Source: Actinomycetales bacterium (lineage in GTDB: Bacteria > Actinomycetota > Actinomycetes > Mycobacteriales > Micromonosporaceae). Taken from it: DNA of 64,000 nt. The notes beneath the pieces were generated by a model, which had not been told where the DNA came from, searched no databases, and saw only the letters and a program-made list of their open reading frames with translations. This document shows positions 1-64,000 of the stretch, piece by piece (position 1 is the stretch's first letter; every line of letters starts with the position of its first letter). The translations under genes and the position numbers were made by a program. Where the stretch lies: positions 1 to 64,000 of the forward strand of contig PKFB01000002.1 in assembly GCA_002919305.1 (NCBI GenBank), read 5' to 3'.

Positions 1-298
1 CGGTGTGGGTTCGGTGCGGTACGGCGAGGCTGGGGATATTCCGGTGCCGGCCGACTATGACGGTGATGGTGAGTGGGAGTTGGCGGTGTTCCGGCCGTCG
101 GCGGGTACGTGGTTTATCCACGGTGTGGGTTCGGTGCGGTACGGCGAGGCCGGAGATATCCCGGTACCCGCCGACCACAACGGCGACGGGTATGCGGATC
201 CGGCCGTGTGGCGCCCCGGTATCGGAACCTGGTTCATCCTCGGCGGCCGCAGCCACCAGCACGGCCAACACGGTGACATCCCCGTGCCCTTGATGTGA
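1..298 (+). CDS. C-terminal end of an FG-GAP/VCBS-like repeat protein (partial)
   Basis: The reading frame is already open at the window edge and stops at 296-298, so only the C-terminal 98 residues or so are visible. They consist of a 40-residue unit (GSVRYGEAGDIPVPADYDGDG, then a WFIHG-type end) present twice, plus a diverged third start. The first two units are also nearly identical in DNA at 2-121 and 122-241. The DYDGDGE and DHNGDGY loops look like calcium-binding DxDGDG loops of FG-GAP/VCBS repeats, which usually build extracellular beta-propellers. The protein is therefore probably secreted or at the cell surface, but the signal region lies outside the window. Substrate and function cannot be told. 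Confidence 0.75.
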   Translation, partial: GVGSVRYGEAGDIPVPADYDGDGEWELAVFRPSAGTWFIHGVGSVRYGEAGDIPVPADHNGDGYADPAVWRPGIGTWFILGGRSHQHGQHGDIPVPLM

Positions 299-446
299 AT
301 GAAATTGAATTAGGTAGGGCGATTTGGTGACGGTCTGGCAACGTCAAGCGGCTGGCAGGCGTCGTGGCTCACAATCTCGGGCAGGGCGGGCGTAGGCTTC
401 TGCGGAGAGTGTTACTTCAGCCGCATCCGTAACGAGGAGTGGACTC

Positions 447-1595
447 GTGACCGGCGGTCGCCCACCCCGTGTGCTTGTCGACGCCACCAGTGTCCCGGCC
501 GACCGAGGTGGAGTCGGCCGCTACGTCGACGGACTGCTCGGTGCGCTCGGGCGCACCGACGCTGACCTGGTCGTGGTATGTCAACGCACCGATGCTGAGC
601 GGTACGCGCAGATGCTGCCGCGTGCCCAAGTGGAGCCTGCACCCAGCGCGGTGGCTCACAGACCGGCCCGCCTCGCATGGGAGCAGACGGGTTTGCCGCT
701 GTTCGCGCAGCATGTCGGCGCCCAGCTCATCCACTCGCCCTTCTACACCTGCCCGCTGCGGGCCAGCTGCCCGGTGACGGTGACGGTGCACGACGCGACC
801 TTCTTCACCGAGCCGGAGCACTATGACAAAGCGCGTGGCACCTTCTTCCGGTCAGCGATCAAGACATCTCTGCGTCGTGCAGCGCGAGTCATCGTCCCCA
901 GCAAGGCCACCCGGGACGAGTTGATCAGGCTGCTGGACGCCGACCCCACTAAGATCGACGTTGCCTATCACGGAGTAGACCCGCAGGCCTTCTACGTTCC
1001 CACTGAAGGCGAGAAAGCGCGGGTACGGGCGCGTCTGGGGCTCGTCGACACCCCGTACATCGCCTTCCTGGGCGCCAAGGAGCCCCGCAAGAACGTTCCG
1101 AACCTCATCCGGGGCTGGGTCGCGGCGGTCGCTGACCGGCCCAATCCGCCCGCCTTGGTAATCGCCGGCGGTTCTGGGCACGACGATGAGATCGACCGGG
1201 CCGTCGCTGAGGTGCCTCGTCATTTGAGGCTGCTACGTCCGGGATATCTGCGCTACGCCGACCTACCTGGGTACCTCGGCGGTGCGCTGATATCGGCCTA
1301 CCCCAGCCACGGTGAAGGCTTCGGGCTGCCGGTCCTGGAGGCCATGGCCTGCGGCTCCCCGGTGTTGACCACGCCGCGCCTCTCCCTGCCAGAGGTGGGG
1401 GGTGACGCCGTCGCGTACACCGGTGAGGACCCGGAGGCGATCGCCCGGGACCTGCGGGCGCTGCTCGACGACGAGGAACGACGCAAGGAGCTGGCCCGGC
1501 GTGGTGTGGCACGGGCCAAGGAGTTCACCTGGGAACAGAGCGCCGAGGCGCACCTCCAGGCTTGGCAGCGTGCAGCGGTGGTCTCCGTCGCCTGA
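447..1595 (+). CDS. GT4-family glycosyltransferase, probable mannosyltransferase
   Basis: 382 residues, the usual length for a GT4 (GT-B fold) retaining glycosyltransferase. The N-terminal domain has the glycine-rich acceptor-side loop ADRGGVGRY near residue 20. The C-terminal nucleotide-sugar domain has FLGAKEPRKN near 208-217 and the EX7E motif with E290 and E298 (EGFGLPVLE). The GTG start follows a GAGGAG ribosome site at 434-439. manC, which makes GDP-mannose, lies directly downstream, so a GDP-mannose donor and a role in mannosylated lipids or surface glycans is a reasonable inference; the acceptor is unknown. No membrane segment is seen, so it is probably cytosolic or peripheral. Confidence 0.85.
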   Translation: MTGGRPPRVLVDATSVPADRGGVGRYVDGLLGALGRTDADLVVVCQRTDAERYAQMLPRAQVEPAPSAVAHRPARLAWEQTGLPLFAQHVGAQLIHSPFYTCPLRASCPVTVTVHDATFFTEPEHYDKARGTFFRSAIKTSLRRAARVIVPSKATRDELIRLLDADPTKIDVAYHGVDPQAFYVPTEGEKARVRARLGLVDTPYIAFLGAKEPRKNVPNLIRGWVAAVADRPNPPALVIAGGSGHDDEIDRAVAEVPRHLRLLRPGYLRYADLPGYLGGALISAYPSHGEGFGLPVLEAMACGSPVLTTPRLSLPEVGGDAVAYTGEDPEAIARDLRALLDDEERRKELARRGVARAKEFTWEQSAEAHLQAWQRAAVVSVA

Positions 1596-1604
1596 CGGAT
1601 TGTC

Positions 1605-1641
1605 GAGGGCCGTTGAGGGGAGAACCTCCCTTGCGGCCCTC
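1605..1641 (+). terminator. Hairpin after the glycosyltransferase gene
   Basis: Arms GAGGGCCG (1605-1612) and CGGCCCTC (1634-1641) pair perfectly and enclose a smaller GAGG/CCTC stem. It lies 10 bp past the stop codon. It has no T tract, as is common in actinobacteria. Confidence 0.55.
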
Positions 1642-1781
1642 CCGGGGGGGCATTGTGTTGATCGCGTCTGGGCCCGGGTCCTGTCGCGGCGTCGCGCCGC
1701 GTCTGTCAGTATGACTCCCGTCTCACAAGATCCATCGTTTCCGTCACATCGAGATCCTTCACCTTGACCCGAGAGAGTCCT

Positions 1782-2876
1782 GTGCCCAGTTTGTACGCGG
1801 TGATCCCCGCCGGGGGCAGCGGTACCCGTCTGTGGCCCCTGTCCCGAGCCGCGCATCCCAAGTTCCTGCACCAGCTGACCGGTACGCCTCGGTCGTTACT
1901 GCAAGCCACCCGGGACCGGCTGGTACCCCTGTCCGGACCGGATCGGATCTTCGTGGTCACCGGGGTGGCCCATGCCGCCGCTGTGGCCCGGCAGTTGCCT
2001 GAGGTACCCGAAAGCAACATTCTCGTCGAGCCGTCGCCACGTGACTCCTGCGCCGCGATCGGACTCGCCGCCGCGATCATCGCCGAGCGGGATCCCACCG
2101 GAATCATGGGCTCCTTCGCGGCAGACCACCTCATTCCCGACGTGGAGCCCTTTGTGGCGGTGGTACGCGAGGCGATGGAGGTGGCCGCCGAGGGATACCT
2201 CACGACCGTCGGAATCACCCCCACGCACCCGGAGACCGGCTACGGTTACCTCCGCTGCGGCGCCTCATTGAGCATCGGCTCGGCCAAGCAGGTGGAGGAG
2301 TTCAAGGAGAAGCCCACCTTAGACGTCGCGCGTTCCTACCTGGAGTCGGGACGGTACCTGTGGAACGCGGGCATGTTCGTGTGGCGGGTGGATGTCTTCC
2401 TCGCCGAGCTGGAACGCCAGCAACCCGACCTCCACGCCGGCCTGCTCAAGATCGCGGCGGCCTGGCATACCCCCTCTCGGGAGGAGGTGCTGCACCGGGA
2501 GTGGCCTTCCCTGCCCCGGATCTCCGTCGACTACGCCGTGATGGAGGGAGCGGCGGCTGTCGGGCGGGTCGCCACGGTACCCGGCACCTTCCGCTGGAAC
2601 GACGTTGGTGACTTCCACACCGTGGGGATGACGCTGCCCGCGGACGACGAGGGCAATGTCGTGGTGGGGGACACCGAGGCCCAGGTGCTGCTGCGCGACA
2701 CCAGAGACACGGTGGTGGTGCCTCGCTCAGGGCGGCTACTGGCCACGCTGGGGGTCCGTGACTTGGTGGTGGTCGACACTCCTGACGCGTTGCTGGTGTG
2801 CGCGAGGGAACGTGCGCAGGAGGTCAAGCACTTCGTCGATGCTCTCAAGGAAACCGGCGACACCGCTTACGTCTGA
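1782..2876 (+). CDS. manC: Mannose-1-phosphate guanylyltransferase
   Basis: It makes GDP-mannose from mannose-1-phosphate and GTP in the cytosol, feeding mannosyltransferases. The nucleotidyltransferase signature GGSGTRLWPLSR is at the N-terminus, followed by the SPRDSCAAIG and FAADHLI segments of the family and the FKEKP segment. At 364 residues it is the short form, without a fused isomerase domain, which fits with the separate manA and manB genes at 12.6-17.7 kb. A TTG 18 bases upstream (1764) is in frame, but the GAGAG at 1771-1775 is correctly spaced for the GTG at 1782, and the conserved fold begins only a few residues later, so 1782 is preferred. Confidence 0.93.
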   Translation: MPSLYAVIPAGGSGTRLWPLSRAAHPKFLHQLTGTPRSLLQATRDRLVPLSGPDRIFVVTGVAHAAAVARQLPEVPESNILVEPSPRDSCAAIGLAAAIIAERDPTGIMGSFAADHLIPDVEPFVAVVREAMEVAAEGYLTTVGITPTHPETGYGYLRCGASLSIGSAKQVEEFKEKPTLDVARSYLESGRYLWNAGMFVWRVDVFLAELERQQPDLHAGLLKIAAAWHTPSREEVLHREWPSLPRISVDYAVMEGAAAVGRVATVPGTFRWNDVGDFHTVGMTLPADDEGNVVVGDTEAQVLLRDTRDTVVVPRSGRLLATLGVRDLVVVDTPDALLVCARERAQEVKHFVDALKETGDTAYV

Positions 2877-3181
2877 CAGCGACTGACAGCGGCCGGAAGC
2901 GGTACGCCGCCCATACGCGTCACGCTACGCGCATCACCTGCGGCGGGCGTGACGGCGCAGCGTGAGGGCACGGCCGGCCCGGATGGCCTCTGACCGTGGG
3001 TCTCTTATTAACCCATCGGTTTAAGGGCGAATCATCCGGCGCGGTCCGTGCCCCTTCGTCGTCCTTCGGCATGGACGCCCTTGAAGCGCCCGTGAGGAGG
3101 CGGCCAGGCTCTTGTGGCGTACCCATTCCGGCCAGGTGGCTGATGCCCGACGGTTGCGGCGGAACCATATCGTCGCGGGTC

Positions 3182-4228
3182 ATGCGATGCGTGAACCCGG
3201 TTGATCTCACCGTCGGTGTGAATGAGGCCAGCGATCTGCTGCCTGTCCACTCAAGCGAGTTACTGGCGGCCCGAGGCTGGCGACGCGCATTCTGGACCAC
3301 CCTGGACGAAGGGCCGGTCGAGGAATGCGTCGCGTTACTGGGGCTGCCCGAGGGTGAGGCGGACGACGGGCATTGGCAGGCGGAGCTGCTCTCCGCAGAC
3401 GCGGGACGTGAGACCGGTCGAACCGAGGACGGGGAGGCGTTGGCCTACCGGGATGGGTACGTCTATGTGTTCGGCTCCCACTTCGGCTCCAAGCGAGGAC
3501 CACTGCGGCCCCGGCGCGCATTCGTCGCACGATTCCGCGAGGAAGAGGCCATCGCGGGCGTGACACGTCTGGAGGTGGTGCGGAACAAGTTCCGGTTCCA
3601 TCGCGCCATCAATGACGCGCTCGCCGCCGCGAACATTCAGCCCCTCAAGCCGGGCAGCGAGGTGAACAAGCGCTTCATCGTGGAGACGATCGAACGGGGA
3701 CGGCAGCGCGGTAAGCGGTGGATCAGTCGAATCACCGAGGGCGATCTGCCGATCAATATTGAGGGGACCGCCTTCACCCCGGACGGCAGTTTGCTGGTCG
3801 GGCTGCGGTTCCCGGTGACCGAACAGGGTGAGCCACTGATCATCGAGTTGGCCGATGTGGAGGAGCTGTTCCACTCCAGCGGGTTACCGACGGTGAAACG
3901 GGTGTTCCGGCTGACCGGGGTGACTCCACCCGGCACGTTGACCGGGATCCGAGGCATGTCGGTACGGCCGGACGGGACGGTGGACGCCGTGGTGGGGTCG
4001 ATCGACGCCTTAGGGAAGCGGTCCGTGCTCCTGGACGAGCACCCCGAAGGTGGGGACGTGGAGTGTCGGCACGTGCGGTTCCAGCCACCGGTGAGCGGGG
4101 ATGCGGTCGAGGCGGAGGTGATCCGCGAGCTGACAGGCTTCCACAACGTGGAAGGTGTGGCCGAAGTGGACGGTGAGACGTACTACGTCACCGACGAGGA
4201 CCATCGGGTGGCGCTCTGGGTGGCCTGA
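3182..4228 (+). CDS. DUF3616-like hypothetical protein
   Basis: About 348 residues with no signal peptide or membrane segment. The middle holds a motif of the DUF3616 type (NIEGTAFTPDGSLLVGLR) and later segments GIRGMSVRPDG and NVEGVAEVDG. These look like successive blades of a beta-propeller that evaluate a query value. The frame is open back to 2996, but the first 60 codons read as non-conserved, arginine-rich filler, so a start at the ATG 3182 (or GTG 3191) is chosen; the ribosome site is weak for both. It is convergent with fbiB and ends 16 bases from it. Function is unknown. Confidence 0.6.
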   Translation: MRCVNPVDLTVGVNEASDLLPVHSSELLAARGWRRAFWTTLDEGPVEECVALLGLPEGEADDGHWQAELLSADAGRETGRTEDGEALAYRDGYVYVFGSHFGSKRGPLRPRRAFVARFREEEAIAGVTRLEVVRNKFRFHRAINDALAAANIQPLKPGSEVNKRFIVETIERGRQRGKRWISRITEGDLPINIEGTAFTPDGSLLVGLRFPVTEQGEPLIIELADVEELFHSSGLPTVKRVFRLTGVTPPGTLTGIRGMSVRPDGTVDAVVGSIDALGKRSVLLDEHPEGGDVECRHVRFQPPVSGDAVEAEVIRELTGFHNVEGVAEVDGETYYVTDEDHRVALWVA

Positions 4229-4244
4229 AGGAGCGACCGGTCGG

Positions 4245-5507
4245 TCACGAAGCCGGATGACCAACCGCGATGAGTCCGGCGGGGCGGCTGCCAGCCGGCG
4301 CGCCGAACAGGGCCAGCGCCGGCTCAGGCCACGGCCCGACCCACGGAACCCACCGGCTCCCCAAGCCCGCGGCGGCGAGGGCTGTCAGCAGGCGCTGCAC
4401 CAGGGACCCAGTGGTCAGATAGGTCACCGGATCGTCGTCCCGCGCTCCCGGCGGCAGCAGGGGTACGCCCAGCAGCGGTGCGGTACGCCACGCTGGATCG
4501 TCGGGGAACCCGGCGTCGCCGAGCGTGAGCAGCAGCTTCTCCCGTACGGTCACCGCGATCACGTCCAACCCCACTGACCGTGCCGATTCGGTGAGCAGAG
4601 CCGAATCGACCGCTTCGTCGGTGAACTGCTCGGTGGCACCCGCCAGACGCAGGACCTCTCGGCGGCCGGCCGCCCAGGCCTCCCTGGTGCCCAGGGCGAA
4701 CATGTCTCCCTCGCCCGAACGGACCAGCGCCGCAGCTCCCGGACCGTCCGGAGTCGGGTCCGCATCGGGGGACGACGGGGTAGACGACCAGGTGGCGGCC
4801 AGGTCCAGGCCACGGACCACCGCGACCGGGACCCCGCTGAGCTTCCCCTTCACCAGGTCGGCCGCCGCGGCGAGTTCATCGATCACCGCGGTCTGTGTCA
4901 TGTGGAGCTCGTTGCCGTAACGGTCGATGCGGCCCCGATGGTCCAGGAGAGGGGAGATCCCAGCGGCACCGATGGCGGTGTCCACCAGACCGATCCGCCA
5001 CGGCCGCCCCATGGTGTCGGAGATGATGACCGCGACGTCGACGCCGTACCGGTGACGCAGCTGCTGTCTGAGGCGTCGGGCCGAGGCATCGGGGTCGACC
5101 GGCAGCAGCACCAGCCAGCCTCGATCCACATTGGAGGTGTCGATCCCCGCGGAGGCGAGGACCAAGCCGTGCCGGGTCCGCACAATGCGGGTGGTGCCGC
5201 GTCGCGCCACCTCCGCGACCGCTTCAGCGCTGATCGCTTCCTGCCGCGCCGCCTCGGCGGCCACCGGATCGTCTGGGACGCGAAGCAGCCGGCCCTCGGC
5301 CTTGCTCACCACCTTGCTGGTCACCACCAGCACATCACCGTCGGCCAGCCAGGGGGCTGCGGTACCGATCAGGGCGGCGAGATCGTCACCGGGGCGTACC
5401 TCGGGGAGGCCGGTGACCGGCAGGACCTCCAGCCGTCCGGACAAGGCGGGCCCGAAGGAGTCGGTGCCGGGACCGGGGTGGTCCCTTCTGGGCTGGTCGC
5501 TGGTCAT
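4245..5507 (-). CDS. fbiB: Coenzyme F420:L-glutamate ligase / FMN-dependent dehydro-F420-0 reductase
   Basis: A two-domain FbiB of 420 residues. The N-terminal CofE-like ligase domain (about 1-245) carries the conserved SDTMGRPWRIG and YGNELHMTQ segments and adds glutamates to F420-0. The C-terminal domain (about 265-420) resembles a degenerate nitroreductase fold, which in mycobacterial FbiB binds FMN and reduces dehydro-F420-0. Its ATG overlaps the stop codon of fbiA by four bases (ATGA, 5504-5507), so the two are translationally coupled. The length is slightly under that of mycobacterial FbiB, but the domain order is the same. Confidence 0.93.
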   Translation of the reverse strand: MTSDQPRRDHPGPGTDSFGPALSGRLEVLPVTGLPEVRPGDDLAALIGTAAPWLADGDVLVVTSKVVSKAEGRLLRVPDDPVAAEAARQEAISAEAVAEVARRGTTRIVRTRHGLVLASAGIDTSNVDRGWLVLLPVDPDASARRLRQQLRHRYGVDVAVIISDTMGRPWRIGLVDTAIGAAGISPLLDHRGRIDRYGNELHMTQTAVIDELAAAADLVKGKLSGVPVAVVRGLDLAATWSSTPSSPDADPTPDGPGAAALVRSGEGDMFALGTREAWAAGRREVLRLAGATEQFTDEAVDSALLTESARSVGLDVIAVTVREKLLLTLGDAGFPDDPAWRTAPLLGVPLLPPGARDDDPVTYLTTGSLVQRLLTALAAAGLGSRWVPWVGPWPEPALALFGAPAGSRPAGLIAVGHPAS

Positions 5508-6448
5508 GACGCTAGGCCGGCGAGGGCGACGGCGTCGGCCACCATCCGCGCGGTCTCGGCCTCATCGGTCATCCACAGCGGACGCGCCAGAACGGTCACC
5601 CCCGGCACCTCGGTCTCCGCGTCCACGCTGTCCACCAACCAGCCGTCGAGCAACCCGCCAGCGGAACGCGCGCCATACATCTGACCGACTCCCTCCGCTG
5701 ACACCTTGACATCAAGGGCGGCCAGGCACCGGTCGGCCATTCCTCGCACGGGAGCGTCACCGATGATCGGGGAGAAGCCGATCACAGGGGCGTTACCGCC
5801 GCGTACCGCCTCCGCGATCCCGCTGATGGCCAAAATCGGTCCGATGCTGACCACCGGGTTGCTGGGGGCGATCAGGATAAGGTCGGCCTCCGCGATGGCG
5901 TCGAGGACTCCGGCGGCGGGCTTGGCTTGATCGGCGCCGACAAAGACGAACCGTTCAGCGGGCAATGACGCGCGGTGGCGTACCCACCATTCCTGGAAGT
6001 GCATCGCCTGACCGCCGGTGACCACGTGGGTCTCCACGCGATCGTCGGTCATCGGGAGCAGCCGGATCCCGGGCTTCCACCGCTGACAGAGCGCCTCTGT
6101 CACCGCCGACAGTGGATAACCGGCCGCGAGCATGCGGGTACGAATCAGGTGGGTGGCGATGTCACGGTCGCCTAACCCGAACCAGGTCGGCTCGGCACCG
6201 TAGCGCGCCAGCTCTTCTTTGACCACCCAACTTTCATCCCGACGTCCCCAACCGCGTTCGGGATCGGCCCCGCCGCCCAAGGTGTACATGACACTGTCAA
6301 GATCGGGGCAGATTCGCAGGCCGTGGATGACCAAGTCATCACCGGTATTGACAATCGCGGTCACCTGGTGATGATTTTCGGCCCAGGCGCGTACTCCGAG
6401 GAGGAAGCGAGCCCCGCCGATGCCTCCGGCGAGTACGACGATACGCAT
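5504..6448 (-). CDS. fbiA: 2-phospholactate/phosphoenolpyruvate transferase of F420 synthesis
   Basis: FbiA (CofD) joins the activated three-carbon phosphate moiety to FO, giving dehydro-F420-0 or F420-0. The N-terminus [18 protein letters not shown] is the signature nucleotide-binding loop. Further family segments are [24 protein letters not shown] and [15 protein letters not shown]. The frame is open 59 codons further upstream, but the conserved protein begins exactly at the ATG at 6448, giving 314 residues, the normal length. It is the first gene of the fbiA-fbiB operon. fbiC, for the FO precursor, lies 1.6 kb away on the other strand; fbiD is not in this window. Confidence 0.94.
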
Positions 6449-6580
6449 TCCGCCATTCTTACCGATGAGTTTTTGCGCGACGCGCGGGACCGCTGTACCC
6501 GCATGTAATAGCCGGATGAGTCTAGGCTCGGCAGGGACAGAACCGGCTGTAACTGACACACCGCTACCCAAGGGGGAGCT

Positions 6581-7930
6581 GTGACCACCCAGACGACGGC
6601 CGAGGAGCAGACGGCCAGTCAGCACACCAAACCACTCCGGTCATTCATCGCCATCGTGGCGCTTGCGGTTACGGGCATCATGCTGTTGCTGGCGTTGGCC
6701 GACTGGCTGCTGCCGCCGGCCGACGCGTTGTCCTTTACCGATCGCTCGTACCTGAGCTTTTCTCAATTTGTGAGCGTCCCGATCATCGCGTTGCCGGTGA
6801 TCGCGGTCCTGGTAGCGACGCATGTGTCCCCCGTGCTTCCACAGGGTCGGGCCATCGCCCTCATTGCGCTGGTGGAGTACGGCGTGGCGGCGCTGTGCGG
6901 TCTGATCAGCGGGATCATGCGCCTGACCTTCACGCTTGACGAAGGGGACCCGGTCCCTAGTGGGAATCCGTCCAGCGTGTTCACCCAAGCTCCCAACCCG
7001 CAGCTGACCCGGATCGCCATCGAGGATCTGCTGCTCAACCTCAGCAAGCTTGCCCTGTTGGTGGCCGCAGCGCTGGTCACGGCGCGGGTCTTCCTGAAGC
7101 TGGCATCGGCTGCTCGCCCAGCTGCCCAGATGGGTGGGTACGGCCAGAGTCAGTTCGCCGGTTTCGGACAACCGACCTTCGGGCAGGAGGCTCAGCAGGC
7201 CGCGTTCGGCCAACCACAGGTTCAGGGAGCGACCGCCGTCGCCGCTCAGGCGGCCTACGGGCAGCAGTACGGCCAGCAGCAGGCGTACGGACAGGCGCCT
7301 CAGCAGCAAGCGGGCCAACAGCAAGGGGCTCAGCAGTACGGCCAGCCCGTCTACGGTCAGCAGCAGACCACCTCACCTGCCGGCTACCCCGCGCCGGGAA
7401 CGCAGCAGGGTGCGGGTACGCCCGGTGCGACCGCGCCGACCTCCGGCGCCCCGGCTGTCGCGCCTACCTCTGGATCACCTGCCGCTCCCACCGCCGGTGC
7501 CCCAGGGGCGGGATACACCTACACCCCGGGCACCCTCCCCGGTCAGGGCGTGACGAGCACCCCGACCGCCGGGGCCTCTTCGTGGGCGCCCACACCGCAG
7601 TATCCCGGTCAGCAAGCCCAGCAGAGCCAGCAAGCGCAGGCGGGGCAAGCCACTCAACCCGTCGCGGGTCAGCAGGCCCCGAGCTGGTCGCCGACGCAGC
7701 CTGTCGGATCGGCGCACCAGTCAGGCTCCTCACAGCCGGGTTCGGGACAGACCACGTCGTCGCCGAGTACGGCCGCTTGGCCTCCGGCGCCGGGACAGGA
7801 GCAGCGGTCAAGCAGCGTCGATGAGGCGCAACGTACTCAACTGATCCGACCCGAGGTACGGCAGCCCGCCGAGCAGCGGGATTCCTCGAATGAGGAGACC
7901 CAACGGCAGTGGAGCGGCGGCAGCGCCTGA
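6581..7930 (+). CDS. Four-helix membrane protein with long Gln/Pro/Gly-rich tail
   Basis: 449 residues. Residues 1-170 hold about four hydrophobic helices (roughly 22-42, 65-83, 92-115 and 148-170). The rest is a low-complexity region rich in Q, G, P, A, S and T, with GYGQ/YGQQ-like repeats near 185-255, lacking any folded domain. The GTG start follows AGGGGGAG at 6571-6578. Such proteins are common in actinobacteria and their role is not known; the tail could be a flexible cytoplasmic or extracellular scaffold. It is divergent from fbiA and precedes fbiC. No enzyme motif is visible. Confidence 0.75.
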   Translation: MTTQTTAEEQTASQHTKPLRSFIAIVALAVTGIMLLLALADWLLPPADALSFTDRSYLSFSQFVSVPIIALPVIAVLVATHVSPVLPQGRAIALIALVEYGVAALCGLISGIMRLTFTLDEGDPVPSGNPSSVFTQAPNPQLTRIAIEDLLLNLSKLALLVAAALVTARVFLKLASAARPAAQMGGYGQSQFAGFGQPTFGQEAQQAAFGQPQVQGATAVAAQAAYGQQYGQQQAYGQAPQQQAGQQQGAQQYGQPVYGQQQTTSPAGYPAPGTQQGAGTPGATAPTSGAPAVAPTSGSPAAPTAGAPGAGYTYTPGTLPGQGVTSTPTAGASSWAPTPQYPGQQAQQSQQAQAGQATQPVAGQQAPSWSPTQPVGSAHQSGSSQPGSGQTTSSPSTAAWPPAPGQEQRSSSVDEAQRTQLIRPEVRQPAEQRDSSNEETQRQWSGGSA

Positions 7931-8029
7931 CCCGACATCTCGCCACACCGAGCCGGGGCCGGCGCCACGGTACGCGGTGAACGGCCTGACAAATCAAGAA
8001 CGATGACTCGAGAGTGACGACCGACGCAT

Positions 8030-8061
8030 CCGGGGCGGCTGTCCGTGGATGGCCGCCCCGG
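8030..8061 (+). promoter_or_regulatory. Perfect 10-bp hairpin just before fbiC
   Basis: Arms CCGGGGCGGC (8030-8039) and GCCGCCCCGG (8052-8061) pair without mismatch around a 12-base loop. It lies 27 bases upstream of the ATG at 8089. It could be a terminator for the preceding gene, whose stop is 100 bp upstream, or a leader structure of fbiC. If fbiC starts at 8014 it would be coding sequence. Confidence 0.45.
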
Positions 8062-8088
8062 GCCATGACGGCGCACTACGCTCGTGTC

Positions 8089-10605
8089 ATGCCGTCTGGG
8101 ACCACAGCTTCCGCCCTGCGCCGTGCTCTGCGTCGCGCCAGTGACGGGCGTTCACTGACCGTGGACGAGGCCGTCACCCTCCTGAGCGCTCGGGGCGCTG
8201 CACTGGATGAACTCCTCTCTATCGCGGGGCGGGTTCGAGACGCGGGACTGGCGGACACCGGGCGGCCAGGGGTGATCACGTACTCCCGGAAGGTGTTCAT
8301 CCCGCTGACCCGGCTGTGCCGGGATCGCTGCCACTACTGCACCTTCGCCACCGTCCCTGGGCGCCTGCCCGCGCCGTACCTGGAACGCGATGAGGTGCTT
8401 CAGATCGCTCGTCAAGGCGCGGCTGTGGGGTGCAAGGAAGCGCTGTTTACCCTGGGGGACCGCCCTGAGGCGCGCTGGTCGGTGGCCCGGCAGTGGCTGG
8501 AGGAGCGGGGTTATGAGTCCACGTTGGACTATCTGCGGGCCTGTGCGATCGCTGTGCTGGAGGAGACAGGCCTGCTGCCGCACCTCAACCCTGGGGTTCT
8601 CAGCTGGGAGGAGCTGAGCCGGCTGCGGCCGGTGGCTCCGAGCATGGGGATGATGCTGGAGACCACGGCGGAGCGGCTGTGGTCACAGCCGGGAGGTCCG
8701 CACTACGGGTCCCCGGACAAAGAACCCCGGTTACGGCTTCGGGTGATCGCGGACGCGGGACGGGTGGCGGTCCCGTTCACCACCGGCATCCTCATTGGAA
8801 TCGGTGAGACACCCACCGAACGGGTCGAGTCGCTGTTCGCGCTGCGGCGGCTGGCCAGGGAGTACGGCCATATCCAAGAGGTCATCGTCCAGAACTTCCG
8901 CGCCAAGCCCGACACGGCGATGCGGAATGTGCCCGATGTGGACATCGTCGAACTGGCGGCTACGGTGGCGGTGGCCCGGCTCATCCTGGGGCCGGGGATC
9001 CGGTTGCAGGCTCCCCCCAACCTCATCGGTGACCAGTACGAGCTGCTGATCCGGGCTGGGATCGACGACTGGGGCGGGGTCTCCCCGGTCACTGCTGATC
9101 ATGTCAACCCCGAACGTCCGTGGCCGGCGATCGAGGAGTTGGCGCGCCACACCCAGCAGGCCGGCTTCCGGCTTGCGGAGCGGCTCACTATCTACCCCGA
9201 ATACCTGCGGGGTGACCGAGAACGGTGGCTTGATCCACGCTTGGCCGGCCATGTTGACGCCCTCGCCGACCCGGTCACCGGGCTGGCCATTGAGGGGGTA
9301 CGCCCGTCAGGGCGGCCCTGGCAGGAGCCGGATGACCTCTATACCCGTGGCGGCCGGACGGACCTGAACGTCACCATCGACACCGCGGGTCGCACCGCCG
9401 ACCGTCGAACGGACTTCGACGTGGTCTACGGCGACTGGGAGCTGGTCCGCGAGGCGGCGGAGCGTACCGCGGCCGCGGGAGCGCGCGTACCGTCCCGATT
9501 GGACAGTGAGGTCCGGGCTGGGTTGCGGATCGCGGCCGAGAATCCCGCCGCGCTGCTGGCGGAGCGGCACGAGCCAGCCGCGTTGGCGCTGTTCACCGCT
9601 GACGGCCCCGCCCTGGACGCGCTCACCCAGCTCGCCGATGAGCTGCGCCGTGATGTCGTTGGTGACGAGGTGACCTATGTGGTCAACCGGAACATCAATT
9701 TCACCAACGTCTGCTACGTAGGCTGTCGGTTCTGTGCGTTCGCGCAACGGGAACGGGACGCGGACGCCTACCGGCTGTCGGTGGAGGAGGTCGCGGACCG
9801 GGCCCAGGAAGCGTGGGAGGCGGGCGCGACCGAGGTCTGCATGCAGGGCGGTATCGATCCTGCGTTGTCGGGTACCGCGTACGCCGATCTCGTCCGCGCC
9901 GTCAAAGCGCGGGTGCCGCAGATCCATGTGCACGCTTTCAGCCCGATGGAGGTGGTGACCGCCGCGAACCGGGCTGGGATGTCGATCCAGGCTTGGCTGG
10001 AGATGGTCGCCGATGCCGGGCTGGACACCATACCGGGGACCGCGGCGGAGATTCTCGATGACGAAGTCCGCTGGGTGCTCACCAAGGGCAAGCTGCCGGC
10101 CTCGACGTGGATTGAGGTGGTGACGACCGCGCACCGGCTCGGGATCCGCAGCTCCTCCACCATGATGTACGGGCATGTTGATCATCCCGGTCACTGGCTT
10201 AAACACCTGCGTACGTTGGCGCGGATTCAGGACACCACCGGAGGATTCACTGAATTTGTGGCGCTGCCGTTTGTGCATCACAACGCGCCGCTATATCTAG
10301 CCGGGGTGGCGCGTCCGGGGCCGACCTGGCGGGACAACCGGGCGGTTCACGCGATGGCGCGGCTGCTGCTGCACGGCAGGATCGACAACATTCAGTGTTC
10401 GTGGGTGAAGCTCGGTGATGAAGGCACGGCCGAGCTGCTCCGGGGCGGCGCCAACGACCTGGGTGGGACGCTGATGGAGGAGACCATCAGTCGGATGGCG
10501 GGCTCTCGGCACGGCTCAGCCCGGAGTGTGGAGCAACTGATCCGGATCGCCGAGTTGGCGGGGCGGCCTGCACGGCAGCGAACTACCACCTATCAACGTC
10601 TGTGA
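8089..10605 (+). CDS. fbiC: Bifunctional FO synthase (CofG-CofH fusion)
   Basis: It makes FO, the deazaflavin core of F420, from tyrosine and 5-amino-6-ribitylaminouracil with two radical-SAM halves. Counting from 8089, the CofG half has the 4Fe-4S motif CRDRCHYC at C77, C81, C84, and the CofH half has CYVGCRFC at C542, C546, C549. The length of 838 residues fits the actinobacterial fusion. The frame is open back to GTG 8014 and also offers ATG 8065; no candidate has a good ribosome site. The conserved [12 protein letters not shown] segment begins ten residues after 8089, so a start at 8065 or 8089 is favoured. It completes the F420 set with fbiA and fbiB. Confidence 0.93.
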
Positions 10606-10752
10606 CAGAACGTGGCTGCTAGAGTCACTCGACGTTATGGTCGTTTCGTGGGGAAATGTCCATCGGTTTCGTCGGCGATGTGACCGCGGAGGTGGGGCGG
10701 ACCGGACGGGTTGATGGGCGTCCCGTGATCGGGGCTATTTAGCAGGTTCGGC

Positions 10753-10782
10753 TTGACGACGCACGCATTACACGCGTGTAAT
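10753..10782 (+). promoter_or_regulatory. Probable whiB promoter with 16-bp palindromic operator
   Basis: TTGACG (10753-10758) and TGTAAT (10777-10782) are spaced 18 bp as -35 and -10 boxes. The perfect palindrome ATTACACGCGTGTAAT (10767-10782) covers the spacer end and the whole -10 box, the classic position of a repressor site. The half sites TTACAC and GTGTAA resemble those of the BldD box of Streptomyces, but the centre is two bases instead of one. The rest of the 325-bp gap between fbiC and whiB shows nothing else; the leader would be about 140 bases. Confidence 0.6.
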
Positions 10783-10930
10783 TTCAACGGGGGTCGTGTC
10801 AGACACCGGACAATACGGACGTTTGTGCACTGATGAAACGCGGTACTCAAGACGCGTGCGCGTCGATCAAGCCTTCCGCGTGGGGGGTGCGCACCGGCGT
10901 TCGACCGGTGCCAGAGAAGGAGGCGTGCTG

Positions 10931-11188
10931 ATGGATAACCAGCGGCTCCTGGCCAACCTGTTGGGGAATATGCCCGAATGGCAGGAGCGGGCGCTGTGTG
11001 CGCAGACCGATCCGGAGGCCTTCTTTCCGGAAAAGGGGGGATCGACGAGGGAGGCAAAGCGGATCTGCCTGCGCTGTGAAGTGCGCGCCGAGTGCCTGGA
11101 GTACGCGTTGATGCACGACGAGCGGTTCGGGATCTGGGGTGGGCTGTCAGAGCGCGAGCGCCGTAAGCTCAAGCGCCGCGCCGGTTGA
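10931..11188 (+). CDS. whiB2: WhiB-family iron-sulfur regulator (WhiB2 type)
   Basis: 85 residues. The four cluster-binding cysteines are C23, C46, C49 and C55 (C-x22-C-x2-C-x5-C), followed by the GIWGG turn at 67-71 and the basic tail ERRKLKRR. In the WhiB2/WhmD subfamily the protein works with the primary sigma factor and controls septation and division genes. The neighbourhood (fbiA, fbiB and manB nearby) matches that of mycobacterial whiB2. The ATG follows a very strong GAAGGAGG site at 10915-10923; the longer frame from 10796 is the leader. The palindromic promoter upstream suggests tight repression. The gene ends at a bidirectional terminator. Confidence 0.92.
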   Translation: MDNQRLLANLLGNMPEWQERALCAQTDPEAFFPEKGGSTREAKRICLRCEVRAECLEYALMHDERFGIWGGLSERERRKLKRRAG

Positions 11189-11268
11189 CGCCCAAGGCCT
11201 GTGGCACTTCACCGTGAGCGTTGAACCCATGACCCGTGACGTAAAAAGTAGAAATCGTTAAATTCGTT

Positions 11269-11296
11269 AAATCGCCGGACCGGGGTCCGGCGATTT
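11269..11296 (+). terminator. Bidirectional terminator between convergent genes
   Basis: Arms AAATCGCCGGACC (11269-11281) and GGTCCGGCGATTT (11284-11296) pair over 13 bp, with A/T ends on both sides, so it can serve both strands. The stop codon of the opposite gene (TAA, 11296-11298) abuts it. A direct repeat TCGTTAAA lies just upstream. Confidence 0.85.
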
Positions 11297-11757
11297 TAGA
11301 TCTCTGGATCGACCTCCTCCGGATCCAGGCCGAGCAGATTGGCCAACTGCTCAACCACCACATCATGGATGAGCTCGGCGAGGTCCTCACGACTGACCGC
11401 TCGAAACTCCAGAGGGCGCCGATAGAGCACGATGCGGGGAGCCACCCCTCGCTGGCCTGGACGCCCGGGGAGCAGCCGCGCCAGCGGCACCTCGCCGTCC
11501 TCCAGGACATCGGAGTCATAGACGTTGAGTTCCGGTGGAACATCCTCGACCGCGAACTCAATCCCAGCCAGCTCTCGGGCCCAACGACTCTCCAGGCCCT
11601 CGACCGCGTCCAGGACAAGGTCATCAAACATCTCCGCCCGAGACCGGGACAGGGGCACCGTGGCAGGCACCAGCCGGCCACGCAGCCCACGACCTCGACG
11701 GTCGCGCCGAGGCCTGCCGCGGGGGCGGTCACGGGAGGGACGTGGTGACGGGTTCAC
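11296..11757 (-). CDS. Metallopeptidase-fold protein lacking the zinc motif
   Basis: 153 residues. After a basic, arginine-rich N-terminus of about 40 residues comes the small zincin-like domain found next to whiB and DUF3499 genes in actinobacteria (segments FDDLVLDAVEGL, VPLARLLPG, IVLYRRPLEF). In active relatives the last helix carries HExxH. Here the matching helix reads HDVVVEQLANLLGLDPEEVD, so the glutamate and second histidine are missing and catalysis is unlikely. This inactive form may be a stable subfamily. It is convergent with whiB2, from which the terminator separates it. Confidence 0.7.
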   Translation of the reverse strand: MNPSPRPSRDRPRGRPRRDRRGRGLRGRLVPATVPLSRSRAEMFDDLVLDAVEGLESRWARELAGIEFAVEDVPPELNVYDSDVLEDGEVPLARLLPGRPGQRGVAPRIVLYRRPLEFRAVSREDLAELIHDVVVEQLANLLGLDPEEVDPEI

Positions 11758-11954
11758 GTGGCCAGATTAGCGCTGAGACGCCGTTCAGTAGAGGACCCCG
11801 ACCGGGAGGCTGTGCTTGTTATGGGAACATCACAGTCTGCGCACAACTATTTGTCCGGAATCGTCAGAGAAGCTCTCGGCGTCGTTTCTGAATAACGGCG
11901 TGTCGCACGGTACCCAGATGAGCGTGACGGCGCAGAGCGATACCGTGATCTGCT

Positions 11955-12314
11955 GTGAGGTCACAACGGCGCTGCTCCCGTAACGGTTGCCCCAACCCGG
12001 CCGTCGCCACATTGACCTACGTGTACGCGGAGTCCACAGCGGTGGTCGGCCCATTGGCGGCGTTCGCGGAACCGCACTCCTACGATCTGTGCGAGCAGCA
12101 CGCGCGTCGGCTCACGGCGCCACGAGGATGGGAACTGGTCAGGCATGAGGGCGAGTTCGTCGCGCCCACGCCCACCACGGATGATCTGGTTGCTCTCGCC
12201 GACGCGGTCCGGGAGGCCGCCCGACCACTGAGTACCAACACCGCGCGGGAATCAACAGCACAGCACGTAGGGCGTCGTGGGCATCTACGGGTGATCCCCC
12301 CACCCGGTGCCTGA
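11955..12314 (+). CDS. DUF3499 family protein
   Basis: 119 residues, small and soluble. The N-terminus CSRNGCPNPAVATLTYVYAES and the later YDLCEQHARRLTAPRGWE have cysteines and a histidine arranged like a zinc ribbon (C-x4-C and C-x2-H). This matches the conserved actinobacterial DUF3499 family encoded between whiB2 and manB (Rv3258c position). There is no ribosome site in front of the GTG, so the message may be leaderless. Function is unknown. Confidence 0.8.
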   Translation: MRSQRRCSRNGCPNPAVATLTYVYAESTAVVGPLAAFAEPHSYDLCEQHARRLTAPRGWELVRHEGEFVAPTPTTDDLVALADAVREAARPLSTNTARESTAQHVGRRGHLRVIPPPGA

Positions 12315-12584
12315 TACCGGGCCGGCCGTGATTACACGTTCGCTGTCCTGGGAACCACGGCAGGAATCGCCGACAGGCGATCATCGATGAATGTCGTACG
12401 GCGGAGGGAGTGGAAACGAGGCATATGGATATCCGTCCAGGGGACGGACTCTGCGTTCCGGGCTTGGCCGTGGAATGGCCGTGCCCGTGAATGTCACTTT
12501 GGCCCAGTAGGCTGCGACCCATCCGCTGGAGGGCCGCGGCACCGGCCCAACCCAGTGCCAGTCCGAGCCTCTAAGGAGCACTTC

Positions 12585-14009
12585 GTGGTGTCCGAGTCCG
12601 CCACTTCCCCAGTCGGTCGCGGTGACGCGCTGGCCGGCATCGTCAAGGCCTACGACGTCCGCGGTACCGTACCCGACCAGCTCAATGAGGACATCGCCCG
12701 CGCTATCGGAGCCGCCTTCGTCCGGGTGCTGGCCGCCGAGGGGAAGGTCCCGCGGGTCGTGGTCGCCCACGACATGCGGGCATCCTCGCCTGGTCTGGCC
12801 GCGGCGTTCGCCGCCGGAGTGACCGGTGAGGGCGTCGATGTCATCGACGCCGGGCTGGCCTCCACCGACCTGCTGTACTTCGCTTCGGGGCACCTGGACG
12901 TCCCCGGCGCCATGTTCACCGCCAGCCACAACCCCGCCCAGTACAACGGCATCAAACTGTGTCGCGCTGGGGCCCGTCCCATCGGGCAGGACAGTGGGCT
13001 AGCCGACATCCGCGACCTCGCGGGCGACATTTTGGCCGGCCGAGCCTCAAGTAGTGGGCAGAAGACAGGCAGCGTGGAGCCACAGGACCTGCTGACCGCG
13101 TACGCCTCTCATCTGCGGACCCTGGTGGATCTGACGGGAATCCGTCCGCTGAAGGTGGTGGTCGACGCCGGTAACGGCATGGCTGGCTACACGGTCCCCG
13201 CGGTGTTGGGAGACGCGAAGTTGTCGGCGTTGCCGCTGGAGATCGTGCCGCTGTATTTCGAGCTGGACGGCACCTTCCCCAACCATGAGGCCAACCCGCT
13301 GGTGCCGGACAATCTGGTCGACCTTCAGGCGGCGGTTCGCGCCAACGGCGCCGACATCGGCCTCGCCTTCGACGGCGACGCCGACCGGTGTTTCGTGGTC
13401 GATGAGCGTGGTGAGCCGGTGCCACCCAGCGCGATCACTGCGATGGTGGCGGTGCGGGAACTGGCCAAGCACCCGGGCGCCACGATCATTCACAACTGCA
13501 TCACCTCACGCGCGGTGCCTGAGATCGTCGCCGAGCACGGCGGCACGCCGGTGCGGACCCGGGTCGGACATTCATTCATCAAGGCTGAGATGGCCCGTAC
13601 CGACGCAGTATTCGGCGGCGAGCATTCCGCGCACTACTACTTCCGGGACTTTTGGTTCGCCGACACCGGCATGCTGGCTGCGATGCACGTGCTGGCCGCG
13701 CTCGGCAGCCAACCCCGGCCCTTGTCGGCCATCGTGGCGGAGTACACCCGCTACGTGGCCTCCGGGGAGATCAACTCCACGGTTACCGATCAGCGCGGGC
13801 GGCTGGCCGCGGTGGAGGAGAAGTACGCCGGGGCCGAAGGCGCCACGATCGATCACTTGGATGGTCTGACCGTGCAGTTCACCGACGGGAGCTGGTTCAA
13901 TCTGCGCCCCTCCAACACCGAACCGCTGCTGCGGCTCAATGTGGAGGCGCCCAACGCTGACCGTATGGCGCAGCTGCGGGACGAGGTCCTGAGTGTGGTG
14001 CGTGCCTGA
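12585..14009 (+). CDS. manB: Phosphomannomutase/phosphoglucomutase
   Basis: It interconverts mannose-6-phosphate and mannose-1-phosphate for GDP-mannose synthesis. The alpha-D-phosphohexomutase features are in order: the phosphoserine loop TASHNP with S114, the metal loop DGDADR at D263, D265 and D267, the sugar-binding GGEHSAHYYF, and the phosphate-binding RPSNTEPLLRLN near the C-terminus. It has 474 residues. The frame is open back to 12387, but AAGGAG at 12573-12578 places the start at GTG 12585 (GTG 12588 is also possible). It opens an operon: its stop overlaps the next start (TGATG at 14007-14011). Confidence 0.94.
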   Translation: MVSESATSPVGRGDALAGIVKAYDVRGTVPDQLNEDIARAIGAAFVRVLAAEGKVPRVVVAHDMRASSPGLAAAFAAGVTGEGVDVIDAGLASTDLLYFASGHLDVPGAMFTASHNPAQYNGIKLCRAGARPIGQDSGLADIRDLAGDILAGRASSSGQKTGSVEPQDLLTAYASHLRTLVDLTGIRPLKVVVDAGNGMAGYTVPAVLGDAKLSALPLEIVPLYFELDGTFPNHEANPLVPDNLVDLQAAVRANGADIGLAFDGDADRCFVVDERGEPVPPSAITAMVAVRELAKHPGATIIHNCITSRAVPEIVAEHGGTPVRTRVGHSFIKAEMARTDAVFGGEHSAHYYFRDFWFADTGMLAAMHVLAALGSQPRPLSAIVAEYTRYVASGEINSTVTDQRGRLAAVEEKYAGAEGATIDHLDGLTVQFTDGSWFNLRPSNTEPLLRLNVEAPNADRMAQLRDEVLSVVRA

Positions 14010-14200
14010 TGGACCCCAAGCTGCTGGAGATTCTGGCTTGCCCGGATACCCACCACGCGCCGCTACGGTATGACGAGACGGCGCAGACCCTCACCTGCAC
14101 CCAGTGCCATCGGGTCTTCCCCATCCGGGACGGCATCCCGGTGCTCCTGCTGGATGAGGCCCGACCTGGTGAGCCGACACACGCGGAGGACAGCCGGTGA
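14009..14200 (+). CDS. Trm112-family zinc-ribbon protein
   Basis: 63 residues. The motif LACPDTHHAPL, then CTQCHRVFPIRDGIPVLL, is the Trm112/YcaR signature, with a CxxC pair and one further N-terminal cysteine. Archaeal and eukaryotic Trm112 activates methyltransferases; the role of the bacterial version is not settled. It overlaps manB by one base and the SIS gene by four bases (GTGA), so all three should be made together. The same trio occurs widely in actinobacteria. Confidence 0.88.
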   Translation: MDPKLLEILACPDTHHAPLRYDETAQTLTCTQCHRVFPIRDGIPVLLLDEARPGEPTHAEDSR

Positions 14201-15420
14201 CGACTGTGAATGGTGACGCCGGAGTCAGCGGACACCGCTGGGTTAATGAAGCGTTACTGGACGATCCTCAAGGATTGGAAGAAGCCGATCCCGGCATGAT
14301 GCTGCGTGCCCTGGCCTCGGCCGGTGCCCAGGTCAGGGAGTCCATGGCTTTGACCGCGGAGGCGGACCTCAGCTCGCTGTCGGAGGAAGGCCGCCCTCGT
14401 GCGGTTGTGATCGCCGGAGTGGGAACCGCCGCGCGGACCGGGGATGTGCTCGCCACCGTCGCCGGTCCTCGGTGCCCGGTTCCGGTGTTGTCACACCGGA
14501 GCGCCGGCGTACCCGGATGGGTCGGGGCGGGTGACGTGGTGATCGCGGTGTCGGCCTCAGGCCGTAGCCCGGAGGCGCTGGCCGCGGCCGCCGCCGCGGC
14601 ACGGCGGGGCGCTCGGCTGGTGGCGGTGGGCGCCCCTAACAGTGAACTGGCCGCTTTGGCGGAGCGGGCCCGGGCGGTGTTCGTGCCGGTACCGCGGCGG
14701 GCACCGGCGCGGGCCAGCCTGTGGGCGTTAACGGTTCCCGTGCTGCTGGCCGCCCGCGCTTTGGGAATGATCCGACTGGCTGAGGCGGATTTGGTGGAGA
14801 CCGCGGCGCGGCTGGACCGAGAGGCTGAACGGTGCCGCCCGTCCGCCGAGTCGTTCGTCAACCCAGCCAAGTCACTGGCGTTGAATCTGGCTAACTCCAT
14901 CCCCGTGATCTGGGGCAGCTCTCCGCTGGCCGCCGTCGCCGCGCGCAGGTTCGCCGACACCTTGTCGACCAACTCCCGCTACCCCGCGGTGGCGGGATCG
15001 CTCGGTGAGGCGGGGCGCGGTCGGGTCGGTCTGCTCGATGGGGTGTACGGCGGGCTGGCCGAGTCTGAGCGCGACATCTTCGCCGATCCCGAGGAAGGGC
15101 AGAACGAGATCACCCGGCTGCGGTTGATCATTCTGCGGGACGACGGCATGGACGACGAGGAGGCCCGCCTCAGCGGGGGAGAGCCAGCGGCGGTGGAGGC
15201 CCGCCGCGCCGCTGCGGTCGCCGAGCTGGCGGAGCGGCGCGGAGTGCGGTGCACGGTGGTGGCGGCCGAGGGGGTTTCCCCGCTGGAACGGTTGGCCTCC
15301 CTGATCGCGGTGCCCGACTTCGCATCGGTCTATCTGGCGATCGCGCACGGATTCGATCCGATGGCGGTCCCCGCGGTGACCGAGATGAAAGAGCTGTCCA
15401 TGCCACGGTTGCCGGGCTGA
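14197..15420 (+). CDS. SIS-domain protein, phosphoglucose/phosphomannose isomerase-like
   Basis: 407 residues. The N-terminal SIS domain has the sugar-phosphate loop VSASGRSPEAL near residues 118-128. The C-terminal domain resembles bifunctional phosphoglucose/phosphomannose isomerases. It sits between manB and manA, as in mycobacteria (Rv3256c position), where the homologue is not a proven enzyme; manA, a bona fide isomerase, is encoded two genes later, so this copy may be a sensor or a divergent isomerase. The alanine-rich central region shows no membrane helix. The start overlaps the Trm112 gene. Confidence 0.78.
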   Translation: MTTVNGDAGVSGHRWVNEALLDDPQGLEEADPGMMLRALASAGAQVRESMALTAEADLSSLSEEGRPRAVVIAGVGTAARTGDVLATVAGPRCPVPVLSHRSAGVPGWVGAGDVVIAVSASGRSPEALAAAAAAARRGARLVAVGAPNSELAALAERARAVFVPVPRRAPARASLWALTVPVLLAARALGMIRLAEADLVETAARLDREAERCRPSAESFVNPAKSLALNLANSIPVIWGSSPLAAVAARRFADTLSTNSRYPAVAGSLGEAGRGRVGLLDGVYGGLAESERDIFADPEEGQNEITRLRLIILRDDGMDDEEARLSGGEPAAVEARRAAAVAELAERRGVRCTVVAAEGVSPLERLASLIAVPDFASVYLAIAHGFDPMAVPAVTEMKELSMPRLPG

Positions 15421-15436
15421 GAAAGCTGGGTATGCC

Positions 15437-16396
15437 ATGAGCGCCTCAGGCGGAACCAAGGCGATCATCGCCGCACTGTTGGCGAATCTCGGTATCGCGC
15501 TGACCAAGTTCATCGCGTGGGGATTGACGCGGTCGTCCTCGATGCTCGCGGAGTCGATTCACTCCTTGGCCGACTCCGGCAATCAGCTTCTCCTGCTGAT
15601 AGGAGGGCGTCGAGCACAACGGGCCGCGACACCGCAGCATCCGTTCGGGTACGGTCGGGAACGCTACATTTACGCGTTCATCGTCTCGATCGTGTTGTTC
15701 ACCGTGGGCGGCCTCTTCGCGCTGTACGAGGCCTACCACAAGCTCAGCCACCCCGAACCCATCGAGTCCTGGCACTGGGTGCCGGTGGCGGTGCTGATTG
15801 TGGCGATCACCCTGGAGAGCTTCTCGTTCCGGACGGCGATCAAAGAGTCCAACGCGATCCGGAACGGTGCCTCGTGGGTGCGGTTCGTGCGGAGCTCCCG
15901 CTCTCCAGAGTTGCCGGTGGTGCTTCTGGAGGATCTGGGCGCCCTGCTCGGGTTGGTCTTCGCGTTGTTCGGCGTGGTCATGACCCTGATCACTCACAAC
16001 GGCATCTGGGACGGTGTGGGCACCGCCGCTATCGGGGTGCTCCTGGTGGTGATCGCGATCATCTTGGCCATCGAGATGAAGAGCCTGCTCATCGGCGAAG
16101 GGGCCACCCCTGAGGACGCTCGGGCTATCGAACAGGCCATCCTCGCGGGCGGCGAGGTGGAGCGCATCATCCACATGCGCACCATGCACCTCGGGCCGGA
16201 GGAGCTGCTGGTCGCGGCGAAGATCGCCGTCCGCCACGATGACACCGCCGAGGTGGTCGCGCGCAGCATCGACGCGGTGGAGACGCGGATCCGGACGGCT
16301 GTGCCGATTGCCCGAATTATTTACCTGGAGCCGGATCTGTACAGCGCTGAAAAGATCAAGTCTGCGTCAGTGGAGTCGGGTTCCGATCCTCACTGA
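15437..16396 (+). CDS. Cation diffusion facilitator transporter (SLC30A9-like)
   Basis: 319 residues with five to six hydrophobic segments. The metal site motif of the CDF family is ESIHSLADSGNQ (HxxxD) near residues 38-50; the second site reads THNGIWDG, with N and D, as in the SLC30A9/ZnT9 branch. The C-terminus from about 215 is the cytoplasmic dimerisation domain. It should export Zn2+, Fe2+ or Mn2+ using the proton gradient; the metal cannot be told. It begins 16 bp after the SIS gene and 100 bp before manA, within the same operon. manA is a zinc enzyme, which may explain the link. Confidence 0.85.
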   Translation: MSASGGTKAIIAALLANLGIALTKFIAWGLTRSSSMLAESIHSLADSGNQLLLLIGGRRAQRAATPQHPFGYGRERYIYAFIVSIVLFTVGGLFALYEAYHKLSHPEPIESWHWVPVAVLIVAITLESFSFRTAIKESNAIRNGASWVRFVRSSRSPELPVVLLEDLGALLGLVFALFGVVMTLITHNGIWDGVGTAAIGVLLVVIAIILAIEMKSLLIGEGATPEDARAIEQAILAGGEVERIIHMRTMHLGPEELLVAAKIAVRHDDTAEVVARSIDAVETRIRTAVPIARIIYLEPDLYSAEKIKSASVESGSDPH

Positions 16397-16497
16397 GCAG
16401 CACACGAGCCGTGGTCCATGACCGGCGGACGTGAAAGGGAACGGCCAGCATCGCCGCACCTGAGGCGGGGGCGAAGCGTGACGTTAGTCTGCCGGTC

Positions 16498-17706
16498 ATG
16501 GAGTTACTCACGAACGAAATCCGGCCGTACGCGTGGGGGTCTCGTACCGCCATCGCCGCCATTCAAGGACGGCAGGTGCCGAGCGCCGGGCCGGAGGCGG
16601 AGTTGTGGATGGGAGCCCATCCAGCAGCTCCCTCACGGCTGACAAGCAGCGGTCAGCCCTTGAACGAGGCGATCGCCGCGGATCCCGAGGGCATGCTGGG
16701 GGCCAAAACGGTCGGAGAGTTCGCGGCGCGACTGCCATTTCTCCTTAAGCTCCTCGCCGCTGACCAGCCGCTCTCGCTTCAGGTACATCCCACAGCCGAT
16801 ACGGCACGGCGCGGGTTCGAGGCCGAGGAGGCGGCGGGAATACCTGTGGATGCCCCCGAACGTAACTATCGCGACCCACACCATAAGCCGGAGCTGCTGG
16901 TGGCGGTCAGCGATTTCGAAGGACTGTGCGGGTACCGGGCTCCCGAGGAGACTGGGGTTCTCCTGTCCAAACTGCAGCTTCCGTCGCTCGAGCGGATCAT
17001 AGGGGTCATAGCACGGGATGTAGGCGGGTCAGGGATAACGCTGGCGACCGTCACCCGCGCTTTGCTGGCCGCTCCCGCGGAACGGCGCGCCATTCTGGCG
17101 GAGGAGGTGAGCGCCGCAGCCGCTCGTCGAGTGGACACGGTTCCGGAACCGGCCGCTACTGCGTACCGGCTGGTGACGGAACTCAGCAAGTACTACCCCG
17201 GCGACGTGGGCGTGCTGTCTCCGCTGCTCCTCAACCCGGTACGCCTGTCGCCTGGGGAAGCCATCTACATCCCTCCAGGGACCCCGCACGCCTACCTGCG
17301 GGGGGTCGGGATAGAGATCATGGCTGCCAGTGACAACGTGCTGCGGGGTGGGATGACCAGCAAGCACGTCGATGCGTCTGAGCTGTTACGGGTCGTGGAC
17401 TACTCGATATACGAGGAGCCGGTACTTCAGCCCACGCCGGTGGCCCCAGGGGTGGTGGAGTGGCCAACACCGGTGCGGGAGTTCCGGCTGCGTCGGTTCA
17501 GGGTGGGGGGCCTGTACCCCACGATCTCTCTGCCGACCGACGGGCCTCAGATCGTGTTTTGCCTGTCCGGCCGGGTACGGGCCGATGACGGCGCCGGTGA
17601 GGTACTCCTTGGCCCGGGTGAGGCCGCGTTCGGCGCCGCACGCGACGACGGTCAGCTGACCCTGACAGGGTTCGGGGAGGTTTACCAGGCCACCACCGCT
17701 GTGTAG
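16498..17706 (+). CDS. manA: Mannose-6-phosphate isomerase, class I
   Basis: It converts fructose-6-phosphate to mannose-6-phosphate, the entry into the mannose pathway. The family zinc-binding segments are visible: LQVHPT near residue 98, DPHHKPELLVA near 125, and PPGTPHAYLRG near 260. It has 402 residues, which is normal. It is the last gene of the manB operon and is followed by a strong hairpin at 17799. Together with manB (12.6 kb) and manC (1.8 kb), a full route from fructose-6-phosphate to GDP-mannose is encoded in the window. Confidence 0.93.
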   Translation: MELLTNEIRPYAWGSRTAIAAIQGRQVPSAGPEAELWMGAHPAAPSRLTSSGQPLNEAIAADPEGMLGAKTVGEFAARLPFLLKLLAADQPLSLQVHPTADTARRGFEAEEAAGIPVDAPERNYRDPHHKPELLVAVSDFEGLCGYRAPEETGVLLSKLQLPSLERIIGVIARDVGGSGITLATVTRALLAAPAERRAILAEEVSAAAARRVDTVPEPAATAYRLVTELSKYYPGDVGVLSPLLLNPVRLSPGEAIYIPPGTPHAYLRGVGIEIMAASDNVLRGGMTSKHVDASELLRVVDYSIYEEPVLQPTPVAPGVVEWPTPVREFRLRRFRVGGLYPTISLPTDGPQIVFCLSGRVRADDGAGEVLLGPGEAAFGAARDDGQLTLTGFGEVYQATTAV

Positions 17707-17798
17707 CGAGGGGTAGCCGTACCAGCTCCGCGTCGCTGCTACCTGCGGTGTCGTGTGACACGGGAAGAAAACAGTAGGTGTGGAATGCCGCAGACGCA

Positions 17799-17832
17799 CA
17801 CGAGGCGGACAGGTTTGCCTGTCCGCCTCGTG
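17799..17832 (+). terminator. Strong terminator of the manB-manA operon
   Basis: Arms CACGAGGCGGACAGG (17799-17813) and CCTGTCCGCCTCGTG (17818-17832) pair perfectly over 15 bp with a TTTG loop. A pyrimidine-rich stretch with TGTTTT follows a few bases on. Confidence 0.88.
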
Positions 17833-19354
17833 CATCCCCCCGGTTGTTTTCCCCCGCGCGTGGCTCGGACCTTCGTCGCGATGACACTGCGTACTTAGAG
17901 AGTCACACCGTGCGGAGATCTTGTCAAGAGAAACGGAGAATTTTTGTTATTCGGACATTTCGCATTCGGGTAGTAATGGGGGTATTGGGAGCTCTCGACC
18001 CAAGGCTGCTTCGACGCCTTGGTGGGGCGTGACGGTAGACAGGCGGCGCGTTACCGGACTGTCTGACAGGTGGGCGTACGCATGGCCTGCCCCGGTGCGG
18101 GCGCGGGAGAGAGTCCAAGTATGAGCTGGGCTTGGTGGTTCGGGTCGCAGGCGCGGATCCGTGGGGAAGCCGGTCCGTCTGAGGCATGTGGCGCGGGTGG
18201 GGCGTGGCGAGGAGCGATGCGGTCTGCGCTGTTTCGGCTCCACAAGGTGGCCGGGTACGCCGCGGGAACCGCAGGCTGTGCGAGTGTGCCGATCCGGCGC
18301 CTGACGTGAGGGGTCGGTGGGCGCCGGTGACAGGGCGTGGGACCGTCAGTGGTAGAGAAGTAGTGCAGCTCGCGGCTTTAACGGCTTCTAGTGGGGTACA
18401 GGGCCCTGAATGACGTCCTGAGAACCTTCCATCGGTATTAATGTATGGAAGCGAGGGCGGGAACGGTTCAGAAGCGGCCGAGCAGAATCGTGACCTCCTT
18501 GATAAAGGAGGGTTCCGTACGTCACCTCCGGTTTTTATGGTGGTGCACGGAAGCTGAACGGTTTCTATGTGTTGACAATGCGGTGCGACGCGGTGTTATG
18601 GCTGTTACTTTCTCTGATCCGTCTACCAAATGGTTTTCTCGGGCGTCAGATGGGGCGGATTTCAACACGTAGAGGATGAGAAAAACGATCGCCTTAGTGA
18701 ACCGAAGGCACGGCGGCGTGGCCACCGCGGAAGGCGCCCTGAATGTGTCCGTTATGTCGCTATAGTGGGCTTCTTGATGTTCGCGCGAATGTCGATATTC
18801 GTTGATCTGTAATTTTTTGGAGATATGGGGCATGGGGTGCGCTTCTGTGGGGCCACAGTCCGTGAGAAGGGCGCCAAAGACGCGATCGTCGCTCAGGGCG
18901 CCCATCTGCGTTTTCTGGATGAGCCGGTTCAGTACGGATTCCTCAATCGTCGTGCGCCGTCGGTTACATTCCGAATACAGCCTCACGAACTGGTGTCTCC
19001 TCACTATTTTTGTCACGGCGCGGGTGTGGGTCAGTTCGTGATAACCGGCCCACACCCGTAATCAGTTAGCTCGCGCCCGGCGATGTGAGCGATAGGCGGC
19101 CACCTGATGACCCTGCCGATCTGGGGTTTTCCGTGTTACACGGTGGTCGCCAGGGTAAGCGCGACTGACCATGAAGCGGTGCTGGGCCCGGCTTCAGCGA
19201 CATCGCTTACGCGTACCCACCCCGTCAACTTCGGGCCTCGATATCCCGCCTCGGGGATTCTGGGCGTCGATGTGTCGCGCTCATCGTTGAATAACACGCT
19301 GGGTGGCGCCTGAGGACTATGGGGCATGGAGAACGTCTGTGACGCCTCAGTCCA
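17833..19354. other. 1.5-kb region without a convincing gene
   Basis: Frames in this stretch (longest 177 codons, 18522-19055 on the minus strand) have no recognisable family, no good ribosome site and unlike-coding composition, so none is called. The part from about 18400 to 19060 is clearly richer in A+T than its surroundings. It contains the hairpins CCTCCTT/AAGGAGG at 18494-18511 and CGGGTGTGGG/CCCACACCCG at 19021-19058. It may be the worn remains of acquired DNA or hold a non-coding RNA. Confidence 0.5.
19021..19058. terminator. Terminator-like hairpin
   Basis: Arms CGGGTGTGGG (19021-19030) and CCCACACCCG (19049-19058) pair over 10 bp with an 18-base loop. No gene is called directly before it on either strand, so its purpose is open. 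Confidence 0.35.
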
Positions 19355-20413
<1,059 letters not shown>

Positions 20414-20498
20414 TCAACTCCTAGTTGCTCAACTTCGCAGCGTCGCCGGATGATACGCCAGGGCCGGGGGGCTCAAGGGTTTCACGTGAGATGAAACT

Positions 20499-21197
20499 AT
20501 GGAGCACATGAGAGCACGGGTACTTGTCGTCGACGACGATCCGGCGCTGGCGGAGATGCTGGGCATCGTGCTGCGCAGCGAAGGATTCATGCCGTCATTC
20601 GTGGCCGACGGAGAACGCGCGCTCAGTGCGTTTCGAGAGATCCGTCCGGATATCGTCCTGTTGGATCTCATGTTGCCTGGAATGAGCGGCATCGACGTCT
20701 GTCGAGCGATCCGGGCGGAGTCCGGAGTGCCGATCGTCATGTTGACGGCGAAGAGCGACACCGTCGACGTCGTCCTCGGCTTGGAATCCGGAGCCGATGA
20801 CTACGTGATGAAACCGTTCAAACCCAAGGAGCTGGTCGCCAGGATGCGGGCGCGTCTGCGCCGCAGTGAGGACGCCGCTCCTGAGGTGCTCACGATTGGT
20901 CCTCCGCATAGCCAGATCACGATCGACGTTCCCGCTCATACCGTCACCCGCAACGGCACCGAGATCAAACTGACCCCCCTGGAATTCGATCTGTTGGTCG
21001 CGCTGGCGCGTAAGCCGCGTCAGGTGTTCACCCGTGAGGTGCTCCTGGAGCAGGTCTGGGGATACCGGCACGCCGCCGATACCCGCCTGGTCAACGTCCA
21101 TGTGCAGCGGCTTCGGGCCAAGATCGAACCGGATCCTGAGCACCCCGAGGTGATCCTGACTGTGCGGGGTGTCGGCTACAAGGCAGGGACGGGATAG
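20499..21197 (+). CDS. mtrA: Two-component response regulator MtrA
   Basis: 232 residues of OmpR/PhoB type, very close to mycobacterial MtrA along its whole length. The receiver has the acidic pocket VDDD at 11-14, the phosphoacceptor D56 in LLDLMLPG, T83 and K105 (MKPFKPK). The winged helix carries LTPLEFDLL and the recognition region LLEQVWGYRHAADTRLVNVHVQRLRAK. MtrA is usually essential and controls cell-wall and division genes. A GTTTCA/TGAAAC inverted repeat (20479-20497) containing TCACGTGA lies directly against the start codon and could be a binding site. mtrB starts 9 bp downstream. Confidence 0.96.
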   Translation: MEHMRARVLVVDDDPALAEMLGIVLRSEGFMPSFVADGERALSAFREIRPDIVLLDLMLPGMSGIDVCRAIRAESGVPIVMLTAKSDTVDVVLGLESGADDYVMKPFKPKELVARMRARLRRSEDAAPEVLTIGPPHSQITIDVPAHTVTRNGTEIKLTPLEFDLLVALARKPRQVFTREVLLEQVWGYRHAADTRLVNVHVQRLRAKIEPDPEHPEVILTVRGVGYKAGTG

Positions 21198-21206
21198 GCC
21201 GCGACC

Positions 21207-23201
21207 ATGGCTGCATGGCTCCGAGCCCGTCGACATCCCCGGGCCTACCGCCGGTGGGCGCGGGGAATGTCCGGTCGACTGGCGCGGCGGGTTCCTCGTC
21301 GTTGGTTCGGGCGGGTGCCGGTCGTGTTCGTGGAGGCAGCGCGTCGAGTTCGTAGTGGCCCGTTGGGCAGAGCGGCTCGAAGAGTGGCCGCCATTCCGGT
21401 GATCGCGGTGATGGTGAGGCTGCTGCGCGCCGTGACACGCATGATCACCGGCACCTGGCGCCGGTCATTGCAGCTGCGGGTGGTGACCATCACGCTGGTG
21501 ATGTCCAGTCTGCTGGTGGCGGCCTTCGGATTCTTGGTGGCCCAGCGCATCACGGCCGGATTAGTGGTCGAAAAACGCGAGGCGGCGCTCGAGCAGCTCC
21601 GGCTCGGCCGGGAACACGCCATCCAGCAGCTGGCGACCATGTCCGGGGTGACCGATCCGGAGCTGGACCGCACCGTGGCGAGCATCGTCTCTGACCTGAG
21701 TAGCTCCTCTGGTCCGGCCGATGCTTTTGATGTTGTCCTCGTCGCCAACGAACCGGGCGTTCAGATCCCGCCGAAGGCGCTGCCCAATTCCGACGCCTAC
21801 CAGTGGGTGCCGCCCGAACTGATCGAGGTGGTCCACGGCGACCAGGCCCTGGCGTACCAGTTCATCCGGGCCAACACCGACGGAAACGGGCGGCGTCCCT
21901 ACCTGGTGGTGGGGGCCCCGGTCCAGCTCGAGTGGGGTCAGGTGGAGCTGTATTACCTGCTCCCGCTGGACGCCGAGAGCGAGGCCGCCGCGCTGGTCCG
22001 TAACACCGTCCTGGTCACGGGGACGGCGTTGGTGCTGCTGCTGGCGTTGGTAGCCGGGATCGTCACGCGCCTGGTGGTCACGCCGGTCCGACTCGCCGCG
22101 CGGACAGCGGAGCGGCTGGCGGCCGGTCTGCTGCATGAGCGGATGACGGTGCGGGGCGAGGACGATCTGGCCCGGCTCGCAGGCGCGTTCAACGTGATGG
22201 CGACCAACCTGCAGCAACAGATCGTGCGCTTGGAGGAGCTGTCCCGACTGCAGCGCCGGTTCACCTCCGACGTCTCCCATGAGCTGCGTACCCCGTTGAC
22301 GACCGTGCGGATGGCCGCGGAGGTGTTGTACGCGGGACGCGACGACTTCCGACCGGAGGTGGCCCGCAGCGCCGAGTTGCTCTATGACGAGTTGGATCGG
22401 TTCGAATCGCTGCTGACCGATCTGCTGGAGATCAGCCGGTTCGACGCTGGCTTCGCCAACCTGGAAGCCGAGACCGTGGATCTGATTCCGATCCTGCACC
22501 GTGTCGTTGGCGGCCTGAAGCCATTGGCGGACCGGTTGGGGGTACGCCTGGAGGTGGTCGTTCCTGACACGCCCGTGGTGGCCGAGGTGGATACCCGGCG
22601 GGTGGAGCGGATCCTGCGTAACCTGCTCGGGAACGCCATCGAGCATGGAGAACACCGGCCGGTGCGGATGACACTCGCCGCTGACGAGAGCTCCGTGGCG
22701 ATCACGGTCCGTGACTATGGAGTCGGCCTTAAACCCGGCGAGGAACGGTTGGTCTTCAACAGGTTTTGGCGAGCCGATCCATCCCGGGCGCGGCAGACCG
22801 GCGGGACCGGTTTGGGGCTGTCGATCAGCCAGGAGGACGCGCGGCTGCACGGCGGTTGGCTGGAGGCGTGGGGTGCGCCCGGACGCGGCGCTCAATTCCG
22901 ACTCACCCTGCCGATCGAGGCCGGTGGTCGCTTGGTCTCCTCTCCCTTGCCGTTGGTGCCTGAAGACGCTGACGCGCCGTTGCCGGAAGCAGGGATGGCG
23001 GAGCCGGTCCACACAGGGACGCAAGAGCCGGTCGCCGCGGAGGCGCAGGAGCCGGAAAACCCGGAACCGGAATCCGAGGAGGTGTCGACGGATCTGCAAG
23101 CGTCGGCGTTGGGGGGCATCAGATCCTCAGGCGGGTCTGGAGGCAGATCCCCGGGCGGATCTGGAATCGCTCGGCGCGAAGCGGGGGGACGGCATGAGTG
23201 A
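21207..23201 (+). CDS. mtrB: Sensor histidine kinase MtrB
   Basis: 664 residues. A basic cytoplasmic N-terminus precedes TM1 (about 93-113); an extracytoplasmic domain of about 150 residues follows, then TM2 (about 268-290), a HAMP domain, and the kinase core. The H box is SHELRTPLTT, the N box NLLGNAIEHG, and the G boxes DYGVGL and GGTGLGLSI. The last 80 residues are an acidic Pro/Glu tail ending in a Gly/Ser/Arg stretch. MtrB phosphorylates MtrA and is localised to septa in mycobacteria. Its stop codon overlaps the lpqB start by 8 bases. Confidence 0.95.
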   Translation: MAAWLRARRHPRAYRRWARGMSGRLARRVPRRWFGRVPVVFVEAARRVRSGPLGRAARRVAAIPVIAVMVRLLRAVTRMITGTWRRSLQLRVVTITLVMSSLLVAAFGFLVAQRITAGLVVEKREAALEQLRLGREHAIQQLATMSGVTDPELDRTVASIVSDLSSSSGPADAFDVVLVANEPGVQIPPKALPNSDAYQWVPPELIEVVHGDQALAYQFIRANTDGNGRRPYLVVGAPVQLEWGQVELYYLLPLDAESEAAALVRNTVLVTGTALVLLLALVAGIVTRLVVTPVRLAARTAERLAAGLLHERMTVRGEDDLARLAGAFNVMATNLQQQIVRLEELSRLQRRFTSDVSHELRTPLTTVRMAAEVLYAGRDDFRPEVARSAELLYDELDRFESLLTDLLEISRFDAGFANLEAETVDLIPILHRVVGGLKPLADRLGVRLEVVVPDTPVVAEVDTRRVERILRNLLGNAIEHGEHRPVRMTLAADESSVAITVRDYGVGLKPGEERLVFNRFWRADPSRARQTGGTGLGLSISQEDARLHGGWLEAWGAPGRGAQFRLTLPIEAGGRLVSSPLPLVPEDADAPLPEAGMAEPVHTGTQEPVAAEAQEPENPEPESEEVSTDLQASALGGIRSSGGSGGRSPGGSGIARREAGGRHE

Positions 23202-25029
23202 CACGCTGCGTACCCGATGGTGGCAGGCAGCGCTGCTGACGGTCTGTGTCGGCGTGACCGGTTGCGGTGTCCCTGACTCCGGGCCGCCGGTGGTGCAAGA
23301 GAGCATGCCGCAGTCGGGGATCGGTGTGGAGCGGTACGAGGAACCCACCGCCGTCCCCCAACCCACCGATGCCAACACCCCGGAAGAAGCGGTGGAGCTG
23401 TACTTCCATGCCGCGACTGGTGACTGGGAGGTGCTTGAGGACCAGGTCTCCCAGTTCATGACCACGGACGGGAGAGCGCAGTGGCAGCCCTCGGAGACCG
23501 CCACCATCGTGCGCGTCGATCAGCAGCCGCAGCGGCTCTCCTCCAGCCCGGAAGACGTGTCGGTGCGGGTCACCGGTCAGGTGGTGGGGGAGTACACGAG
23601 AACCGGGCAGGTGATCGCGCAACCACCCAGCGAATTCTTCTACGAGTTCCATCTCCGCCTGGAGAGCACCAGAACCGGCGTAGCCTGGCGGATCACTAAC
23701 CCGCCGCGGGGGTATCTGCTCAGCGTGCGGGCGATGGAGAACGACGACTACTTCGAGCCGATGCCGCTGTACTTCGCCGGCCGTGGTCGCGACATTCTCG
23801 TCCCCGACACCCGCTACATGCCCCAGACCCTGGAGTACGCCAAGCGGCGCTCTCTGCTGGTGGAGTGGTTACTGGACGGACCGAGTCCATGGCTGGCCAA
23901 CGTGGTGGACTCCCGGTTCCCCACCGAGACGCAGTTGGTCGGCAACGTGGTGCTCGACGACCACACCGTCATCGTCAACCTCAGCAGCGAGGCACAGACC
24001 GCCGAACGGTACGACCTTCTTTACGCCCAACTGGTCTGGACCCTCAGGCCACTGATCCCAGAGTCACTGGAGATACGGATCGGCAACCGTGCCGTGACGG
24101 TGCACGAGGAGAGCCGGCAGCGTCCCGCCGATTACCTGGAGATGAACGCGGCACACCGCGAACCCATGAATGGGTACTTCGTCAACGCAGACGGGAGTGT
24201 GGAACCGGAGGCGGAGGACGGGATACTCCCCAACGTGCTGCGCCTGCCATCGGAGGAGGGCGAGGCGATCAACACCTCCGTGGTATCGGCGGCTTTGGAT
24301 CTTGGGTTGACCAACGCGGCGCTGGTGCGTGACACCGGTGAGGGGCCGCGATTGTGGATCGGCAACGCCTCCCACACCCTGAACCCCGAAGAGGGTGTCG
24401 CCTCCTACCGGGAGGTGGATCTTTCCGCCTGGAATCCCCAACGTCTGGGACGACCGATCTGGGTGAGAGGGCCAGCGGACAAGCGCGCTGTCCTGCTGCT
24501 GGTCGATGGGCATTTGACGGTGGTCGACGCCGCGACCACACAGGCGCAGCGGGTGTCCATCCCGAGCCTGGACGGGCGGATTGACGCCTTCTCTGTGGCG
24601 CCCGACGGGTTCCGCCTCGCGCTGGTCGCGGATGGGCAGATCTACCGGGCGTCGCTGCAGCAGGGTGCTGAACTGGTGGTCGGTGACCCGGAACTGGTTA
24701 CCCACTTGATCACCGACGCCACGGATGTGGCCTGGAGCCGACAGGACAACCTGGTGATCTCCGGGGTCTACGCCGGTGTGAACGGCCCGATCGCCGGGAT
24801 CTGGGAGATCACCATCGACGGCGTCTTCCCTAAACCAGTACCGGTCAGCGCCCGGCGGGTGCCTCAAGGGCTGGCGTCATGGACGGACAACCCGAATGCC
24901 AGCAGCGTTCGGGGAGCGGTGCTGTTCGAGCAGGATGGACAGATCTACGAGGCGCACTCCGCTGACGTCACCGGCCCCGGGGGACGTCCCACGCCGGTTG
25001 AAGGAACTAATCCGTTCTTTCCGACCTAA
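23194..25029 (+). CDS. lpqB: Lipoprotein LpqB
   Basis: 611 residues, starting at ATG 23194 inside the end of mtrB; the frame is open far upstream, but that part is antiphase coding of mtrB. The signal peptide (about 12-29) ends in the lipobox VTGC followed by GVPDSG. A GerMN domain covers about 190-300 and a WD40-like beta-propeller the C-terminal half, the LpqB arrangement. LpqB binds the extracytoplasmic part of MtrB and affects MtrA phosphorylation in mycobacteria. It forms a tight operon with mtrA and mtrB. Confidence 0.95.
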   Translation: MSDTLRTRWWQAALLTVCVGVTGCGVPDSGPPVVQESMPQSGIGVERYEEPTAVPQPTDANTPEEAVELYFHAATGDWEVLEDQVSQFMTTDGRAQWQPSETATIVRVDQQPQRLSSSPEDVSVRVTGQVVGEYTRTGQVIAQPPSEFFYEFHLRLESTRTGVAWRITNPPRGYLLSVRAMENDDYFEPMPLYFAGRGRDILVPDTRYMPQTLEYAKRRSLLVEWLLDGPSPWLANVVDSRFPTETQLVGNVVLDDHTVIVNLSSEAQTAERYDLLYAQLVWTLRPLIPESLEIRIGNRAVTVHEESRQRPADYLEMNAAHREPMNGYFVNADGSVEPEAEDGILPNVLRLPSEEGEAINTSVVSAALDLGLTNAALVRDTGEGPRLWIGNASHTLNPEEGVASYREVDLSAWNPQRLGRPIWVRGPADKRAVLLLVDGHLTVVDAATTQAQRVSIPSLDGRIDAFSVAPDGFRLALVADGQIYRASLQQGAELVVGDPELVTHLITDATDVAWSRQDNLVISGVYAGVNGPIAGIWEITIDGVFPKPVPVSARRVPQGLASWTDNPNASSVRGAVLFEQDGQIYEAHSADVTGPGGRPTPVEGTNPFFPT

Positions 25030-25034
25030 TACTC

Positions 25035-25811
25035 TTGTCGGAAAGTAGCGAGTACGTCACGCTAAGGGGCGTGCCCTGGCTTGCCCGCTGTGCGCTCGCC
25101 CCAGTGGTCGATCTGGTCCTGCCGGTCAGGTGCGCCGGCTGTGACCGCCCGGCCGTCGGGGATCTTTGTGACCACTGCCGTTCGTTCCTGGCGGGGCTTA
25201 GCCCCGCAACGGTCAGGCCTGATCCCGCGCCACCCGGCACCCCGCCGTGTATGGCCGGCGCCGAGTACGCCGGACCGCTGCGTGCGCTGATCGTGGCGTA
25301 CAAGGAGCGGGGCAGGCACCGGTTGGCGACCGTCTTGGGGGAACTGCTTGCCCGGGTGATCCTCGCGGCGGAACCCGCTGCGGAACGGATGGTGCTGGTG
25401 CCGGTACCCGCGACCGCCACTGCGGCGCGGCGGCGGTACGGGGACCACATCAGCCGTCTGGCGTACCGGGCCGCCCGGGTGATTCGGCGGCGTGGTCGCC
25501 AGGTGACCGTGGTGTCCGCGCTCGCCGCACGGCGCCGTCCCGACTCGGTCGGCATGACCGCAGTGGAACGGGTTCGGACAGCTCAGGAGGGTTTCAAAGT
25601 CCGTTCCTGGGGCATGCGCGGATGGTGCGGGAGGGCCATCCGTCGTTCCCAGGCGCTGATCCTGGTTGACGACGTGATGACCACCGGGGCGACCCTGTCG
25701 GCCACCGCTGAGGCGCTGCGGGCACGGGGAGCGGAGGTGACCGCCGCGGCCGTGCTCGCGGCGACTCGGCGTATCCGCCGACGGTCGGTTGATCCGGTTT
25801 CCCCTGGATAG
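25035..25811 (+). CDS. comF: ComF-family phosphoribosyltransferase-like protein
   Basis: 258 residues. An N-terminal zinc-finger segment CAGCDRPAVGDLCDHC has two CxxC pairs, and the PRPP-binding loop LVDDVMTTGATL is near residue 210, with the family segment VPVPATATAARRRYGDH in between. Homologues serve natural DNA uptake in some bacteria, but the actinobacterial role is unknown. The TTG at 25035 comes 5 bp after lpqB; a GTG at 25071 is an alternative, although the AAGGGG before it is very close. It follows lpqB as in mycobacteria. Confidence 0.87.
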   Translation: MSESSEYVTLRGVPWLARCALAPVVDLVLPVRCAGCDRPAVGDLCDHCRSFLAGLSPATVRPDPAPPGTPPCMAGAEYAGPLRALIVAYKERGRHRLATVLGELLARVILAAEPAAERMVLVPVPATATAARRRYGDHISRLAYRAARVIRRRGRQVTVVSALAARRRPDSVGMTAVERVRTAQEGFKVRSWGMRGWCGRAIRRSQALILVDDVMTTGATLSATAEALRARGAEVTAAAVLAATRRIRRRSVDPVSPG

Positions 25812-26080
25812 GGAAGTGCCGAAGGTCCCGGAGCATCCCTTGATCTTCAAAACAGGAGATGACGAAGTGGGGGGTGACGGGATGACCTTGGAGCACTAGC
25901 GTCGGAGGCGCAGCCGGATGACTCGCTGTCAAACCGGCGGTAAACCGCAGGGAAACGCGCGAAAGGGGGGTTGACGACTCCAAGAGGCTGCCGACGCCTC
26001 GCTCGACCGGCGCGCAGACGCCGCCGAAGTCGAGTCCTGATCCCTCAAAACCACGACATCGAATGTGGGGGAGGTTAGGC

Positions 26081-26737
26081 GTGGACATTGTCGTCAAGGG
26101 TCGTAACGTCGAGGTGCCCGACCACTACCGGGAACACGTCGCCGGCAAGCTCCGCAAGATGGAGCGCTACGACCACAAGCTGATTCGATTCGACGTCGAA
26201 CTGTTCCACGAACGTAACCCTCGGCAATCTGACTACTGCCAGCGAGTTGAGATCACCTGCATCTCCCGAGGCCCGGTGGTGCGTGCCGAGGCGTGCTCCA
26301 AGGATTTCTACAGCGCTCTGGACTTGGCGGTAGCCAAGCTGGAGACCAGGCTGCGGAAAGCCGCCGATCGGCGGCGAGTCCACCGTGGTCGTCGCACCCC
26401 AATCTCAGTCGCCGCGGCCACCGCGTCGTCCGTTGACGTCGCACCCGCGCTAGCCACCCGAACCACCCCATCCACTGACGCTGCCTCGGAGCCGGCCGCA
26501 GTCGCTGTGGCGACCGCCCCGGAATCGGAGGAGGCCTGGAGCGGCGTCGATGAAGGACCCGGCCGGATCGTCCGGGTTAAAGAACACCCTGCCGACCCGA
26601 TCACCGTCGATGACGCGCTGTTCCAGATGGAGCTTGTGGGTCACGACTTCTACCTGTTCCAGGACAAGGAGACCGGGAAGCCCAGCGTGGTCTACCGCCG
26701 TCGCGGTTATGACTATGGCTTGATCCGACTCGCCTGA
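26081..26737 (+). CDS. hpf: Ribosome hibernation promoting factor (long form)
   Basis: 218 residues. The N-terminal S30AE domain (about 1-100) binds in the ribosome decoding channel; an Ala/Thr/Pro linker (about 105-150) joins it to the C-terminal dimerisation domain (HPADPITVDDALFQMELVGH and YDYGLIRL). The long form pairs two 70S ribosomes into inactive 100S dimers. A GGGGGAGG ribosome site at 26066-26073 decides for GTG 26081 over the ATG 18 bases upstream. The 250 bp before it holds no gene. A strong terminator follows. Confidence 0.94.
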   Translation: MDIVVKGRNVEVPDHYREHVAGKLRKMERYDHKLIRFDVELFHERNPRQSDYCQRVEITCISRGPVVRAEACSKDFYSALDLAVAKLETRLRKAADRRRVHRGRRTPISVAAATASSVDVAPALATRTTPSTDAASEPAAVAVATAPESEEAWSGVDEGPGRIVRVKEHPADPITVDDALFQMELVGHDFYLFQDKETGKPSVVYRRRGYDYGLIRLA

Positions 26738-26752
26738 CGGGTCCACGGTGTC

Positions 26753-26789
26753 GGCCGCACTGACGGGGCACAGCGTCAGTGCGGCCTTT
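26753..26789 (+). terminator. Terminator after hpf
   Basis: Arms GGCCGCACTGACG (26753-26765) and CGTCAGTGCGGCC (26774-26786) pair over 13 bp, followed by TTT. A 14-bp direct repeat GCCTTTGCTGGGAT begins at its end and recurs 18 bp further on. Confidence 0.88.
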
Positions 26790-26852
26790 GCTGGGATGAT
26801 CGCCTTTGCTGGGATACCCCTTGTCGAGTACGCGCTGCGTGTCCAAGACGTG

Positions 26853-27992
26853 TTAACTGATCGTCTGGAAGGCGCTCCACCAATCCTCCGCTAAAAGTGC
26901 AAACCGGACGTTGTCCACCCGGCCTCCCTCAGCCGCCGGCACCCGTTGTCGCTCCACTCCCTCGTGAACAAAGCCGACTCGTTTAAGGACCTGCTGGGAC
27001 TTGTGATTGTCCGGCCGGGTGCCCGCTGTCAGGCGAGCTAACCGCAGCGTGGAGAACGCCCAGTGAGCGAGCAGACGCAGCGCCCGGGTCGCAAAACCAC
27101 GCCCCCGCCATTGCGGGAGCAGGCTGTACCCGACTAACCCTTCACCAGGGAGCATGTTCCACAGGTCGAGGACAAGATCGCCGGCGAAGGCGTCGGTGGC
27201 GGCGTCCCGGATGGTGAACATCGCCCGCTCACCCGCTAGCCAGTGACCGGGGGCGAGAAGACAGCGGCGCTGCACCTCCTCCCGGGACAGCGGACGAGGC
27301 GGGATCCAGGAGTGAACCACCTCGGGCAAGCTGAGCAGCGTGTACATGTTCTCGGTGTCATCGGGGCCGAGCGGTCTTAAGGTGACCACGCCGTCGCTAA
27401 GTGCCCCACCCGGCAAGTCCGGTAGCAGCCTGGGGGATGGCGTGCCGGAGTCGGTCGCCAGCCGACCCCATACCACCTGATCCCAACGGCCCCCATCAGG
27501 CAGCCAGCCACCACCCCGCCGGATACCTTCCCGTTGGTAACCCGCCGCGTACGCCACCCGCTGACTGGCGATGTTCGCGTGCTCGGTGGTCACCTCCAGG
27601 CGCGCCATCCCGTGCTGGAAAGCCCACTCGGTGATCGTCCGCAGCGCCTCGGTCGCCACGCCCTGCCCTCTGGCCCATGGGGCGGTGAAGTACCCCACGG
27701 CCGCCACCTGGGTCGGCCAGTGCACGCTGTGCAGCACGATATGCCCCAGCATGCGGTCGGTGGCGCGGTCGGCGATGCAGAAATCCGCCTCTCCGAACCC
27801 CCAGCGGGCCGGCGCGCGTACCTCAATCCAGTTACGGGCAGCGTCGGCGCTGAAGGGGTACTCCAGGTGCGGCAGAAAACGCCGGGTGAGAGGATCCTCA
27901 CACGCCGCGATCAGATCAGGAACATCGCTGAGTCGCAACTGCCGTAATCTCAGCCGTGCGGTGGTGAGGTCCTGCTGAGGAAACATGCCCAC
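26853..27992 (-). CDS. Fusion of two GNAT N-acetyltransferase domains
   Basis: 379 residues with two RimJ/RimL-type acetyltransferase domains. The first (about 5-170) has GYFTAPWARGQGVATEALR as its acetyl-CoA loop; the second (about 195-370) has GYSLLPQWRGRGFATRALRLL. Both keep the Q/R-x-x-G-x-G/A pattern, so both could bind acetyl-CoA. Start: GAGGAGG lies 5 bases before GTG 27992, and a further ATG is at 27986; the 37 upstream codons look non-coding. The substrate could be a protein N-terminus, an antibiotic or a small amine; nothing in the neighbourhood tells which. Confidence 0.82.
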   Translation of the reverse strand: MGMFPQQDLTTARLRLRQLRLSDVPDLIAACEDPLTRRFLPHLEYPFSADAARNWIEVRAPARWGFGEADFCIADRATDRMLGHIVLHSVHWPTQVAAVGYFTAPWARGQGVATEALRTITEWAFQHGMARLEVTTEHANIASQRVAYAAGYQREGIRRGGGWLPDGGRWDQVVWGRLATDSGTPSPRLLPDLPGGALSDGVVTLRPLGPDDTENMYTLLSLPEVVHSWIPPRPLSREEVQRRCLLAPGHWLAGERAMFTIRDAATDAFAGDLVLDLWNMLPGEGLVGYSLLPQWRGRGFATRALRLLAHWAFSTLRLARLTAGTRPDNHKSQQVLKRVGFVHEGVERQRVPAAEGGRVDNVRFALLAEDWWSAFQTIS

Positions 27993-28140
27993 ATCGTCCT
28001 CCTCGGATGGGCGTCGGGCGTAGCCACGCGATCGGATCATCCCGGATGGATGGGACGCCTGACCGTCCGCCGTACCGGAGTCCACCCCGGCGCATCGCGG
28101 CACAGACGCGACCGGTGGTGAGCGGGGTGAGCGTTACCGT

Positions 28141-29118
28141 GTGGGCGTGGGTACGGCTCAGTTTTCAGCGGAGACCGGGCGGCACGGCGAGTGGGTGCGG
28201 CAGAGCAACCGATTCACCGATCGGATCACTGTGGATTCGACGTCACCTCCTGGGGGTGGGCCCGACGAGTACGGGCGCTGGCCGGTGGAGCCAGGCCGGT
28301 ACCGGCTCGTGGTGTCCCTGGCCTGCCCGTGGGCGCACCGCGCCATCATCGTGCGTCGACTCCTGGGGTTAGACGTCGACGACGTGATCTCCCTGGCCGT
28401 GGTGGATCCGATCCGGGATGAGCGGGGCTGGCGGTTCACACTCGACCCCGACGGTCGGGATCCGGTGCTGGGGATTCGGTTCCTCGCCGAGGCCTACCAG
28501 GCCACTGATCCAAACTACCGCGGTCGGGTCACCGTACCAGCGATCATCGACACTCTCAGTGGTCGAGTGGTGACCAATGACTACCCCCAGATCACGCTCG
28601 ATTTCATCACGCAATGGCGGGCGTACCACCGACCGGGTGCGCCGGATCTGTATCCGGAGGCGCTCAGGCCAAAGATGGATGCGTTGATGGAGGAGATCTA
28701 CCGGGACGTCAACAACGGCGTGTACCGGTGTGGGTTCGCCACGACCCAGGAGGCCTACGAAGCGGCGTACGACCAGCTCTTCGCCCGACTGGATGCGCTG
28801 GAAAACCGGCTGTCCCAGCGGCGCTATCTGATGGGGGACGCGATCACAGAGGCTGACATCCGGCTATTTACGACGCTGGTGCGTTTCGACGCGGTTTACC
28901 ACGGCCATTTCAAATGCAACCGGAACAAACTTACCGAGATGCCGGTGCTGTGGGCCTACGCCCGGGATCTGTTCCAAACCCCAGGGTTCGGCGAAACCGT
29001 CGACTTCGATCACATCAAGCGGCACTACTACGGGACGCACGACAAGATCAACCCCAACGGCATCGTGCCCAAGGGTCCGGATCTGTCCGGGTGGACCACG
29101 CCGCACGGTCGGGGCTGA
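28141..29118 (+). CDS. Glutathione S-transferase/glutathionyl-hydroquinone reductase-like protein
   Basis: 325 residues, resembling the YqjG/ECM4 family. The catalytic loop ACPWAHRAIIVRRLLG near residue 63 has the cysteine used by these reductases. The conserved NDYPQITLDF and the C-terminal helical domain (RYLMGDAITEADIRLFTTLVRFDAVY) are present. These enzymes reduce glutathionyl-hydroquinones; actinobacteria generally use mycothiol instead of glutathione, so the true thiol is open. The GTG start is 37 bp from the divergent acetyltransferase frame. It is transcribed alone. Confidence 0.85.
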   Translation: MGVGTAQFSAETGRHGEWVRQSNRFTDRITVDSTSPPGGGPDEYGRWPVEPGRYRLVVSLACPWAHRAIIVRRLLGLDVDDVISLAVVDPIRDERGWRFTLDPDGRDPVLGIRFLAEAYQATDPNYRGRVTVPAIIDTLSGRVVTNDYPQITLDFITQWRAYHRPGAPDLYPEALRPKMDALMEEIYRDVNNGVYRCGFATTQEAYEAAYDQLFARLDALENRLSQRRYLMGDAITEADIRLFTTLVRFDAVYHGHFKCNRNKLTEMPVLWAYARDLFQTPGFGETVDFDHIKRHYYGTHDKINPNGIVPKGPDLSGWTTPHGRG

Positions 29119-29545
29119 ACCCGCGAGCCCGCCAGGTGGCTTGGGCTGGTCGAGCCGGACCCGCCAACGACAACGCTGAGTAGTAGGTCACACTCACACG
29201 ATGATTCGTGATGCGTGATGCCAGGCATGTGATGCCAGGCAGTGGTGCCCTCGATGGGAATCCCACCCTGCGGCGCTCCGTCGGATGAGATGGCCGGGAC
29301 CGGGCGGTACGCGTCAGCATGGGGTTCTGGAACGCCGGTGGGCCGCCAGGCAGGGGGCCGCGGTCAGCGCACCTGATGCCATGGTCGGCTGAACCGACCG
29401 GTTACGCCAGGCGTGTCCGGAGCCTCACCATCCGCGTACCAGGGGAAATTACTGGTCTTTTCGTCAGGTTTCCGGCGGAGGGTGACAGGTTCCCGGGAGG
29501 GGCGAATACGATGGTCACCGATGACCGTCCCAGGGAGCGCTACCC
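29119..29545. other. 427-bp gap before secA
   Basis: No gene is seen. The stretch 29213-29245 has a tandem duplication of GTGATGCCAGGCA. It should hold the secA promoter, but no box stands out. Confidence 0.4.
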
Positions 29546-32539
<2,994 letters not shown>

Positions 32540-32658
32540 GCCATCTAAGCCCGACATCCCCGGGTATCTGAAGCCGGGGATGCGAGGTAACACCGGCGCT
32601 GTGGACGTAGAGGCAGAGGAGGCGGTGGCGTAACTCATCGGCAGCCGCCTATCCATGG

Positions 32659-32694
32659 ATGAGGTGTGGCTCTCGTGGGGGAGCCACACCTCAT
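32659..32694 (+). terminator. Terminator downstream of secA
   Basis: Arms ATGAGGTGTGGCTC (32659-32672) and GAGCCACACCTCAT (32681-32694) pair over 14 bp, then TTAT follows. It can also serve the convergent Rv3235-like gene. A weaker stem CATCCCCGG/CCGGGGATG lies at 32555-32582. Confidence 0.88.
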
Positions 32695-32721
32695 TTATGT
32701 GCATTCGCTTGCCTGTCCACA

Positions 32722-33345
32722 TCAGATGACCTGGAGGAACGTGCACAGCCAGCGGTTGTCGTGAGCCTCCATCCGTAGCGCGATGGCCCAGCTGCGCCCG
32801 TGCTGCTCCAGCACCACCGCGGCCTCCACAGCCCGTGGATGGGGTTGGGAGGTACGGATAGTATTGATCTTGATGCGGGGAGTGTTGGGGGCGTTCTGGC
32901 TGTTTCGCCGACGCATCGGAACCGGCAACTCGGCCATGAGTCGGCCGTAGCCCGCGGGCGTGCAACAGATGCGGAGCTGCCGGAGCGGGCGCCGCCCCTC
33001 CAACACCTCAACGCAGAGCTTGACAAACCCCCGAACCCCGGCCTTGGGGTCAGGCAGAAGACCTTGGGACTGCCGATCTGACGGGTTCCCACGGGTGCCG
33101 TCGGAGGTGGAGTTGCGTCGACGTCGCCGGGATAGCGCCTCCCACTGCCCTGATCCGGGCTGCGGACGCTCCCACTCCAAGGGCAGTTCCCGATCCAGCG
33201 GCAACTCGACGCCCGGGTCTGGAACGAGGACCAAACGCGCGCGCTCGCGAGGGAGAGCGTCGTCGTAAGGAGGCTCCAGATGTGGCGCCGGGCGTAGCCG
33301 CGGGAAGCCGGAGTGGATGGGATCGGCGGCCAGTGGTGCGGTCAC
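32722..33345 (-). CDS. Rv3235-like conserved actinobacterial protein
   Basis: 207 residues. A disordered Pro/Arg-rich N-terminal half (1-95) is followed by a small conserved domain, from VRGFVKLCVEVLEGRRPLRQL through HPRAVEAAVVLEQHGRSWA to WLCTFLQVI. This fits the family named after mycobacterial Rv3235, found close to secA; function is unknown. It has no membrane segment. GAGGAG sits 7 bases before its GTG. Tandem 10-bp repeats lie 20-60 bp upstream of the start, which suggests regulation shared with the small HTH gene 365 bp away. Confidence 0.78.
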   Translation of the reverse strand: MTAPLAADPIHSGFPRLRPAPHLEPPYDDALPRERARLVLVPDPGVELPLDRELPLEWERPQPGSGQWEALSRRRRRNSTSDGTRGNPSDRQSQGLLPDPKAGVRGFVKLCVEVLEGRRPLRQLRICCTPAGYGRLMAELPVPMRRRNSQNAPNTPRIKINTIRTSQPHPRAVEAAVVLEQHGRSWAIALRMEAHDNRWLCTFLQVI

Positions 33346-33364
33346 GGTGTCTCCTCGGCGTCCG

Positions 33365-33404
33365 TCAATGCTTGCGTTTGCGCTCGGTTGCCTTCGTTTG
33401 CCTA
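33365..33404 (+). repeat. 10-bp tandem repeat cluster A before the Rv3235-like gene
   Basis: Four in-phase units: TCAATGCTTG, CGTTTGCGCT, CGGTTGCCTT, CGTTTGCCTA. The TGC core recurs every 10 bp, so all copies face the same side of the helix. The cluster lies 20-60 bp upstream of the start at 33345 and matches clusters B and C. A binding site for a protein that binds head to tail is likely. Confidence 0.6.
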
Positions 33405-33437
33405 ATCCTGTTTGTAGCGGCCACCGGCAAGAGGGTC

Positions 33438-33467
33438 AAGAAGCTTGCGTTTGCTTTCGTTTGCTTT
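33438..33467 (+). repeat. 10-bp tandem repeat cluster B
   Basis: Two perfect copies of CGTTTGCTTT (33448-33457 and 33458-33467) follow a weaker unit, AAGAAGCTTG. It starts 73 bp, about seven helical turns, from cluster A. The rest of the 364-bp gap (33346-33709) shows no gene. Confidence 0.6.
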
Positions 33468-33709
33468 GGAACAGGCACTTGTGACTTCTATGCTGAGACC
33501 GGCAAGAAGTTCATGCCGTCGGCTTCCTGACACGAACCGTCACAGGACGGGATGAGGGTGGGGGCGGTCGCGGTCGCTTGTGATCGCGGCGGACGTCAGT
33601 GGGCAGACGCGCGCCAGACGTGGGAGAGCTGTCAAGGCGTCAGAGCTGACGACAAAGGCGCGGGCAAGTCATGCGCGCGACAAGAAAAGGTAAAGTAAAA
33701 AAGGGGTAT

Positions 33710-33952
33710 TTAGGACAAATCTTCGTCTATTTCGTCCCGATTTGTTAGTGGATTAGCGCGGATCCACTCCGCCGTCTCCTTGTACTTGAGCTGGATGTAC
33801 TCCTCCAGCTTGGCGATCTCCACCCGCCACTGCCCCCGGCCACCGATTTTGATCGCGGGCAATTCACCGCTGCGCACCATGTGGTAGACCTGCGACACCG
33901 AGACGTTGAGGATCTCAGCGACGTCAGACAGCTGCAGGAACCTCGGCTGCAT
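33710..33952 (-). CDS. Small helix-turn-helix DNA-binding protein (HTH_17/excisionase type)
   Basis: 80 residues. The helix-turn-helix is FLQLSDVAEILNVSVSQVYHMVRSGELPAIKI, followed by the wing GGRGQWRVE and a helical C-terminus. It is a MerR-like single winged helix, as in excisionases and BldC-like regulators, without an effector domain. GAGGAG nine bases upstream decides for ATG 33952; the 29 upstream codons to 34039 contain the repeat cluster C instead. Identical 10-bp repeats before this gene and before the Rv3235-like gene suggest that it controls both. There is no phage gene around, so a regulator is likelier than an excisionase. Confidence 0.85.
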   Translation of the reverse strand: MQPRFLQLSDVAEILNVSVSQVYHMVRSGELPAIKIGGRGQWRVEIAKLEEYIQLKYKETAEWIRANPLTNRDEIDEDLS

Positions 33953-34000
33953 GAGGTCAGGCTCCTCTACAGGGCACGTTGCGCGGGTGTCGTACCGTTG

Positions 34001-34030
34001 CCGTTGCCTTAGTTTGCCATCGATTGCTTT
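34001..34030 (+). repeat. 10-bp tandem repeat cluster C before the HTH gene
   Basis: Units CCGTTGCCTT, AGTTTGCCAT and CGATTGCTTT repeat the TTGC core at exactly 10-bp spacing in the same orientation as clusters A and B. It lies about 48-78 bp upstream of the HTH start, in the 214-bp divergent gap to the acyltransferase gene. Confidence 0.6.
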
Positions 34031-34166
34031 GTTGGCCACCCTCTCGGACCATATCCGGTTCGGTAATGTCGGTTCGGCCCACGCCGCCTCAAACGAGCGA
34101 CCGAGACGATCACCATGACACGATGGGCACGAGAAATCCGTCAGGACTACCCGTGGGGAAGGTCAT

Positions 34167-35540
34167 ATGCCCGATCGGCTCAGCCTGACCGATGTGTCCT
34201 TCCTGCATCGGGAGGATGTGAACGGCCCGATCCATGTGGGCAGCCTCGGGCTGCTTCGTCCCGGGCCTGGTGGCCTGACGTACTCCGACCTGTGTGACAT
34301 CGTCGAACGGCGCCTGGATCTGGTCCCTCGTTATCGACAGAAGATCCGCGCGGTGCCGGCGGGATTGGCCCGACCCGTCTGGGTGGACGATCCCGAGTTT
34401 GATGTTCGGTTTCACGTACGCCGATCCATCCTGCCCCGGCCTGGAACCACCCAGCAGCTGCGGGAGCTGGTCGCCCGCGTCATGGCGCGACGCGTAGACC
34501 GGAAGCATCCGCTGTGGGAGATGTACCTGGTGGAAGGACTAGAGGACGGCCGGGTCGGCCTGCTGTCCAAGACGCACCAGGCGATGATCGACACAGGGAC
34601 CGTCGATCTGACCCAGGTGATCCTCGCCCATCGCCCTGCTGACGTCGTCGCTGACGGGGCCAGCGGTCAGTGGCAGCCCGCTCCTGCGCCCAGTGACCTG
34701 GGATTGGTGGTCCGTGCCGTCGGTGACCTGATCCGCCAGCCCACCCGGATCATGGACACCCTGCGGCTGAGGCTGCTGCACAGTGACCGTGGCACCCTGA
34801 CCACGCTCGCCTCCGGAATCATCTCCGCGGCCCGGACCGCGGCCCGGCCAGCGCCACCGAGCCCACTGAACACCGAAATCGGCTCGCAGCGCAGCTTCGC
34901 GATGCTCCGAACAGAACTGGAGGACTACCGCCGGATCCGACGCGCCTACGGCACCACGATCACCGGCGTGGTGCTCGCCACCATCACAGGAGCGTTGCGA
35001 TCCTGGCTGCTGATGCGCGGCGAACCACTGAACGGACAGCAGATCCTGCGAGCCCTGGTGCCGGTCAGCGCGGGGGGTGTCCGGGACACCCGGGTGGATT
35101 CGCTGCTGGTCGACCTGCCGGTAGGGGAGCGTGACCCCAGGGTCCGGCTGCACCAAATCTCGTACGCTTTGGATTCTCAGCGACAGACCGGTCAATTCGT
35201 CAGCGCCAGCGTCCTGATCGGCCTGTCCGGATTTGCTCCGCCGACGTTGCACACTCTGGGAGCCAAGGCGGCGGCCGGTCTGTCCCGTCGGCTCTACAAC
35301 TTGATGATCACGAACGTGCCGGGGCCGCAAGAGCCCCTTTACCTGGATGGCGCCCGCCTGGAGGAGGTGTACCCGGTGCAGCCGTTGAGTCAGGGACAGG
35401 CATTGGCGATCGGGGTCACGTCCTACCACGGCGGGGTCTATTACGGATTGAACGCCGACCGCCGCACGATCAGCGATCCTGATCCGATCGCTGACCTGAT
35501 CGCTGAATCCCTCACCGAGTTGGTGGAGACCGTACCGTGA
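34167..35540 (+). CDS. Wax ester synthase/diacylglycerol acyltransferase family protein with altered active site
   Basis: 457 residues of the WS/DGAT family, which makes triacylglycerol or wax esters from acyl-CoA. N-terminal [13 protein letters not shown] and the C-terminal [16 protein letters not shown] and [12 protein letters not shown] segments are typical. The catalytic HHxxxDG, however, reads H137-Q138-A-M-I-D142-T143: the second histidine, the catalytic base, is glutamine, and the final glycine is threonine. It may be inactive, or a paralogue with another role. Its stop overlaps the next start by four bases (GTGA). No membrane segment is seen; such proteins bind membranes or lipid droplets peripherally. 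Confidence 0.85.
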
Positions 35541-36055
35541 GACAAAGATCGACCAGGGTATATCTTTCGGCAACCCTTCCGCTCCTTGCCCGCCTTCGGG
35601 AGCAGGGGGCGCTGCCGGCACCGGAGCTGACCGCTCACGCGGTCACCCCCGGGCTACGAGAGTGGTACGCGGAGGGCGATGAGGAAGAGCTGGAGTACAT
35701 CGCCTTCACCCGCGCCGCCCAAGACGCCCTCCACCTGCTTCGCGCCGACCCGGCCGCGCCCCGTCGACGGGTCGTGGTGTCGGTCGATGTCCCCAACGGC
35801 CAGGTGCAAGTCACGGACGCCGAGTTGGGAGCCAGCGCGGTACGCGTCACCGCAGAGGTGCCTCTCGCCGCGGTGGCGGCCATCCACGTCGACGGAGCGG
35901 AAGCGGTCGATAGCGTCACCGCGGCCGTCGAGGTCGTGGCAGCGGCGGCGGCCGGTGATTCCGACGCTCAGTTCACCGTGGACAGCGTCGAGGAGCATGA
36001 GCTGGAGTGGTACGACGTCTCCGAGCTTGAGCATTTAACGAGCGCGGACTTTTAA
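35537..36055 (+). CDS. DUF6912-like hypothetical protein
   Basis: 172 residues, acidic, no signal or membrane segment. It starts with [18 protein letters not shown] and continues with [20 protein letters not shown] and [12 protein letters not shown], which resembles the actinobacterial DUF6912 family. The start overlaps the WS/DGAT stop, so the two are coupled. Function is unknown. Confidence 0.7.
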
Positions 36056-36185
36056 CTCTTCACGCCCGTCACCCTTCAAGCCCAGCCCGCCCGGGCGTGG
36101 CCGAGGATCGACCGGTGGACGCGCCGATATCCAGCGCGCGGCGGTGACCCCGTCACGCCCAGGCTTTTCAGTCGCGTCTTCTTCC

Positions 36186-37361
36186 TCAGCCTTTTTTCTT
36201 AGCCGCTTCTTTCTGAGCCACCGTGTCGCGCTGCGTCGCCTCGGGGTTCTTCCCCTCGCGGCGTGCGCGCCGGGCCTCCTGGCGTTCCGCGGCGGCGATG
36301 AGCTTGGCGTCCCGTTCGGCCGCCTTCCGAGCAGCGGCCTGCTTCGCCGCGAGGCGCTTCGCGCTGGGGCGTTCCCGACCCAGCGCCAACACGGCGGTGA
36401 CCGCGCCAGCGAAGAAAATGATCAGCGCGCCGTTGAACCGGGCATCGTTGAGCAGTTCCAGGATCAGGAAATTCCCGATGTCAATCCCCAGGCCCGCGCT
36501 GACCAGCCGGTCCTGGGTGTTCTGGGTGATCACCTCACCGATCAGCAGAAAAGCCCCAGCGCCGCCGCCGGTCAAGATCCGGCCGGGGAGCCCTACGCGG
36601 GAGCCACGCAGCAACAGATGCGCTAGGACCCCGGCGACCAGACCCGCGAGGAGGCCACCGATCAGGGAGATCCGTTGCTGAGCCTCGATCACCTCGCTGG
36701 CCGAACCACCCCCGTCGAAAGCCCGCCGCAGCGGGGTGGTGAAGAACGCCAGGATGACCTGGGTGACGGCGACTCCAAGCGCGCCAGCGAGCGCCCCGGT
36801 GAGGATCTGCGCTGGACGAATCGCCGAGATCAGGCCACCGACTAAGCCCGCGAGAGCGACGCTGAAGGCCGCGACCCGAGCGGCCTCCGACATGCTGTGC
36901 TCCGCCGCGTACGTGAGCCCACCTAAAGCCGCGCCGGTGACCAGTCCGACCCCTAACCCACCGAGCAGCCGCAGCCACCAACGAGCCGCTCGTCCGCGAC
37001 GCCCCTGTCCGATCTGCTGGACGACGAGCCCAAGCGCGGCGCCGACCGTGATCGCAGCCGGCACGATGGTGGCCAACGCGTAGGCGTAGTACGAGAGGTA
37101 GAAGTCCAGGGCGTCCGGGTAGTACTCGGAGGTCGTGGCGCTTCCCGACCACAGGCGGGCCGCGTACACCAACGCCGACCCGGCGAGCAGGGCGGCGAGC
37201 AGCCTCATTGACGGTGCAGGAGCCTCACCGGTCGCGCGGCCCCGGCCAGCGTTCGCTCCGACAGCCGTGGTCGTCCCGGTGTCGGTCCCGGGCTGGTCAG
37301 CCGCGGTCTTATCGGCAGGGTCGGCGGTTGTCCGGTGGTGTTTCTTCCCGGAGGTGGTCAC
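36186..37361 (-). CDS. Polytopic membrane protein of unknown function
   Basis: 391 residues. A hydrophilic Thr/Asp/Lys-rich N-terminus of about 50 residues precedes roughly seven hydrophobic helices (from MRLLAALLAGSALVYAARLW on) with many GxxxG-like turns. A charged Ala/Lys/Arg-rich tail of 70 residues ends in KKKG and is probably a cytoplasmic helix. No transporter motif is recognised. The start at GTG 37361 (MTTSGKKHH) is chosen since the 38 upstream codons read as non-coding; the ribosome site is weak. It is convergent with the DUF6912-like gene and divergent from pruA. Confidence 0.7.
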   Translation of the reverse strand: MTTSGKKHHRTTADPADKTAADQPGTDTGTTTAVGANAGRGRATGEAPAPSMRLLAALLAGSALVYAARLWSGSATTSEYYPDALDFYLSYYAYALATIVPAAITVGAALGLVVQQIGQGRRGRAARWWLRLLGGLGVGLVTGAALGGLTYAAEHSMSEAARVAAFSVALAGLVGGLISAIRPAQILTGALAGALGVAVTQVILAFFTTPLRRAFDGGGSASEVIEAQQRISLIGGLLAGLVAGVLAHLLLRGSRVGLPGRILTGGGAGAFLLIGEVITQNTQDRLVSAGLGIDIGNFLILELLNDARFNGALIIFFAGAVTAVLALGRERPSAKRLAAKQAAARKAAERDAKLIAAAERQEARRARREGKNPEATQRDTVAQKEAAKKKG

Positions 37362-37590
37362 GCCCCCGAGGGTACGCGTGGCCCACGGCGGCCCGACCAG
37401 CGCGGTCGGCGGATCCGGGCAGTGCGGTGAAGCAGGGCAGGGACGCCCGTGGGGAAGAAACGCGATGACGACCATGTGACGAATCCGGGCGCAACCGCGT
37501 CTCCGTGTCAGGATGGGAGCAGGCGCACAACGCCGAATAGCTCAACAACGGTAGGCCCACAAAGCCAGATATGTAGCTTGAGGAGTCGCC

Positions 37591-39219
37591 ATGGACGCCG
37601 TCTTCTCCGTTCCCGCACCGCGCAACGAGCCGCCCCGGAACTACGCGCCGGGAAGCTCGGAGGCCGAAAGCCTGCGGCGCCGTATCGACCAGCTCGCCTC
37701 CGAGCAGGTCGATCTGACGATGACGATCGGCGGTGAGCAGCGGATGGCGGCCGGCGAGGAGATCACGGTGGTCCAGCCGCACCGGCACCGCCACGTCCTT
37801 GGGGTGACCCGGCAAGCAGACCGAGCGGACGTGGCCGCGGCGCTGGAGGCCGCCCGCCGGGCCGCGCCACAGTGGCGCGCCCTGCCGTATGAGGAGCGCG
37901 CCGCGATTTTCCTGCGCGCCGCGGAGCTGCTCGCCGGTCCGTGGCGAGACACCCTCAACGCCGCCACGATCCTGGGACAGTCCAAATCGGTGTATCAGGC
38001 AGAGATCGACGCGGCGTGCGAGTTAATCGATTTCTTCCGGTTCAACGTGTATTTCGGCCACAAGCTGCTCAGTGAGCAGCCGATCAGCGCCCCTGGCATG
38101 TGGAACCGGTTCGACCACCGGCCCTTGGAGGGCTTCGTCCTGGCGATCACCCCGTTCAACTTCACGTCGATCGCCGGGAACCTGCCGTCGGCGCCGGCGT
38201 TGATGGGCAACGTGGTGGTGTGGAAGCCCTCCCCGACCCAGGCGCTGGCGGCGCACTACACGATGCGTCTGCTGGAGGCTGCTGGCCTGCCGCCCGGCGT
38301 GATCAACCTGGTGACCGGTGACGGGCAGGCGGTCAGCGAGGTCGCGCTCACCGCGCCTGACCTCGCCGGTATCCACTTCACCGGCTCTACCCGCACCTTC
38401 CAGCACCTGTGGCGGACGGTCGGTCAGAACATCGACCGCTACCGCACCTACCCGCGGCTGGTCGGTGAGACCGGAGGGAAAGACTTCGTGATCGCCCATC
38501 CCAGCGCCGACGTTGAGGCGTTGCGGGTGGCGCTGATTCGGGGCGCGTTCGAGTACCAGGGACAGAAGTGTTCCGCCGTCTCCCGCGCGTACCTGCCGCG
38601 GTCTCTGTGGCAGGGTGGGTTGCGGGACGCCCTGATCGCCACCACGGAGGAGATCCAGTACGGCGACGTGACGGATCTGACGGTGTTCGGGGGCGCGGTC
38701 ATCGACCGTCGGGCCTTCACCCGACTCAGCGAGGTGCTGGATCGGGTGAAAAACGACGGCGCGTGTGAGGTCATCGCGGGCGGGACCGCGGATGACAGCG
38801 AGGGCTACTTCGTACGGCCGACGCTCGTGGAATGCACCGACCCGGGCCATGAGCTATTCACGACCGAGTACTTCGGGCCGATCCTGGCCCTGTACATCTA
38901 TGACGATGATCGTTTTGAGGAGACTGTGCGGCAAGCCGCCGATGTGGCGCCGTATGGGCTGACCGGCGCGTTGTTCGCCACCGACCGACGGGCCATTGAC
39001 TGGGCCAGTGAGGTGTTGCGGTTCTCGGCCGGGAACTACTACATCAACGACAAACCGACCGGTGCTGTGGTGGGACAGCAGCCGTTCGGAGGTGGGCGCG
39101 CCAGCGGCACCAACGACAAGGCTGGCGGCTGGCAGAACCTGGTGCGTTGGATTTCACCACGAACGATCAAGGAAACGTTCGTCCCGCCTCGGGATTGGCG
39201 ATACCCGCACATGGGGTGA
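37591..39219 (+). CDS. pruA: Delta-1-pyrroline-5-carboxylate dehydrogenase
   Basis: 542 residues, the single-function type. It oxidises the glutamate semialdehyde formed from proline to glutamate with NAD+. The catalytic cysteine is in FEYQGQKCSAVSRAY, the glutamate in LVGETGGKDFVI, and the NAD loop at FTGSTRTFQ. Residues SRxC-type and PFGGGRASGTNDKAGG at the end are typical for P5C dehydrogenases. The ATG follows GAGGAG. Its usual partner, proline dehydrogenase, is not next to it; a hairpin and a gene-poor region follow instead. Confidence 0.95.
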   Translation: MDAVFSVPAPRNEPPRNYAPGSSEAESLRRRIDQLASEQVDLTMTIGGEQRMAAGEEITVVQPHRHRHVLGVTRQADRADVAAALEAARRAAPQWRALPYEERAAIFLRAAELLAGPWRDTLNAATILGQSKSVYQAEIDAACELIDFFRFNVYFGHKLLSEQPISAPGMWNRFDHRPLEGFVLAITPFNFTSIAGNLPSAPALMGNVVVWKPSPTQALAAHYTMRLLEAAGLPPGVINLVTGDGQAVSEVALTAPDLAGIHFTGSTRTFQHLWRTVGQNIDRYRTYPRLVGETGGKDFVIAHPSADVEALRVALIRGAFEYQGQKCSAVSRAYLPRSLWQGGLRDALIATTEEIQYGDVTDLTVFGGAVIDRRAFTRLSEVLDRVKNDGACEVIAGGTADDSEGYFVRPTLVECTDPGHELFTTEYFGPILALYIYDDDRFEETVRQAADVAPYGLTGALFATDRRAIDWASEVLRFSAGNYYINDKPTGAVVGQQPFGGGRASGTNDKAGGWQNLVRWISPRTIKETFVPPRDWRYPHMG

Positions 39220-39281
39220 TCCCTGACCACGACGTACGCATGTGAAGCTGTGGCGGGGTACTGGGAACACCATCTCGTTAT

Positions 39282-39308
39282 CCGGGCGGCCGGTGGTCGG
39301 TCGCCCGG
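39282..39308 (+). terminator. Hairpin downstream of pruA
   Basis: Arms CCGGGCG (39282-39288) and CGCCCGG (39302-39308). It is the only structure of note in the 343-bp gap (39220-39562) before the next gene. Confidence 0.4.
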
Positions 39309-39562
39309 TCTTCATGTGGCGCCACGAGCCGCCATCGAGTTCCATCGACCTGGTCATGAACGACGCACTGGCCGCTTCACCCAGGCTTGTCGATAGTACG
39401 CCGAGATGTTCCTCTTTCAGGGAATACTGATGTTGAAGGAAACCTTTCGTAAGGAACAGGATGACGGCCCTAAGAATCAGGTATAGGTGATAGTGCGAGT
39501 ATCTTGAAGCGACCGGCGAGCAATATTCGACGGGGCGCTCCAATTCAAAGGGGGAGATCACG

Positions 39563-40171
39563 GTGGGTCGGGGGGATCAGGGCGTGACCTGGCTTCACGG
39601 TCCCAGAAGCGTGGAGCGGTCCTGGCCCTACGTCCTGGAGGCGGAGGCCGACTCCATGTTCCCAGGGCGCGTGCTGCTCGATAGCTGTCGTTCCCGAAGG
39701 CCCTGGTCGGAGCGGAAACGGTCTCAGTTGGAGCAGTCAGGCTATCCGTTCGCGCGGATCGTGCGGGTAGCGTTGGCTCAGTCCCTAGAATTTTCCGATT
39801 CTGTTGAGTTTTCCTCCGGTCAGCACTGGCTTGATCGGCCCGACACCCGTGCGGTCTTCATCACACTTCACTGTTGTGAACCGACGGTCCGTCCCCTGAC
39901 CGCGGAAACCGAGAAGATCAATGTTCAGATATATGGTCAGGCGGGCGAGAAATGGACCGGAATGGTGCCATTACACGGCGTTTCTCAGGGATGGCGAGTC
40001 GGCCCGTTCCAACTGCCAGGCAGCCTGTTCGCCCAGCAACGGACCGTGACAGCCGAGCTCATCTTGCGCGGTATCGCTCACCCCGGTCCCCGGCTGAATC
40101 TGCGGGTTGCGCCGATCGATCCATACCTGACGGGGCGCGCTGAGCTGTTCCGTCGCGATTCCTTCATCTGA
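39563..40171 (+). CDS. Hypothetical protein
   Basis: 202 residues, no signal peptide or membrane helix. The GTG start has a good ribosome site (GGGGGAG at 39550-39556), which supports it as a real gene. The sequence has beta-rich stretches such as VFITLHCCEPTVRPL, KINVQIYGQ and LNLRVAPIDPYLTG, but no family is recognised. Codon use is less GC-biased than in core neighbours, and it stands alone between gene-free stretches, so it may be acquired. Confidence 0.6.
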   Translation: MGRGDQGVTWLHGPRSVERSWPYVLEAEADSMFPGRVLLDSCRSRRPWSERKRSQLEQSGYPFARIVRVALAQSLEFSDSVEFSSGQHWLDRPDTRAVFITLHCCEPTVRPLTAETEKINVQIYGQAGEKWTGMVPLHGVSQGWRVGPFQLPGSLFAQQRTVTAELILRGIAHPGPRLNLRVAPIDPYLTGRAELFRRDSFI

Positions 40172-41425
40172 GAGGCGGCGTGCGTACCCGGTATCCCGCT
40201 GGGGCTGGATGCGTCGCGCGTAGCGTCCCCGGCGAGCGGTGTCGGGTGAAGAAAAACGGTGGAGATCCTGACCGGGTACGCCGCGGCGTCGGCTAAGCTG
40301 TAGCGATGAGAGGTGGAGCGGCATCGCCGCCGCCTGCCGGTAAGTGGTTGAGCGTCGTCGCTGCGGTATGTCGCTGGTTCTCGATATGACGATGTCAGGC
40401 GAATGCCAAAGGCCTGGCTGAGCCGGCCTGATCGCGTCACCGAACGCCGACGTGGGGATGCGCGGAGCCGCCGGGAGACCCGTGGCATGCGGTTCAACAA
40501 CAACGACCGGGGCGAGTGATATGGCGGGCGCGCACACGCCGTTCAGAGACGCCGATCATGATCTTTGTTTTTGTCGACGGTGGTGATGACAGACAGTCCA
40601 TTGTCAACAGACGCGACACCTTTGCGACGCACGATCCTGGCGGGTACGCGCGTGGCACGCACGAACCACCGAGGCGTGGGAGCCCGGACCGCCGCGCGGA
40701 GCCGAAAGCGGATCGCCGTGCGCGCTCATCACCCCGGTGTTCTCGAGCGCGTCCAGAGCAGGACCAGCGGACGATCGGCCGTGTCATGATTCGTGTCCAC
40801 CCGGAGCCGCGCGTAACCGGAGCGCCTCAACGGTTTCAACGCCGGGCTTCTTATCTCCTTAGATGATTCCCGGTGGCGTGTGGAGACAGCAGATGCGGCG
40901 CCGATGGCGGCAGCCTCGCACGGATACCGACGAATCACTGACCTTTCGCGATCTTCATGGTTGTGATCCACCATATTGGAATGCCGAACGCGCGATGTTA
41001 GGGGACGAGGGCCGTTCCGGCGTTCTAGACTTGTGCGGGGGCGCCAATAAGCGTCCTCCGATCCGAGGCGTACCCTTTACCGTGGACGTCTCAAATCTCG
41101 GCGTGCGCCAAGAGGCGTTTCCCTGCACTGGAGCGTCTCCCTGGATGGTCTCCGCGCCGATCAGCGATCGGGGATCGAATAGCGATTCGATTCTCGTCAA
41201 TAGGGATGGCCCCCGGTGGTGCGGGAATGGGGACCGGGGGCCATGACCAGAACCTCTCAAGGAGAAGTAGTCTGATCCAACGTTGCATCCTATGTTCCCT
41301 CTTCAGGGAATGGGGCGGCTTCCGTTAATTGGAAGGACTCCTGTAAAGGGCGTCGAGATCTTGGCCTGCCTGTCTTACCGGCCAGGTTCATGGGCCCCGG
41401 GATCACCGCGTACCGCTTGCATCCG
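40172..41425. other. 1.25-kb region without a convincing gene
   Basis: Frames of up to 127 codons occur on both strands, but none has a ribosome site or a recognisable protein, so none is called. GC is lower than around. There are several short stem-loops, e.g. TTCCCT-CTTC-AGGGAA near 41293 and the 12-bp stem at 41206-41244. Confidence 0.45.
41206..41244. terminator. 12-bp hairpin in the gene-free region
   Basis: Arms ATGGCCCCCGGT (41206-41217) and ACCGGGGGCCAT (41233-41244) pair perfectly with a 15-base loop. No T tract follows. It may end transcription from the convergent methyltransferase gene or belong to an RNA. Confidence 0.4.
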
Positions 41426-42532
41426 TCACCAGGTCACCGGGGTCCATGGGGACGTGCCGTGGGGAGACAGGACGACACGCACATACCAGCCGTCCGGACC
41501 CTCCTCCAGGATCGGAGTGAGCGCCGACAGGCCGATACGACCGCCGAGCTTCCACTCCTGGTAGTACTCGATGAGCGCGGCGCGGGCAGGGGAGCCGGCA
41601 TGATCGGCCAGGATCCGTCCGTCGGCGGTGAGGACGGCGACGTGGATACCGTTGGAGAACCCGATGCCGGACACACAGTGACGCCCGATGACGCCGTATG
41701 TGGTGAGACTGGCGAAGGCATGGCGGGTGTCCCGACCAGCGCAGTAGGCGCGGAAATTCCGCCACACCACCCAGCGCTCCTCGGCGCTGGAGCCGAGATC
41801 AATCGACTCGACATAGTCGGGGTCGAGGAGCAGGCATAGCGTGTCGGCGGGGTCGTAGGGGGTCCGGTGCTCCCGCCAGGCGACGCTGAGCCAGGCCAGG
41901 TCGCCGCCTGGAAGCTCCTGGCGAGCGTCGAGGTAGAACATCGGGACTCCAGGGGTGGTGTTGATGCGGCCCCCCATGTCGATGTACGCGGCGGCGCTCA
42001 GCTCAGGACCGGTCGGGTGACCGTCCTCGGTGACCGTGACGCGGATATGCCCCACCATGCGGGCGACCGGGGCTAGGTAGATCGGGGTGGAGATCACCGC
42101 GCCCGGTCGACACTGCCGTACCCAGGGGAGAGGAATGTGGGTGGGCGCGGCCCAGCCCACGATGGCGTCGAACGGGCCGTGCTCTTCAGCGCCGTAGCGA
42201 CCGTCACCCGTGAGGACCGTCAGATTCGATACGCCACGTTCAGCGTGGATCTCGGCGGCGCGCGCCGTCAGAGCCGGATCGATGTCCATCGAAACGACGT
42301 GTCCGGTGGGGCCGACGATCTCCGCCAGCAGGGCTCCTGTCAACCCGGTACCGGTACCGATCTCCAGGACGCGCATGCCAGGTTGAATGGCGGCGCGGCG
42401 CAGATCTCGTTCGATCGCCCACTGGATCGTGCTTTGGGCAACCCCGCCTAGCCGGGGATGCTGCGTGTAGTCCTCTCGCCGTACCGTGGCGAGCGCCCGG
42501 GTCACCGCGTCATCGAAGGTGGTCCAGGACAC
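41426..42532 (-). CDS. PCMT-like SAM-dependent O-methyltransferase
   Basis: 368 residues. The N-terminal half resembles protein-L-isoaspartate methyltransferases: motif I VLEIGTGTGLTGALLAE near residue 55, then VVSMDIDPALTARA, TVLTGDGRYG and a PCMT-type FDAIVGWAAP. The C-terminal 200 residues are an extension as found in the methyltransferases of peptide natural-product clusters (graspetide, FxLD lanthipeptide). No ATP-grasp ligase, lanthipeptide synthetase or obvious precursor peptide is nearby. AGGA, seven bases before GTG 42532, decides the start over the longer frame at 42637. The 447 bp upstream contain no gene. Confidence 0.75.
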   Translation of the reverse strand: MSWTTFDDAVTRALATVRREDYTQHPRLGGVAQSTIQWAIERDLRRAAIQPGMRVLEIGTGTGLTGALLAEIVGPTGHVVSMDIDPALTARAAEIHAERGVSNLTVLTGDGRYGAEEHGPFDAIVGWAAPTHIPLPWVRQCRPGAVISTPIYLAPVARMVGHIRVTVTEDGHPTGPELSAAAYIDMGGRINTTPGVPMFYLDARQELPGGDLAWLSVAWREHRTPYDPADTLCLLLDPDYVESIDLGSSAEERWVVWRNFRAYCAGRDTRHAFASLTTYGVIGRHCVSGIGFSNGIHVAVLTADGRILADHAGSPARAALIEYYQEWKLGGRIGLSALTPILEEGPDGWYVRVVLSPHGTSPWTPVTW

Positions 42533-42979
42533 CAGACGGTCCTCTCTCCAGTGGTCTTCTTCAATGTTCCAGCCAGACGCGGACAGTAACCAGTGGAGGG
42601 TGGGGTATGGGGGCCGAGGAGCGGATGTGACACGCACCCGTGACCGTCGCCCCGGAACCGTGCCTCACGTGGCGTGCTCCACCGCGTTGGTCACGAATTA
42701 TTCACGCCAGTTCAGCGACACGCTCGACAGGCGCAATGATCAACGGAGGTTTCGGGGTGAGCCGCTGCGTGGGAGGTATGGGCCCTGGAGGGAACGCGGC
42801 GCATGGCAATTTCTAGAAAATGATTCGCATTTACGTTGCTTGTTGATTTTCTATTCTTCGCCATTTAGGGTTTGAGAGGGAAATGGGTGTTTGTTCGTGC
42901 TCAATAATCGGGCCTCGACGGTGCGTCCCCACCATCCGAGGGCCTTGACCGATCCCTTACCCAGAAAGGGGGCGATCCG

Positions 42980-43855
42980 ATGCCGGATTCTGCACGCGCT
43001 TCTTCCGGGTATCGCCATCTGTCTCTCGTAGCCTCTTTTGATTCCGCCGCGCTTTCCTCACAGGCCGCCGTAGATCAGCATCTGTTCTTGAAGCGTTCCC
43101 CGCGTCGCGTTCCTATTCGCTCACCTCACCAAGAGAGGTGTAACGAAACTCTGACGTTGCGCACTGAAACACCCGCGTTGGACTCCTCCGATGAAGGCAT
43201 GACGTTCGGCGGGGTGACCGTGACGCTCTTGCCGGGGGTACCGCGTGTCGCGATAGCGCTCGACGTGGTCGGCGTCAGGCCCGGGCGGCCTGGCCGGGCC
43301 GCCACCAGCGTGCTGTTGACCCTCCGGGAGGTGCGGCTTCTGGCGGGCGCATTACTTCAGCAGGCAGACCTGCTCACCTCAGCGGATCAAGCAGACCAAC
43401 CCGCTCCCACCCACCGATCACCCGAGGCCGCACCCACACCGGCCACCATGACAGCGAACCCAGCCTCAGGCGTCGAAATGAGAACCACGGAAGCGACAGC
43501 GGCGAGGTCGAGAACCGTCATGACCATGGCGCCGTCCGACCCATCCACTTGCCACACACATCCGGCCTGGTGCGTCTGGGCCCACCAACCCGAACCGTGC
43601 GTCCACCACTCCGCCGCAGGGATGGATGTGCCAGCCACCGCCGGCCAGTTCGACCCTCACGACGACGGCGCCATCTTCCCCCGCTTGGAGATCTACGCCA
43701 CCCGCCACGCCCACACCGGAGTATCCGGCGTCACCATCTCGGTCACCTCACCGACGGCGTGGGTGGAGACCCAGCTGAGCCTGACCCACGCCCGCGCCCT
43801 CGCCCACGCACTCAGCGAACAGATTCACCGCGCAGGCGTCACCACCGTCTACTGA
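42980..43855 (+). CDS. Two-part protein with a DUF6907-like zinc-knuckle domain
   Basis: 291 residues. An N-terminal Ser-rich stretch, a first small domain (about 60-135, with a helical end LTLREVRLLAGALLQQADLL), a Pro/Thr/Ala linker, then a second domain from about 185. The latter has CHTHPAWCVWAHQPEPCVHH, whose C/H pattern could bind zinc, and ends in a beta-strand and helix (LSLTHARALAHALSEQI). Both halves end with the same strand-plus-helix pattern and look like a duplicated DUF6907-like unit, of which only the second retains the knuckle. GGGGG nine bases before the ATG supports the start. Such proteins often accompany integrated elements. Confidence 0.6.
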   Translation: MPDSARASSGYRHLSLVASFDSAALSSQAAVDQHLFLKRSPRRVPIRSPHQERCNETLTLRTETPALDSSDEGMTFGGVTVTLLPGVPRVAIALDVVGVRPGRPGRAATSVLLTLREVRLLAGALLQQADLLTSADQADQPAPTHRSPEAAPTPATMTANPASGVEMRTTEATAARSRTVMTMAPSDPSTCHTHPAWCVWAHQPEPCVHHSAAGMDVPATAGQFDPHDDGAIFPRLEIYATRHAHTGVSGVTISVTSPTAWVETQLSLTHARALAHALSEQIHRAGVTTVY

Positions 43856-44071
43856 TCCGACCAACCCAGCCCCGATACGCACGGTGGGTTGACCGGTTAC
43901 CCTCCCGCCGGCCAACCCACCCATGGCCGGAAACAATCAACAGCCACGTCGTTTTGACGTGTAGCCGGCGGCACCAATGCTCTACCGCTCCTGCGGCATA
44001 GGTAGCGACACCTAACCTCCGCGAGGAACAACCGGAGACGCCACTTACCTGCCAAGAAGAAGTGACCAGGT

Positions 44072-44087
44072 TCCATATTAATATGGA
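44072..44087. promoter_or_regulatory. 16-bp perfect AT-rich palindrome
   Basis: TCCATATTAATATGGA is a perfect inverted repeat in the AT-rich centre of a 532-bp gap (43856-44387) that shows no gene. It may be an operator for the EVE-like gene 300 bp downstream. Confidence 0.35.
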
Positions 44088-44387
44088 TCACTACATATTT
44101 CGGAATTTGCACTATCTGAAAATAAGTGGCGAGTAAGAGGGTAGCCATTAGTGGCTTATTAACCACCCGCGATCATCGCCTCGCGCCGCGTTCACAGGCC
44201 ACAACAAGCGGCATTGAGACCCGCCCGTGGGCCTTCCCCATCCGTAGACGCACCACACGGCGCCTTTGCGGCCACCTTAGGCGGGCATACAGATCAGCGA
44301 AACGCGTACCCGGCGATGCCCTATGGGGGGAATGTCTATCTATGTCCTAGACCGGGCGCGTGAGTCTGAACCGGCGCCGGAGACGCT

Positions 44388-44903
44388 ATGGGCATGAGCC
44401 GTTCGTATCTGCTGATCCTGGCCGAACGTGTCGCGGTCGCCTGGGTGTTCCGTACCTCACGGATGGCTTTCCCGGCCACCCGTCGCCCCGAAGTGGAGCA
44501 ACTCGCGGTGGATGATGAGCTGTTCCTGCTCACTACTCGCGGATGTTGGCACAATCCCAGCCGGGACCGGACCCGGGTCATCGGCCGGGCAGTGGTGGCG
44601 AGCCCGGTACGCGTGCTCAGCGAGCCTTTGAACCTCGTCGACCGGACGTTCACCCGAGGATGCAGTTTGAAGATCACTAGCCTTACGCCGTACCTGACGG
44701 GTGTGGAGATAGCGCCACTGGTGCCGCGGCTCGACGCGTTTCCTGACGAACGGTCATGGTCGATTCGGCTACGGCGGCCACTGCTCGAGATCTCCCAAGC
44801 CGACGCCGCGCTTCTGCGGACCCTCCTGAGCGACGTGGCCGGCGAACCCGCTCAGAACATAGGCGCGTATTTGGAACGTATCCGGTCGGTCCTCACGTCC
44901 TGA
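44388..44903 (+). CDS. EVE/PUA-like domain protein
   Basis: 171 residues, a single domain. It begins with SYLLILAERVAVAWVF and RMAFPATRRPEVEQLAVDDELFLLTTRGCWHNPSRDRTRVIGRAVV. This resembles the EVE/PUA-like fold that reads modified bases in RNA or DNA; assignment is from pattern only. Start at ATG 44388 after GGAGA, or ATG 44394. It lies 100 bp from the CRISPR array and in an accessory stretch, and EVE proteins often accompany defence genes, so a role in defence is possible but not shown. Confidence 0.55.
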   Translation: MGMSRSYLLILAERVAVAWVFRTSRMAFPATRRPEVEQLAVDDELFLLTTRGCWHNPSRDRTRVIGRAVVASPVRVLSEPLNLVDRTFTRGCSLKITSLTPYLTGVEIAPLVPRLDAFPDERSWSIRLRRPLLEISQADAALLRTLLSDVAGEPAQNIGAYLERIRSVLTS

Positions 44904-45000
44904 GGGCCGACCGACATCACACACGTCTCCCTCGGGGCGGCCAAGTAGAAGACGATTCGACGTGAACAGGCATGCCCTGCACCCCTGGTTATTTGCTGGA

Positions 45001-45203
45001 CCCCACGTGCGTGGGAGGAGTGACCCGGAACCTGACACCCGGCGCATGTCTAGGGAACACCCCCACATGCGTGGGGAGGAGATTCCCATGAGACCTCCTG
45101 GGGGAGAGGAGTGAGGAACACCCCCACATGCGTGGGGAGGAGCTAGCCTCCGGAGCCCCGGGCCCCACATTTGCGGGAACACCCCCACATGCGTGGGGAG
45201 GAG
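45001..45203 (-). CRISPR. Short CRISPR array, type I-E repeat style, no cas genes nearby
   Basis: Three good repeats of 29 bases begin at 45053, 45114 and 45175 with exactly 61-base spacing, hence 32-base spacers (45021-45052, 45082-45113, 45143-45174). The first base of the middle repeat differs. A fourth, decayed repeat lies at 45001-45020 (its region would begin at 44992). The core CCCCAC-ATGC-GTGGGG forms a hairpin. Read on the minus strand, the repeat begins CTCCTCCCCACGC and ends GGGGTGTTCCC, as in type I-E of actinobacteria; the decayed end repeat at the left also argues for leader and transcription from the right. The 398 bp to the right (45204-45601) hold no cas gene. Confidence 0.9.
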
Positions 45204-45601
45204 AGGACGCGACCTGCGCTTTTACCCGGCACCTTGCATAACTGGACTGACTCTGTCCGCAAACCTCACTGGCCATCACCGCCCCATAACGGCATGAAAG
45301 GGATGTTTCTCGGCCCTGATGTAGGTCGAGTCCTCGACAGAACACTTTAGTCGTCAATCCTCGAGTTCAATGTGGACAGTTTTCGTCCGTGTCATCGATG
45401 TGTCCGGGCGGGGTGTGCGTTTGTGGCGTGTGCCGCTCGCGTGGCGTACCAGGCTGGCTATGTGGAAGTGGCCGGTCAGCGGAAGGGAGTCTTCAAGTCC
45501 TGGGGTGAGAGCTGAGGACGTCAGCTCCGGCATACCGGGAAATGTCCGACCCTCCTCATACCGTGTAGGTGATGGCAGAGTGACCGAGGGTAGAGATTGT
45601 C

Positions 45602-46421
45602 ATGAACGAGGACGGGCGGACCCATAACGGCGGTCTGCGGCCCGATAGGGCCAGTCAGGCTGAGGAGCTCGCGTTTCGGTACGCGAAGGTCCGAAGCGTC
45701 AGTGAACGGGCCAGGACTATCGGCGCCGATGTGATGCATCGGCTGGAGTACGGGCAGCCGTGGGAGGCGAGGGACGCTATCACGCAGTTCGACAGGCTTG
45801 TCGAGTCCATCGATGAGGCTGACTTGGTGCGGCTGGCTCAGTCGACGGCCGAGCGGACCGGTGGCACGCAGATCACCCGGTTCGTCAGGCTCGGGCTGTC
45901 TTTCCCGGGGGGCGCAGTACGCCGCGGATGAGGACGAGCAGATCGACGGCGTCTTTGAAGGCCACGACACCGGGGAGACGTTGGTTTGGAGCGAGGAGGT
46001 TGAGCGCCGCCGGGACGTGCTCGAGACGCGGATGGGTGACTGGGGCCAGTACCTCGGAGAGGTGCTGGGCTTCTGCGACCACGCGTGGGGGACCGCGGTG
46101 GCGGCGGCTGAGGCGCTGGATTCCGGGCAGGCGGTGCGGATCTGTGGGGTGATCCGGGTGGTGCCGGACATGATGTGGCGGGCCTACGACGAGTGGCGGG
46201 TGCTGCGCGACGAGTATGACCGGCTTCCCGTGAGTTCGCAGCGGCAACGGATCCTGCAGCAGATGGCGAAGCAGTACGCGCGGGCGCGTATCCGGCCACG
46301 CGAGGACGGGAACGCTCAAGTGTCCAGGGGATACGGGCGGTCAGGAGCGATGGCTGTCCACACGAGACGCAGGTCGCGGTCGAGCTCGTCGGCGTCCTCG
46401 TCGGTCCACTCATCGTGGTAG
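45602..46421 (+). pseudogene. Frameshifted gene of unknown function
   Basis: Two frames together make one plausible protein. The first (45602-45931) encodes a helical, charged protein to LGLSFPGG, then breaks. The second frame continues with QYAADEDEQIDGVFEGHDTG and runs to 46421. The change falls on a run of six G (45907-45912); with five G the frame would read through as LSFPGAQYAADEDE. It may be a real mutation, a sequence error in the homopolymer, or a programmed shift. The last 35 codons run antiparallel into the immunity gene and look non-native. The product, about 270 residues, is unknown. Confidence 0.6.
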
Positions 46422-46600
46422 AGGGTGGTGCCCCACCACTGTGGCGTGAAGGCGCCCGCCTGCAGGGCCGCTTCGAATTCGGTGACGAACCATGGTTTGT
46501 CGCCTCGGCGTACCACCCTGCCTAGGTCTTCGATGCCGACGGGGTCTCCTTCGAGGAGGTAGTCGGTGAGGGTCTCTTGTAGACGCTCACTGACGTTCAT
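46316..46600 (-). CDS. Probable immunity protein of the adjacent toxin
   Basis: 94 residues, strongly acidic, soluble, with AGGAG eight bases upstream of its ATG. It starts NVSERLQETLTDYLLEGDP and has WFVTEFEAALQAG and LYHDEWTDEDADELDRDL. It lies 32 bp after the toxin gene on the same strand, the standard place for a cognate immunity protein, and resembles small CdiI-type proteins in pattern. Its identity rests on size, charge and position. It may bind and block the RNase domain in the cytoplasm. Confidence 0.6.
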   Translation of the reverse strand: MNVSERLQETLTDYLLEGDPVGIEDLGRVVRRGDKPWFVTEFEAALQAGAFTPQWWGTTLYHDEWTDEDADELDRDLRLVWTAIAPDRPYPLDT

Positions 46601-46632
46601 GGGGTTTCTCCTGGCTGACTAACCCGTATGGA

Positions 46633-47775
46633 CTAACCCATCCGGGCCGGAGGGGTGGGGTAGCACCGGTACAGCCGCCACTGCTCATTCGGTGCGTCAC
46701 GGCGGTAAATCGCGACAAGTTCGGTGTCGTCGGGGAAGGTGGTGGGGGCGGCGCCGAGGGGATGCTTCCGGTCGCCTACCCGGCTCCAGCCGTGGATGTA
46801 GTCACGGAATTGGGGGCCGAGAACGGACGCGGCTGGTAGCCGCACGGTGAAGCGGTCGTCGTTGTTGGCTTCGGCGCGTTCTCGTTTCGCCCGACACTCA
46901 GGGTTGTCCCAGATCCGCATTTCGGCGAAGACCAGCGCGGTGTTGTCGGTGAACGCGGTCGCGTGTCGACCGACGCGGTGGCCGCCGCCGTGCTCCCAGT
47001 CGGTGGTGGTGCCGGTGATCGGGTCCCGGCCGTACATCACGCGTTCCTGGAGGCGCCGTTCGGAGACGTCCGCGCCGTGCCGAAGCCGCGCGTGACCGCC
47101 CGCGTCCAGCCAACCCAGCCGGAGGGCGACGAGGCCGTTGTCGCGTTTCCGGAGATCAGCCAGCCCGGCTGGGCCTTGCTCGGTGAAGACATGGGTACGC
47201 CGACGGGAAACGTCCGTCAACGCCTGCCGGGCCGGCGGTACCGGCAGTGGAGTGGGTGCCGGTGGGGGAAACACCGCTGGAACTCGAGGGGTGGGGATGG
47301 GGCGGGCGGTTGACCGAGAAGGGTCCCGGTGAGGCTGGGATCGGGTGAGTCCGGAGCGTTGGTGGCCGGATGGTTGTTTGGGTGGTTGGTGGTCGGAGCG
47401 TCGCCGCATCGTGGAGCGTCGTTCTTTTGACGTGACGCGTGATTTGTGTCCGCCGCGCCCGACCGGGCCGGATTGCGGACCAGGGAGTCCAGTGACTGAT
47501 CCGCCGGCCGCGTCAGGGTCCACTGTGGCCAGATAGCGCCGCCCGTGGTCGGCGGCTGTCAGGAGAGCGTCGTGCGCTTGAGCTAATCGTTGCCGGGTCG
47601 CGGTGAGTTGGGCGAGGGCTTGTTCGGTCAGCGGGGATTCGCTGCCGCGTAAGGAGCCTGCGATCGCTGTTCGTAGTTCGTCTAATTCGGATAGTCGGCC
47701 AGCAAGTCGGACAGCGGCCGCCTCATAGGTGGCGATCGCCCGTTCCGCGACGGCTCTCAGGTCGGACCAGGACAT
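46633..47775 (-). CDS. Polymorphic toxin: WXG-like head, Pro-rich linker, RNase A-like C-terminal domain
   Basis: 380 residues. Residues 1-90 form a helical hairpin starting MSWSDLRAVAERA, like ESX/type VII targeting domains. A Pro/Arg/Ser-rich linker spans about 95-190. The C-terminal domain (about 215-376) has AGGHARLRHGADVSERRLQ with H228 and H233, HATAFTDNTALVFAE at 271-285, and AIYRRDAPNEQW to YRCYPTPP with Y372 and T374. This order (His, ASTFTD-like, YPT end) fits the bacterial CdiA-type RNase A-like toxin. No signal peptide is seen, so type VII secretion is inferred. It overlaps the helper gene by four bases (ATGA) and precedes the immunity gene. Confidence 0.65.
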   Translation of the reverse strand: MSWSDLRAVAERAIATYEAAAVRLAGRLSELDELRTAIAGSLRGSESPLTEQALAQLTATRQRLAQAHDALLTAADHGRRYLATVDPDAAGGSVTGLPGPQSGPVGRGGHKSRVTSKERRSTMRRRSDHQPPKQPSGHQRSGLTRSQPHRDPSRSTARPIPTPRVPAVFPPPAPTPLPVPPARQALTDVSRRRTHVFTEQGPAGLADLRKRDNGLVALRLGWLDAGGHARLRHGADVSERRLQERVMYGRDPITGTTTDWEHGGGHRVGRHATAFTDNTALVFAEMRIWDNPECRAKRERAEANNDDRFTVRLPAASVLGPQFRDYIHGWSRVGDRKHPLGAAPTTFPDDTELVAIYRRDAPNEQWRLYRCYPTPPARMG

Positions 47776-48035
47776 CAGATCGTCGTCTCGTAGTGCCGGA
47801 GCGATTCGGCTGCGGCGCGTAACCGGGTGGCGGCGTCCTCGATCATGCGGGTGGCGGCGGCGTTGGCGGTCACGATTGCACCGCGTTCAGGGCGGGACGA
47901 GCCGGCCAGCGCGTTGACCAAGGCGCCTGTCGCGGTTCGGCAGTCGGTGAGGTCGGCGATGAGGGTGGCGGCCAGGTTCTCCGCGCGGGTGGCTAACTCT
48001 TCACAGAGACGCCTTTGATGCTGAATGTCCCACAT
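47775..48035 (-). CDS. Small helical helper protein (WXG100/Lap-like) of the toxin
   Basis: 86 residues, all predicted helix, beginning MWDIQHQRRLCEELATRAENL and ending RAAAESLRHYETTI, with a GxS-type turn in the middle (LAGSSRPERG) that would make a helical hairpin. The stop codon overlaps the toxin start (ATGA). Partner proteins of this kind pair with the toxin N-terminus for type VII secretion in other bacteria. A GGGG precedes the ATG at 48035; the longer frame to 48206 has no better start. No type VII secretion machinery is encoded in the window. Confidence 0.55.
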   Translation of the reverse strand: MWDIQHQRRLCEELATRAENLAATLIADLTDCRTATGALVNALAGSSRPERGAIVTANAAATRMIEDAATRLRAAAESLRHYETTI

Positions 48036-48294
48036 TGTTACCCCGACGGCCGTGTGACCGGTTCGCTGTGCGGACACGGTATCCCACGCCTCGAAGAGGA
48101 GCGGCGGCGACCCGGGCCCGCGTGGTGCGACCCGCATCCGTATGGGACGGACCCGGCATGAGGGGGTTACAGGGAACGGGCGGAGAGAAAACGGGACAGC
48201 GGCCATCCGGCTGCGTTATGCCTGGTAGCAAGCTGATCACAACCAAGGCGACCTTGAGCGTACGGGCCCGAGGGGGCCCGGTGTCGGCGTTACG

Positions 48295-49095
48295 GTGAAC
48301 CCCGTGACCGAGAACGGAGCGAGGTTCGGTGAGCAGGGTGGCCTTCTGACGTACGGCACCTATCTGCGTCTGGCGGATCTGCTGAACGTGCAGCGCCCTG
48401 AGTCAGACCCACCGGCTCACGACGAACTGTTATTCATCACGATTCACCAGGTTTACGAACTATGGTTTAAGTTGTTGCTCTTTGAGCTCACCGATGCGCG
48501 GGACCGCATGCTGGAGGGGGACGCCTACCTTCCCCGGGTACGCCTGGAGCGGTGCCGGGAGGTGGAACGGGTCCTCGTCGCGCAGGTGGACGTCATCGAC
48601 AGCATGACCCCGCAGGATTTCCTGCGGTTCCGTACCAAGCTGGCACCGGCCAGTGGATTCCAGTCTGTCCAGTTCCGGGAGATCGAGTTCCTGTCCGGGC
48701 TGAAGGATCCCGGCTTCTTAAAACGGTTCCGCGGGCTCACCCAGGAGGAGGTGGCACGCCTGAAACGGCGTCTGGAGGAGCCCAGTCTGTGGGACGGTTT
48801 CCTGGCCGTGCTTCGGTACGCGGGGTTCACCGTCGACACGCCGGAGCAGCGGATGGAGGCCTACAAGCAGATCGCCCATGATCGGACTTCGTATGGGTCG
48901 CTGTGGGACTTGGCCGAGGCCCTGGTGGATCATGACCAGGCTTGGGCGTTGTGGCGTTCCCGGCACGTTCTGATGGCGGAGCGGCAGATCGGGACTAAGC
49001 CGGGGACCGGTGGCAGCGCCGGCGGCGCCTATCTTCGCTCCAGATTGGACATGCGGTTCTATCCTGAACTCTGGCACCTCCGCAGCATCCTGTAG
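48295..49095 (+). CDS. kynA: Tryptophan 2,3-dioxygenase
   Basis: 266 residues. A heme enzyme that opens the indole ring of tryptophan to N-formylkynurenine, the first step of the kynurenine pathway. Family segments are ELLFITIHQVYELWFKLLLFE near 45 (distal His and substrate contacts), SGFQSVQFREIEFLSG near 125, WRSRHVLMAERQIGTKPGTGGSAGG near 228 with the heme-ligand histidine, and YLRSRLDMRFYPELW. No other kynurenine gene is next to it, so its role here is catabolic or as a supplier of anthranilate precursors. It stands alone between the toxin cassette and the kinase genes. Confidence 0.95.
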   Translation: MNPVTENGARFGEQGGLLTYGTYLRLADLLNVQRPESDPPAHDELLFITIHQVYELWFKLLLFELTDARDRMLEGDAYLPRVRLERCREVERVLVAQVDVIDSMTPQDFLRFRTKLAPASGFQSVQFREIEFLSGLKDPGFLKRFRGLTQEEVARLKRRLEEPSLWDGFLAVLRYAGFTVDTPEQRMEAYKQIAHDRTSYGSLWDLAEALVDHDQAWALWRSRHVLMAERQIGTKPGTGGSAGGAYLRSRLDMRFYPELWHLRSIL

Positions 49096-49194
49096 CTGGG
49101 CCAACTCACAACTTCGTGCCATTCCCTGCGCGCTGCCCATGTTCCCCTTCGTGGGGTTTTTAGCCTGACCAGCGAGCCAAAGTGGGAGGACGTC

Positions 49195-50757
49195 ATGGAA
49201 CGGGTGCTCGCTGGCCGGTACGCACTCGAAGTTGAGATCGCTGAAGGGTCGATCGGCGCTGTCTGGCGCGCCAAGGATCTCCAGGCTAATGAGCTGGTCG
49301 CCGTCAAGCTGCTTCGCCACGAAGCGGCTGACGACCCGGAGGTCGTCAGTGGGTTCCGGGAAGAGGCGAAGGTGCTCGCCCAGCTCAACCACCCCGGTGT
49401 GGTGCGTCCTCGCGACTTCGTCGCCGCCGACGGCGACTTGGCTTTGGTGATGGACCTGGTTGACGGCACTGATCTGCGGCGCCGGATTCAGGACGCAGGT
49501 CCGTTGCCGCCGGTGTTGGCGGTGGACATCACCGCGCAGGTCGCCGAGGCACTGGCCGCGGTGCACGCCGCCGGGATTGTGCACGGCGATGTCAAACCGG
49601 GCAACATCCTCGTCCCCGCTGACGGTGGTCCGGTTCGACTCGCCGATTTCGGGGTGGCTCACCGGGTGCACGGGGCGGCGGCGACCCACGGTACGCCGGA
49701 GTATGTGGCGCCGGAGGTGATCGAGGGAGCATCGCCGGAGCCGGCCAGTGACATCTACAGCCTGGGCATCGTCCTGTATGAGGCTTTGTCGGGGCGCAGT
49801 CCGTTCCGAGGCGGCCCGGTGGCCGAGGTACTCAAACGTCATCAGACCTGCGTCGCGTTGATGCCTCCGGGGATGCCGCCGCAGGTGTGGGAGCTGATCG
49901 CCCGTTGCCTGCAGAAGGATCCGCGGGCGCGTCCCTCCGCGGGGGAGATGGCGGCCGCGTTGCGCGCAATGCTGCCCTCTTTGGCTGATCTGCGGGCCGC
50001 TCCGGAGCTTGCCCCCGAGGTGGTGACCTACCAGCCGCGTGACGCGATGGCCGCCCTTCAGGCAGCCCCGGTCAGCCCGGCTCCCGACAACGCCGGCGTT
50101 CCGGTCAGCCCAGGCCCCGCGATGGACTCGGGGGCACCTGCCGGCCTTGATGGCGCGCCGCTTTCAGGGTGGAACGGTCCGACGCCTACGCCGGAGCAGG
50201 GCGAGTCGGAGGTAGGGATCGGTCTGTTTAGCCCACCCCCCGCCGGGGATCTTGGCTCGCCGACGATGCTGGTTTTCCCCGATGCGGCGCCTCCGTCCGC
50301 CCCGGACAAAACTGACCAGCGTCGCGGTCGTTTCATCGCGATCGCCTCCAGCGTCGCTGCCGCGGTTGTCCTGTTGCTGTTCGTGGGATTCCTGGTGATC
50401 TCCGGGGGTGACGGGTCCGGGGAGAGTCAAGAACCGGCCAACTACCAGCAGGAGTCAAGTTCGCCGGCGCCTGAGCAGTCCTCGGCTGGGGAACCGAGCG
50501 AAGGCGCGACCGAGCCGGAGTCGGAACCGACTACGGAGCCGACGAGCGAATCAACCGAGGAACCCGCTTTGCCTGACGAGGAAGAGGACGGCGACCAGGA
50601 GGACTCCTCTGAGGACCGGTCCGGCAACGGCGACGAGGACGAGACGGAATCCAGGACCAATGACCGGATCCCGGACATTCCTGGTAACGGCAACCCTGGG
50701 CCCACTGGCCCCCCTGGGATCGGTGACCCGATACCCACTCCTCCGTACAGGAGGTGA
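49195..50757 (+). CDS. Membrane Ser/Thr protein kinase, non-RD (HGD) type
   Basis: 520 residues, PknB-like. Kinase domain about 7-265: glycine loop IAEGSIGAVWRAK, lysine in VAVKLL, catalytic loop H130-G131-D132-V-K-P-G-N, DFG in LADFGVA. The arginine normally before the catalytic aspartate is glycine, which makes it a non-RD kinase, possibly with other activation control. The linker is Pro-rich. A membrane helix is at about 377-402. The extracellular part is an acidic Ser/Glu/Asp/Pro tail of about 115 residues with no folded sensor. GGGAGG precedes the ATG. It is followed by a strong terminator. Confidence 0.9.
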   Translation: MERVLAGRYALEVEIAEGSIGAVWRAKDLQANELVAVKLLRHEAADDPEVVSGFREEAKVLAQLNHPGVVRPRDFVAADGDLALVMDLVDGTDLRRRIQDAGPLPPVLAVDITAQVAEALAAVHAAGIVHGDVKPGNILVPADGGPVRLADFGVAHRVHGAAATHGTPEYVAPEVIEGASPEPASDIYSLGIVLYEALSGRSPFRGGPVAEVLKRHQTCVALMPPGMPPQVWELIARCLQKDPRARPSAGEMAAALRAMLPSLADLRAAPELAPEVVTYQPRDAMAALQAAPVSPAPDNAGVPVSPGPAMDSGAPAGLDGAPLSGWNGPTPTPEQGESEVGIGLFSPPPAGDLGSPTMLVFPDAAPPSAPDKTDQRRGRFIAIASSVAAAVVLLLFVGFLVISGGDGSGESQEPANYQQESSSPAPEQSSAGEPSEGATEPESEPTTEPTSESTEEPALPDEEEDGDQEDSSEDRSGNGDEDETESRTNDRIPDIPGNGNPGPTGPPGIGDPIPTPPYRR

Positions 50758-50815
50758 GCTCCCCGGCAGGGAGTGTGACGCCTACGCGCCTTGAGCGTCC
50801 CTGATCCGACCATGT

Positions 50816-50860
50816 GTGTGGCTTCGTCGCAGCGCCTCTGCAGCGGTGACGAAGCCACAC
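50816..50860 (+). terminator. Terminator after the first kinase gene
   Basis: Arms GTGTGGCTTCGTC (50816-50828) and GACGAAGCCACAC (50848-50860) pair over 13 bp with a 19-base loop. The remaining part of the 700-bp gap to the second kinase contains only a tandem repeat and another hairpin. Confidence 0.8.
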
Positions 50861-51144
50861 GCGTGTTGTGTTGGTGCCTTAAGAGGAGTAGCTGCCAGGA
50901 GTCGTCGCCTCCCGTGGGTGACGGCAAAACGTGACGGGTGTCCTCAACGCCTGCCCATTGGGAGCCGGGTATTGGGGCGCCCGTGTCGTTGGTCGGCGTT
51001 GTGGTCGACGGGACGCGTGGGGCGTGGCGGCGGTGAGGTCAACGGGACAGAAGCCGCACAGATCGAGGTACACCCGAAGCCATGGCCTTATGGCCTGAGC
51101 GCCGTGAGCCGGTGGGTGCCGACTTATGCCGGCCGGTTCATGCT

Positions 51145-51198
51145 GGACGTCATAGTCGGAACGTCATCTCGGAACGTCATACTCGGACACGTCATACC
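51145..51198. repeat. Four tandem copies of a 13-14-bp motif
   Basis: GGACGTCATAGTC, GGAACGTCATCTC, GGAACGTCATACTC and GGACACGTCATACC follow each other without gaps. The shared core is ACGTCAT. It lies in the gap between two convergent kinase genes, not in front of a called gene. Confidence 0.5.
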
Positions 51199-51346
51199 GG
51201 ATGGGAAGCCGTCGAGGGGCGGAACGTATAGCCGGCGCCGGGCCCGAATCGGACAGGAAACCGGGCGTGACAGCCGCGTTGTCCCGTGCCATTCCCGGTG
51301 ATGTCCGCACAAGACGCGGAGATCCACGAGGCGCGGCTCTGAAGGC

Positions 51347-51383
51347 GGTGCCACGTCGTAACACGTGGCGACGACGTGGCACC
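51347..51383 (-). terminator. Terminator of the CBM3 kinase gene
   Basis: Arms GGTGCCACGTCGT (51347-51359) and ACGACGTGGCACC (51371-51383) pair over 13 bp with an 11-base loop, about 80 bp past the kinase stop codon on the minus strand. Confidence 0.7.
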
Positions 51384-51460
51384 CCCGATACCCCTCCAGC
51401 ATGGGAGCGCTCCCAACCTACAGCCTCCCGTGCGGGTACCGCGCCGTCAAGTCCGAGAGA

Positions 51461-53005
51461 TCACGGTTCGGTACCCCAGATCAGATCGGTACCGGCATAC
51501 ACCGTGATTGTGTCACTCTCCGTGAAGTCCGCGCTTGCGACATGACTGTGATCGTCGGACTCGTCGAAAAGCGACCAATCCTCCTTGTTGAGGCGAAGTT
51601 GAACTTCTCCGCTGGAGCCGCCTGCAGGGATGTCGCCAGAGGTGAAACCGACCTCGAGGTAGTGGTCAGCGCCTGGTCGTTGGTCCGGTAAGGACACCAC
51701 ACGGTGGGTGATGGTGTCGTTGCCTACCTCGGCCCAGTCGCACCAGCTCTGGAAATCAACGGACTGGTCGAAGGAGAAGTCACCGGTAAACCAGTAACGC
51801 ACAGTGATAGCCGTCAGATCGACGACAACATCACCCAGGTTGATCAGGCGAAACGCGAACTGGATCTGGTTGTCGTTCGGATCGGTGTTCAGGGTTCTGA
51901 CCTGAGCCACGAGGGGCGCCGGCAGAAGGCTTATCTCCCCCTGGGTAGCGCTGTCAGTGGGTAACCCTTCATTCGCTCCCTGTCCGGAATTGGGCCTCAG
52001 CATCGCGACGAGGAGGACCGCCAACACCGCGCCGGTCACCAACGACGCCAACAGCATCAGGGGCAGCGGCGACAGGCGACGCCGATCGGCGGGATATCCC
52101 TCCGGCAGGAGGCGGGTGTCCGATCCGGGCCCCCGGACAGGGACCGGGAGCAGCTCGGTGGAGGGCAGCTGCGGCGACGTCGGGACCGGCATAGCCGAGG
52201 AGGAGGGCGCAGCCGCCCGTAACACCGCGGCGACCTCCGCAGCGGTGGGACGTTCCTGCGGCGACTTGGCCAAACACTGCCGGTAAATGGCCGCGACAGC
52301 GGGAGGGACACCAGGCAGCGGAGGAGCAGGACTGCGCAGGTGAGCCTTGACCAGCTGGGGCCACGTGCCGCCGAACGGGTACCGCCCGGTGAGGGTGTGG
52401 TAGAGCAGCACCCCCAGGGCGTACACGTCGGTGGCGGGCAGGCTGGCGCCGTGTTCGATCCGTTCCGGCGCGATGTACGCGGGGGTGCCCAGCACCGCCT
52501 GTGGGCGTCCTGGTCCGCCCGTCGCTGGAATCGCCGCGATCCCGAAGTCGAGAACTTTAACCCCGTCCGGGGTGAGGAACACGTTATTGGCGGTGACGTC
52601 ACGGTGGATAAGGCCGCGGCGGTGCGCGGCGGCGAGGGCCTCGGCGACCTCGGCGCAGACGCGTAACCCCTCGTTTAACGGCAGCGGGCCCCCTCGGGTG
52701 AGGCGGGAGGCCAGCGACTCCCCTTCGAGCAGCTCCATCACGATGAAGGGGACGACGGTGCCGTCCTCAAGTGTGGACTCACCGTAGTCGAAGACGTTCG
52801 TGATGTGCGGGTGGTTCAGCCGGGCGGCCGCCCGTGCCTCCTGCTGTAGGTTTGCGCGCTGCGTCGAGTCGGCCAGGGTCAGGATCTTCACCGCCACCAG
52901 GCGGTCCAAGACCGTGTCGAAAGCGCGCCACACCGTGGCGGTGCCGCCGGTGCCGATCCGGTCAGTGAGTCGATACCGGTCCGCCAACAGCGTGCCAGAT
53001 TCCAC
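51461..53005 (-). CDS. Membrane Ser/Thr protein kinase with extracellular family 3 cellulose-binding module
   Basis: 514 residues. The kinase domain (about 9-270) has the loop IGTGGTATVWRAF, VAVKIL, H134-R135-D136-V-T-A-N-N and DFG (VLDFGIA). T138 replaces the usual catalytic-loop lysine. After a Pro/Ser linker, a membrane helix spans about 317-338. The rest (about 362-514) is a CBM3: it has IQFAFRLINLGDVVVDL, then ITVRYWFTGD, DHYLEVGFTSGDIPAGGSSGE, LNKEDWSLFDESDDHSHV and the end ITVYAGTDLIWGTEP. CBM3 modules normally bind cellulose or chitin in secreted cellulases. GGGAGG precedes the GTG start. A kinase that senses an insoluble polysaccharide is inferred. Confidence 0.93.
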   Translation of the reverse strand: MESGTLLADRYRLTDRIGTGGTATVWRAFDTVLDRLVAVKILTLADSTQRANLQQEARAAARLNHPHITNVFDYGESTLEDGTVVPFIVMELLEGESLASRLTRGGPLPLNEGLRVCAEVAEALAAAHRRGLIHRDVTANNVFLTPDGVKVLDFGIAAIPATGGPGRPQAVLGTPAYIAPERIEHGASLPATDVYALGVLLYHTLTGRYPFGGTWPQLVKAHLRSPAPPLPGVPPAVAAIYRQCLAKSPQERPTAAEVAAVLRAAAPSSSAMPVPTSPQLPSTELLPVPVRGPGSDTRLLPEGYPADRRRLSPLPLMLLASLVTGAVLAVLLVAMLRPNSGQGANEGLPTDSATQGEISLLPAPLVAQVRTLNTDPNDNQIQFAFRLINLGDVVVDLTAITVRYWFTGDFSFDQSVDFQSWCDWAEVGNDTITHRVVSLPDQRPGADHYLEVGFTSGDIPAGGSSGEVQLRLNKEDWSLFDESDDHSHVASADFTESDTITVYAGTDLIWGTEP

Positions 53006-53231
53006 TGTCCCTCCCAGCGTGTCAGGGTGCAGTGTGCCTCAGGAGGCGCGCCGTTGTGGTGCCTCATCCCCCATGTGACCTCGAGATTGGTCGTATCCCA
53101 CCCGTTGATCACTCCTCGTTCGGCCCGGAAACGGGTCTTGTGAGGGCCTCTGAAACCGTCTGTGCGGGACAGTTCACTGTGGATATCTGGATTGCCTAGA
53201 TTTCTCCGCGTTCCGGTGGCAGCTTTGAGAT

Positions 53232-53744
53232 ATGGCGGTTTCAGGTGTCAACGCGACAGCAGCCGCCCTGTTGGGGCTGCTTCACGAAGGTTCGATGACC
53301 GGTGGTCAGCTGATGGCCGCGGCCGCGCGCCGGCTGGGCCCGGTCTGGTCAATGACGCGCAGTCAGGTCTATCGGGAGCTTCCAGCCCTGGCCGAGGCGG
53401 GACTGGTGCGGATGGGGAAACCCGGTCCCCGCTCCAGCCAGCCCTACAGCATCACAGCCGCGGGACGGCGAGCCTTCCAGCGCTGGCTAGCCGAGTCGGT
53501 TGGACGCGACCAACTGCGCAGCCCAGCGGCGCTGCGGGTGGCGTTCAGTGATCTGCACTCGCCGGAGCAGATGGAGGAGGTGTATCAGCAGGCGACCGAG
53601 TACCACACCGCGGCGCTTCAGGAAGCGCGGGAGGCGGTCAAAAACGCCACCCAGGCCGGTGACATCGCCAGCGCCGCCGCGCTGGAGTTCGCTGTCGCCT
53701 ACCACCGGGCCGCGCTGTCCTGGTTGCGAAAAATCCGAAGCTGA
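53232..53744 (+). CDS. PadR-family transcriptional regulator
   Basis: 170 residues. The winged helix is at the N-terminus (ALLGLLHEGSMTGGQLMAAAARRLGPVWSMTRSQVYRELPALAEAGLVR), followed by SQPYSITAAGRRAFQRWL and a helical C-terminal dimerisation region from about 85. PadR proteins repress transport or stress genes and are released by small molecules. It is divergent from the CBM3 kinase gene (226-bp gap), so it may regulate either itself or the kinase. The signal is unknown. Confidence 0.85.
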   Translation: MAVSGVNATAAALLGLLHEGSMTGGQLMAAAARRLGPVWSMTRSQVYRELPALAEAGLVRMGKPGPRSSQPYSITAAGRRAFQRWLAESVGRDQLRSPAALRVAFSDLHSPEQMEEVYQQATEYHTAALQEAREAVKNATQAGDIASAAALEFAVAYHRAALSWLRKIRS

Positions 53745-53763
53745 GTGCGGCGACGCGACACGG

Positions 53764-53802
53764 CCTGCCAACCAGCCGCCTGAGGTTCTCTCAGGTGGCA
53801 GG
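53764..53802 (+). promoter_or_regulatory. Stem-loop over the ribosome site of prfB
   Basis: CCTGCCA (53764-53770) pairs with TGGCAGG (53796-53802), and CCTGAG (53779-53784) with CTCAGG (53790-53795), giving one bulged stem. It ends 8 bases before the prfB ATG and contains part of its purine-rich ribosome site. It may end PadR transcription or limit prfB translation. Confidence 0.45.
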
Positions 53803-53810
53803 TAGGCTTG

Positions 53811-54932
53811 ATGACTGTGACCGTGACCGACCTTAACGACCGGCTACGCGACATCGACTCCACCCTGCGTTCGGTGGAGTCGGTCCTTGACCTTGACGCT
53901 CTCCGCAAGGAAAAGGCGGAGCTGGAGGTGGCGGCCACCGAGCCAGGCCTGTGGGACGACCAGGAGCGGGCCCAACAGGTCACTTCTCGGCTGTCCTATC
54001 TGCAGGGTGAAATCCAGCGACTGGAACAGCTGAGGCGACGAGTCGATGACGCGCGGGTGCTGCTGGAGCTCGCCGAAGCTGAGAACGACGAGGCGTCACG
54101 CGCAGAGGTCGCCGCGGAGGTGGCGCAGCTGCGCAAGGCGGTCGACAAGCTGGAGATTCGTACCCTGCTGTCCGGGGAGTACGACGCTCGGGAAGCGTTG
54201 GTCACCATCCGAGCCGGGGCCGGCGGAGTGGACGCTGCGGACTTCGCTGAGATGCTCCTGCGGATGTACCTGCGTTGGGCTGAACGGCACGGTTACCCCA
54301 CCCAGGTGTACGACACCTCGTACGCCGAAGAGGCCGGGATTAAGTCGGCCACGTTCGCGGTGAAGGTCCCCTACGCGTACGGGACCCTGTCGGTGGAACA
54401 GGGCACCCACCGCCTGGTACGCATCTCCCCCTTCGACAACCAGGGCCGGCGCCAGACCAGCTTCGCCGGTGTTGAGGTGCTGCCAGTGGTCGAACAGATC
54501 GACCACATCGACATCCCGGAAAACGAGATCCGGGTGGATGTCTTCCGCTCATCGGGCCCTGGAGGCCAGAGCGTCAACACCACCGACTCCGCGGTGCGGA
54601 TCACCCACCTTCCCACCGGAATCGTCGTCACGTGCCAGAACGAGAAGTCTCAGCTGCAGAACAAGGCATCGGCGCTACGCGTTCTGCAGGCCCGACTGTT
54701 GGAACGGCGTCGGCGGGAGGAACGGGCCAAACTGGACGCTCTGCGCAGCAACGACGACTCATCCTGGGGTAACCAGATGCGCTCGTACGTGCTGCATCCG
54801 TACCAGATGGTCAAGGATCTGCGCACCGACTACGAGACCAGCAACCCCGCTGCGGTGTTCGACGGTGAGATCGACGAATTCATCGCAGCCGGTATTCGCT
54901 GGCGGCGGGCCCACCAACACCAACCCGCCTGA
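53811..54932 (+). CDS. prfB: Peptide chain release factor 2
   Basis: 373 residues. It ends translation at UAA and UGA. The stop-codon-reading SPF tripeptide is in [15 protein letters not shown], and the catalytic GGQ in [20 protein letters not shown]. It is one continuous frame, without the autoregulatory in-frame UGA frameshift site of many bacteria, as usual in actinobacteria. ATG 53811 is preferred over the preceding TTG. It heads the conserved series prfB-ftsE-ftsX-M23-smpB. Confidence 0.96.
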
Positions 54933-55043
54933 GCCGCACGATCACCGCATCGGCACAGCTCAGGGCGGTTTCGTCGGCGCCGGATCTCTCTCCGCTGGTA
55001 GCGGTTATCCCCAACCGGGAAGTGCCGCGTAGACTGGCGACCC

Positions 55044-55724
55044 GTGATTCGGCTCGACAACGTGACGAAGACGTATCCAAAAGCAACTCGCCCCTCCCTT
55101 GACTCGGTGAGCGTGGAGATCGAGAAGGGCGAATTCGTCTTCTTCATCGGTCCGTCCGGCGCTGGTAAGTCGACGATCATCAAGCTCCTGCTTCGGGAGG
55201 AGGCACCCACCAAGGGGCACGTCTACGTCAACGGACGGGACGTCGGTGCGCTGCGGAGCTGGCGTATACCGCATTTCCGTCGCTCGATCGGGTGTGTCTT
55301 CCAGGACTTCCGGCTGCTGCCTAACCGCACCGCTGCCGAGAACGTGGCCTTCGCCCTTGAGGTGATTGGTAAGCCGCAGAGCGTAATACGGCGGGTAGTC
55401 CCCGAAGTACTCGAACTGGTGGGTTTGGGCGGTAAGGAGCACCGCTACCCCAATGAGCTGTCGGGTGGTGAGCAGCAGCGCGTGGCGATCGCGCGGGCGT
55501 TCGTCAACCGGCCGTTGGTGTTGTTGGCCGATGAGCCGACAGGAAACCTCGACCCCGACACCAGTATCGAAATCATGCGGCTGCTGGACCGGATCAACCG
55601 GACCGGTACCACCGTGGTGATGGTCACGCACGACTCCAATATCGTCAACCAGATGCGGCGTCGGGTCATCGAAATCGATCAGGGGCGAGTAGTCCGCGAC
55701 CAGCCACGCGGTGTCTACGGCTGA
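55044..55724 (+). CDS. ftsE: Cell division ATP-binding protein FtsE
   Basis: 226 residues, an ABC ATPase that with FtsX controls peptidoglycan hydrolases at the septum. Walker [10 protein letters not shown] near 36-44, Q-loop [11 protein letters not shown], signature [15 protein letters not shown], Walker [13 protein letters not shown] and H-loop VTHD are all intact. GTG start. ftsX follows 42 bp downstream in the same operon. Confidence 0.97.
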
Positions 55725-55766
55725 GCGCCGCTAGCACGCCGTCAGACGTACACCCGGAAGGAAGCG

Positions 55767-56648
55767 ATGCGCGCGAAGTACGTGCTGTCCGAGGTCGCAC
55801 TCGGGCTGTGGCGCAACGTCACGATGACGATCGCCATGATCATCACGATGGCGGTCTCTCTCGCCCTGCTGGGGGCGAGCCTGTTGATGTACCTGTTGGT
55901 CCAGGACATGCGAGAGGCGTTCTACGCCGACGTTGAGGTCACGATCTTCCTGGCCGACGACATCACCGACGCACAGCGGCAGGCGCTGGGAGAGCAATTA
56001 GCGTCTGATCCGCTGGTAGCCGACGCCACGTACGAAAGTCGAGCCGACGCGTACGAGCGTTTCCGGGAGCAGTTCGCGGACGCGCCTGAGCTGGTCGAGG
56101 CCACGCGTCCCGACGCGCTACCCGAGTCCTACCGGGTCCAGCTGGAGGATCCGGAGCAGTTTGAGCAGATACTCAACCGGTACGCCGACGTTGAGGGTGT
56201 AGACGAGATCGTCGACCAGCGGAACGTGTTGTCGCGGCTGTTCGGCATCCTCGGCGCGATCCAGAACCTGGCGTTGGTGATCGCGATCGTGCAGGGCATC
56301 GCCGCGTTAATGCTGGTCGTCAACACCATCCAGATCGCCGCGTACAGCAAGCGTCGGGAAGTGGCGATCATGAAACTGGTCGGTGCCTCCAACTGGTTCG
56401 TTCAGGCACCGTTCGTGTTGGAAGCGGTCTTCGCCGGTGTGCTCGGCGCGATCGTCGCCTACGGAACCCTCATCCTAGGCAAGATTTTCCTGGTGGATGG
56501 CGCTTTAGAGCCGTTGTTCCTCGCCGGTGTGCTGACACCGCTGAGTTGGGGACGCATCCACCTGATGCTGCCGGTTCTGGCTGGTATCGCCGCGTTCGTC
56601 AGCGCCGTCACCGGCTGGCTCACCCTCCGCTTCTACATCAAGGTCTAA
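55767..56648 (+). CDS. ftsX: Cell division protein FtsX
   Basis: 293 residues with four membrane helices: one near 20-45, and three in the C-terminal half (about 172-195, 220-245 and 265-288). The extracellular domain (about 47-165, with VTIFLADDITDAQRQAL) recruits a cell-wall hydrolase in other bacteria. GGAAGGAAG precedes the ATG. The M23 peptidase encoded next is the probable partner. A hairpin follows the stop. Confidence 0.96.
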   Translation: MRAKYVLSEVALGLWRNVTMTIAMIITMAVSLALLGASLLMYLLVQDMREAFYADVEVTIFLADDITDAQRQALGEQLASDPLVADATYESRADAYERFREQFADAPELVEATRPDALPESYRVQLEDPEQFEQILNRYADVEGVDEIVDQRNVLSRLFGILGAIQNLALVIAIVQGIAALMLVVNTIQIAAYSKRREVAIMKLVGASNWFVQAPFVLEAVFAGVLGAIVAYGTLILGKIFLVDGALEPLFLAGVLTPLSWGRIHLMLPVLAGIAAFVSAVTGWLTLRFYIKV

Positions 56649-56711
56649 AAGAGTCCGATCGGTCCCCAACATGGACGACGGGACCGGTCTGGGAGGGAAT
56701 AAAGCCACCAC

Positions 56712-56744
56712 GTCGGGCGGGGGCCGTCACGGTCCCCGCCCGAC
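56712..56744 (+). terminator. Terminator after ftsX
   Basis: Arms GTCGGGCGGGG (56712-56722) and CCCCGCCCGAC (56734-56744) pair over 11 bp, extended by three further pairs around a 5-base loop. The remaining 390 bp before the peptidase gene hold no gene and should contain its promoter. Confidence 0.8.
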
Positions 56745-57135
56745 TGTCTGTGTAAGACCCCTGCGGTTGTCTGGCGACGGGTAGGATGACCGGTCGGTCC
56801 CGGCAGTGAGCTTTCGTCAGCATCCGCTCCCTAGAACGTGAAAGGGTAAGCGGGAGCCGGGAGATCAGCACTTAGCCCGCACAGCACCGTCTCTGCTCCA
56901 GTGCACCATGATTGCATGTCACGGGCGGATTTTCTGATGTAACCCGGCGTAGAGCTGTTAATCGCGTACTGTAACCCTCGAGTCAGGACGGAAAGTTCGC
57001 GGGTCTACTGACCACGCCGGTGGGTGCGGGACGGCGAGGCGGGGCGACGGCGGATAGACGATGAGCGCCGGCCCCGAGGACCCGGTGAGCGACCGGGTGT
57101 CACCCCGGTCGTCAAAACTGACATAAGGGGGGCCA

Positions 57136-57981
57136 ATGCGGCGACGATGGACAGGTGTGCTCGCGGCGGCTGTATCACTGGGGGCACTTCAGGCCGGCGT
57201 ACCGGTAATGCCGGTGCTGGCCGAACCGACAACTGAACAGCAGCACGTGAACCAACAAGGCCTGGACCACCACCACCCGCACCACCAATACCCGCAGTCT
57301 CAACTGATATGGGCGGCAGCTCTGCAGAAGGGAGTGAACCCACAGACCCGCTACGGCATCGCGGCGTACGGTGTGACAAACGCCACACAGGCTGCTCGGC
57401 GCGTCACCGGCCAGCAGAACGCACGTATCGGCGTCGAGGAACACCAGGAAGCCGACCTAGCCCGCTTTCAAAACCGCGCCCAAGCTGGGCGCGTCACAGC
57501 ACTGATCGAGACACTCGCGACCACCCCCCCAGAGCCGACGTTGTACCCGACCGCGGTACCAGGTGTCGAAACCCCAGGGTTCCTCATGCCGACTCAGGGC
57601 TGGAAGTCCAGTGACTTCGGGATGCGTCTGAACCCGATAAGCCACAAGTGGCGGCTTCACGCCGGTGTGGACATCGCAGCTCCAGGAGGTACTCCCATCC
57701 GGGCGGTGGCTAACGGTGAAGTCCGCAAAGCCGGCTGGGGCGGCGGATACGGCTACTACACCTGCCTGTACCACGGGCTCTACCAGGGGCAGGAGTTGAC
57801 GACCTGCTACGCGCACCAGTCGGAGATCCTGGTTGAGAAAGGACAGCGGGTATGGCGCGGCCAGATCATCGGCCGCGTCGGCACCACGGGCGCATCAACC
57901 GGTAACCACCTGCACTTTGAAGTGCGCCTCGACGACACACCCGTGAATCCTTTGGAGTGGCTTCCGGAATGCCTGTGCTGA
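57136..57981 (+). CDS. Secreted M23 (LytM) metallopeptidase
   Basis: 281 residues. The signal peptide (about 1-29, VLAAAVSLGALQAGVPVMPVL) is followed by a His-rich segment (DHHHPHHQYPQ) and a helical stretch of about 100 residues. The LytM domain (about 150-278) has HAGVDIAAPGGTP with the first zinc His and Asp, and HLHFEVR with the HxH. All four zinc ligands seem present, so it should cut peptidoglycan peptides. It ends in CLC. As the gene after ftsX it is likely the hydrolase activated by FtsEX, though it lacks the long coiled coil typical of RipC/EnvC partners. Confidence 0.9.
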   Translation: MRRRWTGVLAAAVSLGALQAGVPVMPVLAEPTTEQQHVNQQGLDHHHPHHQYPQSQLIWAAALQKGVNPQTRYGIAAYGVTNATQAARRVTGQQNARIGVEEHQEADLARFQNRAQAGRVTALIETLATTPPEPTLYPTAVPGVETPGFLMPTQGWKSSDFGMRLNPISHKWRLHAGVDIAAPGGTPIRAVANGEVRKAGWGGGYGYYTCLYHGLYQGQELTTCYAHQSEILVEKGQRVWRGQIIGRVGTTGASTGNHLHFEVRLDDTPVNPLEWLPECLC

Positions 57982-58116
57982 TCTGAACGCGACCACCTCC
58001 TCCGCGCGTGGCGGCCGTCGACGCCGGTGACAAGAACCCACAGGACAGGCGGGTAGTATTGCGCGGTCCCATGGTCACAACGGTCACGGCCGACGCGTCG
58101 CGGAGGAGGTGGGGAG

Positions 58117-58593
58117 ATGCCGCGTGAGCAGGGACGGAAGGTGATTACAACCAACCGTCGGGCGCGTCACGACTACACGATCCTCGACACATATGACGCC
58201 GGCATAGTGCTCACCGGAACCGAGGTCAAGTCGCTACGCGCTGGACGTGCGTCCCTGACCGACGCCTTCGCGGTCGTCACCGATGGCGAGGTGTTCCTGC
58301 ACGGCATGCACATCCCCGAGTACGCGCAGGGCACGTGGACCAACCATGACCCCCGCCGGGTGCGCAAACTGCTGCTGCACCGCAAAGAGATCAACCGTCT
58401 CATCGGTAAGACGCAGGAGAGCGGGGTGACCCTGATACCGCTCAGCCTCTACTTCAACAACGGCTGGGCCAAGGTCGAACTTGGTCTGGCCCGCGGTAAG
58501 CGGTCCTATGACAAGCGTCAAGACATCGCGAAGCGTGACGCGCAGCGGGAGATCAGCCGCGCGCTCGGGCGCTGGCGCAAGGGGATGGGCTGA
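58117..58593 (+). CDS. smpB: tmRNA-binding protein SmpB
   Basis: 158 residues. It brings tmRNA to stalled ribosomes. The OB-fold part has [29 protein letters not shown] and [25 protein letters not shown]; the C-terminal tail [23 protein letters not shown] inserts into the mRNA channel. GGAGGAGG lies before the ATG. The tmRNA gene itself is 1.5 kb downstream on the same strand. Confidence 0.97.
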
Positions 58594-58630
58594 CAGCCAC
58601 CCGCCGGGCCATGGACACAGGAAGCGGTAA

Positions 58631-58987
58631 CTACACCGTCGTATCCGCCGCCTGGACGTCCGCCAGCGCCTCATCCACCGAACCGAACAGCGGGAACACC
58701 CGCGTCAGGCAGGTCATCTCCAAAATCCGCACCACGTTTGGCGGTGCCGCCGCCAACACCACCCGGGATCCAGCGGCCTTAGCCCGTTTGTGGGCCCGCA
58801 CCAGCACACCCAGCCCGGTGGAGTCCAAAAACCGCAGCTCAGACATGTTGATGATCGTGGTAGGGCGCTGGGTTACCACGTTGGCGAGCAGCGTTTTCAG
58901 ATCATCGGCGGTGATTAGATCCAAGTCACCCGCCAGTTCGATGACCGCCGCTTCCGGTTCGAATCGATGGCTCGTCGCGAGTCGCAT
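58631..58987 (-). CDS. STAS-domain anti-sigma factor antagonist
   Basis: 118 residues, one STAS domain like SpoIIAA/RsbV. The phosphorylatable serine is in the motif RFLDSTGLGVLVRAHKRA near residue 57. Such proteins release a sigma factor by binding its anti-sigma kinase when unphosphorylated. No kinase or sigma factor is beside it; it lies convergent to smpB and divergent from the CBM2 gene. Confidence 0.88.
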   Translation of the reverse strand: MRLATSHRFEPEAAVIELAGDLDLITADDLKTLLANVVTQRPTTIINMSELRFLDSTGLGVLVRAHKRAKAAGSRVVLAAAPPNVVRILEMTCLTRVFPLFGSVDEALADVQAADTTV

Positions 58988-59206
58988 AGACCGTCACTTT
59001 CATCAGAAACCACGGGAGGCTCGCATCCCGGGGACAGTGCGCTTACCTGACAGGGTCAGTCAATTCCTACTCCGTCTCAGGGTCATCCGCATGGCGGAAC
59101 CGCTAACCGGCGGAACGGAGTGGCCGTGCGACCAAGGCAAGGGGCAGCGAAATCGATCAAGAAGGCATATTGTGCCCACGAACCTGAACGCGAGTGGGAG
59201 GTACTA

Positions 59207-59947
59207 GTGGGGCCGGAGACGGAGGCCGACGCCACCATCGAGTTGCGTGCCCTGCGTCCCAGACGAGGTAGGCGGGTTCTGGTCGCGGTGGGGCTGGTGG
59301 TAGCGGTCATGGCTCCCTTGATCGGATTACGGCTCGCCTTCGACTGGCTGTTACGCGACGATGAACGATCAGTGGACGCCCTCCCCGAGCCGCCCCCGAT
59401 CAACCTGGATTCCGAGGTAACCCTCTCCGCCGTCCCCTCACTCTCCGAAACACAGGTGCCAGCGTCGACCTCCCCTTCCGCGTCCCCGTCACCATCCGCC
59501 TCCCTGAGCCCGTCGGAATCCGTCAGCCCATCGGTACCGCCCTCCCGGAACACCACCTCGGGCGCACCCACACCGACAGAAGCGTCCCCTCCTGCGTCAT
59601 CCACCACGCCCGATAGGACCCAACCGCCCAGCCTGGTGGCCTCCTACCGCACCCTGAACAACTGGGGCACAGGCTTCATCGGGCAAGTCATGATCGTCAA
59701 TCAGGGGAACAGTTCGATCAACGGTTGGACCGTGACCATGACGGTCCGGGAAGGCGTTTACCTATCCTTCGCATCCTGGCCAACCCGTGGCCAGCAAAGC
59801 GGAACAACCCTGACATTCAGGCCGGGACAGGGGCAGGCGAACCTGAATCCAGGGGAGAGCGTGACCTTCACATTCCAGGTCCACTCCTACCATAGGCGGG
59901 TAAGCGGCCCCGAAACCTGCACTATCAACGGCACACCATGCCAGTAA
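59207..59947 (+). CDS. Membrane-anchored protein with family 2 cellulose-binding module
   Basis: 246 residues. A short cytoplasmic part (about 1-20), one membrane helix (about 21-42, VLVAVGLVVAVMAPLIGLRL), a Ser/Pro/Thr linker (about 80-140), and a CBM2 domain at the end. The CBM2 shows YRTLNNWGTGFIGQVMIVN, then INGWTVTMTV, SFASWP, NLNPGESVTFTFQV and CTINGTPC. The typical N-terminal cysteine of CBM2 is absent. The frame starts at GTG 59120, but GGGAGG five bases before GTG 59207 decides that start. No catalytic domain is present: it would only hold polysaccharide at the cell surface, or act as a sensor. Confidence 0.88.
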   Translation: MGPETEADATIELRALRPRRGRRVLVAVGLVVAVMAPLIGLRLAFDWLLRDDERSVDALPEPPPINLDSEVTLSAVPSLSETQVPASTSPSASPSPSASLSPSESVSPSVPPSRNTTSGAPTPTEASPPASSTTPDRTQPPSLVASYRTLNNWGTGFIGQVMIVNQGNSSINGWTVTMTVREGVYLSFASWPTRGQQSGTTLTFRPGQGQANLNPGESVTFTFQVHSYHRRVSGPETCTINGTPCQ

Positions 59948-60067
59948 CTCCGCTGCTGGTACGGGCCCCGACAGCTGGGCCCACATCACAGCGGACCGGG
60001 TGGAATCCGGGATGAACGCTGGACACGCAGGCGTTACTCTTATGTGGCATCACACGGTGATGAGCAA

Positions 60068-60441
60068 GGGGGTGACAGGTTTCGACTTCGTGCGTTGAGT
60101 TAGGGGAAGCGAGCCGAGGAAGCCGACGTCGTCTCGTTAATCGTCGTCGGGAACAAATAAGCGCCAACGCTAATCGCGCGCAGTTCGCCCTCGCCGCCTG
60201 AGGCGAGTAGCGAACTTGTCGGCCTGGGATCGGCCTCCGTTCCAGTCGCCGGCATCAGCGAGGAGGTCTACCGGCCGAACCCGGCCGCGGGGTTCGATCG
60301 GGAAGCCAAACAGCGGCTGGGCCCGTCATACCGACTTGCTTGCGTGATCGGTAGGGCCGAGTAGAGGCACAGCAAGCTGCGCTCGGAGAAGCCCTGACAA
60401 GGCGGCGAAGGACCCGGGTTCGATTCCCGGCACCTCCACCA
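60068..60441 (+). ncRNA. ssrA: Transfer-messenger RNA
   Basis: The 5' end GGGGGTGACAGGTTTCGACTTC and the 3' end GGTTCGATTCCCGGCACCTCCACCA form the tRNA-like part, with an acceptor stem GGGGGTG/CACCTCC. The tag frame at 60163-60201 begins at GCC and encodes ANANRAQFALAA, then TGA; the ALAA end is recognised by proteases. SmpB, encoded upstream, is its partner. The CCA is encoded. Confidence 0.96.
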
Positions 60442-60447
60442 GTACCA

Positions 60448-60478
60448 GGCGGCCCGTGGATCACACGCACGGGCCGCC
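60448..60478 (+). terminator. Terminator of tmRNA
   Basis: Arms GGCGGCCCGTG (60448-60458) and CACGGGCCGCC (60468-60478) pair over 11 bp with a 9-base loop, followed by TTACGTT. Confidence 0.85.
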
Positions 60479-60689
60479 TTACGTTATGCCCGACCCACCG
60501 CTACCACCCATAGACCCACGACCAAGCCACCACAGGACCCTCCCGACCGATCGCCGTAACCACCGCCGAGCCCTGATTCGAGAGGAAGCCAGCCGTGAAG
60601 ACCGCAGGGTTCGACACTCATCAGCATCCCAGGCCACCTGGTCGGTGCACACCGCTGCGGCAGACTCGGACCCGGACGCCGCCCAGCCA

Positions 60690-60915
60690 CGAGGACGAAC
60701 ATGATCATCTGGTTTTGACGCTCTGACCAGCACAGATGTACAACCGGCGGATCGCTGCAAAAATCGACTGAGCCGAGCCCCGAAAAGCGGGCTGACCTGC
60801 GATTTGAGGTTAGGGTTACTTCATCACCCCTAGAGGGATCGCAACGGCTTGTTACATGGGACAAAACGGGCCGCGCTTAGCGGATTGCTTTATCGTCACT
60901 AGAGGGATCGAATTG
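60690..60915 (+). repeat. Diverged direct repeat, copy 1 (possible decayed CRISPR leader and repeats)
   Basis: It aligns with 61100-61297. The best part is 60736-60845, about 110 bp, starting ATGTACAACCGGCGGATCG and ending ATCGCAAC. Its end (60815-60845) looks like a CRISPR repeat, with CCCCTAGAGGG as dyad and the terminal ATCGCAAC. A similar weaker unit ends about 69 bp later; CTAGAGGGATCG occurs exactly twice (60830-60841 and 60899-60910). No gene is called in the 1.06 kb from 60479 to 61537. Confidence 0.5.
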
Positions 60916-61099
60916 TCAGTAGTTTGGTTGAGCGTCGTGCTCAGTTTTGATGCATAGACGCGGGTATTAGAGCTTCTTAAGTGATGTAGATTTGAGGTTA
61001 TGAGGTGTTGTTGGTGGAGATAAAGCTTTGGATTATGGGTAGCGTTGTTCGAGTTGGGTTTTGATGCGGAGTAACTGCCCTGGCTTAAGAATGGTGATG

Positions 61100-61297
61100 G
61101 GTTTTCGTGTGTGATTGCCTGGTTTCGCTGCTTTGGGTGAGCGAATGTATGACCGTCAGGTCATCGCAATGATCGGTTGAGTCGAGCATTGAGAAGTGAG
61201 CTCGGCTAGGGATTTGAGTTCGGGTTGTTTATCAAACCTAGGAAATCGTAACTAGCCTAGGTGATTGGCTATTCTTGCTAGGGATTCTTTGTTACTT
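61100..61297 (+). repeat. Diverged direct repeat, copy 2
   Basis: Starting near GGGTTTTCGTGTG, its best part (61145-61252) begins ATGTATGACCGTCAGGTCATC and ends ATCGTAAC. Compared with copy 1 many C and G are replaced by T and A, as in sequence drifting without selection. It has no complete CRISPR-like repeat of its own, only GTTTATCAAACCTAGGAAATCG in the corresponding place. Confidence 0.5.
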
Positions 61298-61537
61298 ATT
61301 GTCTCTGGCGGATGGTAGTGGAAGCTCTCAAACGTTGGGGAATAATTTATCCCCAGAGCAACCCCATGATCAGTTGTGTGCAATTTCAGGGCTGTACCGT
61401 GTGTGACCCTGTCGTTGCGTAATCAATGGGGTTGGCTGGGGATGGGTATGTGTTTTATTGTGGGTAGCGGGTGCGGTGAACTGGATTGGTTGTGAATTCG
61501 AATTCTCTATCGCTGTTCAGTGAAACGAAGGTGGAGC

Positions 61538-62467
61538 TCAATGAGATCTCACATATTCCGGTGAAATCCTGGGGGTGTCATCGCGAGCGTAGAGCGGTAG
61601 GCCTCGGCCGCTGACCTGCACTTCTCCGATCTCCTGCGGCACCACACTGAAGAAGCCTCGTTGTGGTTGGAGTTCTATCGCGGGGACGGTGACGATCCGC
61701 CAGGTGACCCTGTCGGCTTCGTAAGGGTCGCTTCCAATACGGATCTCATCCTGGAAGGCCGCGGTGAAAGGGCAGTTTGGTGGGGACGGGCTCCTTGATG
61801 ACGCGCAGGTCGTCAACCACTGCTCAAAGTCCATTCGTGCCCGCTCTTCGCCCTCCTCGGTGATGCTGAACAGCGGGGAGAAGGAATGGGCAGGGGTGCG
61901 GTGGGGTGTCGCTGGGGGTGGGGACGGCCACGTAGGTGGGGCGCTAAGGGTGACAAAATCGGCCACCCCCTGATACAGGTGGTACGCGCCGGGGAACAGC
62001 CACACCACTGTGACCTGCCTTGTGAGGCCGTTGACTTCGACATATGAGAAAGGAAGGGTGGACAGGTCCAGCCTCACCAGAGGGTTGAGGATTACCCACC
62101 GTCCGGCTCGTCTCTCCAGGGAGAAACACCCTTCTCCCCTGGTGCCGTCAGCGGCGGTGATCGCGATATCCACCAGCGCTTTGTCGTCTGCCTGGACAAA
62201 ACGTGGTGTGATCTGACTTATGTGCCAATGCGTCGTGAGCACCTCAGGAACAAGGAGCGCGTTGGAAAATCCTTCAACACGACCCAAATGGCGGGTGTAT
62301 GACAGGGCTTCGTCAACGTCTCTGGACCTGATGGTGTTGAGGTAATCGGTTACGGTCTCTTCTGGGCTGTCATCGATGCCTACCGTGACGACCGCGACCA
62401 GTGCACTGGAGGCTGCTGCCAGGGCGGCCACCGCCGCCGCGATCCACCAGCGATATCGCCGCCACAC
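61538..62467 (-). CDS. Membrane-anchored hypothetical protein, possibly truncated by a TAG codon
   Basis: 309 residues. A basic start (WRRYRWW) and one membrane helix (about 8-30) lead to an extracellular domain of the NTF2-like/DUF4878 kind (SPEETVTDYLNTIRSRDVDEAL), then a Pro-rich stretch (about 175-195) and a second unknown part. No enzyme motif is seen. The GTG start has no good ribosome site. Three codons upstream, in the same frame, is a TAG; before it the frame is open to ATG 62608 and encodes a Pro/Thr-rich cytoplasmic-type segment starting MTDEPTPSNLG. The natural gene may thus be 61538-62608 with a nonsense mutation. Confidence 0.6.
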   Translation of the reverse strand: MWRRYRWWIAAAVAALAAASSALVAVVTVGIDDSPEETVTDYLNTIRSRDVDEALSYTRHLGRVEGFSNALLVPEVLTTHWHISQITPRFVQADDKALVDIAITAADGTRGEGCFSLERRAGRWVILNPLVRLDLSTLPFSYVEVNGLTRQVTVVWLFPGAYHLYQGVADFVTLSAPPTWPSPPPATPHRTPAHSFSPLFSITEEGEERARMDFEQWLTTCASSRSPSPPNCPFTAAFQDEIRIGSDPYEADRVTWRIVTVPAIELQPQRGFFSVVPQEIGEVQVSGRGLPLYARDDTPRISPEYVRSH

Positions 62468-62608
62468 CGTGGCCTACGAGAATCCTCTGGGCGATGGCGG
62501 TTCGGTTATGGCCGAGGGCGTGCCGGTGGTCGGTGGTTGCAACCCTTCAGCGTTGTGCGGTGCGACGTCGCTATGTCCGAGATTGCTGGGTGTGGGTTCG
62601 TCGGTCAT

Positions 62609-63158
62609 GACACCACACTCATTTCCGTGGGGTACGCGCAGGTGTTCGCCTCTACATCCGGTTGAGGAGGGGGAGCGGGAACAGTGCGACACCCATTGAC
62701 TGGTAGGGGAGGACGATCGAGCCGTCCGGATCGATCCCGGCCAGCGGGAGGTGCGAGGTCAGCGTGCAATCGGCCGTGAACCGGACGTAAACGTGGACGC
62801 GCAGTGGCGTTGGGTGGATCCGAGGCTGACGAGGTGAGGGTGGATGCGTCGTTCGATGACATGCAACGACTCTCAGTAAGGTGGTCGAGTGGGAATCGGA
62901 TGTGGATGCGTGACAGAGAGTTGAAACGGCGACACTGTACGCATGTGGTTGGGAATCTTCCACCGCGAGACCCCGTATTCATCCCCTGACATCCGTTCCG
63001 GGAATACCGCCTCGAACGCCGTGTGTTAGCCGTCGAGTGCCCGACGGTCAGGGCCCCGCCCTTACCCGCGCCATCGGTCTCAGGAACGATGGTGGGCGGC
63101 CAGGAGAACTGAAGACGGTATGACCGGCGACAGCGAGACCGCGAGCGGGAGGTGACCG
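62609..63158. other. 550-bp gap before thiI
   Basis: Frames here are short and lack ribosome sites, so no gene is called. The left end would hold the promoter of the minus-strand membrane protein, the right end that of thiI. Confidence 0.4.
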
Positions 63159-64000
63159 ATGCGGCAGCAGTGGTGTGTGCTGCTCAAGTACGGCGAGATG
63201 GCGCTCAAGGGGCGCAACAAGGAGCGCTTCGAACGCCAGCTGCTGGACAACCTGCGCTATAGCCTGGCTGATCTCGGTGGACCGGTGCAGATCAAGCGTC
63301 GGGACGGCGTCTTGGTGCTTTCCGCACCGGCGTACCAGGAGGAGCTGGTCGCTCGTGCGCGACGGCTGATCGGGATCAGCGTGGTGCAGCCGGCGCTGCG
63401 CGTACCGAAGGACCCTGAGGCCGTGGCTGACGCGGCCGTTGAGCTCGCCGGGAAGCAGCACCCCTCCGACCCGCCGCCTCGGTTCGCGGTGCGGGCTCGT
63501 CGCCGGCACAAGAAGTTCCCCATGACCTCCGAGCAGTTCGCCGCGTTCATCGGCGCCCGTATCCATACCGAGCTCGGCTGGCCGGTGGATCTGGACACGC
63601 CGCAGGTGGAGATCCTGGTGGAGGTGGACCGGCACGAGGTGTTCCTCTCCACCGAGCGCCACCGCGGTCAGGGCGGTCTCCCTGTGGGCACCAGCGGGAA
63701 GGCGCTGGCGTTGATCTCCGGCGGTTTCGACTCGCCGGTGGCCGCGTACCGGGCGATGCGTCGCGGACTGCGGTGTGAGTTCGTGCACTTCAGCGGGGCG
63801 CCGTTCACCGGTCCGTCTTCGACATACAAGGCGTACGCGCTGGTGCGTCAGCTCAGCGCGTTCCAGGGCGCGACTCGCCTGCACGTCATCCCCATCGGGC
63901 GGGCACAGCGTGCGCTCGCCACCGCCGGCGCCGGTGAGCTGCAGATCGTGGCGCAGCGCAGGCTGATGGTGCGGGTCGCCGATCAGCTCGCTCAGCGGCT
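63159..64000 (+). CDS. thiI: tRNA 4-thiouridine synthetase ThiI (partial, runs off the window)
   Basis: The frame is open to the window edge, so about 280 residues are visible. It starts RQQWCVLLKYGEMALKGRNK, typical of ThiI, followed by a THUMP domain (about 60-165, with PRFAVRARRRHKKFP) and the PP-loop ATPase site ALISGGFDSPVAAYRAMRRG near 187. It adenylates uridine 8 of tRNA for sulfur transfer and can also serve thiamine synthesis; the C-terminal part that would show a rhodanese domain is outside. GGGAGG lies six bases before the ATG. Confidence 0.93.
   Translation, partial: MRQQWCVLLKYGEMALKGRNKERFERQLLDNLRYSLADLGGPVQIKRRDGVLVLSAPAYQEELVARARRLIGISVVQPALRVPKDPEAVADAAVELAGKQHPSDPPPRFAVRARRRHKKFPMTSEQFAAFIGARIHTELGWPVDLDTPQVEILVEVDRHEVFLSTERHRGQGGLPVGTSGKALALISGGFDSPVAAYRAMRRGLRCEFVHFSGAPFTGPSSTYKAYALVRQLSAFQGATRLHVIPIGRAQRALATAGAGELQIVAQRRLMVRVADQLAQR

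Follow-up and report, generated by a model that had tools for sequence, protein, structure and literature searches.

The prevailing view of aerobic actinobacteria is that they perceive cellulose only indirectly, by importing cellobiose, to which the regulator CebR (CelR) responds. In the RsgI anti-sigma factors, an extracellular CBM3 module binds cellulose and an inner domain holds the sigma factor (PMC4711584); RsgI1, RsgI2, and RsgI4 of Clostridium thermocellum are single-pass proteins with the N-terminus inside and a C-terminal CBM3 outside, serving as biomass sensor. The sequence TGGGAGCGCTCCCA is the CebR/CelR operator (PMC5332605), and the excerpts available of Anderson 2012 (PMC3377646) describe CelR-linked Ser/Thr kinases beside LacI regulators in S. 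roseum and T. bispora, with no mention in those excerpts of kinases that bind carbohydrate. A literature search on kinases with carbohydrate-binding modules likewise found no direct report. Here we describe a gene that joins a membrane Ser/Thr kinase to a CBM3. It lies in a window of 64,000 nucleotides (the whole stretch of DNA analysed) from a genome of 4.94 Mb in 84 contigs.

Gene and Protein Architecture

The features of the locus are as follows.

51461..53005 (stop codon included), minus strand: Ser/Thr kinase–TM–CBM3 gene, 514 aa, GTG start
52232..52975, minus strand: kinase domain, residues 11-258 (Pfam Pkinase, E 3.4e-41)
52592..52594, minus strand: T138 codon, a catalytic-loop position usually Lys (68-kinase alignment)
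51998..52075, minus strand: membrane helix, residues 311-336 (hydropathy 2.66 over 19 residues)
51908..51997, minus strand: short extracellular linker of 30 aa (residues 337-366), from the helix end to the first CBM3 strand
51464..51907, minus strand: CBM3 module, residues 367-514 (Pfam, structure matches, model, Foldseek)
51402..51415, no strand assigned: perfect copy of the CebR/CelR operator, TGGGAGCGCTCCCA, 45 bp beyond the kinase–CBM3 stop codon
51347..51383, minus strand: strong hairpin, probable terminator (fold of the 3' region of the kinase gene)
49195..50757, plus strand: second membrane Ser/Thr kinase, of another lineage (Pfam Pkinase, E 8e-52)

The coding strand of 51461-53005, not given in the first-pass annotation, is the minus strand, and a purine-rich, RBS-like GGGAGGGA lies immediately 5' of the GTG start. 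That annotation had read a complete kinase domain and one membrane helix, and both are seen here (E 3.4e-41; helix 311-336). This is the only hydrophobic helix in the single-pass protein.

Residues K40, E56, H134/R135/D136, N141, D153-F154-G155, and T174 are all present, and an alignment of 68 lineage kinases shows K40, D136, N141, and D153 to be invariant. The sequence thus has the VAVK lysine, HRD aspartate, catalytic Asn, and DFG of Hanks-type eSTKs, and with all catalytic residues in place the kinase looks active. T138 had been proposed to tune this activity. We reject a special tuning role for it, as the trait is lineage-wide: threonine is the commonest residue at position 138 among the 68 lineage kinases (T 33, K 27, S 4, A 3, H 1). 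The kinase domain and topology are shared with the PASTA kinases PknB/StkP (NCBIfam NF033483), but the score is far below that family's cut-off (245.6 versus 450 bits), and Pfam finds no PASTA repeats in the protein. In two kinase-domain trees, which differ from each other, the protein branches close to the base of its lineage, in a position that is not firm.

The CBM3 Ectodomain

The first-pass annotation had recommended a profile search of the C-terminal domain, a fold model, and inspection of the aromatic binding strip, and its CBM3 assignment is upheld by all of these. Pfam CBM_3 matches residues 368-452 (E 1.1e-18, scoring 67.9 bits where the cut-off is 22.4), and CBM3 structures solved by crystallography or NMR are matched along their whole length by the last 158 residues of the protein (2l8a, E 6e-30; 6d5b, E 2e-26; CipA CBM3a 1nbc, E 6.5e-21). 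The best Foldseek matches of an ectodomain model made from 26 sequences (pLDDT 90.9, pTM 0.85) are all CBM3s, with TM 0.80-0.87 for bona fide crystal structures and 6d5b at the top (TM 0.87). Against the CBM3 structures of RsgI proteins (4b97, 4b9c, 4b9p, 4b96) the model gives TM 0.81-0.85. The CBM3 is genuine.

For the binding face we used CipA CBM3a positions D56, H57, Y67, R112, and W118 as reference in an alignment of 127 CBM3 rows; the roles of the CipA positions as strip and anchors are what we take them to be from the CBM3a literature. Four of the five strip positions are kept (D56 as D423, H57 as W424, R112 as R471, W118 as W477), tryptophan being the commonest residue among aligned CBM3s in the H57 column. 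Across the alignment the strip residues are D in 99/127, R in 124/127, and W in 119/127. The Y67 loop is missing in 126 of the 127 CBM3s, that of the kinase included, and CipA is the sole row with Y67. Anchors N379 and Q469 are kept, and Y127 is replaced by H486. The planar cellulose-binding strip of CBM3 is thus recognisable in the kinase sequence, from which we infer that the module would bind cellulose.

The CebR Operator and the Regulon of the Window Genome

The operator at 51402-51415 sits between the kinase–CBM3 stop codon and the hairpin at 51347-51383. It is the one exact match to TGGGAGCGCTCCCA in the window, where 0.0008 would be expected by chance, and the closest of the other sites differ from it at three positions. 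It lies between convergent genes rather than upstream of a gene that it might regulate, so control of the kinase by it is not obvious. The box thus places the kinase–CBM3 gene in physical linkage with the cellulose regulon, but it is not in promoter position for the kinase. We considered and rejected a long hairpin that would include the operator palindrome, since the flanking bases are unpaired, unlike TGAGAGCGCTCTCA in L295; a hidden gene behind the operator was also rejected, the two ORFs in the gap having no Pfam match.

The window genome has ten exact copies of TGGGAGCGCTCCCA, the window copy and nine others. At six other loci the copy lies upstream of genes that could be named by Pfam: GH12-CBM2, GH9-CBM3-fn3-CBM2, CBM2-GH6, CBM4-GH9-CBM2, a cebEFG-like operon, and GH1. 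The cebEFG-like operon has an extracellular sugar-binding protein first, then transporter genes, and a GH1-like gene last, and just beyond it lies the genome's best LacI-family match, a CebR candidate (C16:1076-2077). There are 29 CBM2 matches in the genome. The host is a cellulose-degrading actinobacterium. Another perfect box (L298:417-430, G000:C28) lies close to the end of a contig, and no target gene is recognised for it.

In the window itself no glycoside hydrolase is seen by eye among the larger ORFs, in agreement with the first-pass statement that it holds no cellulase gene, and no sigI-like gene was recognised by eye. A further protein with a carbohydrate-binding module is encoded at 59120-59947 on the plus strand. 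It is anchored in the membrane by one helix, has little sequence on the cytoplasmic side, and carries at the end of a long Ser/Thr/Pro linker an extracellular CBM2 (Pfam E 2e-15) that keeps two strip tryptophans. Many relatives have CBM2-bearing ORFs adjoining smpB, one of them (L123) with a different N-terminal domain. This CBM2 protein and the CebR box at 51402-51415 are new relative to the first-pass annotation.

Related Kinases in a Streptosporangiaceae-Like Family

In a whole-protein search of 395 class genomes, the best matches outside the window genome's own family fall mainly in one family (f31), which we take as Streptosporangiaceae from its match with the published S. roseum and T. 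bispora data. Exact CebR boxes are present in all 15 of the loci read in this family, and in 14 of them one such box precedes the kinase ORF by 900-1023 bp. A LacI-family gene lies between box and kinase, overlapping the kinase start, in both loci examined with Pfam (L310 and L318). Seven loci run on into cellulase genes, among them L310 with GH48 and GH9. Five loci of one genus (L319, L320, L323, L324, L325) have a second perfect box 2 bp past the kinase stop; the paired boxes are ~2.5 kb apart and might form a DNA loop or serve a downstream target.

Through these relatives (L310-L325) the kinase–CBM3 can be compared with Sros_0943 and Tbis_0860 (PMC3377646), which appear to be of the same kinase lineage, with the HRDVT motif and perfect CebR boxes nearby. 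The relatives are found behind lacI-family genes, several of them near cellulases. The CebR/CelR-linked Streptosporangiaceae kinases have a helical ectodomain and no CBM, whereas the kinase–CBM3 gene has no adjacent lacI and its sole box is downstream. The gene pair of lacI and kinase is therefore not seen here: in place of a lacI gene directly upstream there is a divergent PadR-like gene. The fifteenth locus, L321, encodes a kinase with a CBM_2 (E 4e-32) whose strip sites W, W, and Y are kept; it belongs to a cellobiose-uptake locus, beside cebF/cebG-like and GH1 genes, with the box 6 bp past the stop.

Related Kinases in the Window Genome's Own Family

The family of the closer relatives is taken as Micromonosporaceae-like by its content. 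The nearest kinases there share ~45-58% identity with the kinase–CBM3 over the kinase domain and differ from it in the ectodomain: among the 67 nearest, Pfam finds CBM_2 in 25 and FIMAH in three, and most of the others appear by eye to have a helical or small beta domain. The CBM2 kinases have the same order of kinase, TM, short linker, and cellulose-type module as the kinase–CBM3, but the module is CBM2 and not CBM3, its tryptophans are mostly lost, and the loci lack the CebR box. No exact box occurs in the 243 kb of 69 kinase loci of this family. Both strip tryptophans are kept in just one (L020) of the 26 kinase CBM2-like modules compared (28 aligned rows, with two neighbour-ORF fragments omitted); the CBM2 modules of the window genome keep the two positions in 25/26 and 26/26. 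Because the CBM2-like kinase modules are mostly without strip tryptophans, the kinase–CBM3 is an exception with a good binding face.

The CBM2 kinases with lost tryptophans (L006, L009, L010, L021, and others) may bind something else. An unnamed small beta ectodomain of ~70 residues (GGTVxAxC...PGPA) marks one kinase clade (L237, L235, L017, L253, and others). In the window genome, two kinase-like proteins with degenerate catalytic motifs, L168 (G000:C7) and L173 (G000:C17), have ectodomains that by eye resemble NPCBM and discoidin domains.

Origin and Rarity of the Fusion

The usual gene order in relatives is tryptophan 2,3-dioxygenase, second kinase, PadR, prfB, ftsE, ftsX, M23 peptidase, and smpB. 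The second kinase (49195-50757), convergent with the kinase–CBM3 gene, occupies the same slot between tryptophan dioxygenase and prfB in many relatives; it has a long acidic extracellular tail rich in Ser, Glu, and Pro. No kinase–CBM3 gene was seen in the corresponding slot in the 34 loci read, so we reject a conserved syntenic position, and the gene looks like an insertion particular to the window genome, the comparison genomes including no second species of its genus.

The G+C content of the CBM3 part is 0.583, against 0.689 for the kinase and 0.704 for the linker. Ranked with coding segments of equal length sampled from the window, it falls within the bottom 0.6%, as would fit a module that arose separately. 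In the CBM3 tree it groups with CBM3s of Micromonosporaceae-like genomes within an actinobacterial set (support 82). The genome's own GH9 CBM3 is therefore unlikely to have been the source. CBM3s of secreted actinobacterial enzymes are up to 51% identical, the best being that of a Streptomyces xylanase-like enzyme. CebR boxes occur upstream of secreted CBM3-enzyme genes too. The difference is that secreted enzymes join CBM3 to an enzyme and the window protein joins it to a membrane kinase.

The frequency of this architecture, which the first-pass annotation had suggested surveying, is a single case: among 118 loci with CBM3 ORFs, drawn from 301 family and 395 class genomes plus an exact-peptide scan of 85,000 genomes, only the gene studied here is fused to a kinase (for the family-wide search, the loci judged are those among the matches listed). 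A whole-protein search, in which few candidates were scored per genome, gave no orthologues with kinase plus CBM3 in 61 relatives or 395 class genomes. The rarity is strong, not absolute. As a single instance, the fusion offers no pattern of conservation that would point to a function.

Discussion

We consider it fairly probable that the protein is a cellulose- or glucan-sensing membrane Ser/Thr kinase of a CebR-tied lineage, with ligand binding, a clustering signal, and targets that we infer. The CBM3 would replace the usual sensor of a single-pass membrane Ser/Thr kinase, and on the outer side of the membrane it would bind a beta-1,4-glucan in crystalline or semi-crystalline form. Binding of glucan would gather kinase molecules, leading to trans-autophosphorylation, the usual activation route of Hanks-type kinases, and the activated kinase may then adjust a cellulose response or a wall-growth response. 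The gene would be a member or a descendant of a lineage of kinases that is linked with the cellulose regulon of CebR (CelR). Thirty linker residues reach ~10 nm at full stretch, too little to span a typical actinobacterial wall; the ligand may therefore be a wall-penetrating glucan or one made at the membrane. The sensing mechanism is drawn by analogy with RsgI (PMC4711584). RsgI differs in having a wall-spanning segment where the kinase–CBM3 has this short linker; here a kinase output stands in place of the anti-sigma domain, with no sigma-I gene nearby. Of the first-pass proposal, the link to cellulose signalling is reinforced by the CebR operator, the genome's own regulon, and the related kinases with CebR boxes, lacI-family genes, and cellulases nearby; direct contact with insoluble cellulose outside a thick wall is made doubtful by the 30-residue linker. 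Counting against the sensing reading are the downstream operator, the short linker, the missing Y67, the change of Y127 to H486, and the singleton fusion.

The short linker, and the equally membrane-proximal modules of the CBM2-kinase relatives, would also suit a CBM3 that senses or docks to a membrane or wall glycan (a self-made tip glucan, a chitin-like glycan, or a wall glycan), with the kinase serving growth or envelope control and not the degradation of plant cellulose. The slot of the gene adjoins prfB-ftsEX, and in streptomycetes CslA/GlxA provide a precedent for a self-made glucan extruded from the membrane; a search of the window genome for the GlxA domain PF09118 gave no match, with controls equally silent. 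The adjacent CebR box and the CebR-linked relatives point instead to the cellulose-degradation regulon, and we think this alternative unlikely. Somewhat less likely still is accidental capture of a gene tail, in which recombination would have joined a kinase to a CBM3 gene's 3' end and its downstream flank, which held the CebR box of a following gene, leaving the CBM3 as a passive tether or with no selected role. Such an event would account for the G+C-poor CBM3 part, the slot that is empty in the relatives read, a fusion found nowhere else in the genomes searched, and a downstream box that has no target gene; L074 does have a box 114 bp past a CBM3 ORF. Yet the gene has an intact reading frame, kinase, and set of binding residues, and a box lies just past the stop in six related kinase loci without CBM3, so it need not have arrived with the module.

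It is very improbable that the ectodomain has lost polysaccharide binding and now serves in structure or protein interaction instead, the apparent fate of most CBM2-like kinase ectodomains. The missing strip tryptophans of those relatives, the absent Y67, and the changed anchor would lean that way, but D, W, R, and W are kept as in nearly all enzyme CBM3s, and the CBM3 of Bacillus Cel5A (2l8a) also lacks Y67.

Beyond the glucan-sensing reading of this one protein, we put forward more tentatively that a kinase lineage within the actinobacterial CebR regulon, with exchangeable glucan-binding ectodomains (CBM2, CBM3, or helical), may form a cellulose-sensing pathway alongside induction by cellobiose through CebR, of which the kinase–CBM3 would be the clearest polymer-binding member. 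If so, aerobic actinobacteria would have a direct sensor of the polymer, as Clostridium thermocellum has in RsgI.
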